NCBI GenBank assembly: GCA_016806715.1 | Contig: CP060531.1 | Span: 1,845,966-1,909,965, forward strand | Reading direction: 5' to 3' | From: Thermoplasmatales archaeon | GTDB lineage: Archaea > Thermoplasmatota > Thermoplasmata > Thermoplasmatales > Thermoplasmataceae | Length of the DNA stretch: 64,000 nucleotides | In this document: positions 1 through 64,000 of the stretch, in pieces | How positions within the stretch are numbered: the first letter of the stretch is position 1 | Layout: each line of letters begins with the position of its first letter | Position numbers and translations under genes: made by a program | The notes under the pieces: generated by a model | Told to the model about the DNA's origin: nothing | Database searches by the model: none | Seen by the model: only the letters and a program-made list of their open reading frames with translations

Positions 1-9
1 ATTGTAGAG

Positions 10-441
10 TTGGCTGGCGAACATAGAGAGGCATGCTGTGCATTGAACAAGGCAGAAGCAGAGCTTCAATACTTTGATTACAAAGTTGGAGAGGAGGATG
101 CAAAGAAAACCTTGAAGTTGATTTCACAGCACTCATTAAACGAACAGAAACCACTGCTGAAATACCTAAGGGAAAAATTGGGAAGGGATGGATCGGTCGA
201 TCGTTTTCAATTGATGAGTGGTCACGCCCAGCTGATGAACACGGTCAATGATCTTACGAGGAAGATCGAGCAGGGCAGAGGGATCACGATTGACGATATT
301 GAAGAAGTGAAGAGCGTTTTGTCGAGTCGGATTTCCAGTGAGCAGCAGCTATTCCTCAAAATCTATTCACTGCTTGATGAGGAATTAAAGGAAGAAATCA
401 GCGACGGTTCGGACGGTGGGGCAGGGGAATCTGGCAAGTGA
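10..441 (+). CDS. Hemerythrin-like (HHE) domain protein, possibly 5'-partial
   Basis: Small all-helical protein of at least 143 residues. The TTG at 10 is a formal start only: the frame is open to the window edge, so the N-terminus may lie outside. It resembles the other hemerythrin-like proteins here, with His5, a His41-x3-Glu45 pair followed by a leucine-rich helix ending in 'REKLG', and His72. The fourth ligand helix, where relatives have HxxxE, reads Arg-x3-Glu (107-111), so the di-iron site would be incomplete. Hemerythrin-like proteins bind O2 or NO, or act in iron and redox sensing. The C-terminus is a Gly/Ser/Asp-rich tail. A hairpin follows the stop. Confidence 0.6.
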   Translation: MAGEHREACCALNKAEAELQYFDYKVGEEDAKKTLKLISQHSLNEQKPLLKYLREKLGRDGSVDRFQLMSGHAQLMNTVNDLTRKIEQGRGITIDDIEEVKSVLSSRISSEQQLFLKIYSLLDEELKEEISDGSDGGAGESGK

Positions 442-442
442 A

Positions 443-479
443 CCTCCCAGTGTGCCGATACTTGTGGTTCGGCACGAGG
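443..479 (+). terminator. Hairpin just after the first hemerythrin-like gene
   Basis: A 7-bp perfect stem GTGCCGA/TCGGCAC (452-458 and 469-475) with a 10-nt loop, flanked by CCTC and GAGG that can extend the stem across a bulge. It begins two bases after the stop codon. The position suggests a transcription end or RNA-stabilising hairpin. There is no adjacent T-run. Confidence 0.4.
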
Positions 480-516
480 TGAATATGAATAAATGAGACC
501 AATATGTTTTTTTTCG

Positions 517-537
517 ACCGCACGATGTTCGTGCGGT
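517..537. repeat. Perfect 9-bp inverted repeat with 3-nt loop
   Basis: Arms ACCGCACGA (517-525) and TCGTGCGGT (529-537) surround TGT. A run of eight T residues (507-514) precedes it on the plus strand. It could be a hairpin in an RNA or a dyad operator. No gene starts close enough to decide. Confidence 0.4.
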
Positions 538-1177
538 TGTTTCCATTTTCTCCTAGAGTTCTGTTCTCGAAACTGATTGTGATTAAGCTCGCGCCCGCAG
601 CGTTTATCGCCGATTATACGGATTGCAGGTGGACGCGGCACCAATTATGTGCGGTGTTGAATAAACGTTTAGCTGGACTGTAGCTTCTCGATCTCATCCT
701 TTTCTGAAATTTAATTCCACACTTCGTGGCGGGCCTCACGCTACTCCATGATTACCTTCTGTTTCATTTTTCATTTGAGTGTAAGTTTTCACAGAACTTT
801 CTTCCGACCTGGAATCTCCCAAGTAATCGCGTCTTTTCGTTCGAACTATATTTGACGATATGTTCGTGCTCCTCCCTGACACTCTGAAGATCATGTCTGT
901 TTCCGACGTAAGTACATCCTTACTGAACAGACCATTCGCATTCTTCTTCGTGTGCACCTTCGAGGGGGGTTTTCTCACCCATAGCTAATTCTTTTGGTTG
1001 TCGAAATACTATATACCATTTACTAAAGAAACCTGTTTACCCAAAGAGCAGCAGGTCGTACATGAAGGCATAGTTGTTAAGTACATGCACCAGTCAACAA
1101 TCTTCCTGACTTAATTACATTTTAAAACGAGCTAAGATCATAAAAATGAAGTATTGGTTGAGAATAATATCCCCAAT
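538..1177. other. Long spacer, no convincing gene
   Basis: About 640 bases lie between the hairpins and the stop of the pyruvate oxidase-like gene. Short open frames exist on both strands (for example 736-978 minus) but have no recognisable motif, poor codon pattern and no credible ribosome binding site. It may hold decayed sequence. Confidence 0.5.
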
Positions 1178-2854
1178 CTAACGGGATAAGATCTCCGGGG
1201 TATAACCCACCTTTTCCCTTAGGCTGGCCATTAGGTACCCACTTGCCTGGTCGAATGTGATCCTTGGGGGATTTGGTCTTGTATTGGGATCTGTAATGGC
1301 CTCCAGCAGAAATGGACCACTGCTTTCAAACATTTTTTTCACGCCACTTGCAATCTCTGAATTCTTAGAGATTCTCAGTGATTCTATTCCATAAGCAGAT
1401 GCTATAGTGGAAAAATCAGGGTTTACGAGATCCACTCCCCATTGAGGATATCCCTCAACTTCCTGTTCAAATTTTATCATACCAAGTTTGCTGTTGTTAA
1501 ACAATAAAATTTTAACCGGGATATTATATTTACGTATTGTGGCGAGTTCCGTCATGGTCATGGCGAATCCGCCATCACCAACAGCAGAGATTACCTGCCT
1601 GTCCGTGCTCATGGCAACGCCTATCGCCCCTGGCAAACTGTTGCCCATCGATGCGAGCGCCCCTGAGAACAGGAATCTTTGTCCTTTTTTTGCCATGTAG
1701 TGTCTGGCAATCCAGACCGTTGTGTTTCCTGTATCTGTCACGATAATAGCATTCTCTTTGGTTTCTTGAGAAAGTGTATGAGCAAGGAGAGCCGGATTCA
1801 CTATCCCTGTATTCTTGCTTTCCAGATCACTCAATTCCCTTTTCCACGCGTATCCCGCAGCAACAAATTCTTCATAGTACTTGGTTGTCTTTTCTTTGAC
1901 CATGGGAAGAATTGATTTAATGAATGTGTGCGAGTCCGACAGAACAGGTATTGATACAGGGAAAACTTTGCTGAAATTTCCAGCATCAATATCAACCTGT
2001 ATGGCTCGAATGCCTTCCGGAATGAATTGCTTATACGGATAAGATGAACCGATTTCGATTAGTAGGTCTGATTTTGTTATTGCTTCCAGGGATGGTTTTG
2101 TTCCCAATAAACCGAGTCCGCCCAGAACTCTCTTATCGCTGTCCGAAAAAATACCCTTGCCCATAAGGGCATAGATGATGGGCGCACCGATTCTATAAGA
2201 CAGATCAGCCAATTCAGAGCTTTCTTTCAAAGCTCCAGCGCCAATGAGCAGAACCGGCCTCTCGCTTGCATCTATAGCCGCCGCTGCCTCACTCAAGTCA
2301 GGGAAATAGGTGGGGGTGATTGTTTTGGTGGCATAAGAAGGTGAATCCTTAACTTTTTCCATAAAAACATCAAAGGGAACATTCAGGTGGGATACTCCCT
2401 TCAACCTAACAGAATCCCGAACAGCTCTCGAGATGACGTATGGAGCGTTCTCGGAGCTTGAAATAAACTGATTATAAACACTGACGTCGTCAAAAAGTTT
2501 GGTTAGATTCACTTCTTGATGGGAATCCTGCCCAAGTCTGCTTCTTTCAACCTGGCCAGTTATTGCAATGACCGAGGCTTTATCCATCTTAGCATCATAT
2601 AAACCATTTAAAAGGTGTATGGATCCAGGCCCGGAGGTACCAAAGCACGCCACAGGCATTCCATTAAACTTGGAATCAAATGATGCCGCAAAAGCAGCTC
2701 CCTCTTCATGTCGTGTTTGTATATATTTTAGTTTCGGGTTCCTTCTTATCGCGTCAACCAGCGGATCTATAGAGTCACCTGGGATTCCATAAGCTCTCTG
2801 TACTCCACCGTTAACCAGGTAATCAACAATCGTATCTGCTACTGTTTTTGACAT
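1178..2854 (-). CDS. Thiamine-diphosphate enzyme, pyruvate oxidase-like
   Basis: 558 residues, the usual length for the pyruvate oxidase / acetolactate synthase superfamily. Order: N-terminal PYR domain with the cofactor-activating Glu in 'TRHEEGA' (Glu50), a central domain with 'LLIGAGAL', and a C-terminal PP domain with the ThDP/Mg motif GDGGF...NN. 'YGIPGDSIDPLVDAI' and 'GSIHLLNGLYDA' favour the PoxB-like branch, which decarboxylates pyruvate to acetate (or acetyl phosphate) and CO2, passing electrons to quinone or O2, over acetolactate synthase. It stands alone on the minus strand, with 500 bp before the next gene. ATG start. Substrate is inferred from family resemblance; another 2-oxoacid is possible. 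Confidence 0.8.
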   Translation of the reverse strand: MSKTVADTIVDYLVNGGVQRAYGIPGDSIDPLVDAIRRNPKLKYIQTRHEEGAAFAASFDSKFNGMPVACFGTSGPGSIHLLNGLYDAKMDKASVIAITGQVERSRLGQDSHQEVNLTKLFDDVSVYNQFISSSENAPYVISRAVRDSVRLKGVSHLNVPFDVFMEKVKDSPSYATKTITPTYFPDLSEAAAAIDASERPVLLIGAGALKESSELADLSYRIGAPIIYALMGKGIFSDSDKRVLGGLGLLGTKPSLEAITKSDLLIEIGSSYPYKQFIPEGIRAIQVDIDAGNFSKVFPVSIPVLSDSHTFIKSILPMVKEKTTKYYEEFVAAGYAWKRELSDLESKNTGIVNPALLAHTLSQETKENAIIVTDTGNTTVWIARHYMAKKGQRFLFSGALASMGNSLPGAIGVAMSTDRQVISAVGDGGFAMTMTELATIRKYNIPVKILLFNNSKLGMIKFEQEVEGYPQWGVDLVNPDFSTIASAYGIESLRISKNSEIASGVKKMFESSGPFLLEAITDPNTRPNPPRITFDQASGYLMASLREKVGYTPEILSR

Positions 2855-3366
2855 TTTCTCACAGTTTTGATATTACAATACGAATATCCCCTTTGTGCCT
2901 ATATTTTTAGGGGCTCATGCAGATTTCTAAGGGAAAAGCTAATAACTATAGACTTCCGTTCTGTTAGTTATTTTTCATCTGAACAGGACCAATTGGTATG
3001 TTGCGCATTTCAGGAAACATCAGATAGAAGTTTAACATTTATGACATATTAAGAATTTTGAGATTTACCCTTATGGCATATCTCTCTGATCATAGAGTCC
3101 ACGGACAATTTGTTTGATATTGGTGATTGCACATCCGAGAAGGGGTATGTCACTGTCGGAAGATGCATCCATAGCCGAGCGAGGATAAAACATCTCTGTC
3201 ACACAAGGGTCTCATCCAACTTTTTTTCAATCTGGGTATCTATACATGGGGTAAAGCAATGCAATAGCCATTGCTGGTTTTCGCTTACGCTACCGTCCGC
3301 CCAGCGCGGCATCGTTCAGGGACGCATTACAACGGAGTCAGGCATATGCCGGATTCAGCCTACCAC
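2855..3366. other. Spacer between pox-like and ahpD-like genes
   Basis: Contains the minus-strand promoter region of the oxidase gene; no certain gene is seen. A minus-strand frame near 3210-3330 reads like a short protein but starts in degraded sequence and matches nothing I know. Confidence 0.4.
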
Positions 3367-3825
3367 CTATGCGGTGTGGTCAGTCCTCCTGTACATTCCT
3401 GCAGTCCTACCACATGCAATTGAAAGCCTGTTCCAGCAGTTGATTGCATTTATCGCCATAAGGAGGGCAACATATTCGTGTTCATTGAACTTCTTCATCA
3501 CCCTCTGGTACAGTTCGTCCGGTACGCCAAGATCGGATATCCTAGTGACTGCCTCTGTGAGTTCCAGGGCAGCCTGCTCGCGCTCTGTGAAGAACGGGGA
3601 ATCTCTCCAGGCAGAGAGACAGAATATCCTCTGTTCCTTTTCGCCAGCAGCCATGGCATCTTGGGTGTGCATATCAAGGCAGTACGCGCAACCGTTGATT
3701 TGAGATGCCCTTATCTCTATCAACGAGACGAGGGATTCCTCGATTCCTCTTTCTCTGGCAAAAGCACTCAGTCGACTCACTATCTTTACCGCTTCTGGTT
3801 CAATTTTTCCATATTCTACTCTCAT
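3367..3825 (-). CDS. Carboxymuconolactone decarboxylase / AhpD-like peroxidase
   Basis: 152 residues, a usual length for the AhpD-like branch of the CMD family. The redox motif is Cys46-AYC49-LDMH53, matching the CxxCxxxH signature of proteins that reduce alkyl hydroperoxides through a Cys pair. The helical segments on either side, with 'SLIEIRASQINGCAYC', fit the family. Likely a cytoplasmic antioxidant enzyme using a dithiol partner. It is not in an operon, but a thioredoxin reductase lies 0.8 kb away and could be functionally linked. ATG start. Confidence 0.85.
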   Translation of the reverse strand: MRVEYGKIEPEAVKIVSRLSAFARERGIEESLVSLIEIRASQINGCAYCLDMHTQDAMAAGEKEQRIFCLSAWRDSPFFTEREQAALELTEAVTRISDLGVPDELYQRVMKKFNEHEYVALLMAINAINCWNRLSIACGRTAGMYRRTDHTA

Positions 3826-4140
3826 CCTTCCTCCACCACTTCATACCATTCATATGGTTACAAATCAAATAATTTATGTTTGGCATGGAGCTAGACTTCA
3901 CGCAGGCTTATTATGAGGATTCTGCTGTGAAAATGCATTTAGGCATAAAACACAATGATAGATAGAGCCTGTTCTTCTTAAGTATATTAGGAATAATAGC
4001 ATGCTTGATTCCTAGATGTTATGCGCGTGGTGGGTAATTTGTTCTTTCTGAAGTAATAGCATACATACTTGATCGAATAGAACCATTGATCGCCCACGTT
4101 TGGCGGTAAATCTTGCGAGTTATACAACAATGTGCCCAGA

Positions 4141-4490
4141 GCATTCGGTTCGAGCGTAGACGATGAGGAAGTGACTGGGGTACTTCCTGTTGAAATGCCA
4201 CGTCAGCGGGATCAGTAGGCAAAAGTATTTCCTGATTTCAAAGGTAGCTTCAACCCGAAAAGAGTTGGAGCTGGAATCCGGGTCATGGCCAAGGAGCATC
4301 GTGAAATACAGGAGATGGGGAAAGACATTAACACACTGCCTGGATCAGCAAACGATGAGGCCGCGAAGCTTGCATAGCATTTTCGGTGACCCATCGAGAC
4401 CGAGTTGGAGGTCTTGTATCATTCTGCCCTTGCAGCGCATGAACTCTTTCCGATCGGAAGACACTACCGGAAAGCTGTAATTGCCTGCTC
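4141..4490 (+). pseudogene. Hemerythrin-like pseudogene
   Basis: One plus-strand frame (positions equal to 1 mod 3) carries a decayed relative of the hemerythrin-like proteins, with in-frame stops at 4216, 4369 and 4381. Visible pieces in order: 'DDEEVTGVLPVEM' (compare LNRENETIIPLLGYL in the intact gene at 27554), 'VMAKEHREIQEMGKD' (compare MIQEHEDMAKLIRS), then after the stops 'IETELEVLYHSALAAHELF' (compare VELEEELLYPAAFASGDLV). The second-half His and Glu pattern is thus retained around the nonsense codons. No start codon is evident. Identity rests on this alignment by eye. Confidence 0.5.
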
Positions 4491-4600
4491 AGATAAGCGC
4501 ATCGGTAATCGGAAAGACAGAGGCAATTTCACCTTTTTTGTGGTGTTAAGCCGAAAAAAAGATTTATCATGTAGCAATTAAGTTCAGTAGTGAGAAATTC

Positions 4601-5521
4601 TTGGTTGAAAACGTAGTCATAATAGGATCCGGGCCCGCGGGTCTTACCGCTGCCATCTACTGTGCCAGAGAAGATTTCAATCCCCTTGTTATTACGGGCA
4701 TGGAGGAGGGCGGGCAACTTGAGCTTACGGGAGAGGTGGAAAATTTTCCAGCATTTCCAGGTGGGATTTCCGGCCCGGACTTGATGCAGAGAATGATGGA
4801 CCATGCGAAGAATTTCGGCGCAAAGTTCCATCAAGATTATGTCGAAAAGTTGAACCTATCCTCAAGACCTTACAGAATAAAGGTGGGCAGCAATGAGTTC
4901 GAGACCAAGTCAATCATAATAGCCACCGGGGCCTCTGCCAGTTGGCTTGGAATCCCTTCCGAAAAGATGTTCATTGGAAAGGGGGTCAGCAGCTGTGCCA
5001 CATGTGATGCCCCACTCTTCAAAGGAAAGGATGTGATCGTCGTGGGCGGTGGGGATACTGCCATGGAAGATTCGCTCTTCCTTACGAAGTTCGTGAAAAG
5101 CGTCACGCTGGTACATAGGCGAGACAAATTCAAAGCCAGCAGGATAATGCAGGAAAGAGTCTTTTCAAATCAAAAGATCAAGATACTCTGGAATTCCGAA
5201 ATAACGGTGGTGCTTGGAAATTCAAAGGTCACAGGAGCAAGAGTCAGGAACAACAAAACTGGCGATGTTTCCGAGATAAATACCCAGGGAATCTTCGTTG
5301 CTATAGGTCACAGGCCAAATACGGGATTCCTCGAAGGAGTTCTTCCCCTAGATCATGACGGTTATGTCATCAGTTCTGGAGAAGTCAAGACCGACTATGA
5401 AGGAGTCTTTGTTGCAGGAGACATCATCGATCGCAGATACAGGCAGGCAATCACCGCTGCTGGAAGCGGATGCAAGGCTGCTCTTGAAGTCAGGTCATAC
5501 TTGCTTAACCTCCTGCAATGA
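4601..5521 (+). CDS. trxB: Thioredoxin reductase
   Basis: 306 residues, full length for the low-molecular-weight enzyme. N-terminal FAD-binding GSGPAG (10-14), NADPH-domain GGGDTAMED, redox-active Cys132-AT-Cys135 followed by Asp, and the C-terminal FAD motif 'GVFVAGDI'. It reduces thioredoxin or glutaredoxin-like proteins with NAD(P)H in the cytoplasm. 'VHRRDKFKAS' matches the HRRxxxR NADPH-phosphate binding motif only loosely, so the coenzyme could be NADH or something else. TTG start chosen because the Rossmann motif begins five residues later. The AhpD-like protein and hemerythrins nearby suggest a redox-stress setting. Confidence 0.93.
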   Translation: MVENVVIIGSGPAGLTAAIYCAREDFNPLVITGMEEGGQLELTGEVENFPAFPGGISGPDLMQRMMDHAKNFGAKFHQDYVEKLNLSSRPYRIKVGSNEFETKSIIIATGASASWLGIPSEKMFIGKGVSSCATCDAPLFKGKDVIVVGGGDTAMEDSLFLTKFVKSVTLVHRRDKFKASRIMQERVFSNQKIKILWNSEITVVLGNSKVTGARVRNNKTGDVSEINTQGIFVAIGHRPNTGFLEGVLPLDHDGYVISSGEVKTDYEGVFVAGDIIDRRYRQAITAAGSGCKAALEVRSYLLNLLQ

Positions 5522-6716
5522 AGAAAGGTGTTCCCCAGTGCCGTTCCACTCAGACTAAAGAGCAAGTAGACTTGGCAGTACGTACCTGTTGGCGGAAATT
5601 CCAAGTTCGGGATAAATTCTCCTAAGTTCCAGGCATAATTTTACATGCTATGAAGGGCAATGTTTGCTATATCCCCGAACGGCAGGAAGACTTCAACCGA
5701 AAACCTGGAATCAGGCAAGTTCTCGCCAGGTTTTCTGATGCTGTGCCGGTGAAATTCGCCCGGTTCGACCTTCACACAAAATATCAAGTAAATTTCCATT
5801 CTGACAATATGGAATGGGGCTGGTTCCCCTAGTAACGCTGAGGGGGAGGAGGCTATCTGGGCTGAATTGGCGGGTAAGACCTCCCTATATTCTTGTAGAA
5901 GCAAGGCATTCGATGCAAGTGGGATCGAACGGCGCGATTGTTGCAATGTCTGCATTCATATAAAGAAGCACTGGAGAAGCGTATACAAGTTTTCGGTAGA
6001 GACTCATTTATCGTTAAACCCCAGATATCTTTTCTTTCTTTTAAGCACTGATGCAAAAACTCTCGCTATTTCACCAGCTCATGAAATAATTTTAAGGGCA
6101 ACAATCTATGATTACCCGAAGGTACTTTGGCACGTTATTTATAATAACTCGAGTGGATCACATTTCTTGAGTTGTTAAAACGCGTGTAGTCTATTATTTC
6201 GCCACTTTCAGCCCTCCTCCTAACAGCCATGTACGGTTTTATTAACGCGGAACACTCCGGGCATTACTTTATTGTTGTTTTCGCATGAAGATTCATTTCG
6301 ACATGAAGAAAGATTTCTTGATCTTTCTGTCTCTCGCGAGTGCAATCTTCAATGCAGGGTGATGTTTTATCTATACTACTATTGTGTTCAGTATCCCCAT
6401 TAATAGGGAGGCATATTCTCCAAGACCAGGGCTCTTGCCTTATGTAGCGAGAAATCGCCGATCGTTAACCCACAAGTCGATCTCGTTTTCCCCAAATCTC
6501 CGAAATAGTTTACCTTCACATCCTTCATTACTATTCTCTGGTCAATCAGTTCATTGTACTTTTTACAGCTCCTGGTCCCATGTCATCTCGTTGTTGTCAT
6601 GGCGCCTGGTACTTCTGCGATGTATGCCAGACACTCGTATAACCAAGTATTCTTAGCGGTTATCCAATATAAATCCGCGCTGGATCTCTAATGATCTATT
6701 CTCTCAACAGGTTTGC
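5522..6716. other. 1.2-kb spacer with possible gene debris
   Basis: No convincing gene. Several 60-100 codon frames exist without motifs. On the minus strand 6400-6575 one frame reads '...RIVMKDVKVNYFGDLGKT...' with protein-like composition but an upstream stop and no start, perhaps a gene remnant. The long spacer is typical of this half of the window. Confidence 0.4.
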
Positions 6717-6727
6717 TATAAAATATA
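6717..6727 (+). promoter_or_regulatory. Archaeal TATA box of hemerythrin-like gene
   Basis: TATAAAATATA lies 25-35 nt before the ATG at 6752. In archaea transcription begins about 25 nt downstream of such a box, so this mRNA would have almost no leader. Confidence 0.55.
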
Positions 6728-6751
6728 TTAGACTGAGACAAATAAGCTTCA

Positions 6752-7177
6752 ATGGAAGAGCCTATAAGCGCAGAGCATAGTGAGTTAATGACCCTACTAT
6801 ACACCGCTGAACAGGAAAGTCATGACAATTCCGGGGTAATCAAAGAAGTTGCAAGTGTTTTTTCAGGACACGCGGACAGGGAAGAAGAAACACTGGTTCC
6901 AGTTCTGGGATTCATGAAAGAGTGGTTTTCCGGAAGTAAACAAGTCGATGTCTCTTTTTTGAAAGCAAAAGCTAACGAATTTAGGTTAGAAGTCGGTACA
7001 ATGATCAATGAGCATGCCCAGATTCTGAAACTTTTTGATGAAATGAGTACCGGGGGCGAAAAAGATGCCTGCTTATTGAGCAATCTCAGAAAATTTATGA
7101 AGAGACATTCAGTTATTGAGGAATATTATTTCTATCCAATGGCCACGTACGCATGCAAGATAATTGATGGACTGTGA
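6752..7177 (+). CDS. Hemerythrin-like (HHE) domain protein
   Basis: 141 residues, one four-helix hemerythrin-like domain. Candidate iron ligands are all present and spaced as in the family: His9, His40-x3-Glu44, His88, His119-x3-Glu123. It closely matches the protein at 27554 (shared pattern '..EEETLVPVLGFMKEW'). Such proteins bind O2 or NO at a di-iron centre or serve iron-sulfur repair and sensing. It sits immediately upstream of the nitrate reductase operon in the same direction, 170 bp before the next gene, with its own TATA box. A nitric-oxide role is inferred from context. Confidence 0.75.
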   Translation: MEEPISAEHSELMTLLYTAEQESHDNSGVIKEVASVFSGHADREEETLVPVLGFMKEWFSGSKQVDVSFLKAKANEFRLEVGTMINEHAQILKLFDEMSTGGEKDACLLSNLRKFMKRHSVIEEYYFYPMATYACKIIDGL

Positions 7178-7346
7178 ACGCAAAGATAGCTTCGTGTTCT
7201 CGTAAGAAAAAACGTTTTCTTTCTCATACAAAAACACGCATGGTCTTCAAGAAACCAGGATGTTCCGACGGTAGGATAGATCTCAAAAAATTTGGAGCCC
7301 GGAGGATTACAGAAACTTAATGTAAGAAATACTGTTCTATTAATAG

Positions 7347-7601
7347 ATGCCAGAAATTGATTCATCAGTGGATCAGGATATACGAGATCTTCTGGCGGTT
7401 CTTGAACTCAGATTTGGCGAAATTGACACTGTTTACCGACAGAAGTTAATCAAAATGACCGATTTTTCACTTATCAACAGACTTATTCTTGTGGCCGCAA
7501 ACGCTCCTTCGCTTGACATATTCCTTGCAGAACTCAACAGCCCGGAGATGAATTTTAAAATTGTTGGAGAAGACTACGATCCTTTGTTTAAAAAGAGATG
7601 A
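7347..7601 (+). CDS. 84-residue protein of unknown function before narG
   Basis: Unrecognised. An acidic, mostly helical soluble protein without Cys, signal peptide or membrane segment; it ends in a basic tail 'KKR'. It ends 7 nt before the narG start and runs in the same direction, so it is probably the first gene of the nar operon. The ATG at 7347 is the first in-frame start. A role as a small assembly or regulatory partner of the reductase is a guess from position alone. Confidence 0.55.
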   Translation: MPEIDSSVDQDIRDLLAVLELRFGEIDTVYRQKLIKMTDFSLINRLILVAANAPSLDIFLAELNSPEMNFKIVGEDYDPLFKKR

Positions 7602-7608
7602 TGTATAA

Positions 7609-10600
7609 TTGGACAAACTTGAAGAAAAGGTAGCGTCGGGCAAAAAAATGCCCGGAAGAAACAGATGGATAGAATATTCTCAGGTGTCCAGAAACTGGGA
7701 GGATATGTATCGTTCTCGCTGGGATCACACCAATGTCGTACGCTCGACACATGGTGTTAACTGCACCGGATCCTGCAGCTGGCAGGTTTATGTTAAGGAC
7801 GGGATAATTACCTGGGAAACGCAGCAGACTGACTACCCCTCGCTGGGCCCCGACTATCCGGAGTATGAACCAAGGGGGTGCCCGAGAGGAGCAACTTTCT
7901 CTTGGTATACGTACAGCCCCATGAGAGTAAAATATCCATACGTGAGGGGAGCTTTACTTAAGATCTGGAGAGATCTCTTAAGCAAGCATAAATCTCCCGT
8001 AGAAGCTTGGGCAGAGATATCATCCAATAAAGAGTACAGGGAAAGTTATGTCAGGGCTAGAGGTAAAGGGGGGTTAGTCAGGGCAACATGGGAAGAGGTA
8101 TCCGATATGATTGCCTCTGCCTTGATTCACACAATCAAGACCTATGGGCCTGATAGAATAGAAGGCTTTACTCCTATTCCAGCAATGTCAATGATTAGCT
8201 ATTCTGCTGGGTCTAGATTTTTTTCTCTTATTGGAGCCAGCATGCTGAGTTTTTATGACTGGTTTGCAGATCTGCCACCTGCATCCCCACAAATTTGGGG
8301 GGAGCAAACAGACGTGCCGGAAAGTGCTGATTGGTACAATGCTAAGTATTTTATCATCTGGGGCACGAACCTGCCGATGACTAGAACACCAGATGCACAC
8401 TTCATGGTAGAGGCAAGATATAACGGCACAAAGGTAGTGGGCATCAGCCCGGATTACGCAGAATACATTAAATTCAGTGACATATGGCTCCCCGCGAAGG
8501 CTGGTACTGACGCTGCTCTGGCTCTCTCAATGGCACATGTTATAGTCAAAGAATTCTATGTGGACAGGGAAGAAAAATATTTTGTAGACTATGCCAAGAA
8601 ATATACAGATCTGCCTTTCCTTGTGATTCTCAGGAAGGACGGGGATTCATACAGGTCGGATAGATTCTTGCGTGCTGATGATCTAGGAAGTAAGGAAAAG
8701 TTCTCTGAATGGAAAACCTTGGTCTGGGATTCTATTACCAATAGACCCTGCATCCCTCAAGGAACCATAGGTTTCAGATGGGATGATGCCGGGAAGTGGA
8801 ATCTCAATCCTATTGACACGGATGGGAAAAAGTTTGATCCGATTTATACATTCGTGAAAGATTATGATACAGCGGTGTCTGTAACTTTTCCCCTTTTCAG
8901 TGCAGATGGCAGCGCAGTCGTTAAAAGGAAAGTGCCGGCCAAGAAGATCAAGACTGCAAAATCCACGGAGACACTGGTAACAACCGTTTTCGATCTGTTT
9001 GCATCAAGTCTTGGGGTATCCCGGAATCTACCCGGCGAATCATCTTCGAGTTACGATGACGACGAAGCTTACACCCCGGGGTGGCAGGAGAAGATTACAG
9101 GCGTGGATAGGAAACTCTCCATCCAGGTCGCCAGAGAGTTCGCTGAAAATGCTGCTAAGACTAAGGGCAAATCGATGATCGCAATGGGTGCCGGAACAAA
9201 CCACTGGTATAACAGTGACGTGATCTACAGGAGCATAATCAGTCTCGTTATGCTTACGGGATGCCAGGGCGTAAATGGTGGAGGATGGGCACATTATGTT
9301 GGGCAGGAGAAAGTACGGCCTTTTGAAGGCTGGAGCAACCTTGCATTTGCGATGGACTGGTACCCGGCGTCAAGGCTGCAGAGTGGCACGTCTTTCTTCT
9401 ATATGGTTTCAGACCAGTTCAGGTTTGAACAGGCACCGAGCGTTTCTAACCTGACTCCATTTCCTGGTAAGTATTCCGGGCAACACCCCCTCGACCTTTT
9501 TGCCCTTGCGGTCAGAATGGGTTGGCAGCCTAGTTATCCTCAGTTAAACCGGAATCCCATTGAAATCGCTAAAGACGCCCGGAATGCCGGCTGCAAGACT
9601 GACGAGGAAGTAGCGCGCTATGTTTCCGGGCAGGTTCACGAAGGAAAGATCAGGTTTTCTGTGGAGGACCCGGATAACCCGGCAAATTTCCCGAGGGTTT
9701 TTTTCCAGTGGAGATCAAACATCCTTGGTTCAAATGGCAAGGGACATGAGTACTTTCTCAAATACCTTCTCGGGGCGAACGGGCATCCTCTCGGCAATCT
9801 GGATGAGAGTTGGAAACCGGAAGGGATTGATTTGCCGGAGAGCATCCCGGAAGGGAAGCTTGACCTTCTGGTCGATCTCGATTTTCGAATGACAAGCTCT
9901 GCACTTTATTCTGATATAGTGCTCCCGGCCGCAACATGGTATGAAAAACATGACATTAGCAGCACTGATATGCATCCATTTGTGCATCCTTTTAATCCTG
10001 CAATCTCTCCTCCATGGGAAACAAAGAGTGACTGGGGGATCTTTAAGATTATTGCTAAGAGGTTTTCGGAAATCGCATCCGACGAACTTCCCGACGCAGA
10101 AGATTTGATGATGACTGCCTTACAGCATGATTCACCCGATGAGTTAGCCCAACCCTACGGTAAGATCGATGACTGGCTGGAAAAGAAAACAGAACCGGTC
10201 CCTGGAAGGAACTTCCCTAAGATTAGCGTAGTTAAGAGAGAATATTCATTGACATACGAGAAAATGGTTACACTGGGTCCTCTGGAAAAAAAGAGGATTG
10301 CTGCCAAGGGAGTTGTGATAGATGGCACAAACGCTTATGAGGAGATATCGAAAAAAGTTCCCGTTTCCAAGTTGCCGGGTGTAGGAAAAGGGAAACCATC
10401 GCTCTCAGAGGAGATTGACGTTGCAAACGTGATTCTAGCTCTTTCCGGAGCGACAAACGGTAAAAGGGCCTCCGAGGAGTGGGACTTCCTGGCAAAGAAA
10501 ACAGGACTTGACATCTCGAAGACGTTTTCCTCCACTTGGGATACGGATTACACTTTTCACGATCTGACTGTGCAACCAAGACGAGCGATTGCGACCCCGG

Positions 10601-11283
10601 TGTGGAGCGGATCCGAAATTGATGGTCGACTATATTCTCCTTTTACGACCAATATTGAACTCAATATCCCTTGGAGAACATTGACTGGAAGACAATCCTT
10701 CTATCTGGACCACGAGATAATGCTTGAAATGGGTGAAGGACTCCCAGTGCACAAACCTCCACTCGGTCTTCCTGCGTTTACAAACAATAATGAGGGCGAA
10801 AAACTCGCAACGGGCAAACATATCACAGTTAACTATCTCACTCCTCACCAGAAATGGGGGATACATTCAACTTATGCAGATACTCCTACGATGCTCACTC
10901 TTTTCAGGGGAGGGCAATATGTCTGGATCAATGAGGATGACGCCAAGGAGATCGATGTGAAAGACAATGACTGGATAGAAGTCTATAACATGAATGGAAC
11001 TGTAGTCGCGAGATCAGTACTGAGTTACAGGATTCCCAGGGGCGTGGCCATGATGTATCATGGGCAGGACAGGACAGTGGGCGTACCTGGAAGCGAGATT
11101 ACAAAGGATAGAGGGGGCACGAATAATAGCGTTACTAGGGTGATCCTGAAGCCTACCCATATGATAGGTGGTTATGGGCAACTGTCTTTCTTCTTCAACT
11201 ATTATGGCCCGACCGGGCATCAGAGAGATTCTGTTGCCTTCATAAGAAAAGTGGATAAGGAGGTGAACTGGCTTGAGAGTTAA
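7609..11283 (+). CDS. narG: Nitrate reductase alpha subunit (molybdopterin enzyme)
   Basis: 1224 residues, like bacterial NarG. It reduces nitrate to nitrite at a Mo-bis-MGD centre using electrons from NarH. Signature residues: FS0 cluster ligands His48, Cys52, Cys56 and Cys91 in 'THGVNC..SC' and 'PRGCPRG', and the Mo ligand Asp221 in 'DWFADLPPASP'. These are offset by about one from the Escherichia coli protein. The N-terminus has 'SRNWEDMYRSRW', like the cytoplasmic bacterial enzyme, and no twin-arginine signal, unlike the exported haloarchaeal type. TTG start at 7609, 7 nt after the preceding stop; the 3' end overlaps narH by 11 nt. Confidence 0.97.
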   Translation: MDKLEEKVASGKKMPGRNRWIEYSQVSRNWEDMYRSRWDHTNVVRSTHGVNCTGSCSWQVYVKDGIITWETQQTDYPSLGPDYPEYEPRGCPRGATFSWYTYSPMRVKYPYVRGALLKIWRDLLSKHKSPVEAWAEISSNKEYRESYVRARGKGGLVRATWEEVSDMIASALIHTIKTYGPDRIEGFTPIPAMSMISYSAGSRFFSLIGASMLSFYDWFADLPPASPQIWGEQTDVPESADWYNAKYFIIWGTNLPMTRTPDAHFMVEARYNGTKVVGISPDYAEYIKFSDIWLPAKAGTDAALALSMAHVIVKEFYVDREEKYFVDYAKKYTDLPFLVILRKDGDSYRSDRFLRADDLGSKEKFSEWKTLVWDSITNRPCIPQGTIGFRWDDAGKWNLNPIDTDGKKFDPIYTFVKDYDTAVSVTFPLFSADGSAVVKRKVPAKKIKTAKSTETLVTTVFDLFASSLGVSRNLPGESSSSYDDDEAYTPGWQEKITGVDRKLSIQVAREFAENAAKTKGKSMIAMGAGTNHWYNSDVIYRSIISLVMLTGCQGVNGGGWAHYVGQEKVRPFEGWSNLAFAMDWYPASRLQSGTSFFYMVSDQFRFEQAPSVSNLTPFPGKYSGQHPLDLFALAVRMGWQPSYPQLNRNPIEIAKDARNAGCKTDEEVARYVSGQVHEGKIRFSVEDPDNPANFPRVFFQWRSNILGSNGKGHEYFLKYLLGANGHPLGNLDESWKPEGIDLPESIPEGKLDLLVDLDFRMTSSALYSDIVLPAATWYEKHDISSTDMHPFVHPFNPAISPPWETKSDWGIFKIIAKRFSEIASDELPDAEDLMMTALQHDSPDELAQPYGKIDDWLEKKTEPVPGRNFPKISVVKREYSLTYEKMVTLGPLEKKRIAAKGVVIDGTNAYEEISKKVPVSKLPGVGKGKPSLSEEIDVANVILALSGATNGKRASEEWDFLAKKTGLDISKTFSSTWDTDYTFHDLTVQPRRAIATPVWSGSEIDGRLYSPFTTNIELNIPWRTLTGRQSFYLDHEIMLEMGEGLPVHKPPLGLPAFTNNNEGEKLATGKHITVNYLTPHQKWGIHSTYADTPTMLTLFRGGQYVWINEDDAKEIDVKDNDWIEVYNMNGTVVARSVLSYRIPRGVAMMYHGQDRTVGVPGSEITKDRGGTNNSVTRVILKPTHMIGGYGQLSFFFNYYGPTGHQRDSVAFIRKVDKEVNWLES

Positions 11284-12754
11284 AGCACAGATTGCAATGG
11301 TTATGAACCTCGACAAATGCATTGGATGTCATACATGCAGTGTAACTTGCAAGAACGTCTGGACAAACAGGCCCGGAACTGAATACATGTGGTTCAACAA
11401 TGTGGAAACAAGGCCTGGTCCCGGATATCCCACCAAGTGGGAAGATCAGGATAGATATAAAGGAGGATGGGTTGTGCACAATGGGAAGTTGCGCCTTAGA
11501 TCCGGAGGTCCCATGCAGAGGCTGCTTAACATTTTCTATAACCCTGATCTACCGCTATTAGATGATTATTACGAACCGTGGAATTACTCGTACGAGAACC
11601 TAATAGAAAGTGACAGGAAGGAGCATCAGCCCGTTGCTAGGCCCTATTCCTTAGTGACTGGGAAAAACATTGAAAAACCTTCGTGGGGACCTAACTGGAA
11701 CGATGATCTGGCTGGTGGGAGCGCTACCTCCTCGATGGACCCAAATGTCAGGGCGATTCAGGAACATATAGCATATGAGTACGAGAAGTCATTTATGATA
11801 TATCTCCCGAGAATCTGTGAACATTGCCTGAATCCGGCATGCGTTGCCGCCTGTCCAGCAGGCGCTATATACAAGAGAGACGAGGATGGGATAGTTCTTG
11901 TGGATCAGGAATCATGCAGAGGATGGCGATTCTGTGTTACTGCCTGTCCCTATAAGAAGGTTTATTTCAACTGGAAAACCCATAAATCGGAAAAATGTAC
12001 GTTCTGCTACCCGAGGATTGAAGCAGGGCTCCCGACTGTCTGTTCCGAGACCTGTGTTGGAAGAATCAGGTATCTGGGGCCAATCCTTTATGATTCCGAC
12101 AGAATTAAAGAAGCCGCGTCAGTAGAGAATCCAAAGAACCTATATGAATCCCAGCTCTCGGTGTTTCTTGACCCATTCGACCCGGAAGTGATAGCTAATG
12201 CAAGCAAGGAAGGAATCAACGATGCATGGATCAAGGCAGCCCAGGATTCTCCGGTGTACAAGATGGCGGTTAAATGGAAAGTTGCCCTTCCACTGCACCC
12301 GGAGTTCAGAACACTTCCCATGGTGTGGTATGTCCCACCTCTGAGCCCTATTCTCAACACGGTGGAAGGTGAATCTGAGATTTCCGCGAATTCATACATA
12401 CCGCTTGTAGATTCGATGCGCATACCTATAGAGTATCTATCATCAATTCTAACCGCTGGCAACGTGGAAATAACCAGGAGCGCACTTCTGAAGTTGAGTG
12501 CAATGAGGGCGTACATGAGATCAATTCATCTCGAAAGTGAAGGAAATAATCTCCTCCTGAAAGAGACAGGAATGACAAGCGACGATGTTATCGAGATGTC
12601 AAGGCTTTTTGGGGTATCGAAGTACAATGAACGCTTCGTAATACCGACTGCCATGAGGGAGATGGAACAAGATGCGTCCTATCTTCAGGGTGCATGCAGC
12701 CTGGAGGGAATCGCACCCGAGGAAGGTATGCCCAGGCCAAAACAAAGAAGGTGA
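11273..12754 (+). CDS. narH: Nitrate reductase beta subunit (iron-sulfur)
   Basis: 493 residues; electron-transfer subunit with four Fe-S clusters between NarI and NarG. First ferredoxin motif Cys16-x2-Cys19-x2-Cys22-x3-Cys26; then 'CEHCLNPACVAACP'; then 'CRGWRFCVTACPYKK', where Trp replaces a Cys as in the 3Fe-4S cluster of bacterial NarH; then 'CTFCYPRIEAG..CSETC'. TTG start lies inside the end of narG, implying translational coupling. The overall match to the bacterial protein is very close, suggesting transfer of the operon from bacteria or deep conservation. Confidence 0.97.
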   Translation: MRVKAQIAMVMNLDKCIGCHTCSVTCKNVWTNRPGTEYMWFNNVETRPGPGYPTKWEDQDRYKGGWVVHNGKLRLRSGGPMQRLLNIFYNPDLPLLDDYYEPWNYSYENLIESDRKEHQPVARPYSLVTGKNIEKPSWGPNWNDDLAGGSATSSMDPNVRAIQEHIAYEYEKSFMIYLPRICEHCLNPACVAACPAGAIYKRDEDGIVLVDQESCRGWRFCVTACPYKKVYFNWKTHKSEKCTFCYPRIEAGLPTVCSETCVGRIRYLGPILYDSDRIKEAASVENPKNLYESQLSVFLDPFDPEVIANASKEGINDAWIKAAQDSPVYKMAVKWKVALPLHPEFRTLPMVWYVPPLSPILNTVEGESEISANSYIPLVDSMRIPIEYLSSILTAGNVEITRSALLKLSAMRAYMRSIHLESEGNNLLLKETGMTSDDVIEMSRLFGVSKYNERFVIPTAMREMEQDASYLQGACSLEGIAPEEGMPRPKQRR

Positions 12755-12757
12755 TAA

Positions 12758-13345
12758 TTGGTGAACAGTGAAAGAGTCTCGAGAATGCTAAGAACATACT
12801 CCTTGATACTCGATTATCCGGTTTATGAAGGAGTAAGTGACTTCATAGAGCAGGTAAGATCTGTCATGCCGCAGGGAGAAGAGGCAGCTGAAGCATTCCT
12901 TGACGCGTTGGCCTGCATGAACATCGTTGATGTGCAGAAAGAGTACGTTGAAAGCTTTGACATGAATTCATCAGCACCGCTTTATCTGACTGCCTGGGAA
13001 CTTGGTGACAGCAGGAACAGGGGGAACGCCCTGATCGATATCAAAAAACTCATAGCTTCTTACAAGTTTTCGATCGTTAAACAGGAGCTCCCGGATTATA
13101 TCCCGTTGATCCTTGAATTCCTATCCGAGATTCCCTACGATGAATGGCCTCCGGCACTCGAAACACGCCTGCAGGCATATTTTAGCGGCATCGTGGGGAA
13201 AGTTGGATCAAGATTGTACAGTAGCGTTATCGAGGCCCTTGGAAGCAAATTCCGAAAGAGGGAAGATTTGCCTGTACATGAACCAGTAAGGGCCGATACC
13301 GGAGAGATGCCATTCCCTGTTAGGTACGATGGAAGTGATTACTGA
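12758..13345 (+). CDS. narJ: Nitrate reductase assembly chaperone NarJ
   Basis: 195 residues, a TorD/NarJ-family all-helical chaperone needed to insert the Mo cofactor into NarG before membrane attachment. 'RMLRTYSLILDYPVYEG' at the N-terminus and 'SAPLYLTAWELGDSRNRG' (about 70-87) match the family's 'YL..HLFGD...RG' signature. It starts with GTG 3 nt after narH, and its stop overlaps the narI start (TGATG). It is cytoplasmic and not part of the final enzyme. Confidence 0.9.
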   Translation: MVNSERVSRMLRTYSLILDYPVYEGVSDFIEQVRSVMPQGEEAAEAFLDALACMNIVDVQKEYVESFDMNSSAPLYLTAWELGDSRNRGNALIDIKKLIASYKFSIVKQELPDYIPLILEFLSEIPYDEWPPALETRLQAYFSGIVGKVGSRLYSSVIEALGSKFRKREDLPVHEPVRADTGEMPFPVRYDGSDY

Positions 13346-14085
13346 TGAATTTTATTGAGGAACAGTTGGCCTGGGTGATTTACCCTTATCTTTCGTTTGC
13401 GATAATGATAATAGGAGTAATTTACAGGTTTCGAACCAATCAATTAAGTGTAACATCCAAATCGAGCGAACTTCTAGAAAACAAAAGTCTGGGATGGGGG
13501 GCAAGGCTTTTTCATTGGGGTCTGATTTTTGTTATTCTCGGGCACTTTGCAGGGCTGTTTGTTCCGGTATCGTTTCTTAACCGCTTTGGAGTCTCAGATT
13601 ATGAGAACTTCCTTGCATCTGTGATCTTGGGTGGTGTATTCGGTCTTGTCGCAGTATCCGGACTGGGAATTCTTATTACAAGACGCCTGATAATCAGGAG
13701 GGTAAGATTAAATTCAAGTTTTGGTGATACGTTTGTCCTTATTCTTCTTCTGATCATAATGGCGTTAGGGCTCACCCTTCCATTGGGGTACGATCCAATT
13801 AACGGCTCTGCAGGATATACCGCTGTGATGGCAAATATAACTCCATGGATTAGTGGATTTTTTACCTTCCAGCCTAATGCTTCTCTTATGAACGGCGTTC
13901 CTCTCCTGTTTCAGATACATATCCTGTTGTCATTCCTGCTTTATCCCGCAATACCGTTCACAAGACTTATGCATATATTCACAACACCGATTCGATATAT
14001 CGTAAGGAAACCTATAGTTTATCGCCGCCTGGAGAAGCCAGAAGCAAATTTTGACTCGAAAGTAGGCGATGTTAAATGGAGATAA
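13345..14085 (+). CDS. narI: Nitrate reductase gamma subunit (cytochrome b)
   Basis: 246 residues with five hydrophobic segments. The four predicted heme-b ligands are His57 ('LFHWG'), His67 ('LGHFAG'), His192 ('FQIHIL') and His210 ('RLMHIF'), nearly the same positions as in E. coli NarI. It oxidises quinol and passes electrons inward to NarH, anchoring the complex in the membrane. ATG overlaps the narJ stop by one base; the 3' end overlaps the transporter gene by 17 nt, so the operon continues. Confidence 0.95.
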   Translation: MNFIEEQLAWVIYPYLSFAIMIIGVIYRFRTNQLSVTSKSSELLENKSLGWGARLFHWGLIFVILGHFAGLFVPVSFLNRFGVSDYENFLASVILGGVFGLVAVSGLGILITRRLIIRRVRLNSSFGDTFVLILLLIIMALGLTLPLGYDPINGSAGYTAVMANITPWISGFFTFQPNASLMNGVPLLFQIHILLSFLLYPAIPFTRLMHIFTTPIRYIVRKPIVYRRLEKPEANFDSKVGDVKWR

Positions 14086-15184
14086 GACAAGTGTGACTCC
14101 GTTCAGATCGAAATTCGACGCAGTTGCACGTGATCTGCTACCGGGGTACTTTGCCTTGGTAATGGCAACAGGCATCGTATCTATCGCGCTTCATATATAC
14201 AATTTTCTTGTTTTCTCGGATTTTTTATTCTATTTCAATGTTCTCGCATTTGCAGGTCTCTGGGTAATAAGCGGATATCGAATCGTATTTCACTCTGACA
14301 GGTATCTATCTGACATCAGGGATCACGCAAGAGGACCCGGGTTCTTTACCGTGATAGCGGGCACAAATACCCTGGCTTCGGATTTCCTGATAGTAGGGCA
14401 TAATGAACCAATAGCCTTTATTCTTTGGATTCTTGGCTTCGCCCTGTGGGCGATATTCCAATACGGGGTGTTTACTGCACTGATGTTATCTGATCACAAA
14501 CCAACGCTGGATAAGGCAATCAACGGTACATGGCTGGTGGCTGTTGTTTCCACCCAGTCGCTTTCAGTCGTGGCTGCGCAGTTGACAGTTTATCACTCTT
14601 GGATGTTCCTCATTTCAATCATCATGTATTTCATTGGTTGGTTTACGTACATAATGATAATGTCACTAGTAAATTACAGGCTCCTGTTCTTTGAGCTGAA
14701 AGCAGAAAGTATAACCGGTCCTTACTGGATTAATATGGGGGCTACTGCAATCACGACTCTGGCCGGAGCTCTCATACTGCTTGCTGCTAAGACACCGGCA
14801 ATAATTTCGCAATTTCCGATAAATGAATCAATAATGCCATTTATTGTTGGAGCGACATTCTTGATATGGGCATATGGTAGCTGGTGGATACCCTGGCTTC
14901 TGATAATCGGCATCTGGAAACACACGATCGGAAAAGTAAGCCCGTGGAGATACGATGCACAGTTCTGGGGTGCGGTTTTTCCAATGGGGATGTACACTGT
15001 TTCAACATACATGTTTGTCAGGGCAACAAATCTTGGGCAGCTTTTGATAATCCCGAATTTCTTTATCTACTTTGCAATAGCGGGCTGGATATACGAATTC
15101 GTTGAGTTTCTGTATGCGATGATATCCGGGATATTAAAACCGGATAAAAATGGGTTAAAAAAGAGGGATTTTATTGAGCAATAG
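14069..15184 (+). CDS. TDT/SLAC1-TehA family anion channel or transporter
   Basis: 371 residues with about ten transmembrane helices. The opening 'LPGYFALVMATGIVSIA' and later 'GTWLVAVVSTQSLSVV' match the tellurite-resistance/dicarboxylate transporter family, which includes bacterial TehA and the plant channel SLAC1 that conducts nitrate and chloride. Overlap with narI places it in the nar operon, where no NarK-type transporter is seen, so import of nitrate or export of nitrite is the natural guess. Substrate cannot be read from sequence. The basic C-terminal tail is cytoplasmic. Confidence 0.85.
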   Translation: MLNGDKTSVTPFRSKFDAVARDLLPGYFALVMATGIVSIALHIYNFLVFSDFLFYFNVLAFAGLWVISGYRIVFHSDRYLSDIRDHARGPGFFTVIAGTNTLASDFLIVGHNEPIAFILWILGFALWAIFQYGVFTALMLSDHKPTLDKAINGTWLVAVVSTQSLSVVAAQLTVYHSWMFLISIIMYFIGWFTYIMIMSLVNYRLLFFELKAESITGPYWINMGATAITTLAGALILLAAKTPAIISQFPINESIMPFIVGATFLIWAYGSWWIPWLLIIGIWKHTIGKVSPWRYDAQFWGAVFPMGMYTVSTYMFVRATNLGQLLIIPNFFIYFAIAGWIYEFVEFLYAMISGILKPDKNGLKKRDFIEQ

Positions 15185-15208
15185 TGTTCTAAGCTTTCGG
15201 AGGCGCTA

Positions 15209-15610
15209 ATGTCCGGCCCGGCTCTAAGGAATCAGGATAGCCATCACGCCATTCACGAAGCAAATGCAGGAGAGATACAGGAGGCTATGTCAATGCTTAC
15301 AGGCATGGGCGACAAAGACACAAAAACTGTTTCGGAAATACGTCAGGCGTTGCTCGATTTATGGGAGGAAAAGGTTATGGCACATGCCATGGAAGAAGAG
15401 AAAGGGCTGTATCGTGATATATTGAACAGTAGGCCGGAAACAAAAGAGACTCTTGTTCGTCTCTCACGGGATCATCAGCTTCTCGGACTATTACTCGAAA
15501 AAGCCAAGACTCAGTTGCGTGTTCAGTCCGCCGAGGAATTCATTGCCATAAATAGAGCCATGCTGCTTCTGCTGGAAATACATTCAGACGAGGAGGAAAA
15601 AATTCTGTAG
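15209..15610 (+). CDS. Hemerythrin-like (HHE) domain protein, last gene of nar operon
   Basis: 133 residues. Ligand pattern complete: His12/13 or His16, His59-x3-Glu63, His89, His125-x3-Glu129 at the very C-terminus. Starts with ATG 24 nt after the transporter stop, with a GGAGG ribosome-binding site just upstream, so it is probably co-transcribed with narGHJI. This sequence is more divergent from the other hemerythrin-like proteins here than they are from each other. Likely handles NO or O2 while nitrate is respired (inference). Confidence 0.75.
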   Translation: MSGPALRNQDSHHAIHEANAGEIQEAMSMLTGMGDKDTKTVSEIRQALLDLWEEKVMAHAMEEEKGLYRDILNSRPETKETLVRLSRDHQLLGLLLEKAKTQLRVQSAEEFIAINRAMLLLLEIHSDEEEKIL

Positions 15611-16146
15611 TGAGAGTTCAAGGTTAGATTAGAATTACTATCTATCGAAGTGCCGATGTTCCTTGCTTGTACGGAGGCAGTACAGATAGAGACTTGGCCG
15701 GGTTGGAAGGACCCTATAGCATCACACATGACCGATCCATGATCTCATAAATCTTCTCACCAACATTTCACTTGCCGGTCTTTGCCAGGACAGATCGTTC
15801 TGCGCTGTACCGGAGCCTCTGTCTATCTCCTGCTTTATTTCTCAATCCGGCTGGCCATATCTCTCGGGCCGTTTATCGCCCTTGTCTTTTCCCAACCATT
15901 TGCGGATTGATGGGTATTCAAGTATGGACAGAATATTCTAAAAAATATAATAGAGGGGCTATCTAAGTGTATCTTCCCTTTGCCAGGTTGCGGAAAACAT
16001 CGACAAAAGCATATCGGACCATCAACTGAAATCAACCGGTGCTCATTTCCCGCACCTTACAGTAAGACTTGTAATGGTGCATGAACAACCTAAGTTTTTA
16101 GGGAAGAACCTTATGTTGGTTGGCAAATGAGAGGTTCAATTAAGCT
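15611..16146. other. Spacer after nar operon
   Basis: 536 bases with no convincing gene. A short dyad CCTAA-GTTT-TTAGG lies around 16090, about 50 nt before the next start codon. Confidence 0.4.
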
Positions 16147-17358
16147 ATGAATTCCTATACTCACAGCAACGAGAGAAAACAGTCAGGCCCAGTGCCTATA
16201 GTTTACGTCGGTATTGGGTTTTCTGTTATTTCACTTGCTCTTGGCATAATAATAGGTATTTCTGCACTGGCAGAAAACAATGGCTTTTCCCTGAATAACG
16301 GGATCGCGGCTGATATCACTTTTCATCCTGATCTGATGGTGTTCGGAGTCATAGGAGGCCTCTTGATCACCGAGAAACTGGAACTAATGGAGAAATTCAG
16401 TTTATTCGGGTATTTCAGGATATCGCGAATGATAGTCTCATTACTGTTTTCTGGTGTGTTCATTTCATCGGCAGGAATATGGCTGCAGATTTCGGCCATG
16501 CAGGATCTCGGGCTTCTGCTTGTGGCGGCAGCATCCATTCTCTTTTTGTATTACATGACTAGCCGGAGAAATCCAGGTATGGCATATGTCAAGCATGTTT
16601 CAGGCGCTGCAATTCTAGGCATGTTTCTATCGGCTATCGCTAACCTTAACCAGTTCATAACAGAGAGTAATGAGCTTACATACCTTGTCTTGTTATTTCC
16701 GGTTGTATATGTTCTCGCTGAGAGAATGGAACTTGGCTATATAAGAGGAATGAAAGTCTCTTTTATAAGGACACAATCCATACTTTCCTGGATTCTCGTG
16801 ATCACGGCATTCTTGTCAGTGGAGATAAATGTTGGTCCATTTCCGCGCCTCCTTATGTTGACATCCATTGCCATCCTTATTTTCCTTGTTGTTGGTTCCG
16901 TATACTTCGATCCTTCATTCAGGCACTTGATAAAGAAAAATCGTCTGCAGTCCTACATACAAAAAGGGATAGTTATTTCTTATCTGTGGTTGTTTTTAGG
17001 CATTATATTATTTATAATGCAGGCAATCCTCGGTCATGGCTTCCTGGATCCAGCAGCACATTCTATTGCACTTGGATTCATAGGTACTTTTATTGTAGCA
17101 CACAGCCCAATAATATTTCCTCTTACCCTGAAGAAGAAAGCTGTGCAGGAGAACGTTACTCTTCTACCAATTATTATAATAACAGTTGCGAACTTCATGA
17201 GAATTTTCGGAGATATTTCCTTACATTATCTCTGGATATCTGCTGCTATTTCTTATGCATCGGCGTATGTTTTACTGGTTGCAATCATTGCCTTTGTCTA
17301 CAATCTGAGGAGAATCATGTACATAGGTGCGCCCAAGAATTCAGTGGAGGTAGGATGA
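16147..17358 (+). CDS. Polytopic membrane protein, NnrS-like candidate
   Basis: 403 residues with roughly twelve hydrophobic segments. 'TFHPDLMVFGVIGGLL' (His60) and, near 305-330, 'AHSIALGFIGTFIVAHSP' resemble the His-containing membrane segments of NnrS, a heme-copper membrane protein linked to nitric-oxide and nitrosative stress in denitrifiers. The position just after the nar operon and before a DUF2249-cupin gene supports that reading. Similarity is by motif only; another heme-binding or transporter family is possible. ATG start; the next gene begins 55 nt after the stop. Confidence 0.5.
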   Translation: MNSYTHSNERKQSGPVPIVYVGIGFSVISLALGIIIGISALAENNGFSLNNGIAADITFHPDLMVFGVIGGLLITEKLELMEKFSLFGYFRISRMIVSLLFSGVFISSAGIWLQISAMQDLGLLLVAAASILFLYYMTSRRNPGMAYVKHVSGAAILGMFLSAIANLNQFITESNELTYLVLLFPVVYVLAERMELGYIRGMKVSFIRTQSILSWILVITAFLSVEINVGPFPRLLMLTSIAILIFLVVGSVYFDPSFRHLIKKNRLQSYIQKGIVISYLWLFLGIILFIMQAILGHGFLDPAAHSIALGFIGTFIVAHSPIIFPLTLKKKAVQENVTLLPIIIITVANFMRIFGDISLHYLWISAAISYASAYVLLVAIIAFVYNLRRIMYIGAPKNSVEVG

Positions 17359-17413
17359 AAAGCCCCTAAAAATGACGGGATTAGCTTAATGTTTAGCTTC
17401 CAATCCTGGAAAT

Positions 17414-18040
17414 ATGTTAGATAAGAAAGAAAATGTGAAGGTAGTTGATGCAATGAAGTTTCCACCAGAAGTTAGACAAAGTAAAATCCTGGAGGAATTT
17501 CTTTCAATAAAGCCTGGAGAGGTGCTGGAGATTATTGCTCCTCATGATCCTGAACACCTGCTTCGGCACATGGCTCATGAAGGGCTTCCAGTGGACATGG
17601 GTGCATATTATTCCCAAGCAAATCCAGACGGTACTCATTCAGGTTTTTTCAAGAAACTGAAAAACGCCGAGGAAAGAATCAAGATCACAAGCTTTGAAGA
17701 TGAAAGCGTTTTTTCTGAGAAACAGTTCAATCCTGTAGGTATATACTCAGGAAACAACTACAAAGTAATTCTTGCGTACATAAAGGCAGGGCAGTTTATT
17801 CCCGTTCATTCTCCAGGTACAGATCTTATATTTTCTGTGTACAAGGGAACAGGCGTTGGAGTATTCGGTGACAAGGAAGTGTCATTAAAGCCGGGAAGCG
17901 TTATAATAGTTCCTGGTGGTGAAAAGAGGGGAATCAGGGCAACTACTGATATGGAAGGCTTACACATTGTGTCGCCAATCCCAGATGAAAAAGATCACAT
18001 GGAAGTAGTCCGCAAGCTGGCCGTAAACGAGTTTCAGTGA
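17414..18040 (+). CDS. DUF2249-cupin fusion protein
   Basis: 208 residues in two parts. Residues about 30-95 resemble DUF2249 ('KPGEVLEIIAPHDPEHLLRHM'), a small TusA-like domain found with hemerythrins and denitrification genes. Residues about 115-200 form a single cupin barrel ('PVHSPGTDLIFSVYKGTG', 'LKPGSVIIVPGG'). Only one clear cupin metal-ligand His is visible, so metal binding is uncertain. Likely cytoplasmic sensor or small-molecule binder. It follows the NnrS-like gene in the same direction and ends at a strong hairpin. Confidence 0.65.
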   Translation: MLDKKENVKVVDAMKFPPEVRQSKILEEFLSIKPGEVLEIIAPHDPEHLLRHMAHEGLPVDMGAYYSQANPDGTHSGFFKKLKNAEERIKITSFEDESVFSEKQFNPVGIYSGNNYKVILAYIKAGQFIPVHSPGTDLIFSVYKGTGVGVFGDKEVSLKPGSVIIVPGGEKRGIRATTDMEGLHIVSPIPDEKDHMEVVRKLAVNEFQ

Positions 18041-18047
18041 AGTATAT

Positions 18048-18069
18048 ATCTCCCAGTAACGTGGGAGAT
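18048..18069 (+). terminator. Hairpin after the cupin gene
   Basis: Perfect 8-bp stem ATCTCCCA/TGGGAGAT with a 6-nt loop, starting 8 nt after the stop codon at 18040. It probably marks the transcript end. Confidence 0.5.
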
Positions 18070-18305
18070 CATTCTGGAGACCTAAGTCCGGCATCTTTTT
18101 TTGAACCGACGCCTTTCTGGTAAACAAGTTCTTTGCGAACGGTCTTTATAGGATGCTGCATGATCGACTAGCTTAACAATCCTCTTTTTTTTTTGGACTA
18201 TGGCGGGAAATGTTCTTCTCTGTACATCGTAAGATTTCTGAGAGTGTGACTTAAGGCGCATTAATCCACTAGGAAGGGCCATTGAGATTTACTTTTTTCT
18301 GAAAA

Positions 18306-18484
18306 TTAAAAAAATCCAATCTTGAGTGTAGTCATAACTACGTGGTCCTGCCTGGCTGTTATATCACCCAACTGTGAAAGCACTCTCTTGTCCTTAAGTT
18401 CAAGCATTACACTGTTCATGCTGAGGAAACCGAGAGCCCACTCACAACTCTTCAATCTTGAACCATCAACTTCATAATGATATC
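18306..18484 (-). other. Short minus-strand frame, possible gene remnant
   Basis: The frame reads '..EWALGFLSMNSVMLEL..' and ends '..HVVMTTLKIGFF' before a TAA. Composition is protein-like. If the internal ATG at 18419 is used, the product is 37 residues. I do not recognise it; it may be the tail of a gene destroyed by the surrounding insertions. Confidence 0.25.
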
Positions 18485-18867
18485 ACCCGGGAAGTTATAA
18501 TAAGCCCTTCCGTGGATAACTGTCAAACTATATAGCGTATTTTTCACTATTTTCTTACATAGTACTTTGCGTATCCATAAGCAGTTAATAGGCGAAAGTG
18601 GTGATCAACGTAATTTTGACTCCGGTGGCATGATTTATTTTTGTCACGGGCTGAAATCATAGATGAATTATTCATTTTTATAGAAACTCGTCATCTGAAC
18701 CCTGTTCTTCTTTTCATCATATAAGAATACTCTGTTACCCTCATCCTGTGTTATTTCGTGAGTGTCATCGCAGTACGGTTTATTGCCGGATAACCCGCAT
18801 GCGCAGAGATAAATTTTTTCCCCATTTATCTCAATTTCATACGGCTGGTTCCTTTCATGTAATACTA

Positions 18868-20080
18868 GATTAGCGTTCGCTTAATTCCTATGCTATTGTG
18901 ATATCATCCATTTTATACTTCCATCTAAAGATGACAGGAGACTTGTTAATTTCCTGGAAGTACTGATCAATCCTGTCCTTCAGTTCATCCATGCTTTTTA
19001 CCCTGATCTCACGGAGCATGGTCCTGGCTAGTTTGCTGAAAAGTGTCTACACTATGTTGAGCCATTAGCCATGCTTTGGAGTAAAGACAAAGTCAAACCC
19101 TTTTGGCACTGTCAGCAGGAATTCCCTCGATTTCGCCGATGTGTGCACACTTAGATTATCCAGAATAACCCTTATCCTCTTATCTTTGGGATACGACGAA
19201 TCCAGTTTCTTCAGGAATGCTATGAAATCATTGCTGTTATGTGTTCTGCTCACAGTTTCCGTAACAATACCGGAATGCAGGTCTATGCCTGCCAAAAGGG
19301 ACAGAGTGCCCAGCCTCTTATACTCATAATCCCTCGTGGCAGATGGATACTTTCCGGGAACGGGAGGGAGCTCCTCTGATGTCATTGATATTGCCTGCAT
19401 TCCCGGCTTCTCATCGAATGATACGGTTATTGTGTCCTTCAGCTCGGGTATTATGAAACCATTGTTGATCATGTCCACCTCCTTGTATACGTGCAGTACC
19501 GTGGCCATTTTTCCCTCAAAGTCAGGATCCCTCTTTTCCACATAGTACCTGATTTTGTGAGGTTTTATCTCCGCCTCATTGAGTATTTCGAAGACTGTGG
19601 ATCTGCTTATATTCTTAAGGGATGACCTGTTCTTCCTTATGTGTCCGGTCAAGAGGGTATAGGGCCAGAGCTCGTCCGGGTATCCATGTTCCGCTGGTTT
19701 TGTGCATGCAAGGTTAAGGATCCATGACTTATCATCATCTGTAATCGTTCTGGGCTTTCCAGGTCTTGGAAGATCGTTCAGTGCAGCCTCCATGCCAAAT
19801 TCCCTCAGCTTTGACAGGCATTTCTTCACCGTATTCTTGTTCATGCCGTTCCTTGCTGCAATCCTGTCGTCGCTGTAATCCTCAAGATAATCGAGGATTA
19901 TGGATGCCCTTGTTACTCTCCTCTTTTCCTCCTTCATCGATGACCTGATTCTCCTGAGCTTGTTCAGATCCTCTTCTGAAAGGTCTGGCTTTGGATATTT
20001 TCTCTTAAAAACCATTTATATCGCAAGTATAACGTAAATGAAGATATAAAGATAGACTAGTAATTAAGCGAACGATAATC
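18868..20080 (-). mobile_element. IS630-family insertion sequence
   Basis: 1213 bp bounded by 19-bp terminal inverted repeats: 18868-18886 GATTAGCGTTCGCTTAATT and the complement of 20062-20080 GATTATCGTTCGCTTAATT, 18 of 19 matching. TA dinucleotides flank it (18866-18867 and 20081-20082), the target duplication expected for IS630/Tc1 elements. One transposase gene, broken, fills it on the minus strand. It inserted into the CDGSH gene. Confidence 0.9.
18888..20015 (-). pseudogene. IS630-family transposase with two nonsense codons
   Basis: N-terminal helix-turn-helix region (about 20-115), then a DDE domain with the first Asp in 'VSFDEKPG' and the second in 'VILDNLSVH'. The reading frame stops at 19065-19067, after 'FTPKHG', where a Ser is usual, and again at 19047-19049. 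The second stop replaces the expected catalytic Glu of 'NxVE'. The same frame then continues intact through 'FSKLARTMLREI' to a natural stop at 18888. No frameshift is seen, so decay is by two point changes. The copy cannot transpose by itself. Confidence 0.88.
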
Positions 20081-20131
20081 TAGTCTTGACATAATGCTCA
20101 TGTATACAATAGTATCTTGTATTTATACCCA

Positions 20132-20368
20132 TTAGATAGGTGCATCTCTTAGCACGTCCTCCGGAACCTTGCCGACTTTTTCAGTTCCGTCAGTATCCTT
20201 GAGATCTAAAAAAATTTAGACTCTGAGCCTTCCATTTTTTTGCTTTTAGCGTAGTATTTCAACACTGTCCAGAAAATAGTTCCATACAAACGGGTCAGAC
20301 CCCGGGTGTTTCTCAAACGAAACCTTTTGCGATTCCGTCATATATAATCCAACCTTCAGAACTTTCAT
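20132..20368 (-). pseudogene. Remnant of IS200/IS605-type OrfB (TnpB) N-terminus
   Basis: Starts ATG at 20368. The first frame reads 'MKVLKVGLYMTESQKVSFEKH...FVWNYFLD', the classic beginning of OrfB/TnpB proteins, then breaks. Other frames continue with 'YYAKSKKMEG', 'ILTELKKS' and 'KVPEDVLRDA', which match successive pieces of the same family's next 50 residues. At least two frameshifts and a stop are needed; the rest of the gene is absent. Confidence 0.55.
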
Positions 20369-20519
20369 TTGCATTTAATGGGCAACTCTATTATTTTTAA
20401 ACTCATGGGCTCCATTTATTCCCCGCCCAAGGAAATCAAGTTTTCTGCTCACGTTTACGTAAAAGAAATGCTATGCAAAGCTTTCAGATGGGGTTTCTAA
20501 CGTAATGCAGGGTCAACTG

Positions 20520-20852
20520 TTACTTGCTTTGTGGTTCGGTCCTATTATCAGCATCCCTCCATCCTTTCATCCCCTCCCTATATCTAAAGACATTTGTGTA
20601 GCCTAAGTTCTCAAGTTTTCGTGCGACTTTCTCGGAAGTGCTGCACGAAGCGTTTCCGCAATAAGTCACTATCTTTTTATCCTTTTTGGCAGGGAGGAGC
20701 CGCTGCTTCAAATTGAATTCCTTAAGTGGAATATTAATAGCCGTAGGAATATGCCTTTTTGCATAACTCTTCTGGGGCAATGCATCAATCAGCAAGATGA
20801 CCTCTCCGCTCTCGATCAACTCCTTCAATTCACAGGTTTTAATCGCTCTCAC
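20520..20852 (-). CDS. Rhodanese-like sulfurtransferase
   Basis: 110 residues, a single rhodanese domain. 'LIDALPQKSYAKRHIPTAINIP' is the entry motif and 'VTYCGNASCSTS' the active-site loop, with candidate catalytic Cys65. It transfers sulfane sulfur to thiol or cyanide acceptors. Stand-alone on the minus strand, 340 bp before the divergent flavin reductase gene. The start codon ATG at 20852 leaves little N-terminal extension, as usual. Confidence 0.85.
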   Translation of the reverse strand: MRAIKTCELKELIESGEVILLIDALPQKSYAKRHIPTAINIPLKEFNLKQRLLPAKKDKKIVTYCGNASCSTSEKVARKLENLGYTNVFRYREGMKGWRDADNRTEPQSK

Positions 20853-21195
20853 ATTCGCTCACAGGCAATGATACTGCGGATACATTTCTTTTTTGACCCT
20901 TAATACTCTGGGCTATCTACTCTTCCCCTTTCTTTGACCAATGATTCAAACAACCCTTCTCCTGTCTTTGTGGAGATGCATTGTTTTCCAGTTCCTGGCT
21001 AGCACTAATGTGGAAACACAAGAAGCAATGGATGGGTTAGGCATAAAATGATTGGGACGTGAAAACGAAATAAAAGAATATCTGGCAAAAATCATCCCAC
21101 TGGAGCCCCTTTTGGTGACTCTCAGCAACATTCAAAGTGCTAAATACATCCCAGTTCCAAAATATTTAATCCGTATTCATAATGAGGAAAATGAC

Positions 21196-21921
21196 ATGTC
21201 ACTGTATCAAGGAAGAACTGAATTTAGGGGAAAAACTATGGAGACACCCGCAATTAAGACATTCTTTTTTGATAAGCCGGGTAGTTTTGATTTCGTTCCC
21301 GGTCAACATATTGTTCTGAAAATACCTGACCTGAATGAAGACCCGAAAGGTAATTCCAGGATATTTTCAATTACTTCTCGTCCAGCGGACGACTTTATAT
21401 CGATCAGTACAAAGGTATCCGGGCAGAATTCCATCTTCAAAGAGAGATTGGATAGCCTGGAACCCGGAGCTGAAGTCGAGGTCATTGGACCAAGTGGGAA
21501 CTTCACGCTTGACAAGTCAGATTCTGAAGCAGTTCTTGTTTGTGGAGGCATCGGAATAACGCCTTTCATTAGCATAATAAGAAGCAACTATGTTCTCGAA
21601 AAACCGCGGAGAATAGTACTTATCCATTCTACGACATCCAGGGAGGAGACTCCTTTTCGTGAAGAACTAGACAATATCGTCAAAGCGGGGGATTGGCTAA
21701 GACTTCAGAGGTTTCACACTCGAGAAGCATCTGCAGGGACAGATTTCATATCAGGGCATATTAATGCTGCCGCGCTAGTTGAGTCAATTGGAAATACCGT
21801 TGGAAAGCAATTCTATATATCAGGTCCCCCCTCGTTTGTGGAAGACTTATCCGATATGCTGAAAACCGCTTTGAAAATCGACCCGAGGTATATCAGGACC
21901 GAACGCTTTTATGGTTATTAA
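21196..21921 (+). CDS. FAD/NAD(P)H oxidoreductase of ferredoxin-NADP reductase type
   Basis: About 241 residues. FAD-binding barrel with 'RIFSITSRP' (RxYS-like motif), then the NAD(P) domain with 'VCGGIGITPFISII' and 'YISGPPSFVEDL', ending in an aromatic 'RTERFYGY'. Same architecture as the reductase half of flavohemoglobins and of phenol hydroxylase reductases, but with no globin or 2Fe-2S domain, so it must serve a separate acceptor. ATG 21196 is preferred over an upstream TTG because GAGG lies 7 nt before it and an A/T-rich TATA-like AAAATATTTA sits about 30 nt upstream. Partner unknown; hemerythrin-like or CDGSH proteins are possible. Confidence 0.8.
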   Translation: MSLYQGRTEFRGKTMETPAIKTFFFDKPGSFDFVPGQHIVLKIPDLNEDPKGNSRIFSITSRPADDFISISTKVSGQNSIFKERLDSLEPGAEVEVIGPSGNFTLDKSDSEAVLVCGGIGITPFISIIRSNYVLEKPRRIVLIHSTTSREETPFREELDNIVKAGDWLRLQRFHTREASAGTDFISGHINAAALVESIGNTVGKQFYISGPPSFVEDLSDMLKTALKIDPRYIRTERFYGY

Positions 21922-22484
21922 CAACCAATTTAGTCAAAGCTCACGACATGCACTTATCGTAAAAGTTTCGGTAGATACGAAACGCATGATGGATTTCGAT
22001 AAAAAAATACGATTTAAGAGCCTATACACATTGCGTTCGAGTACTTATCAGTCCTGCTCCGAGAACTCTAAAGCCCATGAAAATTTCTTTTAATCGTCTA
22101 ATAATGACACTAATTCGGTTTTCTGGAAGAGTAAAAGAATAGTGGTTACTGACACAAAAAAGTGCAAGTTTTCTAATTCATAAATTGATCCACCTCAAGA
22201 AACTGAAAGGAGAGTGGCAGAGAATCATCGTTAAGTAGATTTGTGAAAAACAATGTAATCCAAAGAATCTTTACATATCATAACAGCTGAAAGTATAGGT
22301 TCGGGAAGCTTTGTATGCTTGTTATCAACTCATGAAAAAAAATAAGAGCAGAAACTTCAGATCTCGAACCTTGAACATCCAGCATAATCGTTTTGTAGCC
22401 AAATTACTCCACCGTCACTATCCTACAGACGACAGTGGAGTCTTTTCCCGAAGGAAAGAATGTGTTTGGACATGATTCTCCAGT
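21922..22484. other. Spacer with one stem-loop
   Basis: No convincing gene. Inverted repeat ACTCCAC (22406-22412) and GTGGAGT (22435-22441) with a 22-nt loop lies 44 nt beyond the stop of the minus-strand DUF1059 gene and may be its terminator. Confidence 0.4.
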
Positions 22485-22664
22485 CTATTCTTTGATCGCC
22501 TTTGACATTGCCCTTTCTATCTCAGGTGTGATAGAGTTGAGGTCATGACATCTCTTCCCATGATTGATAATGATCTCCTGTATCTCCTCCCTTGAGCCAA
22601 CACCCTTTACTTCGAAATCGCATGCGAAGCCCAGATCCTTGCAGGCAAATTTTAGTTTTGACAT
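22485..22664 (-). CDS. DUF1059 family small protein
   Basis: 59 residues beginning MSKLKFACKDLGFACDF. The upstream in-frame ATG would add ten residues not seen in the family, so the internal ATG is preferred. Two Cys in 'ACKDLGFACDF', then a helical half with 'INHGKRCHDL'. DUF1059 proteins are small, Cys-containing and of unknown function, common in archaea. A paralogue is at 49799-49984. Confidence 0.8.
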   Translation of the reverse strand: MSKLKFACKDLGFACDFEVKGVGSREEIQEIIINHGKRCHDLNSITPEIERAMSKAIKE

Positions 22665-22957
22665 ATTTTTCATCCGCTCCGATATCAGGTACAATGGAAT
22701 CTAAATTGCCCCAAAGAATTTAGGGTCATTGACTTATACAAATCCCGCTTCATATATCAGACAATAAATTCGCAGGCCAGAGTGACGTGCCAAAGACGTA
22801 GAACAAATGTATCATCTGATAACGACATGACCTTTAGATACACGCGGCAATGACCATCTGACCATATGCAGGGCGCGTTTTGTGAATATTTGTGCCATAA
22901 GTCTTTTAATTGAATCTCACACAAAAAAGATTTATTTTAAATTAGCATAAGTTTTAT

Positions 22958-23308
22958 ATGATCTCTTTGTCCTCGGTGTACGATCCTGAACCAGCTAGCC
23001 CAGGAAAGAGGGTGCTCGTTGATAGATTGTGGCCGAGGGGGATTTCCAAAGAGAGACTAAACCCAAGCATTTGGTTCAAAGAAATTGCACCTTCGAGTGA
23101 ATTGAGAAAGTGGTTTTCACACGAACCCGCGAAGTGGGATGAATTTAGAAGGCTATACTTTCTGGAACTCGACAAGAACCCGGTCACCCTGGATCTATTA
23201 CGGTATTGCAAAAATGAAGACGTGCTGTTTCTATTCTCAGCTAAAAATAAAGAGTATAACAACGCTGTAGCCTTGAAGGAATACGTTCTGAAGCATCTGG
23301 ATATGTGA
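22958..23308 (+). CDS. DUF488 family protein
   Basis: 116 residues. 'VLVDRLWPRGISKERL' and 'WFKEIAPSSELRKWFSHEPAKW' are the hallmark of DUF488 (E. coli YeaO-type), whose function is not settled. Full length for the family. ATG start with a TATA-like region in the A/T-rich 30 nt upstream. It ends just before the aconitase gene and may be co-transcribed with it. Confidence 0.88.
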   Translation: MISLSSVYDPEPASPGKRVLVDRLWPRGISKERLNPSIWFKEIAPSSELRKWFSHEPAKWDEFRRLYFLELDKNPVTLDLLRYCKNEDVLFLFSAKNKEYNNAVALKEYVLKHLDM

Positions 23309-23388
23309 CAGCACATGATTCGTACTGTTGCAATTTAGTTTGTTTGCGACATGCTGAATTTCGATTCGAGAAGGAGTTGAGTTACGAA

Positions 23389-26166
23389 ATGGTGAGCAGT
23401 TTGAACAAAGTAGACAGTAATCTGGCAGAATCTAAACTTAGGCAAGTAAGTTCTATAAAGATTGGTGATAGATCGTATTACTATTTTTCGTTGAAGGCCC
23501 TCGAACGCCTCGGACACGACATATCACGTCTTCCGATAACTATCCGTATCTTCCTAGAATCTCTTATAAGGAATCTGGATATGAACGAGGTAACTGAGAC
23601 TGACGTAGAGAATCTCCTGAAATGGACACCTGAGAATCCAGGTGATTTCGAGATCCCATTTAAGGTTGCGCGGGTACTGATGCAGGACTTCACTGGCGTA
23701 CCAGCTATTGTTGATCTTGCTGCAATGCGTGAAGCTGGCAGAATCAATGGTAGCGACCCCCAGATTATTAATCCGCAGATACCAGTAGACCTTGTAATAG
23801 ATCATTCTGTGCAGGTAGACTTTTGGGGCAAACCTGACGCACTTACACTGAATATTGAGAAGGAGTTTGAGAGAAATGCAGAAAGATACAGATTCTTGAA
23901 ATGGGCACAGTCTTCCTTTAAAAACCTAAGAATTGTTGCACCGTCGGTTGGCATTTGTCATCAGGTGAATCTGGAATATCTGGCTCAAGTCGTCAAGGTC
24001 TCGGAGATGGATGGAAAACAGTATGCTTTTCCAGACACTCTGGTGGGGACCGACTCGCATACCACTATGGTGAACGGTATAGGCGTCCTTGGTTGGGGAG
24101 TTGGTGGAATTGAAGCAGAAGCAGCGATGCTGGGTCAGCCAGTAACCTTCAGATCTCCAGAGGTAGTCGGGTTAAAGTTGAAAGGAAGACTCAAGGGGGG
24201 TGTACTGGCAACTGATCTCCTTCTTACCATTGCGGAAAAGCTCAGGCACAGCAACCTGGTTGACAAGTTTGTCGAGGTTTTCGGGGAAGGGTTATCGACA
24301 CTCGATCCTCCCACAAGAGCAACGCTTTCCAACATGTCCCCGGAATACGGTTGTACTGCGGTACTCTTTCCGGTTGATGAGAAAACACAGGAATATCTCA
24401 GGCTAACGGGAAGAAGTGAAGAGCACATTGGCCTGGTAGAGGCTTACCTAAAGGAGCAGGGTCTATTTGGCCCCCAGGATCAAATCAAGTATTCCGAGGT
24501 AATAGAGGTGGATCTCGAGAGTGTCAACTTTTCTGTTTCCGGTCCGCGACTGCCGGAGCAACACCGCGATCTGGATAAAATCGGAGACAGCCTTCTTGAA
24601 TATATGAAAGAAGGGGGGAGAGATGACATCCATTCACTTATTCGCTTCGAAAACGAAGGGGGACCGGCATTACATGCCCCGGAATTCAAGTTCGATCGAG
24701 CGAATCTGAGATCCTCAAACATTATTCTCGAGGGTAAAGGGGAAACGCTTAATGATGGCGACATTGCCATTGCAGCTATTACCAGTTGCACCAACACCAG
24801 CAATCCAGAAGTCATGGTTGCTGCAGGGATTTTGGCAAGAAACGCCGTAAAAAAGGGATTGAGGGTTGGCAAGAAGGTAAAAACAAGTTTAGCGCCAGGT
24901 TCCCGAGTAGTGTCCGACTATCTTCAAGAATCTGGGTTGCAACCATATTTAGATACTCTAGGGTTTAGCCTGGTAGGTTATGGCTGTACAACATGTATCG
25001 GTAACAGTGGCCCTCTTCAAAAGGAGATTGAAGAAGCAATAGTCAATGACCACATCTTTACTGCTGCGGTTCTTTCTGGCAACAGAAATTTCGAGGCTAG
25101 GATCCATAGAAACGTAAAGGCAAACTATTTGATGTCCCCGCCTTTGGTGGTAGCATTCGCAATAGCAGGAACAGTCTTGATAGATCTAACTCGCAAGCCA
25201 CTGGGACTGGACCTTAATGGCAACAGTGTTTTCCTGAGAGATATATGGCCTAGCTCTGAGGAGATAAGGTATGTTATCGAAAACTCTCTTAAGAGGGATA
25301 TTTTTACGAAGAGATATGCAGACCTCGACCAATATAATCCGATGTGGGTCAAGCTTGATGTACCATCGACTCCATTGTATGCCTGGGATGAAGATAGCAC
25401 CTACATAAGAAAACCACCGTTTTTCGAGGATTTTAAAGTCGAACCAGAGATCAGCAGCCCTGAAATACGGTCTGCGCGAGTGCTCCTGGTTTTGGGAGAT
25501 TCTGTTTCTACTGATCATATTTCACCTGCCGGTTCCTTCGGGAAGGAGACTCCCGCTGGAAAATTCCTTGTTGAGCATGGAGTCAAGAGCGCTGATTTTA
25601 ATTCCTATGGCTCGAGGAGGGGAAATCATGAAGTAATGGCCAGGGGGACATTTGCAAATAACAGATTAAGGAACCTGCTGGTTTCCAGGGAAGGGGGATA
25701 TACAGTACACTTTCCCGACAAGGTAGAGACCAGTGTTTTTGCGGCTTCCTCGGCCTACAGGATGGAAAACACTCCTCTAATAGTGATCGCAGGACAGCAT
25801 TACGGTGTCGGAAGTTCAAGAGACTGGTCAGCGAAAGGGCCTTATCTTCTTGGAGTAAAAGCAGTGATAGCCCAGAGTTACGAGCGAATACATAGAGGTA
25901 ACCTCGTAGGTATGGGTATAATTCCCCTGCAGTTCTTAGATGGGAAAAATTTTGAGAGTCTGAAACTTGATCCGAGCATGCCGATCGACATTTCATTCCC
26001 GAATGGCATAAGACCTGGAGCTAAGGCGGTTCTTCGTTACAAGGAGAAAGAAAGCAACAAAGAGTTGTCAGCAGACCTAATAGTTAGGATAGAGACGCGG
26101 ATTGAGGAAAAGTACATTCACAGTGGTGGGATACTGCAATACGTGCTTGGAAAGTTGCTGAAGTGA
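23389..26166 (+). CDS. acnA: Aconitate hydratase (AcnA type)
   Basis: About 925 residues, typical of the AcnA/IRP1 branch. It isomerises citrate to isocitrate in the TCA cycle with a 4Fe-4S cluster. Cluster ligands lie in 'TSCTNTSNP' and 'GYGCTTCIGNSG'; C-terminal swivel domain with 'GDSVSTDHISPAG' and 'QHYGVGSSRDWSAKGP'. Open sequence reaches back to a GTG at 23305, but ATG 23389 with AAGGAG at 23371 fits the family N-terminus better. Enough conserved residues remain to expect activity. Confidence 0.95.
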   Translation: MVSSLNKVDSNLAESKLRQVSSIKIGDRSYYYFSLKALERLGHDISRLPITIRIFLESLIRNLDMNEVTETDVENLLKWTPENPGDFEIPFKVARVLMQDFTGVPAIVDLAAMREAGRINGSDPQIINPQIPVDLVIDHSVQVDFWGKPDALTLNIEKEFERNAERYRFLKWAQSSFKNLRIVAPSVGICHQVNLEYLAQVVKVSEMDGKQYAFPDTLVGTDSHTTMVNGIGVLGWGVGGIEAEAAMLGQPVTFRSPEVVGLKLKGRLKGGVLATDLLLTIAEKLRHSNLVDKFVEVFGEGLSTLDPPTRATLSNMSPEYGCTAVLFPVDEKTQEYLRLTGRSEEHIGLVEAYLKEQGLFGPQDQIKYSEVIEVDLESVNFSVSGPRLPEQHRDLDKIGDSLLEYMKEGGRDDIHSLIRFENEGGPALHAPEFKFDRANLRSSNIILEGKGETLNDGDIAIAAITSCTNTSNPEVMVAAGILARNAVKKGLRVGKKVKTSLAPGSRVVSDYLQESGLQPYLDTLGFSLVGYGCTTCIGNSGPLQKEIEEAIVNDHIFTAAVLSGNRNFEARIHRNVKANYLMSPPLVVAFAIAGTVLIDLTRKPLGLDLNGNSVFLRDIWPSSEEIRYVIENSLKRDIFTKRYADLDQYNPMWVKLDVPSTPLYAWDEDSTYIRKPPFFEDFKVEPEISSPEIRSARVLLVLGDSVSTDHISPAGSFGKETPAGKFLVEHGVKSADFNSYGSRRGNHEVMARGTFANNRLRNLLVSREGGYTVHFPDKVETSVFAASSAYRMENTPLIVIAGQHYGVGSSRDWSAKGPYLLGVKAVIAQSYERIHRGNLVGMGIIPLQFLDGKNFESLKLDPSMPIDISFPNGIRPGAKAVLRYKEKESNKELSADLIVRIETRIEEKYIHSGGILQYVLGKLLK

Positions 26167-26369
26167 AGATACATCTGACATCTCCTGGCTATGAGAACTG
26201 TTCACTGAACGGAGCTGAGTGGCTGAGAACGAATAAATATTGCTCTTCAAAAACACAAAATCATAGCACCATTATTAGGTTGGGGTGCATCCAGATTTCT
26301 GGTTGGTTGCATTTGGAACCACTAAATTCTTCGGGGTCAAGATAAAGCCAAAGGAAAAGATGGAGAACC

Positions 26370-26852
26370 ATGTATACCGAGAAAAATTATCTAGACAAGA
26401 GCCATGCTGAACTAGTTAAGAAAGTGAAAACCCTGTCTGAGAATGGTGGAGATAAGGAGGCATTGTACAGAGAATTGCTTGATTCCTTAACTACCAATGT
26501 TGCAAAGGAAGAGGTTCTACTTTATCCACTGATGAAATATCTGAAATGTCGTGGAGACAAACACTGTGCCGAGCAGTTGGGGTTAATTTCAAATAATGCA
26601 TATTTCTTCTCTAAAGCGAGAGATTCAATGCAGCAAGTGATGGAATCAATGATGAAACTGGTTCAAAAGCTAGAGAAGGGAGCAAATCAAGGGTCGGACG
26701 AATCTCTGACTCTCAGGGAACTCAGAGAACATCTTGAAATAGATAATGCGTTCGTCTATCCTGCGGGAATGGGTGCTAAGGCCCTTTTGTTGCATGACAT
26801 GGACCTGCAGGAATGGATGAAGGCTCTATTGTCGCATGACACGGGAACATAG
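26370..26852 (+). CDS. Hemerythrin-like protein with degenerate ligand set
   Basis: 160 residues, with the same helix layout as the proteins at 6752 and 27554. Ligands are eroded: His12 is kept, but the second-helix His is Asn43 (Asn-x3-Glu47), the third-helix His is not evident, and the last helix has His121-x3-Asp125. A normal di-iron site is therefore unlikely. The frame is intact, so it may have a structural, sensory or different-metal role. It has its own upstream region and stands 200 bp after acnA. Confidence 0.6.
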   Translation: MYTEKNYLDKSHAELVKKVKTLSENGGDKEALYRELLDSLTTNVAKEEVLLYPLMKYLKCRGDKHCAEQLGLISNNAYFFSKARDSMQQVMESMMKLVQKLEKGANQGSDESLTLRELREHLEIDNAFVYPAGMGAKALLLHDMDLQEWMKALLSHDTGT

Positions 26853-26970
26853 GATGGAGTCAGACATACTTTTAAGAATGATATATATTCATGAAAATTG
26901 AGTCAATAAATAGAAACTATTTATAATGGGCCCCTCCTTGCCACGATTATAATCCTGCAGAAGTCTTGGT

Positions 26971-27210
26971 TTGGCTAGATTCTGCGATACTGATTTTAGA
27001 AGTAGTGGGGATATGTCCCGTCATTTGGAAAAGACTCACAGGATCGGGAAGAGGGCCAACTGCGTAACTAGCTCGTATAAGAGAACACTAAAATATGACC
27101 GGGCGACAGTGAATACTAAATATCTTTACGGCCAATCTGGCCGCATTCTGGATGAGGAGATCAAAGAAGGTTATCACATATTAGGACAAGAGGGGAAGAA
27201 TCATCCTTGA
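26971..27210 (+). CDS. Small basic protein with a C2H2 zinc-finger-like segment (weak)
   Basis: 79 residues from a TTG. The N-terminus 'RFCDTDFRSSGDMSRHLEKTHRIGK' resembles the second half of a C2H2 finger (Cys, Phe, His-x4-His), but the first Cys is missing in this frame. The rest is basic and lacks motifs. It could be a finger protein with lost 5' end or chance. The surrounding 26853-27553 contains nothing else I can support. Confidence 0.25.
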   Translation: MARFCDTDFRSSGDMSRHLEKTHRIGKRANCVTSSYKRTLKYDRATVNTKYLYGQSGRILDEEIKEGYHILGQEGKNHP

Positions 27211-27553
27211 AGAGTTGAATCTGAACAGTTCTGTTTAGCACGCCGGGATTAAGCTGGAAGGAGACCATCAAGAAACTAAATTAATGATCAGTGGAACTCA
27301 ATATTCATGTAAAGTCGGGTGTCTTTCCACATAATCCGTATTTCAGTATAATGCATAGATCACTGCCGGAGTATGCTGCATCTGTAGAACAAAACATTCA
27401 CTGAGCGAACTTTCAACTGTACCATTTTTAAAGGCCGTAATGTAAACTTTTTAACCAAATTTTAGCGGGTCTCACCTCCACCACCTTTGTACTCAAGTGA
27501 ATCCCGAAAAGTTTTGGGGCTATAAAGAATAACTACCATCCGATTATGCCAAT

Positions 27554-28021
27554 ATGACAGATGAAAAAAATATGCTGGATGAGGAACACGAAGAGTTGAT
27601 AGAGGCACTGGGAGAAGTAGCACGCGAAAAAACCGAGGTTGGAAGATTATTTTCTGAAGTCCTGGGAATTTTCAGGACACACCTCAACAGGGAAAATGAG
27701 ACCATAATCCCTTTGCTTGGATACCTCAAGGACAGGCTTGGCGGGTACGATGCAGATGGCAAAGAGGCGCTTAACATTGCACGAATGAAATTCGAGGATA
27801 GCTACCCCGAAATGATACAGGAACATGAAGACATGGCCAAACTTATCAGGTCTGCCCAGGAACTACTGAAGAACACCCCTGATAGACTAGCGTCAGACCT
27901 GGCCGGACATCTGCTCCACCATGTAGAGCTGGAAGAGGAGTTACTCTACCCTGCAGCTTTTGCATCTGGAGATCTAGTGGAATACGAACTGGAGCTCCCC
28001 GGTGAGAAAATCAAGCAATGA
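27554..28021 (+). CDS. Hemerythrin-like (HHE) domain protein
   Basis: 155 residues, the best-preserved copy in the window. Ligands: His12, His43-x3-Glu47, His91, and His119/122/123 with Glu127, giving the complete pattern of the family. 'LNRENETIIPLLGYLKDRLGG' is shared with the copies at 10 and 6752. ATG start with a CTATAAAG box about 37 nt upstream, so the transcript has a very short leader. It converges on the HTH_10 regulator gene. Confidence 0.78.
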   Translation: MTDEKNMLDEEHEELIEALGEVAREKTEVGRLFSEVLGIFRTHLNRENETIIPLLGYLKDRLGGYDADGKEALNIARMKFEDSYPEMIQEHEDMAKLIRSAQELLKNTPDRLASDLAGHLLHHVELEEELLYPAAFASGDLVEYELELPGEKIKQ

Positions 28022-28068
28022 TTTTAGAACAATCATTACAATTTTTTCTTTCCCGTTTTCAAAAAAAT

Positions 28069-28701
28069 TTATTCATCTCTTTTCTTGAAATATGATGATA
28101 TTATGTGTTTCTCGGCACGCCTAAGTATCTCAGCTAGTGTTACATAGGAAACATTAAGCCTCTTTGACAGGCCCTCAAGATTGACTTTCTTGGGATAATC
28201 AAAGAAACCAAGTTCAAGAGCTGTCTTCACCACTAACTCCTGCCTAGATGTAATATCACTCCTTTTGGAGAGGGCACGTTTCTTGAGCAGTTCGAACTTC
28301 ACACCATCTTCCTCAAGCCTCTTAAGAAATCCACTGACGGTTGCTTCATCTGGCACTAGCCATTTCATGATTATGTCACCAGAGTTGTCGGAGTAAGCTT
28401 CTGTGAGGAACAGATCCCAATTCAGGATTGATCTGCATATTGCACACTCATGCGCATTGACAATAGCAGTCGCATGAGTGTCATCCACGATTGTCACGTT
28501 ATTCTTTTCAGCTTTCTTTCCGTTTAGAAACTCTGAAGAAAATCCCTCGATCTTTCCGTAAGGCATGAAAATTTCAAAAAGGTCCTTCACCGTTTCACCG
28601 CTCATCCTGATGTCCCTGATCTTGATGCTTGCGGAATGTGTTTCCACTAAGTCTTTAATCCAGGCTACCGGTTCCTTGAATTTTATCTCAACTTCCATCA
28701 A
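28069..28701 (-). CDS. HTH_10 (bacterio-opsin activator type) transcription regulator
   Basis: 210 residues. The C-terminal 55 form the archaeal HTH_10 domain: 'TSRQELVVKTALELGFFDYP' then 'LSKRLNVSYVTLAEILRRAEKHI'. The N-terminal ~140 residues are a sensor-like domain holding 'NAHECAICRSIL' with Cys86-x2-Cys89 next to His84, which could bind metal, a cluster or NO-reactive thiols. Likely DNA-binding regulator of nearby genes such as the hemerythrins or nar operon (inference from position). ATG start. Confidence 0.85.
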   Translation of the reverse strand: MMEVEIKFKEPVAWIKDLVETHSASIKIRDIRMSGETVKDLFEIFMPYGKIEGFSSEFLNGKKAEKNNVTIVDDTHATAIVNAHECAICRSILNWDLFLTEAYSDNSGDIIMKWLVPDEATVSGFLKRLEEDGVKFELLKKRALSKRSDITSRQELVVKTALELGFFDYPKKVNLEGLSKRLNVSYVTLAEILRRAEKHIISSYFKKRDE

Positions 28702-28914
28702 GAGTATCTGATGACTTTATTTCTCCCTGGTTATTAAGTTGAATGTCTACTGGTTACAGAACGATAGCTTGGGTCGCGACTCGATATTGAACATCGATCT
28801 ATTGAGCACAAAATGTGGAACCAATGGATCTTGGTCAGGCGCAAAATAATTGAGTTTCAATGAACATAAATAATAATGAACTGTGAACTCATCGCGGCGG
28901 AAAAAGCAATGTAT

Positions 28915-29703
28915 TCAAAGAAGGCTAGTTGTTACAAGTGCAATGAGAGCGGCGATCGTCCAGACTGATGAAAGTATACCTACTTTCCTGATCGAGTTTG
29001 TAGTAAATAATGGATAAGATGCTGCAGAAAGAATCGCTACTGTAAGAAATATGGTAAATTCTGATAAGTTCCCCATAGTGCCGAAATAAAGAATCAAGAT
29101 TGAAAAGAAAATGAGTGAAAGTCCAGACGTTCTTGAAAGCAAACTCTTCTTACTTTTCAAGATGATGGTATCGATCTTAATTCTCACGCTAATAATAATT
29201 ATAACGTTGATAAGTGCCAGGAAGATGTATGCCGTAATCTCAGGTTTGGTAATGATCCCTGTAAAAGCACTGTTAAACAGCACAAACTGCCCAATAACAA
29301 ACAAGATCGATGCAGAACGGGTAGCCAGATTTCTTTCTGGAAGCTTATACATTAATAAGAAAAGAAGCAGAAGGGGAAAAGAGGGAAAAACTAACGCATA
29401 CAGCGGGAGTTTCGCAGCAACGAGCCCCGCAAAGGTAACCGAAAAGAGTGTTAAGAGCAGGATCTTCTGGGGCCAGATCAGATTTGTATTTATAGCTCGA
29501 AGGATGCTGGCTCGTCCAAGTTTCCACTGCCTCATTGCAACCAAGAATGGGTCGTACACAGAAATTGTTGGGATTGCAAGCAAAAAAAGAATCACTCCCC
29601 ATAAGGAGAAACTCTTTGCAAGAATGACTGAAAGCGCAAATGAAGTCGCCCAGCTTATTGACAAACCATGTTCCTTTGGCAACCATTTCATTTGCGAGAC
29701 CAA
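28915..29703 (-). CDS. YwiC-like membrane protein
   Basis: 262 residues with about seven or eight transmembrane helices. The N-terminus 'MKWLPKEHGLSISWA' carries the PKEHG signature of YwiC-like proteins. In Bacillus subtilis ywiC lies within the nar/fnr region, so its presence near this nar operon is a notable shared context. Function is unknown; it is an integral membrane protein without obvious cofactors. The start may be the ATG at 29703 or the Met five codons on. Spacers of about 200 bp lie on both sides. Confidence 0.65.
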   Translation of the reverse strand: MVSQMKWLPKEHGLSISWATSFALSVILAKSFSLWGVILFLLAIPTISVYDPFLVAMRQWKLGRASILRAINTNLIWPQKILLLTLFSVTFAGLVAAKLPLYALVFPSFPLLLLFLLMYKLPERNLATRSASILFVIGQFVLFNSAFTGIITKPEITAYIFLALINVIIIISVRIKIDTIILKSKKSLLSRTSGLSLIFFSILILYFGTMGNLSEFTIFLTVAILSAASYPLFTTNSIRKVGILSSVWTIAALIALVTTSLL

Positions 29704-29871
29704 GCCACCTATAGAAAATCATATATCTATTCCACCCCTGAATACTTAGGGGGCCATAGAAAAGCGCCTTAACTCTGAATTTATAATCACAAAGACTGGT
29801 CAGTGTTGTTTGTATGCTATCTAAAGAACTGTTATGCAATCTTTTTGGATAATAAGTAAGCACGCGGGAAA

Positions 29872-30300
29872 TTAAGCACGATTCTTTGTAGTGAGTCTAC
29901 AACCCGGATCTACGAGTCCTTGAATCCTTTCCCTTAGTTTGCCGTATTCACCACGATTGGATTCAATGAACAGGGCATCCTCAATCGTCCCCACCTTCAC
30001 TCTGATGCGGTTTGCTGTGATCTGATCCCTGATGCCATTGAAAAGAAGGTGATCCTTTCCGGTTTCTGAAAGCCTTCCGCAGGAGTACCATATGTGCTTC
30101 CGTCCGGTAATTTCCAAAGGAATCCAAGAAATTTCATAAAGGAGATATAGTAATTGATCACCTTCTCTACCTAGGGGATAGAGACGTTGTATCTCTTCTG
30201 ATGCAGAGCACGGGCCATGGTTCGTTCTTCCCCATTCTCTGTCTCGTTGTCATAGCGACCTGCAAGAATATCCCTGATCCTCTTATAATCTACGCGACAT
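29872..30300 (-). pseudogene. IS5-type transposase, N-terminal remnant
   Basis: Reading from 30300 down: 'MARALHQKRYNV..' (ATG at 30218), a stop, 'VEKVINYYISFMKFLGF..KLPDGST', then a frameshift into 'WYSCGRLSETGKDHLLFNGIRDQ' and 'VGTIEDALFIESNRGEYGK', ending at 29872. These match successive segments of IS5-type transposases (F-P-D-S/G-T, RLSE-GKD, KGTI-DA-FI). One nonsense codon and one frameshift are visible. The first catalytic Asp region is at 'IEDALFIES'; the C-terminal half is gone. Confidence 0.6.
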
Positions 30301-30630
30301 CTTAAACCAGAAGGGGGAGCGCCAAAACTCTCAGCATTCTATGGAGCTCAGATTATCCTATCTGGAGCAGATTCATATATTTTGGTCTTAGAGTTATGAA
30401 AAAATGTTTCTGTAGGGGTTTTGGAAGACTCGATCAGAATTTAACCTCCTGATTCCAGAACTTTATGTATTAGACTTTGAAAAGAATTTGCCATTTTAGA
30501 GGGATGCACTAGACTCAAGATCGAGTATGAAATTGTGAAATCGAAGTTTTCGTTGAATTAATTATAGGGAAGTGAAAAACGCAGTAATAAGGCGGAATTA
30601 ATGTCTGATCTCCTGAACTGAGCCATGATT
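30301..30630. other. Spacer after trmI
   Basis: About 330 A/T-rich bases with no gene or strong structure that I can support. Confidence 0.4.
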
Positions 30631-31392
30631 CTATGCGACATCTGTTACATAGTTTCCTGAATTCATGACAAATGTAATGAAACCAGTGTGTTTAAGCCCG
30701 GTACCATCAGGTCTTGTAGATCCAGGCCTGACTATTATTTTCCTTAATTCAAGTTCCACGGTTTCAACGACGGTGAAGCCCATGTCTGTAGCATCGGTAA
30801 CGAATCTTTCCGACTGGTTGAAATTAGGGCAGTATGAAACAAGAATACCTCCACTACGTAGATACTTCTTTGAAACGGCCAATGAATCCCAGGGATTTGG
30901 AACATCCAGGATGCAAGCATCGACACCTCTTAACCCGTGATCATTTTCCATCCTGTCATTTATTGTATGCCAGTTTCTAAGATCAAAAAACCTTTCCAGG
31001 CCAGCCCTGGCGGTGTTAATTCTCCCGGAATCATAATCAATGGTCGTAAGGGTACCACCGTTACCAATGGCCCAGAGAAGGTGTGCAGTCAGGGCGCCGC
31101 TTCCAACCCCTGATTCAACAACGTTACTTCCGGGATGTATACCTGATCTTGCTATTATGTAGGATGCGTCGTATGCCTGAATTATCTGTGCCTTTCTCTC
31201 TGAAATAAGGGGAAATAGTGATGGATTGAAGTCCATTACATGCCATATCTCATTGTTTATTCTGATTGAATCCCCGCTATCTATGGATGAGTTCCTGCTG
31301 AGATGAAATGTCTTTCCGCGAATAGAGACAGTGAAATTTTCATTATCAAGTGTGCCATACTTTTCCTCACACTGGATTACTTTCATTGCCAA
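30631..31392 (-). CDS. trmI: tRNA (adenine-58-N1)-methyltransferase
   Basis: 253 residues. N-terminal beta domain, then a class I methyltransferase fold with the SAM motif 'VVESGVGSGALTAHL', 'TTIDYDSGRINTAR' and the catalytic-site strand 'ACILDVPNPWDS'. This is the archaeal/bacterial TrmI type that methylates the T-loop (A58, and A57 in archaea). Stand-alone gene adjacent to the IS607-type element, whose tnpB ends 60 bp upstream of its start. The start could be ATG 31392 or the third codon ATG. Confidence 0.88.
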   Translation of the reverse strand: MAMKVIQCEEKYGTLDNENFTVSIRGKTFHLSRNSSIDSGDSIRINNEIWHVMDFNPSLFPLISERKAQIIQAYDASYIIARSGIHPGSNVVESGVGSGALTAHLLWAIGNGGTLTTIDYDSGRINTARAGLERFFDLRNWHTINDRMENDHGLRGVDACILDVPNPWDSLAVSKKYLRSGGILVSYCPNFNQSERFVTDATDMGFTVVETVELELRKIIVRPGSTRPDGTGLKHTGFITFVMNSGNYVTDVA

Positions 31393-31452
31393 GTATTTTC
31401 ATCACATATAAAAAGATCAGAGAATGTCAGGTTACGGTTTCCGTTAACCATG

Positions 31453-32709
31453 TTAACTTCGACCTTTGGAAGTTATCATCTGACTGATGCTTAAACTTCG
31501 TGGGTATAACCCTATACCCTCTATCCCGTTGGCGAACGCTTCGGGGACTGCTTTCTTCATTATGTTATATGATGCCTGGAGATCGGCATGGATCAGCTTT
31601 CCGTTTGCGGATCGGAATGTGCCTCTCCTGATCCTCCTTCCCAAGTATGTGTCATGGTGTTCTACGCTCTCATTATCAAGGAATGAACATTTGCTTGTGT
31701 GATCCTCGTTCTGTATCATGACATTGATTCCAGCCTCTTCGGCTTTATATTTTATCTGTGTTATGAGCATGTTGAAGGGCAGCTGGACAAAGTTCTGGTT
31801 ATTCTTCCTTCCCATGGCTGGGGACTGCTTCCATTCCTTGTTATGCCCTATGACGATTGTGTCTATTCCCATGCTCTTTGCATACTCCACAATGGATTTC
31901 GAAACCTTATGCATGATGTCCTTGACCTTCCTGTTTCTCTTCATGAAGAGTTTCTGCAACCTCTTGGTCTGCTTTCTCTCATTTCCCTGAAGGTCGTTTA
32001 TGCTCCTGTATCTAGCAAGTTCCTTGTTAAAATACTGATTGATCGATTTGAGCAATCCTGCCTTTACAGCAATCCCTTTGTCAGGGATGTTGTTACCCAT
32101 AGTTACAAGATTCCTCACGCCGATGTCCATGCCCATGACCCTTTTTGGCTTTGGTACAGGTATATCTGCTATCTCCTTCTCGTACACTATTTCCATCATG
32201 TACCCTGTGCCCTGTGGCACTATCCTTACCTCTTTCAGCTTTACGTCATTCAGCCTTGTTTTTACCTCCACACCCATTATCCTGGGGAATTTCAGTATCC
32301 TATTCTCTATGCTGCACTGCTGGTTGGTGAATATCAAGAGGAATTCACCGTCTCTGGCCTTGTATCCCGGCAATCCGGGTCTTCCCATGAATTTATCAGG
32401 ACGCTTCTTCCATGCCTTTATTGCTCTGAAGAACGAGTCCCATGCCTGTTTGGTCTTCCTTATGGTCCACTGTGCTGTCTGTGCCGGTAATTTCTGGTAA
32501 TTGTTGTGATCCTCTTCTTCAGATGGTTCCTGGAATATCTTCACCAGATCTCCGTATGTTGTGAGCTTCTGTTTATCGATGAATTGCTGTCTCAGTATGT
32601 AGTTGACCTGGTTGTAGAGGTTCTTGGAGAGATGGCACATATGTGAGATGGTGTCGTTTTCCCTTAAGTATACCTGCTCTGTTCTCCTAACCTTCATACC
32701 CGACCTCAA
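31453..32709 (-). CDS. tnpB: TnpB (RuvC-like RNA-guided nuclease of IS607-type element)
   Basis: 418 residues. RuvC-like residues: Asp195 in 'GMDIGVRNL', a Glu in 'IGHNKEW' (about 292), and Asp376 in 'IHADLQASYNI'. Well-studied TnpB proteins are nucleases guided by an RNA transcribed from the element's end. Between residues 338 and 376, where a four-Cys zinc ribbon is usual, only Cys341 remains ('TSKCSFLD...GRRIRRG'), a variant also common in this subgroup. The start overlaps the end of tnpA by 23 nt. A guide RNA, if present, would cover the tnpB 3' end and the bases towards 31400. Confidence 0.9.
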   Translation of the reverse strand: MRSGMKVRRTEQVYLRENDTISHMCHLSKNLYNQVNYILRQQFIDKQKLTTYGDLVKIFQEPSEEEDHNNYQKLPAQTAQWTIRKTKQAWDSFFRAIKAWKKRPDKFMGRPGLPGYKARDGEFLLIFTNQQCSIENRILKFPRIMGVEVKTRLNDVKLKEVRIVPQGTGYMMEIVYEKEIADIPVPKPKRVMGMDIGVRNLVTMGNNIPDKGIAVKAGLLKSINQYFNKELARYRSINDLQGNERKQTKRLQKLFMKRNRKVKDIMHKVSKSIVEYAKSMGIDTIVIGHNKEWKQSPAMGRKNNQNFVQLPFNMLITQIKYKAEEAGINVMIQNEDHTSKCSFLDNESVEHHDTYLGRRIRRGTFRSANGKLIHADLQASYNIMKKAVPEAFANGIEGIGLYPRSLSISQMITSKGRS

Positions 32710-33274
32710 TGGAATGATTCCGGCGTCTGGAATACATCTTCATGGAGTAACTGTGCAGCATTGAAGCTATATCCTCAAAGACCTCCCCGGAATCGAGTTC
32801 TGTACTGCCTACTTCCGAGATAATCACTATTTCTGTTCTGTATTTCCTGAACAGGTAGCTGAACAATTCAAAACCAACCCTGCTTAGCCTGTCCTTATAG
32901 GTTACTATCACTTTTTCAACTTTGTTGTTTATAATCTCATCTAACATCTCAAAGAATCCTTTCCGTTTCTCGAATGATATGCCGGATGCAATATCCGAGT
33001 ATATTGCACTTATCGTATACCCATTCATGAAGCACCACTGTTTCAGTTGTTGAATCTGGTTCTGAAGATCGTTCTTCTGCTTGTAAGTGGATACGCGTGC
33101 ATATAACACAGTTTTTCTCTTGACATCCTTGTTCAGGATTTTATAAACGTCTTCCTCATTGTAGTTGTATCGTTTGTTGGGCATCACGGTGTACCTGATC
33201 CTGCCGTTCTTTGAGTAGACATGAAGAGTCTTTCTGGAAATTTGCAATAAATTCAAAACTTCTTCAGCCTTCAT
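32687..33274 (-). CDS. tnpA: IS607-type serine recombinase TnpA
   Basis: 195 residues from ATG 33274 (an upstream in-frame ATG at 33292 is also possible). N-terminal MerR-like helix-turn-helix 'EEVLNLLQISRKTLHVYSKNGRI', then the small serine-recombinase domain with the catalytic Ser in 'YARVSTYKQ' (residue 62 from this start) and 'VIVTYKDRLSRVGFELF'. It cuts and rejoins DNA for excision and integration of the element. The frame is intact, with all key residues visible. Confidence 0.92.
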   Translation of the reverse strand: MKAEEVLNLLQISRKTLHVYSKNGRIRYTVMPNKRYNYNEEDVYKILNKDVKRKTVLYARVSTYKQKNDLQNQIQQLKQWCFMNGYTISAIYSDIASGISFEKRKGFFEMLDEIINNKVEKVIVTYKDRLSRVGFELFSYLFRKYRTEIVIISEVGSTELDSGEVFEDIASMLHSYSMKMYSRRRNHSIEVGYEG

Positions 33275-33323
33275 GGTTAATGTATTATACAAAATAAGTA
33301 TATATTATTATTATTTTACTTGA

Positions 33324-34622
33324 CTATAACTGGTCATAATGAATCACAATCAAGTCGGAAACATTGGTACCCGTGAATCCCGTAATGATTGCAGACCTGT
33401 TTTTTGCAAGAAGTGTGTATGTATCGTTATTGTCAAGATATGCTTCAATGCCTAATTTGGACAGTTCCAACAGGGAGCTGTTATCTAAGATCCCACCCAT
33501 TGCAGGGCTGCTCCCATCTATCCCATCGGTACCTATGGACATTATGGTGAAACGTTCGTCCCGCTTCATTTCCACTGCAAATCGTATCGCGAGTTCCTGG
33601 TTTCTTCCTCCCATGCCCTTTCCCTTTACGTGCACTGTTGTCTCCCCTCCGGTAACCAGCCAGAACCCATGTCCCTTCAGATCATATATCGCTCTGCATG
33701 TGTTTGCAATGAGCCGGGAAACAGTGACAACATCTCCGCTTATGTCGCTTCCAAGAACAACCGGTATCTCCCCGAGTTTTTCTATCTTTTGGGTTATTCC
33801 TTTTACGAAGTCGCGATTTCCGAGTATTATGGTATTGGACACTTTCTCGAAATATTTGTCCGTTTGACTTTCATCCAACATGGAAAGAAGATCTTCCGAC
33901 TTGTAGCCGCACATACCGGAGTATTTTAGGATCGTTCTGGATATAAATTCCCTGTCCTGCCCGGATGGGCTTAGCGGACCTGACGCGATAACGCTTACGT
34001 CATCTCCTATTACATCTGAGATTATATACGCCCTCACTGTGGCTGGATAAAGGATCCTTGCAAGTTTTCCGGCTTTCACTGCAGAAAGTACTCCTCTAAC
34101 TGCATTCATTTCCCTTATGTCAGCACCAGCCGACATCATGCACTTTCCTATCCTGGAAATGTCATCTATGCTGAAACCCGCTTCAGGTTTTTCAAACAAA
34201 GCAGATCCACCCCCGGAAATCAATACCAACACAAGGTCCGTATGATCGAGGCCTTTCAGGTCACCAATAATAGCTTCTGTAGAAGCTTCACTTAGGGCTC
34301 CAGTTTCAGGATGCGTTCCCCTTAGAATCTTCAATTCGTCAAAAGCATTGACTATTTCCATGTTCTCCGGTGCGACTATCTCTGCGAGTACTGGATTCTT
34401 CCGGATAAATCTCCTGATTCCGGCATACATGTTGTAGGACGCCTTTCCAAATCCTATTATGAAAATTTTGTTGAATGAGTCAGTCAGTTCAGAAATCTCC
34501 TTCCCGAAATTTGAAAAGATACTCTCTGGGCTAAGTTCCCCAAAAACTTCGCTGATTGATGAAATTAGGATTTTTCCCCTTTTCCCGATGTTGATATCTT
34601 TTGCGTTAATTATCTCTATCAA
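33324..34622 (-). CDS. Glycerate 2-kinase (MOFRL family)
   Basis: 432 residues. N-terminal domain with 'IFIIGFGKASYNMYAG' and 'LVLISGGGSALFEKP', then a C-terminal MOFRL domain with 'LVTGGETTVHVKGKGMGGRNQELAI' and 'GTDGIDGSSPAMGG'. It phosphorylates D-glycerate to 2-phosphoglycerate, the last step of the non-phosphorylative Entner-Doudoroff route used by Thermoplasmatales. ATG start. Its stop lies 32 bp from the IS607-type tnpA, so the mobile element sits immediately downstream and leaves the gene whole. Confidence 0.93.
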   Translation of the reverse strand: MIEIINAKDINIGKRGKILISSISEVFGELSPESIFSNFGKEISELTDSFNKIFIIGFGKASYNMYAGIRRFIRKNPVLAEIVAPENMEIVNAFDELKILRGTHPETGALSEASTEAIIGDLKGLDHTDLVLVLISGGGSALFEKPEAGFSIDDISRIGKCMMSAGADIREMNAVRGVLSAVKAGKLARILYPATVRAYIISDVIGDDVSVIASGPLSPSGQDREFISRTILKYSGMCGYKSEDLLSMLDESQTDKYFEKVSNTIILGNRDFVKGITQKIEKLGEIPVVLGSDISGDVVTVSRLIANTCRAIYDLKGHGFWLVTGGETTVHVKGKGMGGRNQELAIRFAVEMKRDERFTIMSIGTDGIDGSSPAMGGILDNSSLLELSKLGIEAYLDNNDTYTLLAKNRSAIITGFTGTNVSDLIVIHYDQL

Positions 34623-34750
34623 TTTGATACCCTTCCAGCAGAATTGTTTTGTTTACAGATACAGGATAATAAAAGAAAACAGTATATACTTACCTACAAA
34701 AATTCAGGGTAGCATCCTGTGACACAAATGGCTCGCTGTATGGCGTCAGC

Positions 34751-35110
34751 TCAGTCGTATTCAAGATCTAGACCGGACATCAGCCACTTCATTATGCCAC
34801 CATCTGTGTTGTAAACATTATTGAGGCCCTGATCCATCAGGTATCTTGCCGCATAGTAACTCCGCTCACCACTATTACATATAAGAATTATCTTCTTTCC
34901 TTCGTGTTTCTTGATGGAGTCAAACCTGTCCGGTATCTCGCCCATAGGGATGTGAATGGAATTCTTCACGTGCCCGGTGTCTCCGTAATACTCCCATGGT
35001 TCTCTTACATCTATTACCACAGCTGAATCAGGCTCATTTTCGAAAATCTCGCTGATGTCAAACGGTGACAAATTGTTCACTTTCTTGGAAGAGAATGGAG
35101 CTAATGACAT
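34751..35110 (-). CDS. Rhodanese-like sulfurtransferase
   Basis: 119 residues, single domain. 'VVIDVREPWEYYGDTGHVKNSIHIP' is the rhodanese entry motif, and the active loop is Cys78-NSGERS, the normal six-residue loop. Compared with the rhodanese at 20520 the loop is canonical. Likely soluble persulfide carrier. Stand-alone, divergent from cobA. Confidence 0.9.
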   Translation of the reverse strand: MSLAPFSSKKVNNLSPFDISEIFENEPDSAVVIDVREPWEYYGDTGHVKNSIHIPMGEIPDRFDSIKKHEGKKIILICNSGERSYYAARYLMDQGLNNVYNTDGGIMKWLMSGLDLEYD

Positions 35111-35247
35111 TTATAATCTCCTTGGTAAAACTGATTATCATGTGATATTAAAAGATATTTAATCAGAGGGAAGCTACAAAGCAGAATGTGGGAGCAAATT
35201 CACGGATTTTACATAAAATTATTATGATCACAAATCGATATTGTGCC

Positions 35248-35838
35248 ATGCTTAGACTTAAGACAGGGCTTGTCGAAGTTTATACAGGCAACGGGAAAGG
35301 AAAGACAACTGCTGCCTTTGGACTTGCTTTCAGAGCAGTTGGATGGGGCATGAAAGTTTACGTTATACAGTTTATGAAAATGGGAACATATGGCGAAAAC
35401 CAGTCTTCAGCGAAATTTGCAGATAATCTCAAGGTAGAGTATATTGGGAAACCATATTTCATTGCCTGGGAAGAGGATATACCATTGGAGGATCGTGAGA
35501 GGATAAGGAATGTCAGACTCTTTCCGCGCGGGCAACCCCCGTCAGACTATGTAACATTGGCTCAGGAAAGCCTGAAAAACGCAAAGTCGGAAATGATCTC
35601 CGGGAAGTGGGATATCGTAATAATGGATGAGATCAATGTGGCGCTATATTACAAACTGATAGAACAGGTGCAACTGGTAGATTTGATTGATGCAAAGCCT
35701 GGCAATGTTGAACTGGTTTTTACGGGAAGAAACGTACCGGAAGAGATACTGAAGAGAGCGGACTTAATCACAGAGATGCGCGAGATAAAGCACCCATATT
35801 CCAAAGGGGTGTCTGCGCGCAGAGGTATAGATTTCTGA
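35248..35838 (+). CDS. cobA: Cob(I)alamin adenosyltransferase (CobA/BtuR type)
   Basis: 196 residues from ATG 35248. The N-terminal P-loop 'YTGNGKGKTTAAFGLAFRA' and 'VIMDEINVALYY' are diagnostic. It adds the adenosyl group to corrinoids, or salvages cobalamin. Open sequence upstream to 35188 encodes residues not typical of the family, so the internal ATG is preferred. The next gene is convergent and only 4 bp away. Confidence 0.92.
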   Translation: MLRLKTGLVEVYTGNGKGKTTAAFGLAFRAVGWGMKVYVIQFMKMGTYGENQSSAKFADNLKVEYIGKPYFIAWEEDIPLEDRERIRNVRLFPRGQPPSDYVTLAQESLKNAKSEMISGKWDIVIMDEINVALYYKLIEQVQLVDLIDAKPGNVELVFTGRNVPEEILKRADLITEMREIKHPYSKGVSARRGIDF

Positions 35839-35842
35839 ACTT

Positions 35843-36403
35843 TCAAGATTTCTTAAGCATTGCTTCCGTGTTGAGAACAGTAGCGAATTCATCCATAATA
35901 GTTGCAAGCGATAGGGCGTGAACAGTTTCTGCATCGTACTTCACACCGTTGACTCCTTTTGCCTCAAATGCAACTGTTGCGTCTGATACGACGAATGTCC
36001 TGAACCCCAGATTTCCCGACATCCTCGCTGTGGTCGAGACACAATGCTGAGTTGTTATTCCAACAATCACAAGGGTATCGATGCCATTCTCCCTCAGCCA
36101 GTCCTCGAATCCAGTGCCGATAAAACAGCTATTTACGCTTTTCGTGAATACTTTTTCATCATCAATCGGCTTGACAATCTCCTTGATTTCATTGCCAGCC
36201 TGACCTGGGAATAGTGGGGACTTAGGGTTTCTTGACATGTGCTGAAAGAAAACCACGGGCCTTCTTGACGATCTCCAGGCATCAAGGAGCCGGGCTATAT
36301 TCTTCTCTGCCTCAGGATTGTTTCGCTTTCCCCAAAAGTCATCGTCCCATCCCTTCTGAACGTCAACTATAACCAATGCTGAATTCATATCTAGCTTTTC
36401 CAT
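35843..36403 (-). CDS. Isochorismatase-family cysteine hydrolase
   Basis: 186 residues. Catalytic triad visible as Asp14 ('VIVDVQKGW'), Lys88 ('KVFTKS') and Cys121 ('GITTQHCVSTTAR'), with 'FVVSDATVAFE' following. Members include nicotinamidases and amide hydrolases; the exact substrate cannot be assigned. Complete and probably active, in contrast to the relative at 63178. ATG start. Confidence 0.88.
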   Translation of the reverse strand: MEKLDMNSALVIVDVQKGWDDDFWGKRNNPEAEKNIARLLDAWRSSRRPVVFFQHMSRNPKSPLFPGQAGNEIKEIVKPIDDEKVFTKSVNSCFIGTGFEDWLRENGIDTLVIVGITTQHCVSTTARMSGNLGFRTFVVSDATVAFEAKGVNGVKYDAETVHALSLATIMDEFATVLNTEAMLKKS

Positions 36404-36579
36404 TTCAGGTAAGACATAAGGTACCAGAGATAAAAATTATTGGATCAAAATCTCGTCGCACGGAAGGTCAGATCTTCATGGAGGAGCTTGCTATAATACG
36501 TTTACTTTATGGAGTTTATCACATCGTGGGTACATAGCTGTCGCTAATCATGTCTATTTTCGCCATTGATTTATGCTTT

Positions 36580-37240
36580 CTAATCCGTTTTTGTTTTGAA
36601 TTTATCTTGCAATTCAAAGGGCTTGTTGTTGTGCAGAACAGAGAATATGATATGGCACATCTTCCGTGATGATGCCACAAGAGTGCCCTGGTATATGGCA
36701 GTTCTGAGCATGGAATCGCCTCTCTTGGATATGGATCTCTCCGATCAGATCTTTTTGCTCTCCTATATTACGGGATCAATGCCCGAGAATGCAACAAGCT
36801 TTCCCGGATCACTGAATCTGTATATGTTGCCGATCTAAGCCATTATGACTGCGCCTGTTACAGATCCTATGCCGGGAATGCTTGTTATTATGTTGTTGGA
36901 TGAAGAAAACTCCTTCCCAATCTCGGTGGTGATCCTGTCCTTCACTTCCAAGAGGATGTCGAGAATCCTGAGCACTGAAAGCATCTCTATTTTCAGTGCT
37001 TTCCTCTCAGGTCCCGGCATATGTGATCTTTCTGCAGCTAATCTGATCCTCTTTATCCTGGCCCTTGTGATATATTTTTCAAGGTCCAATTTATGAGGGT
37101 AATAAATTAATGGCTCATCGGACTTTCATGTGGGTAGTATTGCCTCAAACATTCCATCAAATCCGGAGAGTATTGAGTTTTGGTACTTGCCTATCTCAAG
37201 AATATCACGGTTTTTATATTCCAATGTGGGACTGTTTTCC
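36580..37240 (-). pseudogene. IS110-family transposase, C-terminal remnant with stops
   Basis: One minus-strand frame carries 'ILEIGKYQNSILSGFDGMFEAI', 'YYPHKLDLEKYITRARIKRI', 'IITSIPGIGSVTGAVIMA', 'DPGKLVAFSGIDPVI', 'SERSISKRGDSMLRTAIYQ' and 'RKMCHIIFSVLHNNKPFEL', the ordered signature of the IS110/IS116/IS902 C-terminal half. In-frame stops interrupt it at 37126-37128, at 36835-36837 and twice more near 36755-36775. A gap appears before 'SSRKMCH'. The N-terminal catalytic domain is absent. Long dead. Confidence 0.85.
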
Positions 37241-37330
37241 GGCGTTTTCCCTTTACCTATAGACTCTTAACCAACACGAAAGTATGAAGAACCAAATTAA
37301 TTAAGGAGAGAAATCTTATCTCTATTTGAA

Positions 37331-37570
37331 ATGACAGGACTTGGTAGATATCATTTGAAGTGGTTCTGGTTATACATATCGGCGTTTAACCTGATCATGA
37401 TCTTTATATCCATGTCTGTGGGAGTTTTTGCATCTAATCGGTATTATTACAACGGCACTTTATATCAGAATTCTATAATTTTTATCTGGGGGATAGGTGA
37501 GATTATCATACTTCTTCTTTATGCAATCCTTGCTTCAAAATATAAAGTGATTATATTGCGAAGACAATAA
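37331..37570 (+). CDS. Small membrane protein, unknown
   Basis: 79 residues with two clear transmembrane helices (about 9-33 and 46-68) separated by a Tyr/Asn-rich loop 'SNRYYYNGTLYQN', and a basic C-terminus. ATG start. No recognised family. The hydrophobic pattern supports a real gene, but the neighbourhood is full of debris. Confidence 0.4.
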   Translation: MTGLGRYHLKWFWLYISAFNLIMIFISMSVGVFASNRYYYNGTLYQNSIIFIWGIGEIIILLLYAILASKYKVIILRRQ

Positions 37571-37992
37571 AACAGTTAATCTGTTTTTGCCTCTTTAAAG
37601 TTGTTTCCTCCCCCCTTTTCAGCCATTTCTCCCATAGAATTTTTCACCCATCCGTAGAAACCTGTTTTTGCTTATCGTATAACTACATTATCTTTGAAAT
37701 GTGTCATTAAATGCAACAGATTCACGCCGCTATTAGATGTCAACGGGTCATCAGTATAACTTCAATGGTCTCTGTAGCTGAACTGACTAATACGGTTGTG
37801 GAATTTTCGGATTTGATCTCCACAGGCATGAAGAATTCCGTAATGAAACATTTACGGTAGTATTTACTGGACGATTTTGGGAAATTTCTAGAATTTAAGT
37901 ATTACGAGATAAAATTGTCGCGATGATTAAGCAGGCTCAATTATTTATTCACCGGAGGTCACTGAAGTTATTCATCATTTGCTAACCGCATT
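37571..37992. other. Spacer, no gene seen
   Basis: 422 A/T-rich bases between the small membrane protein and the DinB-like gene; no supported gene or repeat. Confidence 0.4.
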
Positions 37993-38520
37993 TCAGATAA
38001 GGCCCCAAGTTATCCAATTCTTCGGAAACTTAAGGTTTTCAGACTTAAAATACAGTGCCAGCTCGCCCTCATGAAATATCTCGTGTTCTATAAGAAGTCC
38101 TATTGCCTGTAAAGGACTGATTTTTCTATTGCTCTCTCCCACATATCTCACAGAAGGAGTACAATCTATCCATCTTTCTTCAAGTCGTTGAGTGTTATAC
38201 AGAGAAACTTCTGCACAGATCTCTTCCAAGATTCTTGTCAGCTCTTCCAAAAGTTCCTGCTTATTGTTTTCAAGAGAACGGTCAATATCTTTTCGATAGA
38301 AATCTAGGATACCATTCTTCAGTGCATCAAGGTAGCACTTTCTAATGTCTATGATATGCCTGAATTGCTTACCAAAAGTACCTGCATTATCTATCGGACC
38401 CACGATGAGAAGTTCAGGATTGATAGACTCTAGTGAGCTGGTAATTAGGGCACTGTGGAATCGTAGAACTTCAATCTTATTAGATAATACCGCTGCTACC
38501 ACAACACAAAATTTTGTTGA
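37993..38520 (-). CDS. DinB-like helical bundle protein
   Basis: About 175 residues from ATG 38520 (an upstream ATG at 38541 is also in frame). Helical throughout, with 'FRHIIDIRKCYLDAL' and near the end 'LIEHEIFHEGELALYF', the His-rich helix (HxxxHxGE) typical of the DinB/YfiT superfamily of metal-binding four-helix proteins with thiol-transferase roles. Substrate unknown. Stand-alone gene. Confidence 0.65.
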   Translation of the reverse strand, partial: STKFCVVVAAVLSNKIEVLRFHSALITSSLESINPELLIVGPIDNAGTFGKQFRHIIDIRKCYLDALKNGILDFYRKDIDRSLENNKQELLEELTRILEEICAEVSLYNTQRLEERWIDCTPSVRYVGESNRKISPLQAIGLLIEHEIFHEGELALYFKSENLKFPKNWITWGLI

Positions 38521-38778
38521 CATCAATAAGCATTCACACAAGAGGTGTTCCTTTCTTTCTGAAGTACATTATAAGAGCTCATGCATCGAAACTATTGTCC
38601 TAAGCACAATCTGATTTATGACTTAGGAAATTATGGGTTTAGAGTACAGGTAGGGAGCCGGTTAAATAATTAATTGGGCATATCTATATAGTGAGGGTGG
38701 GCAAGAATGTTGCACTTTAAATTTGTTAGGAAATAGGGCAATAATTGGCTATAATAATTCGCGGTAGGTTTAATAATA

Positions 38779-38795
38779 AGTAAGAAATTCTTACT
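38779..38795 (+). promoter_or_regulatory. Palindromic operator candidate of the AbrB/RelE pair
   Basis: AGTAAGAAATTCTTACT has perfect 8-bp arms around one A. It sits 4 nt before the antitoxin ATG and directly after a TTTAATAA TATA-like element. The position fits autorepression by the antitoxin or its toxin complex. Confidence 0.6.
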
Positions 38796-38798
38796 AAG

Positions 38799-39080
38799 AT
38801 GAATGAGCTGAGAAAAGATATAGAATTTGTTAAGACAAGTTCTAAGGGTCAAGTTGTCATTCCTTCTAGTATTAGGAAGAAATTGAGTATACATGAAGGT
38901 AGTGTCTTTGTTGTGACGACACAGAATGACATTATAGTCTTTAAAAAAGTCAAAACCGAAATTACAACTGAAGATCTAAAAACTCTTAATCTTGTTGAAG
39001 AAGCATGGAATGATATTGAAAAGGGAAGATACAAACTACGTTCAAAAGATGATTTCTTCAAAGAGCTTAAGGAATGGTAA
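38799..39080 (+). CDS. AbrB/SpoVT-type antitoxin
   Basis: 93 residues. N-terminal swapped-hairpin AbrB DNA-binding domain 'KTSSKGQVVIPSSIRKKLSI..GSVFVV', followed by a C-terminal helical segment rich in acidic and basic residues that would wrap the toxin. The stop overlaps the toxin gene by 7 nt, so the two are translated together. The dyad upstream suggests self-control. Confidence 0.88.
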   Translation: MNELRKDIEFVKTSSKGQVVIPSSIRKKLSIHEGSVFVVTTQNDIIVFKKVKTEITTEDLKTLNLVEEAWNDIEKGRYKLRSKDDFFKELKEW

Positions 39081-39334
39081 TCTCAATAAACGAGATAGTC
39101 TACACTTCGAAGTTTGAACATGATGTAAAGAAGGTTAAGGACAAGTCGTTCAAGGAAAAGATACAAAAACAAATAATTAAGATATTGGAAAACCCAGAAA
39201 TTGGTAAACCCCTCAGATACGCATTGAAAGGTGAACGTACGGTTAGAGTGTCTCCTTATAGAATCATATATGCTGTGCAACGTAACAAACTGATTCTCCT
39301 ACGCTTTGAACACAGAAAAGAAGTTTATGATTAA
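39074..39334 (+). CDS. RelE/ParE-family toxin
   Basis: 86 residues, usual RelE length. 'KKVKDKSFKEKIQKQIIKILENP' forms the two helices and 'LRYALKGERTVRVSPYRIIYAV' the beta sheet with basic residues expected for ribosome-bound mRNA cleavage, ending 'EHRKEVYD'. The frame is intact and coupled to the antitoxin. Whether it acts as RelE (mRNA) or ParE (gyrase) cannot be told. Confidence 0.88.
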   Translation: MVISINEIVYTSKFEHDVKKVKDKSFKEKIQKQIIKILENPEIGKPLRYALKGERTVRVSPYRIIYAVQRNKLILLRFEHRKEVYD

Positions 39335-39359
39335 TCTCTGGTTCAAGTTGATCACAAAT

Positions 39360-39430
39360 TTGTTCAAGACCCAATTTATAAGGGTAACAAATTAATTAAC
39401 TTGCCAAAAGCAACAAAGGGCAAGTTAAAT
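39360..39430. repeat. Short IS110-like fragment plus 10-bp hairpin
   Basis: 39363-39396 is nearly identical to part of the IS110 remnant at 37080-37113 (shared CAATTTATxAGGGTAA and AAATTAAT). On the minus strand it reads 'YPYKLGLEQI' against 'YPHKLDLEKYI'. Next to it lies a perfect stem TTAACTTGCC/GGCAAGTTAA (39396-39405, 39419-39428) with a 13-nt loop. Confidence 0.5.
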
Positions 39431-39455
39431 ACTGAAACAGCGAAGTGATACAAGA

Positions 39456-39983
39456 ATGGAATATTTCATTGGAATTGTGCCTCCTCCAGAATATGGAAAA
39501 CAAATTATAGCCTTTCAAAGAAAATGGCTTAGCAATCGACTTCCAAATATCATTGAGCCACATATAACTGTCAAATCCCAAGCAGGTCTGAATGACGACA
39601 TGACTTGGTTGGATTCCATAAGAACAGTATGTAACTCATTTAAGGGGTTTAGTTTAACTCTTACAAAGCCAAATTCTTTTGGGGAAGCGGTAGTTTATAT
39701 TAGTGTTGAGTCGCCCGAAATCTACAAATTACACAGTCAATTAGTTAAATCAGTGTCTCCAGATCCAGAAAGTAGTAATAGGTATTTTGAGCTTGATCGC
39801 TTCACGCCACACTTAACCCTTGGAACAACAGAATTTGGGATGAGCGAAATCGAATTAAGAGAGATGAAAGATTTAGCCGAACAGGCACTGCCGAGGATAC
39901 CGACATTTAAGGCAAAGTTCGTAAGGGTTTATAAATTTAAGAAGAGTGGATATTATAAACTTGAAGATTTTAGGCTGATGTAA
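39456..39983 (+). CDS. 2'-5' RNA ligase-like 2H phosphoesterase
   Basis: 175 residues with the two HxT motifs of the 2H superfamily: His36-I-T38 in 'EPHITVK' and His119-L-T121 in 'TPHLTLG'. Members include ThpR/LigT and cyclic phosphodiesterases acting on 2',3'-cyclic phosphates of RNA. Begins with ATG after the hairpin described at 39360-39430. Stand-alone; its place beside toxin-antitoxin genes may reflect RNA repair, but this is only suggestive. Confidence 0.85.
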   Translation: MEYFIGIVPPPEYGKQIIAFQRKWLSNRLPNIIEPHITVKSQAGLNDDMTWLDSIRTVCNSFKGFSLTLTKPNSFGEAVVYISVESPEIYKLHSQLVKSVSPDPESSNRYFELDRFTPHLTLGTTEFGMSEIELREMKDLAEQALPRIPTFKAKFVRVYKFKKSGYYKLEDFRLM

Positions 39984-40190
39984 AGAAATTATTATCAAGC
40001 TATAGGAACGTCAGTCCACATATAGTATCCATTTCTACTTGGTCAAATACTCTGTAGAAGCCAAAGTCAATTGTATAAAGGATAGATGGGGAACCACTTA
40101 TTTAATTAAGTGGATAGTAACCATATGTCATTATGGATGCATGTAGGAAACTGTGGTAAGCTTTAACCATCTTTGAATAATTATACAATT

Positions 40191-40398
40191 ATGGAAACAA
40201 CAATTCACATCAAAAAGGACCTAAAGGATAAGCTCGATGCTCTACGACTCAGTGATAAGAAGACTATCCGAACTTGCAGAAGACGAGGAACCTCTTTCCA
40301 ATGAGACCATTCAAAGGATAGAAAAGTCTCTTAATGATATCAACGAAGGGAGAGTTTATACCACTGATGAAGTTAAAAAGAGGCTAAAGATTGCCTGA
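40191..40398 (+). pseudogene. Frameshifted antitoxin of a second RelBE-like pair
   Basis: ATG 40191 opens 'METTIHIKKDLKDKLDALRL' (a ribbon-helix type antitoxin start), but that frame soon ends. The protein continues in the +1 frame as 'YDSVIRRLSELAEDEEPLSN' and '..GRVYTTDEVKKRLKIA' to a TGA at 40396. About five codons seem lost at the junction (near 40237-40245). Confidence 0.65.
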
Positions 40399-40651
40399 TT
40401 ACGAGGTCAGGTGGACTGTATCGTCAGTTAGAACCCTGGAAGAATTAAACAAAGTCGACTCTGAAAGGATTCTGGAGAAAATCGGGACTGTCAGTAAAAA
40501 TCCGTTTCATTATGTCAAGCGGCTCAAAGGAGTCTCGCTTTAGGGCCTAAGAACCGGAAAGTACAGGATAATCATGAGTATAGAACGAGAACACCTTGTG
40601 ATCCTCGTAGTTGATATTGGAAACAGAAAGAATGTTTATTACGATTTGTAG
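40391..40651 (+). pseudogene. RelE-like toxin with a nonsense codon
   Basis: The frame from 40391 reads 'YEVRWTVSSVRTLEELNKVD', 'HYVKRLKGVSL', a TAG at 40541-40543, then 'GLRTGKYRIIMSIEREHLVILVVDIGNRKNVYYDL'. The stop stands where RelE proteins usually have Trp or Tyr/Leu, so TGG to TAG is the simple explanation. The gene overlaps the antitoxin's end by 8 nt, as expected for the pair. The toxin core, including the catalytic-face Arg residues, lies beyond the stop, so it would be non-toxic. Confidence 0.75.
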
Positions 40652-40880
40652 TGACAAAACATGCACATTCAGACTATCTTCGACATCCTGGTCCAGTTCT
40701 TAGAAAACCTTTCCGGCAAACCATTGACCTTCACAAACCCGCTATGCTCATAGAAAGCAATTGCATGTTGGTTAATCAATGGCGTATCGACAACAATACT
40801 TTTCAGATTATCCATGGGAATTTTGCTTAACAAATAGTGCTTAGGTCCCCTAATTGGAAACAATATTGTCTTATAAGATT

Positions 40881-41789
40881 TCAGGTTTTTTGTCTCTCTT
40901 CCACACATTTCAAATTCATCTCCCTTGGTGTAATGTATCCTATGCCGGTATGCAGCCTCTCGTTGTTGTAGAAATCCACAAATCTTTCGATTGTTGAATC
41001 TGCCTCTTCAAAGGCCTCAAACTCAAATCTTCTTATGACTTCCCTTTCCAGGATTGAGTTGAACGATTCTATGTGAGCATCCTCCTTTGGTGTTGCAGGA
41101 TGGATCCTTTCATGCGGTATATTCATGGTTGAGAGGAAATTTTCCACAGTATTGCATATGAACTGTGTTCCATTGTCGCTTCTCAAGCGTACTCCTGAAA
41201 TATTGTCCAGGCCTCTCTGATCAAAGGCGTTCATCATGGTTTCCTTTACATCGTTTCCCGTGCAGTGGTATCCCAGGTAATGTCCCACCATTTCCCTGCT
41301 GTAACAGTCAATCATTGCAAGAAGATATGCATTCCTTGATTCTCCATGAATCCAGACATACTTTATGTCGAATTCCCAGACCTGATCCGGATGAAAGACT
41401 TCAACAATGGACTGCACAACCCTCGTTACCGGTTTTCTCCTGTTGTATGAATGGTTCAGAAGGTTATTCTCCGCCATGAGTCTCCTGACCTTCTTCCTGT
41501 TTATTATGTATCCCTGCCTGTTCAGATACTTTGCAGTTTTCTTGTATCCGTAGCATACGAACTCCCTTGAGAGGAGTTCCTCCATTTCCTCCAGGACAGT
41601 GCTGTTATCCACAATTATGGTCTCACTGCCATCCTTCCTGCTTGTGAACGTGGAGTTGTCCCTCCCTTTCTTTGACGGTTCTTCATTGGCCTCATTATTC
41701 CGGTAGAAGCTGCATCTTGGTATGTGAAGCATTTCTGCAACGCTGCTTATTCTTAAACCACTGTTTATGTATTCACTGGCCAGGTTCAT
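40881..41789 (-). CDS. IS3-family transposase OrfB (integrase core)
   Basis: 302 residues. N-terminal HTH_21-like region ('VCYGYKKTAKYLNRQGYIINRKKVRRLM'), then the rve integrase core with DDE residues: Asp in 'VWEFDIKYV', Asp in 'RLRSDNGTQF' and Glu in 'DAHIESFNSILERE'. The ATG overlaps the end of orfA by 4 nt. The orfB frame is also open upstream through 'KKDGDET', so a -1 frameshift would give the OrfAB fusion that is the true transposase. Confidence 0.93.
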   Translation of the reverse strand: MNLASEYINSGLRISSVAEMLHIPRCSFYRNNEANEEPSKKGRDNSTFTSRKDGSETIIVDNSTVLEEMEELLSREFVCYGYKKTAKYLNRQGYIINRKKVRRLMAENNLLNHSYNRRKPVTRVVQSIVEVFHPDQVWEFDIKYVWIHGESRNAYLLAMIDCYSREMVGHYLGYHCTGNDVKETMMNAFDQRGLDNISGVRLRSDNGTQFICNTVENFLSTMNIPHERIHPATPKEDAHIESFNSILEREVIRRFEFEAFEEADSTIERFVDFYNNERLHTGIGYITPREMNLKCVEERQKT

Positions 41790-42091
41790 CGTTTCATCAC
41801 CATCTTTTTTTTTATGGATTCACTGAGCAGTGCATTCTCCAGCTCTTTCTCTGCCAGAAGCTTCTTCAGTTTCTCATTCTCCTTCATCAGTTTCCTGACT
41901 CCAGGTTCCATCCTCCTGTAATGTGGCTTAAGGCCGTCAAGTCCGAAGGTGTCGTAGGATTCCTTCCACTTGTAATACATGCTTGGATCCACAGAGTATT
42001 TCCGGCATGTTTCAACAACCCTGTTGTTCTCCCTGATCTCCTTTATGATGGCAAGTTTCTCTTCCGCTTTCCATCTTCGCCGTTCTGTCAT
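41786..42091 (-). CDS. IS3-family transposase OrfA
   Basis: 101 residues: HTH_Tnp_1 domain 'RRRWKAEEKLAIIKEIREN..VVETCRKYSVDPSMYYKWKESY', then a leucine-zipper helix 'LMKENEKLKKLLAEKELENALL'. Close to its end the coding strand has nine A residues followed by G (complement of 41805-41813), a classic slippery site for programmed -1 frameshifting into orfB. ATG start. Confidence 0.92.
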   Translation of the reverse strand: MTERRRWKAEEKLAIIKEIRENNRVVETCRKYSVDPSMYYKWKESYDTFGLDGLKPHYRRMEPGVRKLMKENEKLKKLLAEKELENALLSESIKKKMVMKR

Positions 42092-42595
42092 TGTTCCCCC
42101 CAGACCTCCTTCAATTCATCTCTTAATATATATCTAACACTATAAGACAACTTTGTCTCAGCATTTAAGGGGGCAAAGCAATAGCTTCCGACACCTCTTC
42201 TTCTGTACCGAGAATCGATCACTATCTCTTCAATATAAAATTCACCTAATGAGCACCCATGCTCCGAGAGGATGTTACTTTCTTCGCTTCCAGCAATCCA
42301 TCCTGCGATTTCCGAATCAACAAAAGCAACAATGCACAGATAATCGACGTTTTCCACGTATTCCTCAACAATGTTCCTGTTGACGATTAATCGATTAGTC
42401 TTGGAAGCAATTTCATTGACTCTCAGATATTGGCTCAGTGAGTTTTCTAGGATTTCAAACATTTTTTCAACATCTTCCACTCTTGGCTTTCTCAAGTGTA
42501 CCTGTGTATCCATTATTCTTAGTTTTTATATGTGCTTGAATATCATAAAGGTTTTTGACAGGGAAATCTCCGTTGAATCCTAAGTCGGATAAAAG

Positions 42596-42666
42596 AGGAT
42601 AGGTAGGGAGTTGAACCCTATTAGATGGGATCTGCAGTCCCACGCATGACCGCTCTGCCACCTATC
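42596..42666 (-). tRNA. tRNA-Cys (GCA)
   Basis: The minus strand folds as a cloverleaf: acceptor GGATAGG/CCTATCC, anticodon stem GGGA/TCCC around the loop CTGCAGA (anticodon GCA), and T-arm AGGGTTCAACTCCCT. 71 nt, no intron, no encoded CCA. It stands at the border between the mobile-element-rich region and the gyrase operon. Confidence 0.95.
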
Positions 42667-43046
42667 CGCTATAGGACGGTAAATATCCAATTGATTTAAA
42701 CTATTTTATGCCCATCTGCAACATCATTGACAAAGTAACTCCAGTAGGCATCGATCCAAATGATTCCGTTTTTTCCTTAGTTCTTGCCGTCAAGCTCAAA
42801 AGCATTCCATGTCTTTCGGTCTAACTGTCATTCGGTTCCCGGATTTTAAGTTTCAATATATCATTATAACCCTAACAGGGGTAGAGTCCTAGTTATCTGG
42901 AAATCCTGTAAAAAACAGATTTTGTTGATTTTTTCTCTTACCTTGTATTTTGGTAACGGTTATAACCAATAGGGAAATACCAACTAACTATGAACTCAAT
43001 AGATTTGCATTTTATGTGGAGATAGTAAACTACAATGCAATCATTA
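42667..43046. other. Spacer upstream of gyrB
   Basis: A/T-rich; no gene supported. It presumably holds the promoter of the gyrase operon (plus) and of tRNA-Cys (minus). Confidence 0.4.
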
Positions 43047-43068
43047 ATGAGATAAATTAATATCTCAT
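43047..43068 (+). promoter_or_regulatory. Inverted repeat before gyrB
   Basis: Perfect arms ATGAGATA and TATCTCAT around AATTAA, ending 53 nt before the gyrB ATG. The A/T-rich centre could overlap the TATA element. Candidate operator of the gyrase operon, or a hairpin in the leader. Confidence 0.4.
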
Positions 43069-43103
43069 GAAAAATCTCTCAAGGCTGAGATTCTAGTAAA
43101 TAG

Positions 43104-45062
<1,959 letters not shown>

Positions 45063-45071
45063 GGAATAATA

Positions 45072-47471
45072 ATGCAAACAAGACCGATTGAAGATGAAAT
45101 TAAGACATCATACCTGGAATACGCCATGAGCGTGATCGTCAGCAGGGCTATCCCTGATGTAAAAGACGGGCTAAAACCAGTGCAGAGAAGGATTCTGTAC
45201 TCCATGAGCGAACTGGGAGTTAACTATGACAAACCCTACAAGAAATCTGCAAGGATAGTCGGGGAGACCATGGGTAAATACCATCCGCACGGCGATCTGT
45301 CAATATACGACGCACTTGCAAGGATGGCACAAAATTTTTCAATGCGCTATCCGCTGGTTGATGGACAGGGGAACTTCGGGTCCATAGATGGTGACTCGCC
45401 TGCCGCAATGAGGTATACGGAGGCAAGACTGGCAAGAATCACTTCCGAAATGATCCAGGACATAGACAAGAAAACCGTGCCTTTCAGGCAGAATTTTGAC
45501 GGTTCACTCGAGGAGCCTGAATACTTCCCTACCAAGGTTCCACAACTTCTGATTAACGGGACATCCGGTATCGCTGTCGGAATGGCAACCAACATGCTTC
45601 CGAACAACCTGGGAGAGATTTGTGACGCTATTTCTCACAAGGTGGACACTCCCGAGGCAACAACAGATGACCTACTGAAATTCGTCAAGGGACCCGATTT
45701 TCCCGGAGGTGGCATTGTCTTCTACACCAAGGAACTGCTGGATTCATACCAGACGGGAAGAGGGAAAGCCCTCTGTCATGGAGAGGTAAGCCTTGATGAA
45801 CCGAAGCATCTTGTGATACACAGCCTGCCATACGGAGTAAACAAATCAACGTTCATTGAGAGCATAGCAAACCTGGCGAAAAATGAGGTTCTGAAAGGAG
45901 TTACAGACGTAAGGGATGAGTCCGACAGGAATGGTATGAGGATCGTAGTGAAGGTGAGGGACGAGGACATGAAAGCGCTGGTCCTTAACCAGCTTTATGA
46001 GAATTCAGCACTCGAGACATCCATAGGAATCATAAACCTCGTACTTGTAGACAACGAGCCCAAGATAGTGGGACTTAACCAGCTGATAGAAATCTTCATT
46101 TCCCATCGCCTTGAAATGATCCTGAGGCGTTCCAAGTTTGACCTTAACAAGAACCTGGAAAGGCAGGAAATACTTATCGGGCTTGCAAAGGCACTGGACA
46201 GCATCGACAAGGTTGTAGCCCGGATAAAAGCTTCCAAGGATGTCGCTGAAGCAAGATCATCGCTGATCACTGCCTTCGAAATGACTGAGAAACAGGCAAA
46301 TGCAATTCTTGAAATGAGGTTGCAGAGGCTCACGGCACTTGAAATTAACAAGATCAAGCAGGAACTCGAGGAAGTTAACAAGAATATAAAACACCTCAGC
46401 AGGATAATAAACGAGGAAGGCGAGAGGAGAAAGATACTGAAAGAGGAAGTTGCTGACCTCAAGGGAAGATTTGGTGACAAGAGACGCACCAAAATAACGT
46501 ATAAGCAGTTGAAGGAGAGGGCAACAGAGGACCTTATTCCAAACGAGCAGGACATGGTAATCCTGAGCGAGGGTGGACTGTTGAAGAGAGTGTCCATTGA
46601 GGAATACAAGGCGCAGAAGAGGGGAGGTAAAGGAATAATCACTTCCACGAGGAAGGAGGATTCCGTAAAGAGTGTTCTTGACTGCGAGAGCCACGACACT
46701 ATCTACTACTTTACCAACAGCGGAAGGGTGATCAAGGGCAAGGTCTATGAACTGGAAAAGAAGAACAGGAAATCCGTTGGTACATCAGCCCAGGCTATTC
46801 TGCCACTGATGGAAGGTGAAAAGGTTCAGCAGATACTCAAGGCACCGGAGAACAAGAAATCATTCCTCATCCTCGTGACAAGAAATGGATTTGTCAAGAG
46901 AACACCTGCAGAGGAACTGTTCGACATGAGGACTTCAGGACTCAGGATTATCAACCTTGAGGATGAAGATGAAGTCGTCGCGGTGGAACACAGGGACAAA
47001 CCCGGAAAGCTCGTTGTTGTCTCCAGTGCGGGAAAAGCTGCAGTATTCCTTGCAAAGGAAGTCCGTATGACCGGCAGGACATCGAGGGGAGTCAAGTCAA
47101 TGAGACTGAAGAAGAAGGAGTATGTTGTTTCAGCTTTTGCAGTCGATGATGATGAATTCATATTCAACGTCTCAAGGAACGGTATAGGGAAGCGAACAAT
47201 GGTGTCGCATTATCCAGTACACCACCGTGGGTCTTCTGGAATATTCCTGTCGAAATGGAATGACAGAACCGGAGACCTTGTATCAGCACTACCCGTGAAG
47301 GAGAATGATGACATACTGCTGGTATCCAAGATGGAGAAGACGATCAGGATCAGGGTATCAGAAGTGAGACAACTCTCTAGGGTTACTGCAGGAGTGAAGC
47401 TGATTGATCTGGACGACGATGATTATGTGATATCCGCAACAAGGATCGAGGGGGACGAGAATGGGAAGTAA
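45072..47471 (+). CDS. gyrA: DNA gyrase subunit A
   Basis: 799 residues. Winged-helix domain with the catalytic Tyr115 in '[10 protein letters not shown]', tower and coiled-coil, then a C-terminal six-bladed wrapping domain. The GyrA box appears as 'QKRGGKG' near residue 515, so true gyrase rather than topoisomerase IV is likely. ATG start. The 3' end overlaps the homoserine dehydrogenase gene by 11 nt. Confidence 0.97.
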
Positions 47472-48483
47472 CCAGGATCACATCGAAATAGCATTAATGG
47501 GCCTTGGAAACGTGGGTAAAAACTTTCTTTCCATATTGTCACGCAACAACCGGAGTATAACCCGCAAGACAGGGAAGGAGATCAGGATAACCTTTGCTTC
47601 AGATTCCCAGAGTATTATTTCAAGCAGAGATGGCCTTCCGGCAGAAAAACTCCTGAAGGCAAAGGAAGGCGGCAAGCTGAAAGATTCCTGGAAGGAAGCG
47701 AGAATGGACGATCTGTACGCGGATTCTCCTGACATTATCGTGGATATGACCCCGGCCACGCCAGATGGGCTGTTCGGAAAGGAGCTTTATTCAACCGCTT
47801 TCAAGCACGGCATCGACATAGTGACGGCAAACAAGTCACCTCTGGCTATGCACTGGACTGATGTGATGAATTCGGCGAGAATAAACAAACGGAGGATCAG
47901 GTATGAAGCCACAGTTGCGGGTGGAACCCCGCTCTTCAATCTCGTGGATTATTCACTCATGCCAGTTGAAATAGTTAGGATCAGGGGGATTGTAAGCATG
48001 ACTGTAAACTACGTACTTGACAGGATGTTACACAACCTTGACTTTGAGCAGTCAATAAGGATGGCACAGCGAGAAGGAATTGCAGAAACAAATTTCCATG
48101 ATGATACGCTTGGCACAGACTCAGCCAGGAAGACCGTAATAGTGGCAGATTCAATCTTCGGTGCAAACATCTCATTGAAAGACCTGGATTATGACGGAGT
48201 TGAGAGTATTTCCGATCGCATTGACGAGATGAAGAGGAGCGGCGAAAGATACAGGATTGTTTCTGATGTATACAGAAAGGGAAATGAGGTCCTTGCATCG
48301 TCCAAGCTTCAGCAGATGGAGCCACTTGACCCGCTGGTGACCCTGGGAACATCATCTTTATGTTATCTCCTGGAAACTACAGACGGTTCAAAATACTTTG
48401 TTGGTAACATACGCGATGGTCCACTGGAAACCGCTTCGGCTGTCCTGAATGACGTAATGCTGCTTTCAAGAGAGATCGTTTAA
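47461..48483 (+). CDS. hom: Homoserine dehydrogenase
   Basis: 340 residues. Rossmann motif '[16 protein letters not shown]' at the N-terminus, then '[11 protein letters not shown]', '[16 protein letters not shown]' and '[14 protein letters not shown]', signature of the homoserine dehydrogenase catalytic domain (NAD(P)H reduction of aspartate semialdehyde, for threonine and methionine synthesis). No ACT regulatory domain. The overlap with gyrA couples translation, although the functions are unrelated. Confidence 0.93.
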
Positions 48484-48810
48484 TTGAGGCTGTTTATTGC
48501 TAAAAACGCCTGAGCTGATTAAGCCGGGCAATCATATAAATACGATTTTTAAATTGCCGGGAGTGGATCAGACGGGTGTGCGGGTAATTTTTCGTATCAA
48601 GACTGGAACCCTTGAACCAGACAAAACAGCCCGGTTTGTTCCGGCCACCAGAAGTACACATTTTCCCGGCAATTGCACTTTTGAGTGCCCGGATTATGTA
48701 CGGCCACTTAACCGGTACCCATGGCGGCAGGCTCTGAACTTGGCGGAAAAAGCACCCATAATCTTCAGGTTTCAGTCTATTACGAGGAAAGTGAATAGGG
48801 TGTATTCATC
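48484..48810. other. Spacer before the MBL-fold gene
   Basis: An open frame (48497-48814) exists but has no motif and poor composition. CCGGGCAAT-like words recur in both directions at 48522, 48553, 48664 and 48687, so the RNA could fold. ATAAATAC around 48537 may be a promoter element. Confidence 0.35.
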
Positions 48811-49764
48811 ATGATGGATATCAGGAAGCTGGTAATACCAATTAACATCAGGAGCCTCAAAACAGCTAATATTTACATTATCAGCAATGGGAGCAAAAGC
48901 CTGCTGGTTGATTCCGGCATGACTCCATCTACAATTGAATTCCTGAGATCAAACAATGTAGACGTGGACAGTATAAGTGAAGTACTTCTGACACACCTGC
49001 ACTTTGACCATATTGGAGGAGCGGCTCGCTTACAGGCTGACCTGGGAGTACCCGTGAACATTGGTACTAAGGATGCAGAGATAATCAACAGGATGATAAT
49101 CGATCCCAAGGGCTATCTGAGAAATGAAATCGGATACCTGAAGTATATAGGTTTTCCTGAAACCCAGCTGGAGCTGGCCGAAAAGACCAATCCGGTAATG
49201 GAAACCTATCAAATGGCGGCTGGAATAGAAAAACTTACACCGGTGGATGAAGGTGTTTCATTCAATGGATTTCCGGAAATATCATTGCTCAGTGTACCGG
49301 GGCATACTCCTGGCTCAATGACATACGTTATTAAAAAACTCAACACAGCTTTCACTGGAGATCACGTAATAGAGAAGATTACGCCAAATATCTCATACTA
49401 TGACGACGATTCCGATATGCTTGGGTTTTATATGAAAAGCCTTATTTCGCTTCGGGAGACAGGAATAGAATTTGGATATTCTGGACACGGGGCCGACATA
49501 TACAATCTCGGATACAGGATTGATGACATCCTGGGACATCATAAGCTAAGATTATCAGAAATTTATGCCCAGTGCAATGAGTGGCGCACACCATATGAGA
49601 TCTCGGCCCTCATCAGGTGGAACAGAGGAAGGACCATAGAAGACATGTCCGTGATGGAACGGATATTTGCCCTCGGGGAAACTTTAGCACATCTGAGGCA
49701 TCTCGAGAAAATAGGTCTTATCAGCAAATCTGAAAATAATGGAAGAATCAGGTATAAAATATAG
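48811..49764 (+). CDS. Metallo-beta-lactamase-fold hydrolase
   Basis: 317 residues. Metal motif 'LTHLHFDHIGG' (HxHxDH), later His in 'VPGHTPGS' and Asp in 'FTGDHV', so a two-metal site is expected. The C-terminal 80 residues are helical and look like a winged-helix extension ('LGETLAHLRHLEKIGLISKS'), as in the LACTB2/RNase-like and GloB-related groups. Substrate unknown. The first of two adjacent ATG codons is taken. Confidence 0.88.
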   Translation: MMDIRKLVIPINIRSLKTANIYIISNGSKSLLVDSGMTPSTIEFLRSNNVDVDSISEVLLTHLHFDHIGGAARLQADLGVPVNIGTKDAEIINRMIIDPKGYLRNEIGYLKYIGFPETQLELAEKTNPVMETYQMAAGIEKLTPVDEGVSFNGFPEISLLSVPGHTPGSMTYVIKKLNTAFTGDHVIEKITPNISYYDDDSDMLGFYMKSLISLRETGIEFGYSGHGADIYNLGYRIDDILGHHKLRLSEIYAQCNEWRTPYEISALIRWNRGRTIEDMSVMERIFALGETLAHLRHLEKIGLISKSENNGRIRYKI

Positions 49765-49798
49765 GTTATCTGGTATAATAAAATATAAGATGGTTCGC

Positions 49799-49984
49799 CT
49801 AAAAGAAGGATTTCTTTATTGCCCCATCCACTTTTGTTTTTAGGTCCGGGGTGATCTCGGTGATGTTGTGTGCAGATTTTGCATGCTCAACTATCTTTGG
49901 CATAAGTTCTTCCTTGGTTTTTGCCTTTGTTTCGAACCCGCAATCCATTCCTATGTCTTTGCACTTAAAGTTGTATGATGCCAT
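49799..49984 (-). CDS. DUF1059 family small protein
   Basis: 61 residues starting MASYNFKCKDIGMDCGF, clearly paralogous to the protein at 22485 (both have K-x-Cys-KD-x-G-x-x-Cys-x-F then a His/Ile-Thr-Pro half). Function unknown. ATG start. Situated in the housekeeping half, next to tRNA-Gly. Confidence 0.85.
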   Translation of the reverse strand: MASYNFKCKDIGMDCGFETKAKTKEELMPKIVEHAKSAHNITEITPDLKTKVDGAIKKSFF

Positions 49985-50095
49985 TTTTCTCTAATTATCA
50001 TTAGAAAGAAGTTATTAAAGGTTATTGCTGGTTATGCTCTCATTGGTCATGAAATACACAGTGTCTGTTTACACCGGGCGATTATTTAAAAGGTA

Positions 50096-50167
50096 TGCGG
50101 AAGCCGGGATTTGAACCCGGGTTAAGGGCTTGGGAAGCCCCTGTGATAACCGCTACACTACTCCCGC
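50096..50167 (-). tRNA. tRNA-Gly (CCC)
   Basis: Minus-strand cloverleaf: acceptor GCGGGAG pairing with CTTCCGC, anticodon loop TTCCCAA (anticodon CCC) on a GGGGC/GCCCT stem, and T-arm CCGGGTTCAAATCCCGG. 72 nt, no intron, no encoded CCA. Confidence 0.95.
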
Positions 50168-50331
50168 ACAGGTGCATCGGGTATAATGGTCTTGGAATAT
50201 TGAAAGCTTATAGATAAATGAAACGGCATAAGCTCAAATATTGTGCAACATGGATTCATGGATTTCTCCCGTAACTAGGAGATCACGCGTCTCGAATAAA
50301 AAATATAGCGGATGACCTGTTACCCTGCTGA

Positions 50332-51021
50332 TTGCAGGGCTCGAACAATAAAAACAGTACCTTGGTCAGTACGATGGCGATTATTTCAGCAGGCTACCTG
50401 CCGTCGGGCATTGCATTTGGATCACTGTCCATTGCCCTCCACGTTAACATGATCTACGCGATTGCACTTTCACTCCTTGTTTATTCTGGTGCGGTGCAAT
50501 CTGCATTCCTGGGATACTGGGCAACCGGGATAGATCCCTTCTCCATGATCATCACTGCTTTCCTGCTTAACCTGAGGCACACTTTTTACGGGGCACATAT
50601 AGAATCCAGCAAGGGAATCATCAGTTTGCGCGAAATAGGATCTGTCGGTCCGTTGCTTACTGACGAGGTTTATGCCATTGCAGTCAGTTATCCCTCATTA
50701 TCCATTCTTAATCTTAACGGCATAGCCCTTTACGCTTACTTTAACTGGTTTGCGGGAACCGCAATCGGTATTATTGCTGCGAGCTTCGCTCCTTCCGCAG
50801 TACTTGGCATTCTGTTTCTGGCGCTTCCAGCGCTCTTTCTGGGACTATTGGTTCCGAGGATCAGGAACAGGTACGGACTGGCCACTGCACTGACGTCAGG
50901 TGCTGTAGCACTGTTTGGGAGGATTTTTAACCTGCCGCCATTCTTCATCATCATCCCAATAATCCTTGGAGTCCTGGCCGGTATACTGATCGGAAAGCTC
51001 ACGGGTGGGGTGAGGTCATGA
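50332..51021 (+). CDS. azlC: AzlC-type amino-acid exporter, large subunit
   Basis: 229 residues with about seven to eight membrane segments. 'SAGYLPSGIAFGSLSIALHV' and 'VYSGAVQSAFLG', 'LNLRHTFYGAHI' are typical of AzlC, which with AzlD exports branched-chain amino acids. Starts with TTG at 50332; overlaps azlD by 4 nt (ATGA). Confidence 0.9.
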   Translation: MQGSNNKNSTLVSTMAIISAGYLPSGIAFGSLSIALHVNMIYAIALSLLVYSGAVQSAFLGYWATGIDPFSMIITAFLLNLRHTFYGAHIESSKGIISLREIGSVGPLLTDEVYAIAVSYPSLSILNLNGIALYAYFNWFAGTAIGIIAASFAPSAVLGILFLALPALFLGLLVPRIRNRYGLATALTSGAVALFGRIFNLPPFFIIIPIILGVLAGILIGKLTGGVRS

Positions 51022-51314
51022 ATTACGATTTGATACTTTTGCTCGTGGTGCTTGCCATAATGAGTTTTGCACAGAGAGTGCTGCCCTGGATATTTTATTC
51101 GAAGATCAAATCAGGGGCCTCATCACTTGAAAAGACATTTGACCTTTTTGCCATATCTGCTTTCTCAGCTCTTCTGGTTTATAATGTAACGAGCTTCAGC
51201 CCATTAACCCTGGTTGCACTTGCCATAGCCCTGCTTGTAACAATTAAATTCCACAACACTGGACTAACCGTGCTTGTAGCACTGGCCGTTATTTCTTTAT
51301 CTCTGGTTTTATAA
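51018..51314 (+). CDS. azlD: AzlD-type amino-acid exporter, small subunit
   Basis: 98 residues, three to four hydrophobic segments, with 'SFAQRVLPWIFYSK' near the start as in AzlD proteins. Partner of AzlC, overlapping its stop. Its own stop lies 16 nt from the convergent glutamate dehydrogenase gene. Confidence 0.88.
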   Translation: MNYDLILLLVVLAIMSFAQRVLPWIFYSKIKSGASSLEKTFDLFAISAFSALLVYNVTSFSPLTLVALAIALLVTIKFHNTGLTVLVALAVISLSLVL

Positions 51315-51330
51315 AAAAAAGGGAGGTGGT

Positions 51331-52581
51331 TCAGTACCAGCCTCTTGACTTCATGGCATCGGCTACTCTCTTTACCGATATTATGTAGGCACCCATTCTT
51401 GGGTCAACTTTGTATTTGTCCGCCATTGCGAGCACATCGTTTGCGGCCTGTGTCATCTTCTTGTCCAGTTTCTGGTATACCTCTTCCTGGGTCCAGTAAT
51501 AGCCGCCAACGTTCTGCACCCACTCAAAGTAGGACACAGTAACGCCTCCAGAGTTCGAGAGAAAGTCTGGTAGAACCAGTATCTTGTTCTTGAAGAATAT
51601 CTCATCTGCGTCAGGAGTGGTAGGTCCATTCGCCAGTTCAAGGATGATCTTCGCCTTTACCTTCGATGCGTTTGATCCGGTGAGCTGGTTTTCTATTGCT
51701 GCGGGTATAAGTACGTCAACTTTGAGTTCGAGGAGCTCCTCGTTGGTTATGTTTTTTGTTCCAGGGAATCCCTGCACTGAGCCGGTTTTCTTCTTGTGTT
51801 CCATGAGTTTCTCGTAGTCTATCCCGTTCTCTGAATAGATTCCGCCCTTTGTGTCTGAAATTGCAACTACCTTCGATCCAAAGTGTTCGATCACGAGCTT
51901 ATGCGCAAACTGACCTGCGTTTCCAAATCCCTGCACTGCAACTGTTGCTTTCTTGAGGTCGAGTCCTATCTTTTTTGCACCCTCTCTCAACACGTACATT
52001 CCGCCTTTCGCGGTTGCATCTCCTCTTCCAAGTGATCCGCCGAGATCAAGAGGCTTACCGGTAATTACTCCCGGAGCTGAATGCCTTACGACATTTTCAT
52101 ATTCGTCCATCATCCATCCCATGATCTGTGGGGTTGTGTAAACATCTGGTGCAGGAACATCAATCTCTGGGCCGATAGAATCAGCGACTGCCCTGATATA
52201 TCCTCTGCTTAGTCTCTCGAGTTCCCCGAGGCTCAGTTTCTTGGTGTCGCATATTACTCCACCCTTTGAACCTCCATAAGGAAGATCGGTGACGGCCGTT
52301 TTCCAGGTCATCCAGGCAGATAGTGCCTTAACTGTGGATAGAGTTTCCTGCGGGTGAAATCTTATTCCACCTTTGGTTGGTCCCCTTGCATTATTGTATC
52401 TTACCCTGAAGCCGGTGAAGACCTGGGTTGTTCCGTCATCCATCCTTACCGGTATCCTTACCTGAAGGATTCTCTGAGGCTCGCTTAGCAGGGCAAGTGC
52501 TTGCTTGTCCAGATTCATTATCTTGGCTGCTCTGTTGAGTTGCTTTACAGCAATATCAAACGGGTCTAAATTCTCTGTCAT
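51331..52581 (-). CDS. gdhA: Glutamate dehydrogenase
   Basis: 416 residues from ATG 52581 ('[18 protein letters not shown]'); open frame extends 16 codons further but archaeal relatives start here. Substrate-binding 'GGIRFHPQ', catalytic-Lys motif '[11 protein letters not shown]', 'PAPDVYT', and dinucleotide fold '[12 protein letters not shown]'. It interconverts glutamate and 2-oxoglutarate plus ammonia. Coenzyme (NAD or NADP) cannot be read with confidence. Convergent with azlCD. Confidence 0.96.
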
Positions 52582-52701
52582 GTTTTCACCAATTGCCTCT
52601 TTAGGAGGCATGCCATAATTACCTGACAATAGTTTAACCTTTGCTGCAATATCTAAGCCGTGGCAACTACCAACGGAATGAATGCATAAACCGTTTCCTG
52701 G

Positions 52702-55700
52702 CTAATTTTTGTGATTCAAGGCAGGTTTCACCTGATAGTATTCCCTTATCTCCCTGTAATCCACAGAGATTGCCCTCTCCATTGATTCAAAAAGAAACCT
52801 AGCCAGGCGCATGTTGGTGATCAATGGTATACTCCTGAAAATTGCGATTCTCCTGATCTGAAAAGAATCCTTGACCTGATCAACAATCTCACTTGGCGTG
52901 TTTAGCACAAGGAAAATTTGTTTCGTCGAGATAATCTGGTCTATTCTTGGTTCCCTGATATCGCCTATTTTGTAAACTATTGTGCTCTTTATTCCAGCTT
53001 CCATAAGTGCATCGTGCGTACCGATGGTTGCATATATCACGCCGTTGAATTTCTTCAGGAAGGGTGAGAGAAAATGCAATCCAGACTTATCACGATCATT
53101 GACGCTCAGAATCATGGATCCGCCTTCCCTGAACCTGGAACCGGAAATTGCCATGGCCTTGGTTATGGCCTCCTCAGGGGTTGACCCTATCCCCATTCCC
53201 TCCCCCGTGGACTTCATTTCCGGCGAAAGTATCGGGTCAAGGTCCTCAAATCTCTTGAATGGAAAAACCGGGATCTTGATGAAGTAGGATTTCATATCGG
53301 CGTTCTGGATACGAGGCAGGTGCCCCCCCAGCATGGCATCGACTGCATGAGCCACCCAGTTTATTCCGGTTGCCTTTGAGACAAACGGTACTGACCTGCT
53401 GGATCTCGTGTTCAGCTCTATTATGTAAACCCCGGAATCGTTTGAAGCCAGCTGCAGGTTAGACAGTCCGACCAGATTGAAAGAAGGCACAAGCAGGCTG
53501 ACTATTCTTTCTATCTCCCTCATTACCTTTTCTGGCACAATGGATCGGCCCATTATCATCGTGGCATCACCGGAATGTGTTCCAGCCTCCTCTATATGCA
53601 GGCATACACCGCATATGGCAAAAGACTGACCGTCAGAGACAAAATCAACGTCAATCTCGTCTGCATTTTCGACATACCGGCTTATCAGTATCGGGAAACC
53701 CGGGCGTTCCCTGAATAACTCTTCAGAACGATTCATAAGCGATTCGCGATCGTTGATTATGTCCATTGCCCGGCCGCCGATTATGAAGCTTGACCTAAGT
53801 ATTACAGGAAGCCTGATCTCCTCAATCTTTGTCGACACATCCTGAAGGTTTGAAACTGTAGTATACTCCGGCTGCAGTATCCCAAGACGCTTCATTGTTT
53901 CTGCAAAGTAAGTCCGGTCTTCAGCATGAGAGATATCCTGCGGCTTTGTGCCTAAAATTATCTCCGGTCCAAAAATTTCCGATAACTCCAGTGCCATGTT
54001 CTGTCCTGTCTGGCCGGAGAACTGTATTATTATTCCCGCAGGTTTCTCTGCCTGGATGATGTTTGAAATATGTTCCAGGGTAAGCGGCTCGAAATAAAGT
54101 ACATCTGATATGTCAAAATCGGTCGAGACGGTTTCCGGATTGGAATTGACCATTATGGTGGTGTACCCATCGGACCTCAGCTTCTTTATCGCCTTTACTG
54201 AGCCATAGTCAAATTCAAGACCCTGTGATATCCTGTTCGGGCCTGATCCGATGATCATGATTTTCTTTTCTCCTGTAGTTGCGTTCCTATCATTTTCCAC
54301 TTCATAGGTTGAATACATGTATGGAGTGGTGGAAACGAATTCTCCAGAGCAGGTGTCTATGGACTTAAACTGTGGAAAGATGCCCTTTTCTAACCTGTAC
54401 TTGAAAACATCAACTGCCTGAAGATGAGCAAATGAAGAAATTATTGCATCTGATACGCCAAGCCTCTTCAGCGCAGGAAGATTTTCAGGGATAGAACCGA
54501 CCTCTATGCCCGCAAGAGCCTGGACAATATTCCTGATCTTCCATACAAAGAACGGATCATAACCACTTCTGGCTGATATCTCCTCGACCTTGAAATTCCT
54601 GAAAAGTGCCTCGAATATTGCGTAAAGCCTCAGGTCACTCGGTACGGAGATATATTCCCAGATGCGCTCGTCAGATTCGAAGATGCGGATTTTCCCTGCC
54701 ATATCGTTGTCAAGGGATGCTATGGCCTTCATCATGGCTTCTTCAAATGTCCTCCCGATCCCCATTACCTCACCTATGGATTTCATCTGTACACCAAGCG
54801 TTCTGGTAACATGGAACTTGTCAAATGGCCATCTGGGGATCTTGACAGTCACATAATCGAGAGAGGGCTCAAATGCGGCAAATGTGTTCCTGGTGATGGG
54901 ATTGCGGATTTCATTGAGATTGTATCCAACAGCAATCTTGGATGCAATTCTTGCGATTGGGTAACCGCTGGCCTTTGAGGCAAGCGCAGATGATCTCGAG
55001 GTCCTGGGGTTGACTTCCACGATAAAATATTTTTCACTCTCAGGATCAAGAGCAAACTGGATATTGCAGGCACCAATTATTCCAAGCGATGAGATTACCC
55101 TGATTGCCGAACGCCTCAGCATCTGGTACTCAATGTCGCTTAGTGTCTGGGATGGAGTAACAACGATGCTTTCACCAGTGTGCACACCCATGGGATCAAG
55201 GTTCTCCATGTTGCAGACTGTGATGCAGTTTCCAGTATTATCCCGTATGACCTCATACTCAATCTCCTTCAGTCCTAGCAGGGAAGTCTCCACTTCGATA
55301 GAGTCGGAAGAATATGACTTGAAAAACCAGTCGCAGAATTTTTTCAGATCATCCATATTGTTCATTATGGACCCTCCTGATCCGCCGAGCGAGAACGACG
55401 TCCTGGCTATGACCGGAAACTTTCCTATCTGCTCCGCCTGTTCCATGAAACGAGCGGAAGTGAGCGTATGCGATTCCGCCACCGGTTCGCCTATTTCCAG
55501 CATCCTTTCGTGAAATTTCCTTCGATCCTCTGCAAGTGAGATTGACTTGACTTCCGTTCCCAGCACCTTCAAGGAAAGTTCCCTTATAACGCCGGATGAT
55601 TCCATTTCAATTGCAAGGTTCAGTGCTGTCTGTCCCCCCACGGAGAAAAATACCGAATCTATATGCTCCTTTTCAGCTATTCGCCGTACAGAGGCGACCG

Positions 55701-55908
55701 TAATGGGTTCAATGTATATCCTATCCGCTATGTCGAAGTCTGTCTGTATGGTTGCAGGGTTTGAATTCAGGAGAACGGTTTTCACACCCTCCTCCTTCAT
55801 GGAGAGGCAGGCCTGTGAACCGGAGTAATCAAACTCAGCCGCCTGCCCAATGACCACTGGACCGGACCCAATAATCAGAACAGTTTTTATTGAAGGGTCC
55901 CTAGGCAT
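52702..55908 (-). CDS. carB: Carbamoyl-phosphate synthase, large subunit
   Basis: 1068 residues from ATG 55908 (normal length). Two ATP-grasp halves: first with 'LIIGSGPVVIGQAAEFDYSG', second with 'MIIGSGPNRISQGLEFDYG', and a C-terminal MGS-like allosteric domain. Makes carbamoyl phosphate for pyrimidines and arginine. The start overlaps the end of carA by 8 nt. An upstream in-frame start at 56031 lies inside carA and is rejected. Confidence 0.97.
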   Translation of the reverse strand: MPRDPSIKTVLIIGSGPVVIGQAAEFDYSGSQACLSMKEEGVKTVLLNSNPATIQTDFDIADRIYIEPITVASVRRIAEKEHIDSVFFSVGGQTALNLAIEMESSGVIRELSLKVLGTEVKSISLAEDRRKFHERMLEIGEPVAESHTLTSARFMEQAEQIGKFPVIARTSFSLGGSGGSIMNNMDDLKKFCDWFFKSYSSDSIEVETSLLGLKEIEYEVIRDNTGNCITVCNMENLDPMGVHTGESIVVTPSQTLSDIEYQMLRRSAIRVISSLGIIGACNIQFALDPESEKYFIVEVNPRTSRSSALASKASGYPIARIASKIAVGYNLNEIRNPITRNTFAAFEPSLDYVTVKIPRWPFDKFHVTRTLGVQMKSIGEVMGIGRTFEEAMMKAIASLDNDMAGKIRIFESDERIWEYISVPSDLRLYAIFEALFRNFKVEEISARSGYDPFFVWKIRNIVQALAGIEVGSIPENLPALKRLGVSDAIISSFAHLQAVDVFKYRLEKGIFPQFKSIDTCSGEFVSTTPYMYSTYEVENDRNATTGEKKIMIIGSGPNRISQGLEFDYGSVKAIKKLRSDGYTTIMVNSNPETVSTDFDISDVLYFEPLTLEHISNIIQAEKPAGIIIQFSGQTGQNMALELSEIFGPEIILGTKPQDISHAEDRTYFAETMKRLGILQPEYTTVSNLQDVSTKIEEIRLPVILRSSFIIGGRAMDIINDRESLMNRSEELFRERPGFPILISRYVENADEIDVDFVSDGQSFAICGVCLHIEEAGTHSGDATMIMGRSIVPEKVMREIERIVSLLVPSFNLVGLSNLQLASNDSGVYIIELNTRSSRSVPFVSKATGINWVAHAVDAMLGGHLPRIQNADMKSYFIKIPVFPFKRFEDLDPILSPEMKSTGEGMGIGSTPEEAITKAMAISGSRFREGGSMILSVNDRDKSGLHFLSPFLKKFNGVIYATIGTHDALMEAGIKSTIVYKIGDIREPRIDQIISTKQIFLVLNTPSEIVDQVKDSFQIRRIAIFRSIPLITNMRLARFLFESMERAISVDYREIREYYQVKPALNHKN

Positions 55909-56965
55909 AGTATTCCTCCACCACCCTGTACATGAGTGAATAGAACTCCGAATAATCCCTTGGCCCCGGAGAACCTTCGGGATGGTATTGCAGGGAATAC
56001 CTGCAGTTTTTATGATCGTAAAGCATTTCAACAGTTCCGTCGTTCACATCCCACTGTCCTGCATTCAGAGACGTTGAGGCCAGTGATTCAGGATCAACGG
56101 CATAACCGTGGTTATGTGAGGTGATAAAAATGTTCTTTCCGTCGAATACAGCATGGTTGGTTCCCCTGTGCCCGAATTTCATCTTTACCGTGCGACCACC
56201 AGCAGACAATGCAAGAAGCTGGTGTCCGAGGCAAACGCCAAAGATCGGCAGCCTGCCTGAGTTCATCTTCAGGAATTCTGCGACATTCCCAAGTGAGGGA
56301 TGCGCAGGATCACCAGGGCCGTTAGAAACAAATATGGCTTCATAATCTTTCTCCAGATCATTGAACTCGGTATTGTAGGGCACAACCTCAAGTGAAAAAA
56401 TCTCGGATACATTGGCTAAAAGACTTCTTTTGGTTCCGACATCAATGTAAAGAATGTTTCTTTTTCCGCCTCTTGCGATGCTGTATGGCTTCCTTGTACT
56501 TACTTCCGCAACAAGATCGCTGCTCATGGGGTCAGGCCAGCTATGGGGAATCACCGGCGAATCAAGTATATAGGCTTTCATCGAGCCATGCTCCCTTATC
56601 TTCTTTACCAGCAACCTCGTGTCTACGCCATCTATACCAGGTACACGGTTGTCTTTCAGGAACCTGTCCAACTGGGTGCCACTGTCACCAGAAAACAAGA
56701 TGGAGTGGGCATCCTTTGTTATCACTGCCCTGACCTGCGCCCTGTCGGATTCCATAATGCCCTTAATCAGGGGATAATTACCAATAGTGGAAGAAGCAAA
56801 AACAAGTATCTGCCCTCTATATGAGGGATCGGTTATTGACTCCAGATAGCCTGTCATAGCGGTCGTGAATACAATTTCGCCATAACATTCGGAATCATGA
56901 CCGAAACCATTGCCTCCTATTATGGTGCCGTCCTCCAGGACGAGAAATCTATCGGGCAAATACAT
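55901..56965 (-). CDS. carA: Carbamoyl-phosphate synthase, small subunit
   Basis: 354 residues. N-terminal CPSase domain 'EIVFTTAMTGYLESITDPSYRGQI', C-terminal class I glutamine amidotransferase with the nucleophile Cys in 'FGVCLGHQLLA' and His/Glu in 'QYHPEGSPGP'. Provides ammonia to CarB. First gene of the carAB operon; the upstream 430-bp region should hold its promoter. Confidence 0.97.
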   Translation of the reverse strand: MYLPDRFLVLEDGTIIGGNGFGHDSECYGEIVFTTAMTGYLESITDPSYRGQILVFASSTIGNYPLIKGIMESDRAQVRAVITKDAHSILFSGDSGTQLDRFLKDNRVPGIDGVDTRLLVKKIREHGSMKAYILDSPVIPHSWPDPMSSDLVAEVSTRKPYSIARGGKRNILYIDVGTKRSLLANVSEIFSLEVVPYNTEFNDLEKDYEAIFVSNGPGDPAHPSLGNVAEFLKMNSGRLPIFGVCLGHQLLALSAGGRTVKMKFGHRGTNHAVFDGKNIFITSHNHGYAVDPESLASTSLNAGQWDVNDGTVEMLYDHKNCRYSLQYHPEGSPGPRDYSEFYSLMYRVVEEYYA

Positions 56966-57393
56966 TCCCCCTAAGCTTGCAAAAATATCTGGTTATGGGG
57001 TTATCAGTCAACTTATCTAGCTTGATTTCACCATGGATTAAAAATGTAGCGTTCGCAGTTTACCTGTCAGTCAGTTATGCAATCAAACCGGTACTTCGCC
57101 ATTGAATGGTTAACAAAATTCAGCCAGGTCAATTTTGCGGGGTGCGCAATCCAGTTTCATAAACGCGGAAGTGCAAGAAGAAATACGGATTGGGTGTGAA
57201 AAATATGTTCAGAACAGTATTTCAGGAAAGGGGTAATGATGAAATTCCACGGGCTCCGTGTATTGGCTTATGTTCAAAGTAAGGTAAGGAAGCATCCCGG
57301 CATAGGTATCTGGTATGAACAACTAATTGGGAGTTTGACAGAATACACAAATTTTGCTTAAAATACTTAAGTAAGGGACAGGACTATGTAATC
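56966..57393. other. Spacer between carA and SQR-like gene
   Basis: Divergent promoter region. A 41-codon plus-strand frame (57236-57361, starting ATGATGAAATTCC after an AGGGG) might be a small gene but matches nothing. The palindrome TACTTAAGTA (57363-57372) lies 21 nt before the SQR-like start. Confidence 0.35.
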
Positions 57394-58548
57394 ATGAAAA
57401 CAATTGTCGTGATAGGAGGAGGCTCCGGTGGCATCAGCACCGCAAACCACCTTTCTTACAAACTCAGGGACAAGATCAAAGCAAACGAGATCAGGGTCAT
57501 GCTAATGGACCCCAGCAAGTATCATTATTATCAGCCAGGGTTCCTGGAAATCCCATTTGGACTCATGAAGAAGGAGGAGACATACAAGGAGATTGATAAG
57601 GTTCTGGCTCAGGGGGTAACGCTACTGCAGGAAAAGGCCCTGAAAATTGACCTGGCGAACAGGTCCGTGCAAACCGACAAGGGGAAGTACACATATGACT
57701 ACCTCGTAATAGCAACCGGCGCAAGATATGACTATTCTGCAATACCTGGTTTCGTTGAAGGAGTTGACCATTTCTACACCCTGGAAGGCTCAAATACTCT
57801 CAGGAAAAAGCTGAACGATTTCAAGGGCGGGACCGTGGTTGTAGGAATTTCCAGCATGCCCTATAAATGCACTCCAGCGCCACTTGAAGCTGCGTTCCTG
57901 CTGCACGATATGTTCAAGTCAAGGAATATGCAAGATAAGGTGAAAATTATCTACACATATCCTATGCCAATGGTTTTCCCGGACAAGAGAATATCGGATT
58001 TCGCCTTGGGGTTATTCAAGGAGAAAGGTATAGAATCGGTGCTGGATTTCAAGCTGAAAGAGGTGGATTCCAAGAGCAGGGACCTGATCTCCATTAGCGG
58101 CGAAAAGATTCATTATGATCTTGCACTAATCGCGCCCCCTCATCGCGGCAGCGAACTCATCGCGGCTTCCGGTTTCGGCGATCAGTCCGACTGGGTACCG
58201 GTGGATAAATTTACCCTCAATATAACCGGTTATAAAAACGCCTTTGCCATCGGAGACGCGACGAACCTTCAGGTCTCTAAGGCCGGTTCCGTAGCCGATG
58301 CTGAAGCGGTCGTGGTATCGAACAGGATAGCAGAGGAAATTGATGGCTACAATCCTGAAACACTGTATGACGGATCCGGTGGAGCACTGATGATAACCGG
58401 AATAGGGAAGGCGTCAATGATCTCGTCAAATTACAATCTTTCACCAGTATTCATGCCTGAGAGCTATTCGTTTTACTGGCTGAAACTGATCTACAACAAG
58501 GTATACTGGAACATGACTGCCAAAGCTGTCCTTAGTGAGGTGGCATAA
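57394..58548 (+). CDS. Sulfide:quinone oxidoreductase-like flavoprotein
   Basis: 384 residues. FAD motif 'VVIGGGSGGISTANHL', 'YLVIATGARYDYSAIPG', second nucleotide region 'VGISSMPYKCTPAPLEAAF' and C-terminal 'AFAIGDATN'. This is the SQR family, which oxidises sulfide and reduces quinone at the membrane. Only one Cys (Cys159, in 'YKCTP') is present in the whole protein; standard SQRs use two redox Cys, so the sulfide chemistry may differ. Overlaps the following DUF1641 gene by one base. The last 40 residues ('YWLKLIYNKVYW') could anchor it to the membrane. Confidence 0.83.
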   Translation: MKTIVVIGGGSGGISTANHLSYKLRDKIKANEIRVMLMDPSKYHYYQPGFLEIPFGLMKKEETYKEIDKVLAQGVTLLQEKALKIDLANRSVQTDKGKYTYDYLVIATGARYDYSAIPGFVEGVDHFYTLEGSNTLRKKLNDFKGGTVVVGISSMPYKCTPAPLEAAFLLHDMFKSRNMQDKVKIIYTYPMPMVFPDKRISDFALGLFKEKGIESVLDFKLKEVDSKSRDLISISGEKIHYDLALIAPPHRGSELIAASGFGDQSDWVPVDKFTLNITGYKNAFAIGDATNLQVSKAGSVADAEAVVVSNRIAEEIDGYNPETLYDGSGGALMITGIGKASMISSNYNLSPVFMPESYSFYWLKLIYNKVYWNMTAKAVLSEVA

Positions 58549-58985
58549 TGACCCAGGACATGGACAGGGCAATTCAGCAGGTCACTGTGAAGGATAACAT
58601 GGATGCACTTGTTAACATAATAGACCTCCTTCCAACGATCTCAAAAGGGCTTGCCATGGTGGAGGACCTCAGGAAAAGAGGCGTAATCGACTCAATGCTT
58701 GGACTGGTCTACCTTCTTGCCAGCACAAAAGACATACTCAGCGACGATATGATTAACGGGCTTGGCACAACAGCAAATTCTATCCTCGGTTTATCATCCC
58801 TGACCGCATCATCCACAATTATGGACGCGCTGGGAAAAATTACCACGGGGGTATCGTCAGGAGAATTTGCAAAGGATGGCCAGATTACTGGAACATGGAG
58901 TCTCCTGAAGCAGCTTAAGGACCCGGAAGTGCAGAAAGGTCTCACAATCTTGATAAATGCTTTGAAAGTGCTGGGCAAGCAATAA
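58548..58985 (+). CDS. DUF1641 family protein
   Basis: 145 residues, helical. 'LVNIIDLLPTISKGLAMVEDLRKRGVIDSML' and the repeated Gly/Leu-rich helices match DUF1641, which is often found beside SQR-like or formate dehydrogenase genes. Function unknown; a partner or assembly factor of the flavoprotein is likely from the TAATG overlap. Two weak hydrophobic stretches (about 55-62 and 75-95) suggest membrane contact. Confidence 0.75.
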   Translation: MTQDMDRAIQQVTVKDNMDALVNIIDLLPTISKGLAMVEDLRKRGVIDSMLGLVYLLASTKDILSDDMINGLGTTANSILGLSSLTASSTIMDALGKITTGVSSGEFAKDGQITGTWSLLKQLKDPEVQKGLTILINALKVLGKQ

Positions 58986-59040
58986 AAATACCCTGCATTT
59001 CTTAACTTTTCATTCGTGTAATTATTTATTTTCTAAAATT

Positions 59041-59397
59041 CTAGATTTTACACTTATCCTTCCTGCTAAAAGACATAATGGCGTCTATTTCATCTTTGTT
59101 CAGCCTGATCAAACCCATTATTTCTTTCAGCAGTGTGGTTCTTTCCCAATTTATACTATAATAAATCCACTGAGCCTCTTTTCTCTCCTTTACAAGGCCG
59201 TAACTCCTGAGTTTTGCGAGATGCTGCGAAATATTTGACTGAGACAATGAGAGTAATTCAACCAGTTCGCAAACACAAAGTTCCTTGAGGCTTAGAATCG
59301 CCATTATGTGCAGACGGGTGGGATCACCCAGCAACTTGAAAATGCCTGCATAATCGTTCAGTTCTCCTAAAACGTCCTGAGTTTGCATTTGTTTCAC
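59041..59397 (-). CDS. ArsR-family transcription regulator
   Basis: 118 residues. Winged helix 'FKLLGDPTRLHIMAILS..ELCVCELVELLSLSQSNISQHLAKLRSYGLV'. The Cys41-Val-Cys43 pair matches the ArsR-type thiol sensor motif, which responds to arsenite, antimonite or, in related proteins, persulfide. It also has a Lys-Cys-Lys C-terminus (Cys116). GTG start overlaps the upstream gene's stop, so it is the last gene of the dsrE-fmdE-like operon and probably controls it. Confidence 0.92.
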   Translation of the reverse strand: MKQMQTQDVLGELNDYAGIFKLLGDPTRLHIMAILSLKELCVCELVELLSLSQSNISQHLAKLRSYGLVKERKEAQWIYYSINWERTTLLKEIMGLIRLNKDEIDAIMSFSRKDKCKI

Positions 59398-60065
59398 CTA
59401 ACGTCTTTGAATATAATATCTGTTCGATTTCCAATGTGGGAGTATGGAACATCTTTCCACTCAAAATCAACTCTGCTGGCATAATAATGCTCCTCGGGAA
59501 TTGACGGCAGGAGTGTGTCGATTATCCAGGAATCCTGCATTTTTTTCAGGTCCGAAATTGCCTGAGATAGTTCCTGGTCACGCAGGTTTGCAAGGCCGGA
59601 TTCATGCTTTGTAATCTCCGGGTCAAAGAAATCAGCTTCCTCCACAACTTCAACTGCATCTTTGTTTGAGATCCGCTGAATTATATACCATACGCCTGCC
59701 CGGTCTCTGACATCCTGCGTATTGAACCTTATTCTGCCGCCGGTAAGATATTCGCCTACGTCGCCAAGACAGGGGCTGTTCCTTGACAGAAACCGGAGAT
59801 CGGTTCTATCTATCGGCTCCTGGTGGAAAAGCGCTTTCAGGCCAACCGATAAAGCGTACGCCCCCCTGAACAGGCCATCACAGCCGTGTCCATGAAATTT
59901 TATCAGGTCTATAACTGTAATTTGCTTAGGTACTTTGGAATATCTTCCATGGCTTGATTGAGTATCTATCACGCGAAATGTTGGCAAATGAACATACCTA
60001 GATACCAAATCTGCCCAGAATTTTACATCAGTTTCAATCTCCATTGTATCCACTCCATTGGGCAT
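59394..60065 (-). CDS. FmdE/FwdE-like domain protein
   Basis: 223 residues (or 216 from an internal ATG at 60044). The motif 'IKFHGHGCDGLFRGAYALSVGLK' with His58, His60, Cys62, and 'NSPCLGD' (Cys99), match the FmdE domain ('FHGHxCPG'), named after formylmethanofuran dehydrogenase subunit E but found in many non-methanogen metal-binding proteins. The C-terminal third is different and unique. Its ATG overlaps the dsrE stop (TAATG). Role unknown; association with DsrE suggests sulfur chemistry. Confidence 0.7.
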   Translation of the reverse strand: MPNGVDTMEIETDVKFWADLVSRYVHLPTFRVIDTQSSHGRYSKVPKQITVIDLIKFHGHGCDGLFRGAYALSVGLKALFHQEPIDRTDLRFLSRNSPCLGDVGEYLTGGRIRFNTQDVRDRAGVWYIIQRISNKDAVEVVEEADFFDPEITKHESGLANLRDQELSQAISDLKKMQDSWIIDTLLPSIPEEHYYASRVDFEWKDVPYSHIGNRTDIIFKDVR

Positions 60066-60424
60066 TAGAAACTTATTACAGTGAAATTATCCCTCGCATA
60101 TCTTGAAAACGCATCCCTGGCGAATTCAAGTTTTACATTCAGTGAATCAATTTGTTCCTGCATGTTCCAGTTCTTGACCTGGTTGGAACACGCGCCCGTG
60201 ACTATTCCAGCCTTTATTGCTTCTGACATTGCCTCAATTATCTCCTGGTTGTCCTGATTCTTTTCCAGCATTCTGACTCCGTCAGTGAACAGGAAAATTT
60301 CAACGGTTTCAATCCCGTTTTCCTTTCTTGCATCATTAATACGTTTTGCAACGTGCAGACCGGACATAACCTTTGATCTCTGATCCAAACCTGAATTTAT
60401 TACTATAGCTATCTTCTGACTCAT
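60065..60424 (-). CDS. DsrE-family sulfur-carrier-like protein
   Basis: 119 residues. 'KIAIVINSGLDQRSKVMSGLHVAKRINDA', 'IFLFTDGVRML' and 'KAGIVTGACSNQV' match the DsrE/DsrF-like fold; Cys (about residue 78) is the candidate persulfide carrier. First gene of the three-gene operon with the FmdE-like and ArsR genes. A palindrome lies 20 nt upstream. Confidence 0.82.
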   Translation of the reverse strand: MSQKIAIVINSGLDQRSKVMSGLHVAKRINDARKENGIETVEIFLFTDGVRMLEKNQDNQEIIEAMSEAIKAGIVTGACSNQVKNWNMQEQIDSLNVKLEFARDAFSRYARDNFTVISF

Positions 60425-60443
60425 AATTAATCCTTACTTCCGC

Positions 60444-60455
60444 ATATGCGCATAT
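60444..60455 (-). promoter_or_regulatory. 12-bp palindrome before dsrE, ArsR operator candidate
   Basis: ATATGCGCATAT, perfectly palindromic, lies between a TTTTAATAAG TATA-like element and the dsrE ATG. Its ATA...TAT ends recall ArsR/SmtB-family operators. Binding here by the operon's own ArsR protein would block transcription start. Confidence 0.5.
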
Positions 60456-60535
60456 ACTTATTAAAACTATTGCCTGAGTGTTGCACCATTCTTGTGTACA
60501 TTAGACAGGACATCTACCGCCCTAATCCCCAGTTT

Positions 60536-60658
60536 CTATAACTCCTTCTTTGATTCAGCAAGTTCGCTCCAGTCGGCGAACGCCCGCCTGATGACGAACT
60601 CATCGTCCGTTGATTCCCTCAGTTTGTCCAGAGCCCTCCCTATGAGAGATATAGACAA
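60536..60658 (-). CDS. Tiny ORF with strong ribosome-binding site (weak)
   Basis: 40 residues from TTG at 60658, preceded by GGAGG eight nt upstream. Sequence 'IGRALDKLRESTDDEFVIRR' is helical and charged. Not recognised; it could be a short antitoxin or a gene remnant close to the AbiE-like locus. Confidence 0.3.
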   Translation of the reverse strand: MSISLIGRALDKLRESTDDEFVIRRAFADWSELAESKKEL

Positions 60659-60806
60659 TTGGTTCGCCTCCTAGTATTGAAGTTGATAAAGATTTGTCAG
60701 AGAATAATAGAAATTCTCAAAATCTATGAACACAGCGGCCAGACTTTTTTTCAGCCACGCAACATATAGATTGTAAAAAGGAAATATGATTTACTAACAA
60801 AAAATT

Positions 60807-61621
60807 CTAATCATGACCTCCCAGCTTACGCAAGAATTCTGAAATGAGCATGAAACCTCTCTGTGCAAAGACTTCCCTTTCCCCTTCGTCAACTGGTTCC
60901 ATAAAATCTGCATACAAAAGAGAACCTTCTGTTCTCTCGCTTGAAAACATGTTGCGTAATTTGTCTAGAGATTCCTGTATTTGTGGTTCTCCCCATAATG
61001 ATCCAACACTGAGACTATGTCGTAAGCATCTTTATGTTTGTACCGGTCTCCCAGTGCAATACCTTTAGTGCCGAGACACCCCACGACATTAAGCATCTTG
61101 AAATCAACTTCCGTCACAGCACCGTTCGGCATCTCACCTCTCAAGCTATACCAGTAATTGTGCTGTAGACTTAATTCTGCCCCCAACATAGTGCGCGCAC
61201 TTAGATCTGGTTGCAGTTCTCTATGCCGATGTTCCCTCCCGCTACTTTGATCCGGGAGCGTGAGAAAATCCACAGTTATATTTCGATAAACCTCATCCTT
61301 TCCTTTTATACTCTTTTCGAACGTGAACCTTTTGCCTGTCGCTTGTTCCCAACCAATTTCCTCTATTAATTCCACAATTGTTTGGTACTCATCATTCCCT
61401 ACACGATCAGGGTCCACAATCAGATCGATGTATATCGAGCCGACGTGTCTGAAATTGTCTTCCGGAACCTTGTGAGACTCCAGTAGCAGGTATGGCACCT
61501 AACCTCCAATCAAAACAATAGCTTCCTTATAAGGCCTTAATGTGCGAATCAATTCAACAAGGGCACTCTTTGAGGAAGCAATTAAATGATCTTCAAAATC
61601 AGACGAATAACGTGTCTTCAA
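60807..61621 (-). pseudogene. AbiEii-type nucleotidyltransferase toxin, pseudogene
   Basis: Starts at TTG 61621, overlapping the stop of the antitoxin gene. Frame: 'HLIASSKSALVELIRTLRPYKEAIVLIGG', TAG at 61499-61501 (expected Trp), then 'PYLLLESHKV', 'HVGSIYIDLIVD', 'KHKDAYDIVSVLDHY' and, after a frameshift near 60990, 'SLDKLRNMFSSERTEG..' to a stop at 60807. The nucleotidyltransferase motif GSxDxD reads GSIYID, with the first catalytic Asp changed to Tyr. Nonsense, frameshift and active-site loss together mean it is dead. Confidence 0.78.
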
Positions 61622-62700
61622 GTGGAATTCACTTCCGTTAAGTTTTTCTCTAGAAGTTTTTCTGCCTGCTCTTGCCCACGGGCAGGGTATGTAAATAGAT
61701 CTACATAGAGTTGGATGTCACTTACCACATTTACCTCTCTGATTTTTCTTAAATTCATAAAGATACCTTCATCATAGGGTTCAAAAATCCTGACATTTGC
61801 TCCTGAAATTGTTGGTCTAAGGTCAAGTTTCTTTATCAGAGAATCTATGTCACCGGATGCGTACACCCAAACATCATTGTACCTAACAAATGGTGATACC
61901 AAAGAAGCCCCAGCCATTCCTGTAAGTGCGTATTTTATATTCAGCCCAGAAGTCACCTTCGCGAACTTTGGTATTATTTCGTCCGGGGTTTTTGCAAAAG
62001 AGAAGTAGCCGGTTGATCTGCTCTTTTCAACTGTCCAGTTTGTTGCCCAATCTTTTAGAAGTCTTTTCGGGTCTACAACCCTAATGCTCCTGTCCTTTTC
62101 CCTTGAGACATAACCTTTATCTTCGAGCTGGTTTATGACGAAGTAAACTCCGGCAGGGCTCATTCTGCACATATTGGCAAGTCCAGTGATCTTCCATCTG
62201 GAATCTGGGGTTTCAAGGATCGCTCGTAAAATGCGCGTTGCTTTAGTTGCGAGTATACCTCTCTTCAGCTGCCTTTCTGTGTCCCTCTCTTTGTTGCTTA
62301 TGCGATCTACGAGAACCGAGTCAAATTTTAGATATACATCCCCTATCAAATCAATATATCCAATGTTTTCAGAGGTCAAAATTTCCCTGGACTTCTCACT
62401 GACGTATGGGGCAGCAAATACAGGATATGATCCTTTGTCCATTCCAACCAATTTTTTGAGTCGATAAATGGAACTCTGGACAATTCTTGGTTCACCGCTG
62501 GACTTAACCTCAATTAGTAGGTTTTTTTTAAGTTCTCCCGTTCGAACTCTGACAATCAAATCCGCACGTTTCCCTTTGTCTACTGGAACTTCTAATGATA
62601 TGTCTTCTATTTTCATGTTTGGTAATAGGTTGGGTAGTTTCTCAGCGAGATTAGCTATCGTTTCTCGCTCATTCATTGGACGGGATTTAGTAGAATACAT
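61618..62700 (-). CDS. AbiEi-like antitoxin with nuclease-fold-like N-terminus
   Basis: 360 residues, complete. Residues 1-130 include Asp47 ('RADLIVRV') and 'LLIEVKSSGE' (Glu64-x-Lys66), a spacing like the PD-(D/E)xK nuclease fold. Residues about 150-210 are a winged helix ('KITGLANMCRMSPAGVYFVINQLEDKGYV'). The remainder resembles the AbiEi antitoxin C-terminal region. Position just upstream of, and overlapping, the nucleotidyltransferase gene is the standard type IV order. Probable DNA-binding antitoxin, perhaps kept as a regulator after toxin loss. Confidence 0.7.
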   Translation of the reverse strand: MYSTKSRPMNERETIANLAEKLPNLLPNMKIEDISLEVPVDKGKRADLIVRVRTGELKKNLLIEVKSSGEPRIVQSSIYRLKKLVGMDKGSYPVFAAPYVSEKSREILTSENIGYIDLIGDVYLKFDSVLVDRISNKERDTERQLKRGILATKATRILRAILETPDSRWKITGLANMCRMSPAGVYFVINQLEDKGYVSREKDRSIRVVDPKRLLKDWATNWTVEKSRSTGYFSFAKTPDEIIPKFAKVTSGLNIKYALTGMAGASLVSPFVRYNDVWVYASGDIDSLIKKLDLRPTISGANVRIFEPYDEGIFMNLRKIREVNVVSDIQLYVDLFTYPARGQEQAEKLLEKNLTEVNST

Positions 62701-62829
62701 ATTTTTACCAACTGGTAAATTACCTAAACATATTTAAAATCAATGAGAGGTCTCAAATGACTTTCCCATAATCGATCTATTCATTCCAATGTATCCTCCG
62801 TAATAAGAACATCCAAACCAATTTGAGGA

Positions 62830-62914
62830 TGCGGAGGGCCGGATTCGAACCGGCGGACCCCTACGGGAATGGACCCTAAATCCATCGCCTTTAACCTAGC
62901 TCGACAACCTCCGC
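62830..62914 (-). tRNA. tRNA-Leu (UAG)
   Basis: Minus-strand, 85 nt, type II with a long variable arm: acceptor GCGGAGG/CCTCCGC, anticodon loop TTTAGGG (anticodon TAG) on an ATGGA/TCCAT stem, variable arm CCCGTAGGGG, and T-arm CCGGTTCGAATCCGG. No intron, no encoded CCA. Confidence 0.95.
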
Positions 62915-63177
62915 AATGGTATCCTACATTTACCGGGACTATATTAAAAGTATTCAATACTGTTGGGGCCAAATGAAATGGTCTCTCACCCAATTTACAT
63001 TCTCGTTGTATTTTGGATAACATCAGCATAAGGATTCTAACTGAATGAACGTAAATGGTGTTTCAGCTAAAAGTTAATTGGAAATTAGCAATAATCTGCG
63101 AAAATCCAGTATATGTCAATTATAAGGAGCAGGGAAACCTGGAACTGGAAGATTTCTTATATCAACCCTGAATAAAG

Positions 63178-63798
63178 ATGCGCATGGATCATCTAGAGAG
63201 GCTTTCCAGGTATTCCCTTTCAGACCCTGATAACGTTTCCATTCTTGTTTTGAATTACTCTGCTGATCAGTTTGAAAAAATATTCAGTAAGATGGAATTC
63301 GTGACAGCAATCAGGTTCATTACCGAAATCTCCGGAAAATTGTCTATACCGATAAACTATGCAAACAAGGAGGTATCGGATAACACCTTAATCAGGAAAT
63401 TCATCGACGAGAAGACCAGCGAAAGATCACGTTTTCTACCGGCGATGACAGCATACGATGACAGGTTCAGGGAAGGCTTCATGAGATATATCCCGCAAAA
63501 AGGAAAGGTCATATCCGTGAGAAGTGAAGATGCCTTCACCAGCAGCACGTTGATAAAATCTGTCTCGGATAGCGGACGAAAGGCCATATATATCTGTGGT
63601 TTCAGAACAGAAGTAGATGTGAATATAACCGCTCTTTCATGCCTTTCGCACGGCTTCTTTCCCGTGGTCGTTTCAGACGCCACTTCCACATTTTCAGAGC
63701 GTTCCTTTTATTCGGCACTGGATAGCATGTCGCAGGTGGTGGAGGTCATAGATACCAGAGATTTAATTAAGCTCTGGGGAGATATTGACCAGCTATGA
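63178..63798 (+). CDS. Isochorismatase-fold protein lacking catalytic residues
   Basis: 206 residues. The fold is recognisable from 'AIYICGFRTEVDVNITALSCLSHGF' and 'PVVVSDATSTFSERSF'. The nucleophile Cys, expected in 'TxVCVxxTA', is Asp147, and the first catalytic Asp ('LVLNYS') is Asn26. It would not act as a typical cysteine hydrolase. The stop overlaps the next gene's ATG by 3 nt, pairing it with the kinase; a regulatory or binding function is possible. Confidence 0.6.
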   Translation: MRMDHLERLSRYSLSDPDNVSILVLNYSADQFEKIFSKMEFVTAIRFITEISGKLSIPINYANKEVSDNTLIRKFIDEKTSERSRFLPAMTAYDDRFREGFMRYIPQKGKVISVRSEDAFTSSTLIKSVSDSGRKAIYICGFRTEVDVNITALSCLSHGFFPVVVSDATSTFSERSFYSALDSMSQVVEVIDTRDLIKLWGDIDQL

Positions 63799-64000
63799 AC
63801 CAACCAACGATAGTGTTAATCGGGGGCATACCCGGCGTCGGCAAGACCAGCATGGCTGGCGAAATTGCAAAGGCGCTTGACATAGACATTGTACTTTCCG
63901 GAGATTATCTGCGTGAATTCATACGACCCTTTGGGGATTATGGAAAATTTGCCGTTATGGGCACGAGTGTATATGACGCATGGAAATACTTTGGTGAAAA
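63795..64000 (+). CDS. 2-phosphoglycerate kinase-like protein (3'-partial)
   Basis: 68 residues visible before the window ends. The P-loop 'IGGIPGVGKTSMAGEIAKALDI' is followed by 'VLSGDYLREFIRP', the arrangement of archaeal 2-phosphoglycerate kinases (cyclic 2,3-diphosphoglycerate synthesis), though other small P-loop kinases share it. ATG at 63795 overlaps the previous stop. Confidence 0.6.
   Translation, partial: MNQPTIVLIGGIPGVGKTSMAGEIAKALDIDIVLSGDYLREFIRPFGDYGKFAVMGTSVYDAWKYFGE

Follow-up and report, generated by a model that had tools for sequence, protein, structure and literature searches.

A SLAC1/TDT-family protein encoded behind narI as a candidate nitrate/nitrite permease of nar operons in Thermoplasmata and other phyla

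A SLAC1-family gene at the end of a Thermoplasmata nar operon

The window (the whole stretch of 64,000 nucleotides analysed here) belongs to a genome of the class Thermoplasmata that is assembled as one contig (1.96 Mb, 97% complete). It carries a nitrate reductase gene cluster in which narG, narH, narJ and narI (bases 7609-14085) all exceed the curated NCBIfam cut-offs. The genes of this cluster and those that follow it are:

7609..11283, + strand: narG, nitrate reductase alpha subunit (TIGR01580, 1710 bits), without a Tat signal before the Fe-S core (N-terminus inspected)
11273..12754, + strand: narH, beta subunit (TIGR01660, 793 bits)
12758..13345, + strand: narJ, assembly chaperone (TIGR00684, 78.9 bits; cut-off 59.35)
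13345..14085, + strand: narI, gamma subunit, membrane cytochrome b (TIGR00351, 168 bits; cut-off 105.6; PF02665)
14069..15184, + strand: predicted SLAC1/TDT-family anion permease, 371 aa, ATG start (PF03595, AlphaFold2 model, Foldseek, nar linkage)
15209..15610, + strand: hemerythrin-domain protein (PF01814), beside the TDT gene in 4 of 4 Thermoplasmata nar loci
16147..17358, + strand: NnrS-like membrane protein (NO-related family), possible accessory (PF05940, E 4e-5, under the curated cut-off)
17414..18040, + strand: DUF2249 and cupin protein, possible accessory (PF10006, PF07883)

The sequence-only reading of this DNA had described a 17-nt overlap of the TDT gene with narI and a hemerythrin gene after it. 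Both hold: the overlap lies at the 3' end of narI, and the hemerythrin gene follows 24 nt beyond the TDT gene. The encoded protein matches the SLAC1 profile PF03595 over nearly its full length (positions 4-328 of 331; E 9.6e-41, 140 bits against a cut-off of 27.9), and it falls short of the TIGR00816 'tdt' model (62.8 bits; cut-off 237.25).

Several other gene families recur around nar clusters. At least three separate hemerythrin-domain genes surround the cluster in the window (6752-7177, 15209-15610 and 27554-28021) and several are found at locus L019, which suggests NO or O2 handling. NnrS-like proteins, below the Pfam cut-off, and DUF2249-cupin proteins accompany nar in Thermoplasmata and Nitrososphaeria; homologues of the former lie near nar at L017, L018 and L026, and homologues of the latter at L017 and L026. 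In addition, every archaeal nar locus that was read in detail has close by a gene whose product combines an HTH_10 domain with a C-x-x-C motif; this gene may encode a nar regulator resembling the haloarchaeal HTH_10 activators. The positions of these genes are:

HTH_10/C-x-x-C gene: window 28069-28701 (- strand); L017:4601-5236; L018:3555-4187; L019:2481-3116; L026:2765-3415
NnrS-like and DUF2249-cupin homologues outside the window: L017:16162-17271; L017:14028-14681; L026:13790-16429

Predicted fold and pore residues

AlphaFold2 was run on six nar-linked homologues. The model of the TDT protein (pLDDT 77, pTM 0.81) has ten long helices arranged in the TehA/SLAC1 fold. When it was compared with the PDB using Foldseek, the first 22 places were all taken by TehA, SLAC1 or SLAH structures, with a probability of 1.00 and TM-scores of 0.57-0.65 by query length. 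A profile built from 27 homologues matched Haemophilus influenzae TehA (3m71) at 7e-20, and a phmmer search of the PDB with the single window protein returned no match at E <= 1. Together, the PF03595 match and the modelled fold bear out the SLAC1/TDT identity first proposed from the sequence.

Modelling against TehA and SLAC1 also recovered the pore gate. Residue F304 of the window protein aligns with the TehA pore-gate residue F262 in TM9, and this phenylalanine is invariant among the 49 sequences compared (34 nar-linked and 15 other TDTs). Nar-linked TDTs of the main clade share a second, inner phenylalanine (F92), which is not conserved in the divergent clade. Mutating the gate phenylalanine opens the conductance of both TehA and SLAC1, and plant SLAC1 and SLAH3 conduct nitrate (PMC3509319). 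In yeast Mae1 the equivalent phenylalanine is essential (PMC6765260).

The fold and the TM9 pore phenylalanine F262 of TehA (H. influenzae, PDB 3M71; E. coli) are thus common to the window protein, but E. coli TehA is only ~16% identical to it and tehA neighbours tehB rather than nar. In the window protein, G263 of TehA corresponds to P305, and the subfamily motifs GPYWINMGATAITTLAG and VFPMGMY are present. Plant SLAC1 and SLAH3 likewise share the fold and the gate phenylalanine, with 11-14% identity in structural alignments; unlike SLAC1, the window protein has no long cytosolic N-terminal regulatory domain.

An inward-facing nitrate reductase and the transporters of its genome

NarGHI enzymes whose NarG lacks a Tat signal have their active site in the cytoplasm. 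In E. coli, NarK imports nitrate and exports nitrite, and most bacteria carry it in the nar operon. We found no Tat motif near the Fe-S core of NarG in the window or, where the N-terminus was intact, in the linked operons; the few RR motifs seen in NarG ORFs lie far upstream, in over-extended ORF starts. With NarGHI, the chaperone NarJ and a NarG without a Tat signal, the window enzyme is of the inward-facing (nNar) type. Its active site is therefore expected in the cytoplasm, so that nitrate must be imported and nitrite exported. NarK and NarU (NNP family, MFS), the usual nitrate/nitrite transporters of nar, hold the operon place and the expected task that we consider here for the TDT protein. 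The folds are unrelated, however: NarK and NarU have a 12-helix MFS fold and the TDT protein has the 10-helix SLAC1/TDT fold.

The genome was searched for transporters of the NarK, FNT and NrtB types. The best score against the NarK model TIGR00886 was 35.7 bits (cut-off 311.7), which is the level of generic MFS proteins, and the window TDT was not among the matches. Because the nar-linked NarK-type proteins of our survey score 116-276 bits on the same model, a similar NarK-type gene would not have escaped this search. No FNT protein (PF01226) matched at E <= 10, and the best NrtB score was 35.6 bits against a cut-off of 209. The absence of a visible NarK-type transporter, noted from the sequence alone, therefore extends to the entire genome, and the search for a dedicated nitrate transporter elsewhere yielded no NarK, FNT or NrtB protein above the cut-offs.

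The same genome encodes a second SLAC1 paralogue (genome positions 1293578-1294543; L002/L020). We rejected it as a nar-related copy, as it has 18% identity and lies away from nar in another neighbourhood.

The linkage recurs in three phyla

Only 4 of 400 Thermoplasmata genomes encode narH, all from one family, and all four have the order narGHJI-TDT-hemerythrin. The TDT gene overlaps narI by 4-17 nt in these loci, and their outer flanks differ. Further surveys found narH in 5 of 300 Nitrososphaeria, 25 of 400 Chloroflexota, and 29 of 396 and 10 of 177 genomes of two Chloroflexota classes, these sets of genomes partly overlapping. A TDT gene follows narI on the same strand in 4/4 narH-positive Thermoplasmata, 4/5 Nitrososphaeria and many Chloroflexota, so the survey of narI neighbours that had been suggested from the sequence reveals a recurrent association. 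The arrangement of nar with TDT was observed in 34 operons across three phyla, a repetition that argues against chance linkage. The linked gene is downstream of the operon and on the same strand in 33 of the 34, with spacing that ranges from the 17 nt overlap to ~2.2 kb.

A pattern scan with the most conserved TDT peptides against 84,980 prokaryotic species retrieved five close relatives, every one of which adjoins nar: two of the Thermoplasmata, two Nitrososphaeria (narGHJI-TDT) and one member of the Anaerolineales (TDT-narGHJ). Separately, a nar cluster in the Chloroflexota genome G709 (L085, 5579-11473), which has a hemerythrin gene upstream, encodes a NarH 69% identical to that of the window. 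This likeness between the protein sequences suggests horizontal transfer between Thermoplasmata and Chloroflexota.

TDT and NarK-type genes alternate

Nar operons were scored with profiles, counting genes within 3 kb, and 51 operons had at least 3 kb of sequence past the end of narI. Of these, 31 have TDT only, 13 have a NarK-type gene only, one has both and six have neither (Fisher p = 6.8e-7, kinship ignored). Counted over whole genomes, for the first 34 that encode nar, any NarK-type gene was present in 2 of 21 with a linked TDT and in 10 of the 13 others (p = 1e-4). The place that TDT takes in some nar operons is thus taken by a NarK-type gene in others, and the two hardly ever coexist. 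The genome G672 has a TDT and a NarK-type gene both within 3 kb of one operon. In the Nitrososphaeria genome G402 (L075, 5134-10663), a NarK-type gene lies ~4 kb from narI and ~3 kb past the nar-linked TDT gene, with a transposase-like ORF between them.

Since related genomes are not independent, a kinship-corrected test was used. The NarH tree requires TDT to have been gained or lost at nar at least eight times and contains eight independent pairs that differ in TDT; NarK differs in the opposite sense in about four of these and in the same sense in none (sign test p ~0.125). The alternation keeps its direction after phylogenetic correction, but is not significant in this sample.

Relatives within and outside nar operons

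Most nar-linked TDT proteins fall in one clade together with a few plasmid relatives, apart from the TehA-like paralogues. A distant lineage (G537/G677, 24-26% identity) is likewise placed behind narI, which points to recurrent recruitment of TDT, although the deep joins of the tree are unsure because of long branches.

TDT relatives are encoded in seventeen plasmid records; in the records viewed, no relative belongs to a narGHJI operon. Two proteobacterial plasmid nar loci that were viewed have an annotated nitrate/nitrite transporter or MFS transporter instead of TDT. Haloarchaeal plasmid relatives (38% identity) adjoin a membrane molybdenum enzyme with cytochrome b561 and sulfite-oxidase-type Oxidored_molyb domains. 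The uncharacterised molybdopterin oxidoreductase genes beside haloarchaeal TDT are:

L105:6394-7926, a cytochrome b561-Oxidored_molyb fusion
L106:6316-7851, a cytochrome b561-Oxidored_molyb fusion
L222:1816-3351

On two Halobaculum plasmids the TDT relative is beside nirK and near a gene for a cbb3-type oxidase subunit I (L215:4377-6842; L220:3375-7449). The latter possibly encodes an NO reductase, and a nitrite-related role of the TDT relative is possible in these haloarchaea. Some haloarchaeal plasmid relatives adjoin FNT genes, and a Methylocystis relative adjoins hcp and an Rrf2 regulator. Judged from gene content, these neighbourhoods are consistent with a subfamily of anion permeases that is associated chiefly with nitrogen oxides and of which some members may take sulfite. 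Given the relatives beside enzymes other than Nar, such as the sulfite-oxidase-type molybdenum enzyme, the substrates of the subfamily may exceed nitrate and nitrite.

Proposed role and alternative explanations

We consider it likely that the TDT protein is the nitrate/nitrite permease of its nar operon and a non-homologous substitute for NarK, with substrate, direction and mode (channel or carrier) assigned by genomic inference. Nitrate would enter the cytoplasm, and nitrite would leave it, via a permease of the SLAC1/TDT fold that is dedicated to Nar. As Nar would convert nitrate to nitrite 1:1 at the inner face of the membrane, a facilitative pathway would tend toward an exchange of nitrate inward for nitrite outward that is near electroneutral overall. 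In acidophiles the membrane potential is usually inside-positive, and the class of the organism, Thermoplasmata, suggests that it is acidophilic. An inside-positive potential in acidophilic Thermoplasmata would allow an anion channel to draw nitrate in electrophoretically as well. Several points count against the permease role. In neutrophiles, whose membrane potential is inside-negative, uptake of nitrate would be opposed if the protein were a pure channel. Some nar operons have neither TDT nor NarK, one (G672) has both, and G402 has a NarK-type gene not far from its nar-linked TDT. The alternation loses significance after phylogenetic correction, and relatives outside nar adjoin other enzymes.

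As an alternative, the TDT protein could let nitrite out in one direction only, as a valve protecting the cytoplasm, with nitrate entering by a separate route. Plant SLAC1-type proteins and yeast Mae1 act largely in efflux (PMC6765260; PMC3509319), an anion channel favours efflux at an inside-negative potential, and the hemerythrin, NnrS-like and DUF2249 neighbours are of a type associated with NO or nitrosative stress. Yet the NarK, FNT and NrtB searches found no other nitrate importer in the genome through which nitrate could enter, and NarK is replaced by TDT rather than supplemented by it, so that we regard a pure efflux valve as unlikely.

It is also improbable that the protein carries some other anion, such as sulfite, a dicarboxylate or a chloride counter-ion, and owes its place in the operon to redox or pH balance. 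The SLAC1/TDT family does take in Ssu1 (sulfite) and Mae1 (malate) (PMC6765260), and the haloarchaeal relatives beside the cytochrome b561 and Oxidored_molyb enzyme would suit a sulfite substrate. Against this stand the almost complete mutual substitution of TDT and NarK in nar operons, the nirK- and hcp-linked relatives, which point to nitrogen oxides, and the grouping of most nar-linked TDTs in a clade separate from the TehA-like paralogues.

The spread of a single ancestral narGHJI-TDT cassette by horizontal transfer, with no functional coupling, would agree with the one clade that holds most nar-linked TDTs, the relation of the window NarH to that of Chloroflexota and the small number of independent pairs, but is highly improbable given that TDT stays directly behind narI, often overlapping it, in spite of divergence in the TDT sequence and in the outer flanks, that TDT changes state at least eight times on the NarH tree, and that the distant G537/G677 lineage is found at narI too.

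The preferred role, that of a permease serving Nar, agrees with the sequence-only reading, which had offered the channel as the nitrate-uptake or nitrite-release route of an archaeal nitrate reductase. As a genomic inference this reading is supported, through the recurrence of the linkage, the alternation with NarK, the lack of a Tat signal and the pore phenylalanine. The narI-TDT arrangement is not a peculiarly archaeal solution, because this operon belongs to the inward-facing type and is closely related to bacterial ones.

Relation to known transporters and significance

In the genome description of Nitrobacter NHB1 (PMC12815253), a TDT protein is listed as a nitrite/nitrate transporter. 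It belongs to the same family as the window protein and has the same proposed substrates, the assignment being a genome annotation. According to that description it is found alongside NarK and works in nitrite oxidation, unlike the window TDT, to which we liken it by family and not by sequence. Among open-licence papers we found no report of TDT in narGHJI operons or of an alternation between NarK and TDT, and we count the proposed role of the narI-linked TDT as new because this literature offered nothing beyond the Nitrobacter remark. The SLAC1/TDT family and its fold are therefore known, and what is new is this fold in a role usually filled by an unrelated transporter.

More tentatively, and with somewhat less than even confidence, we suggest that SLAC1-type channels form a second, so far overlooked class of respiratory nitrate/nitrite permease that has replaced NarK in several archaeal and bacterial phyla, and that in acidophilic archaea with an inside-positive potential a simple gated anion channel suffices, no protons being spent. 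Many archaeal and Chloroflexota nar operons seem to be without NarK, a gap that a SLAC1-type permease in the same slot would fill. If this is true, the nitrogen cycle would offer a testable role for a family that is large and bears the loose name 'tellurite resistance/C4-dicarboxylate transporter', and plants would not be the only organisms whose SLAC1-fold proteins transport nitrate. Nitrate respiration could then also be better predicted from metagenomes, where NarK is the usual transporter marker.
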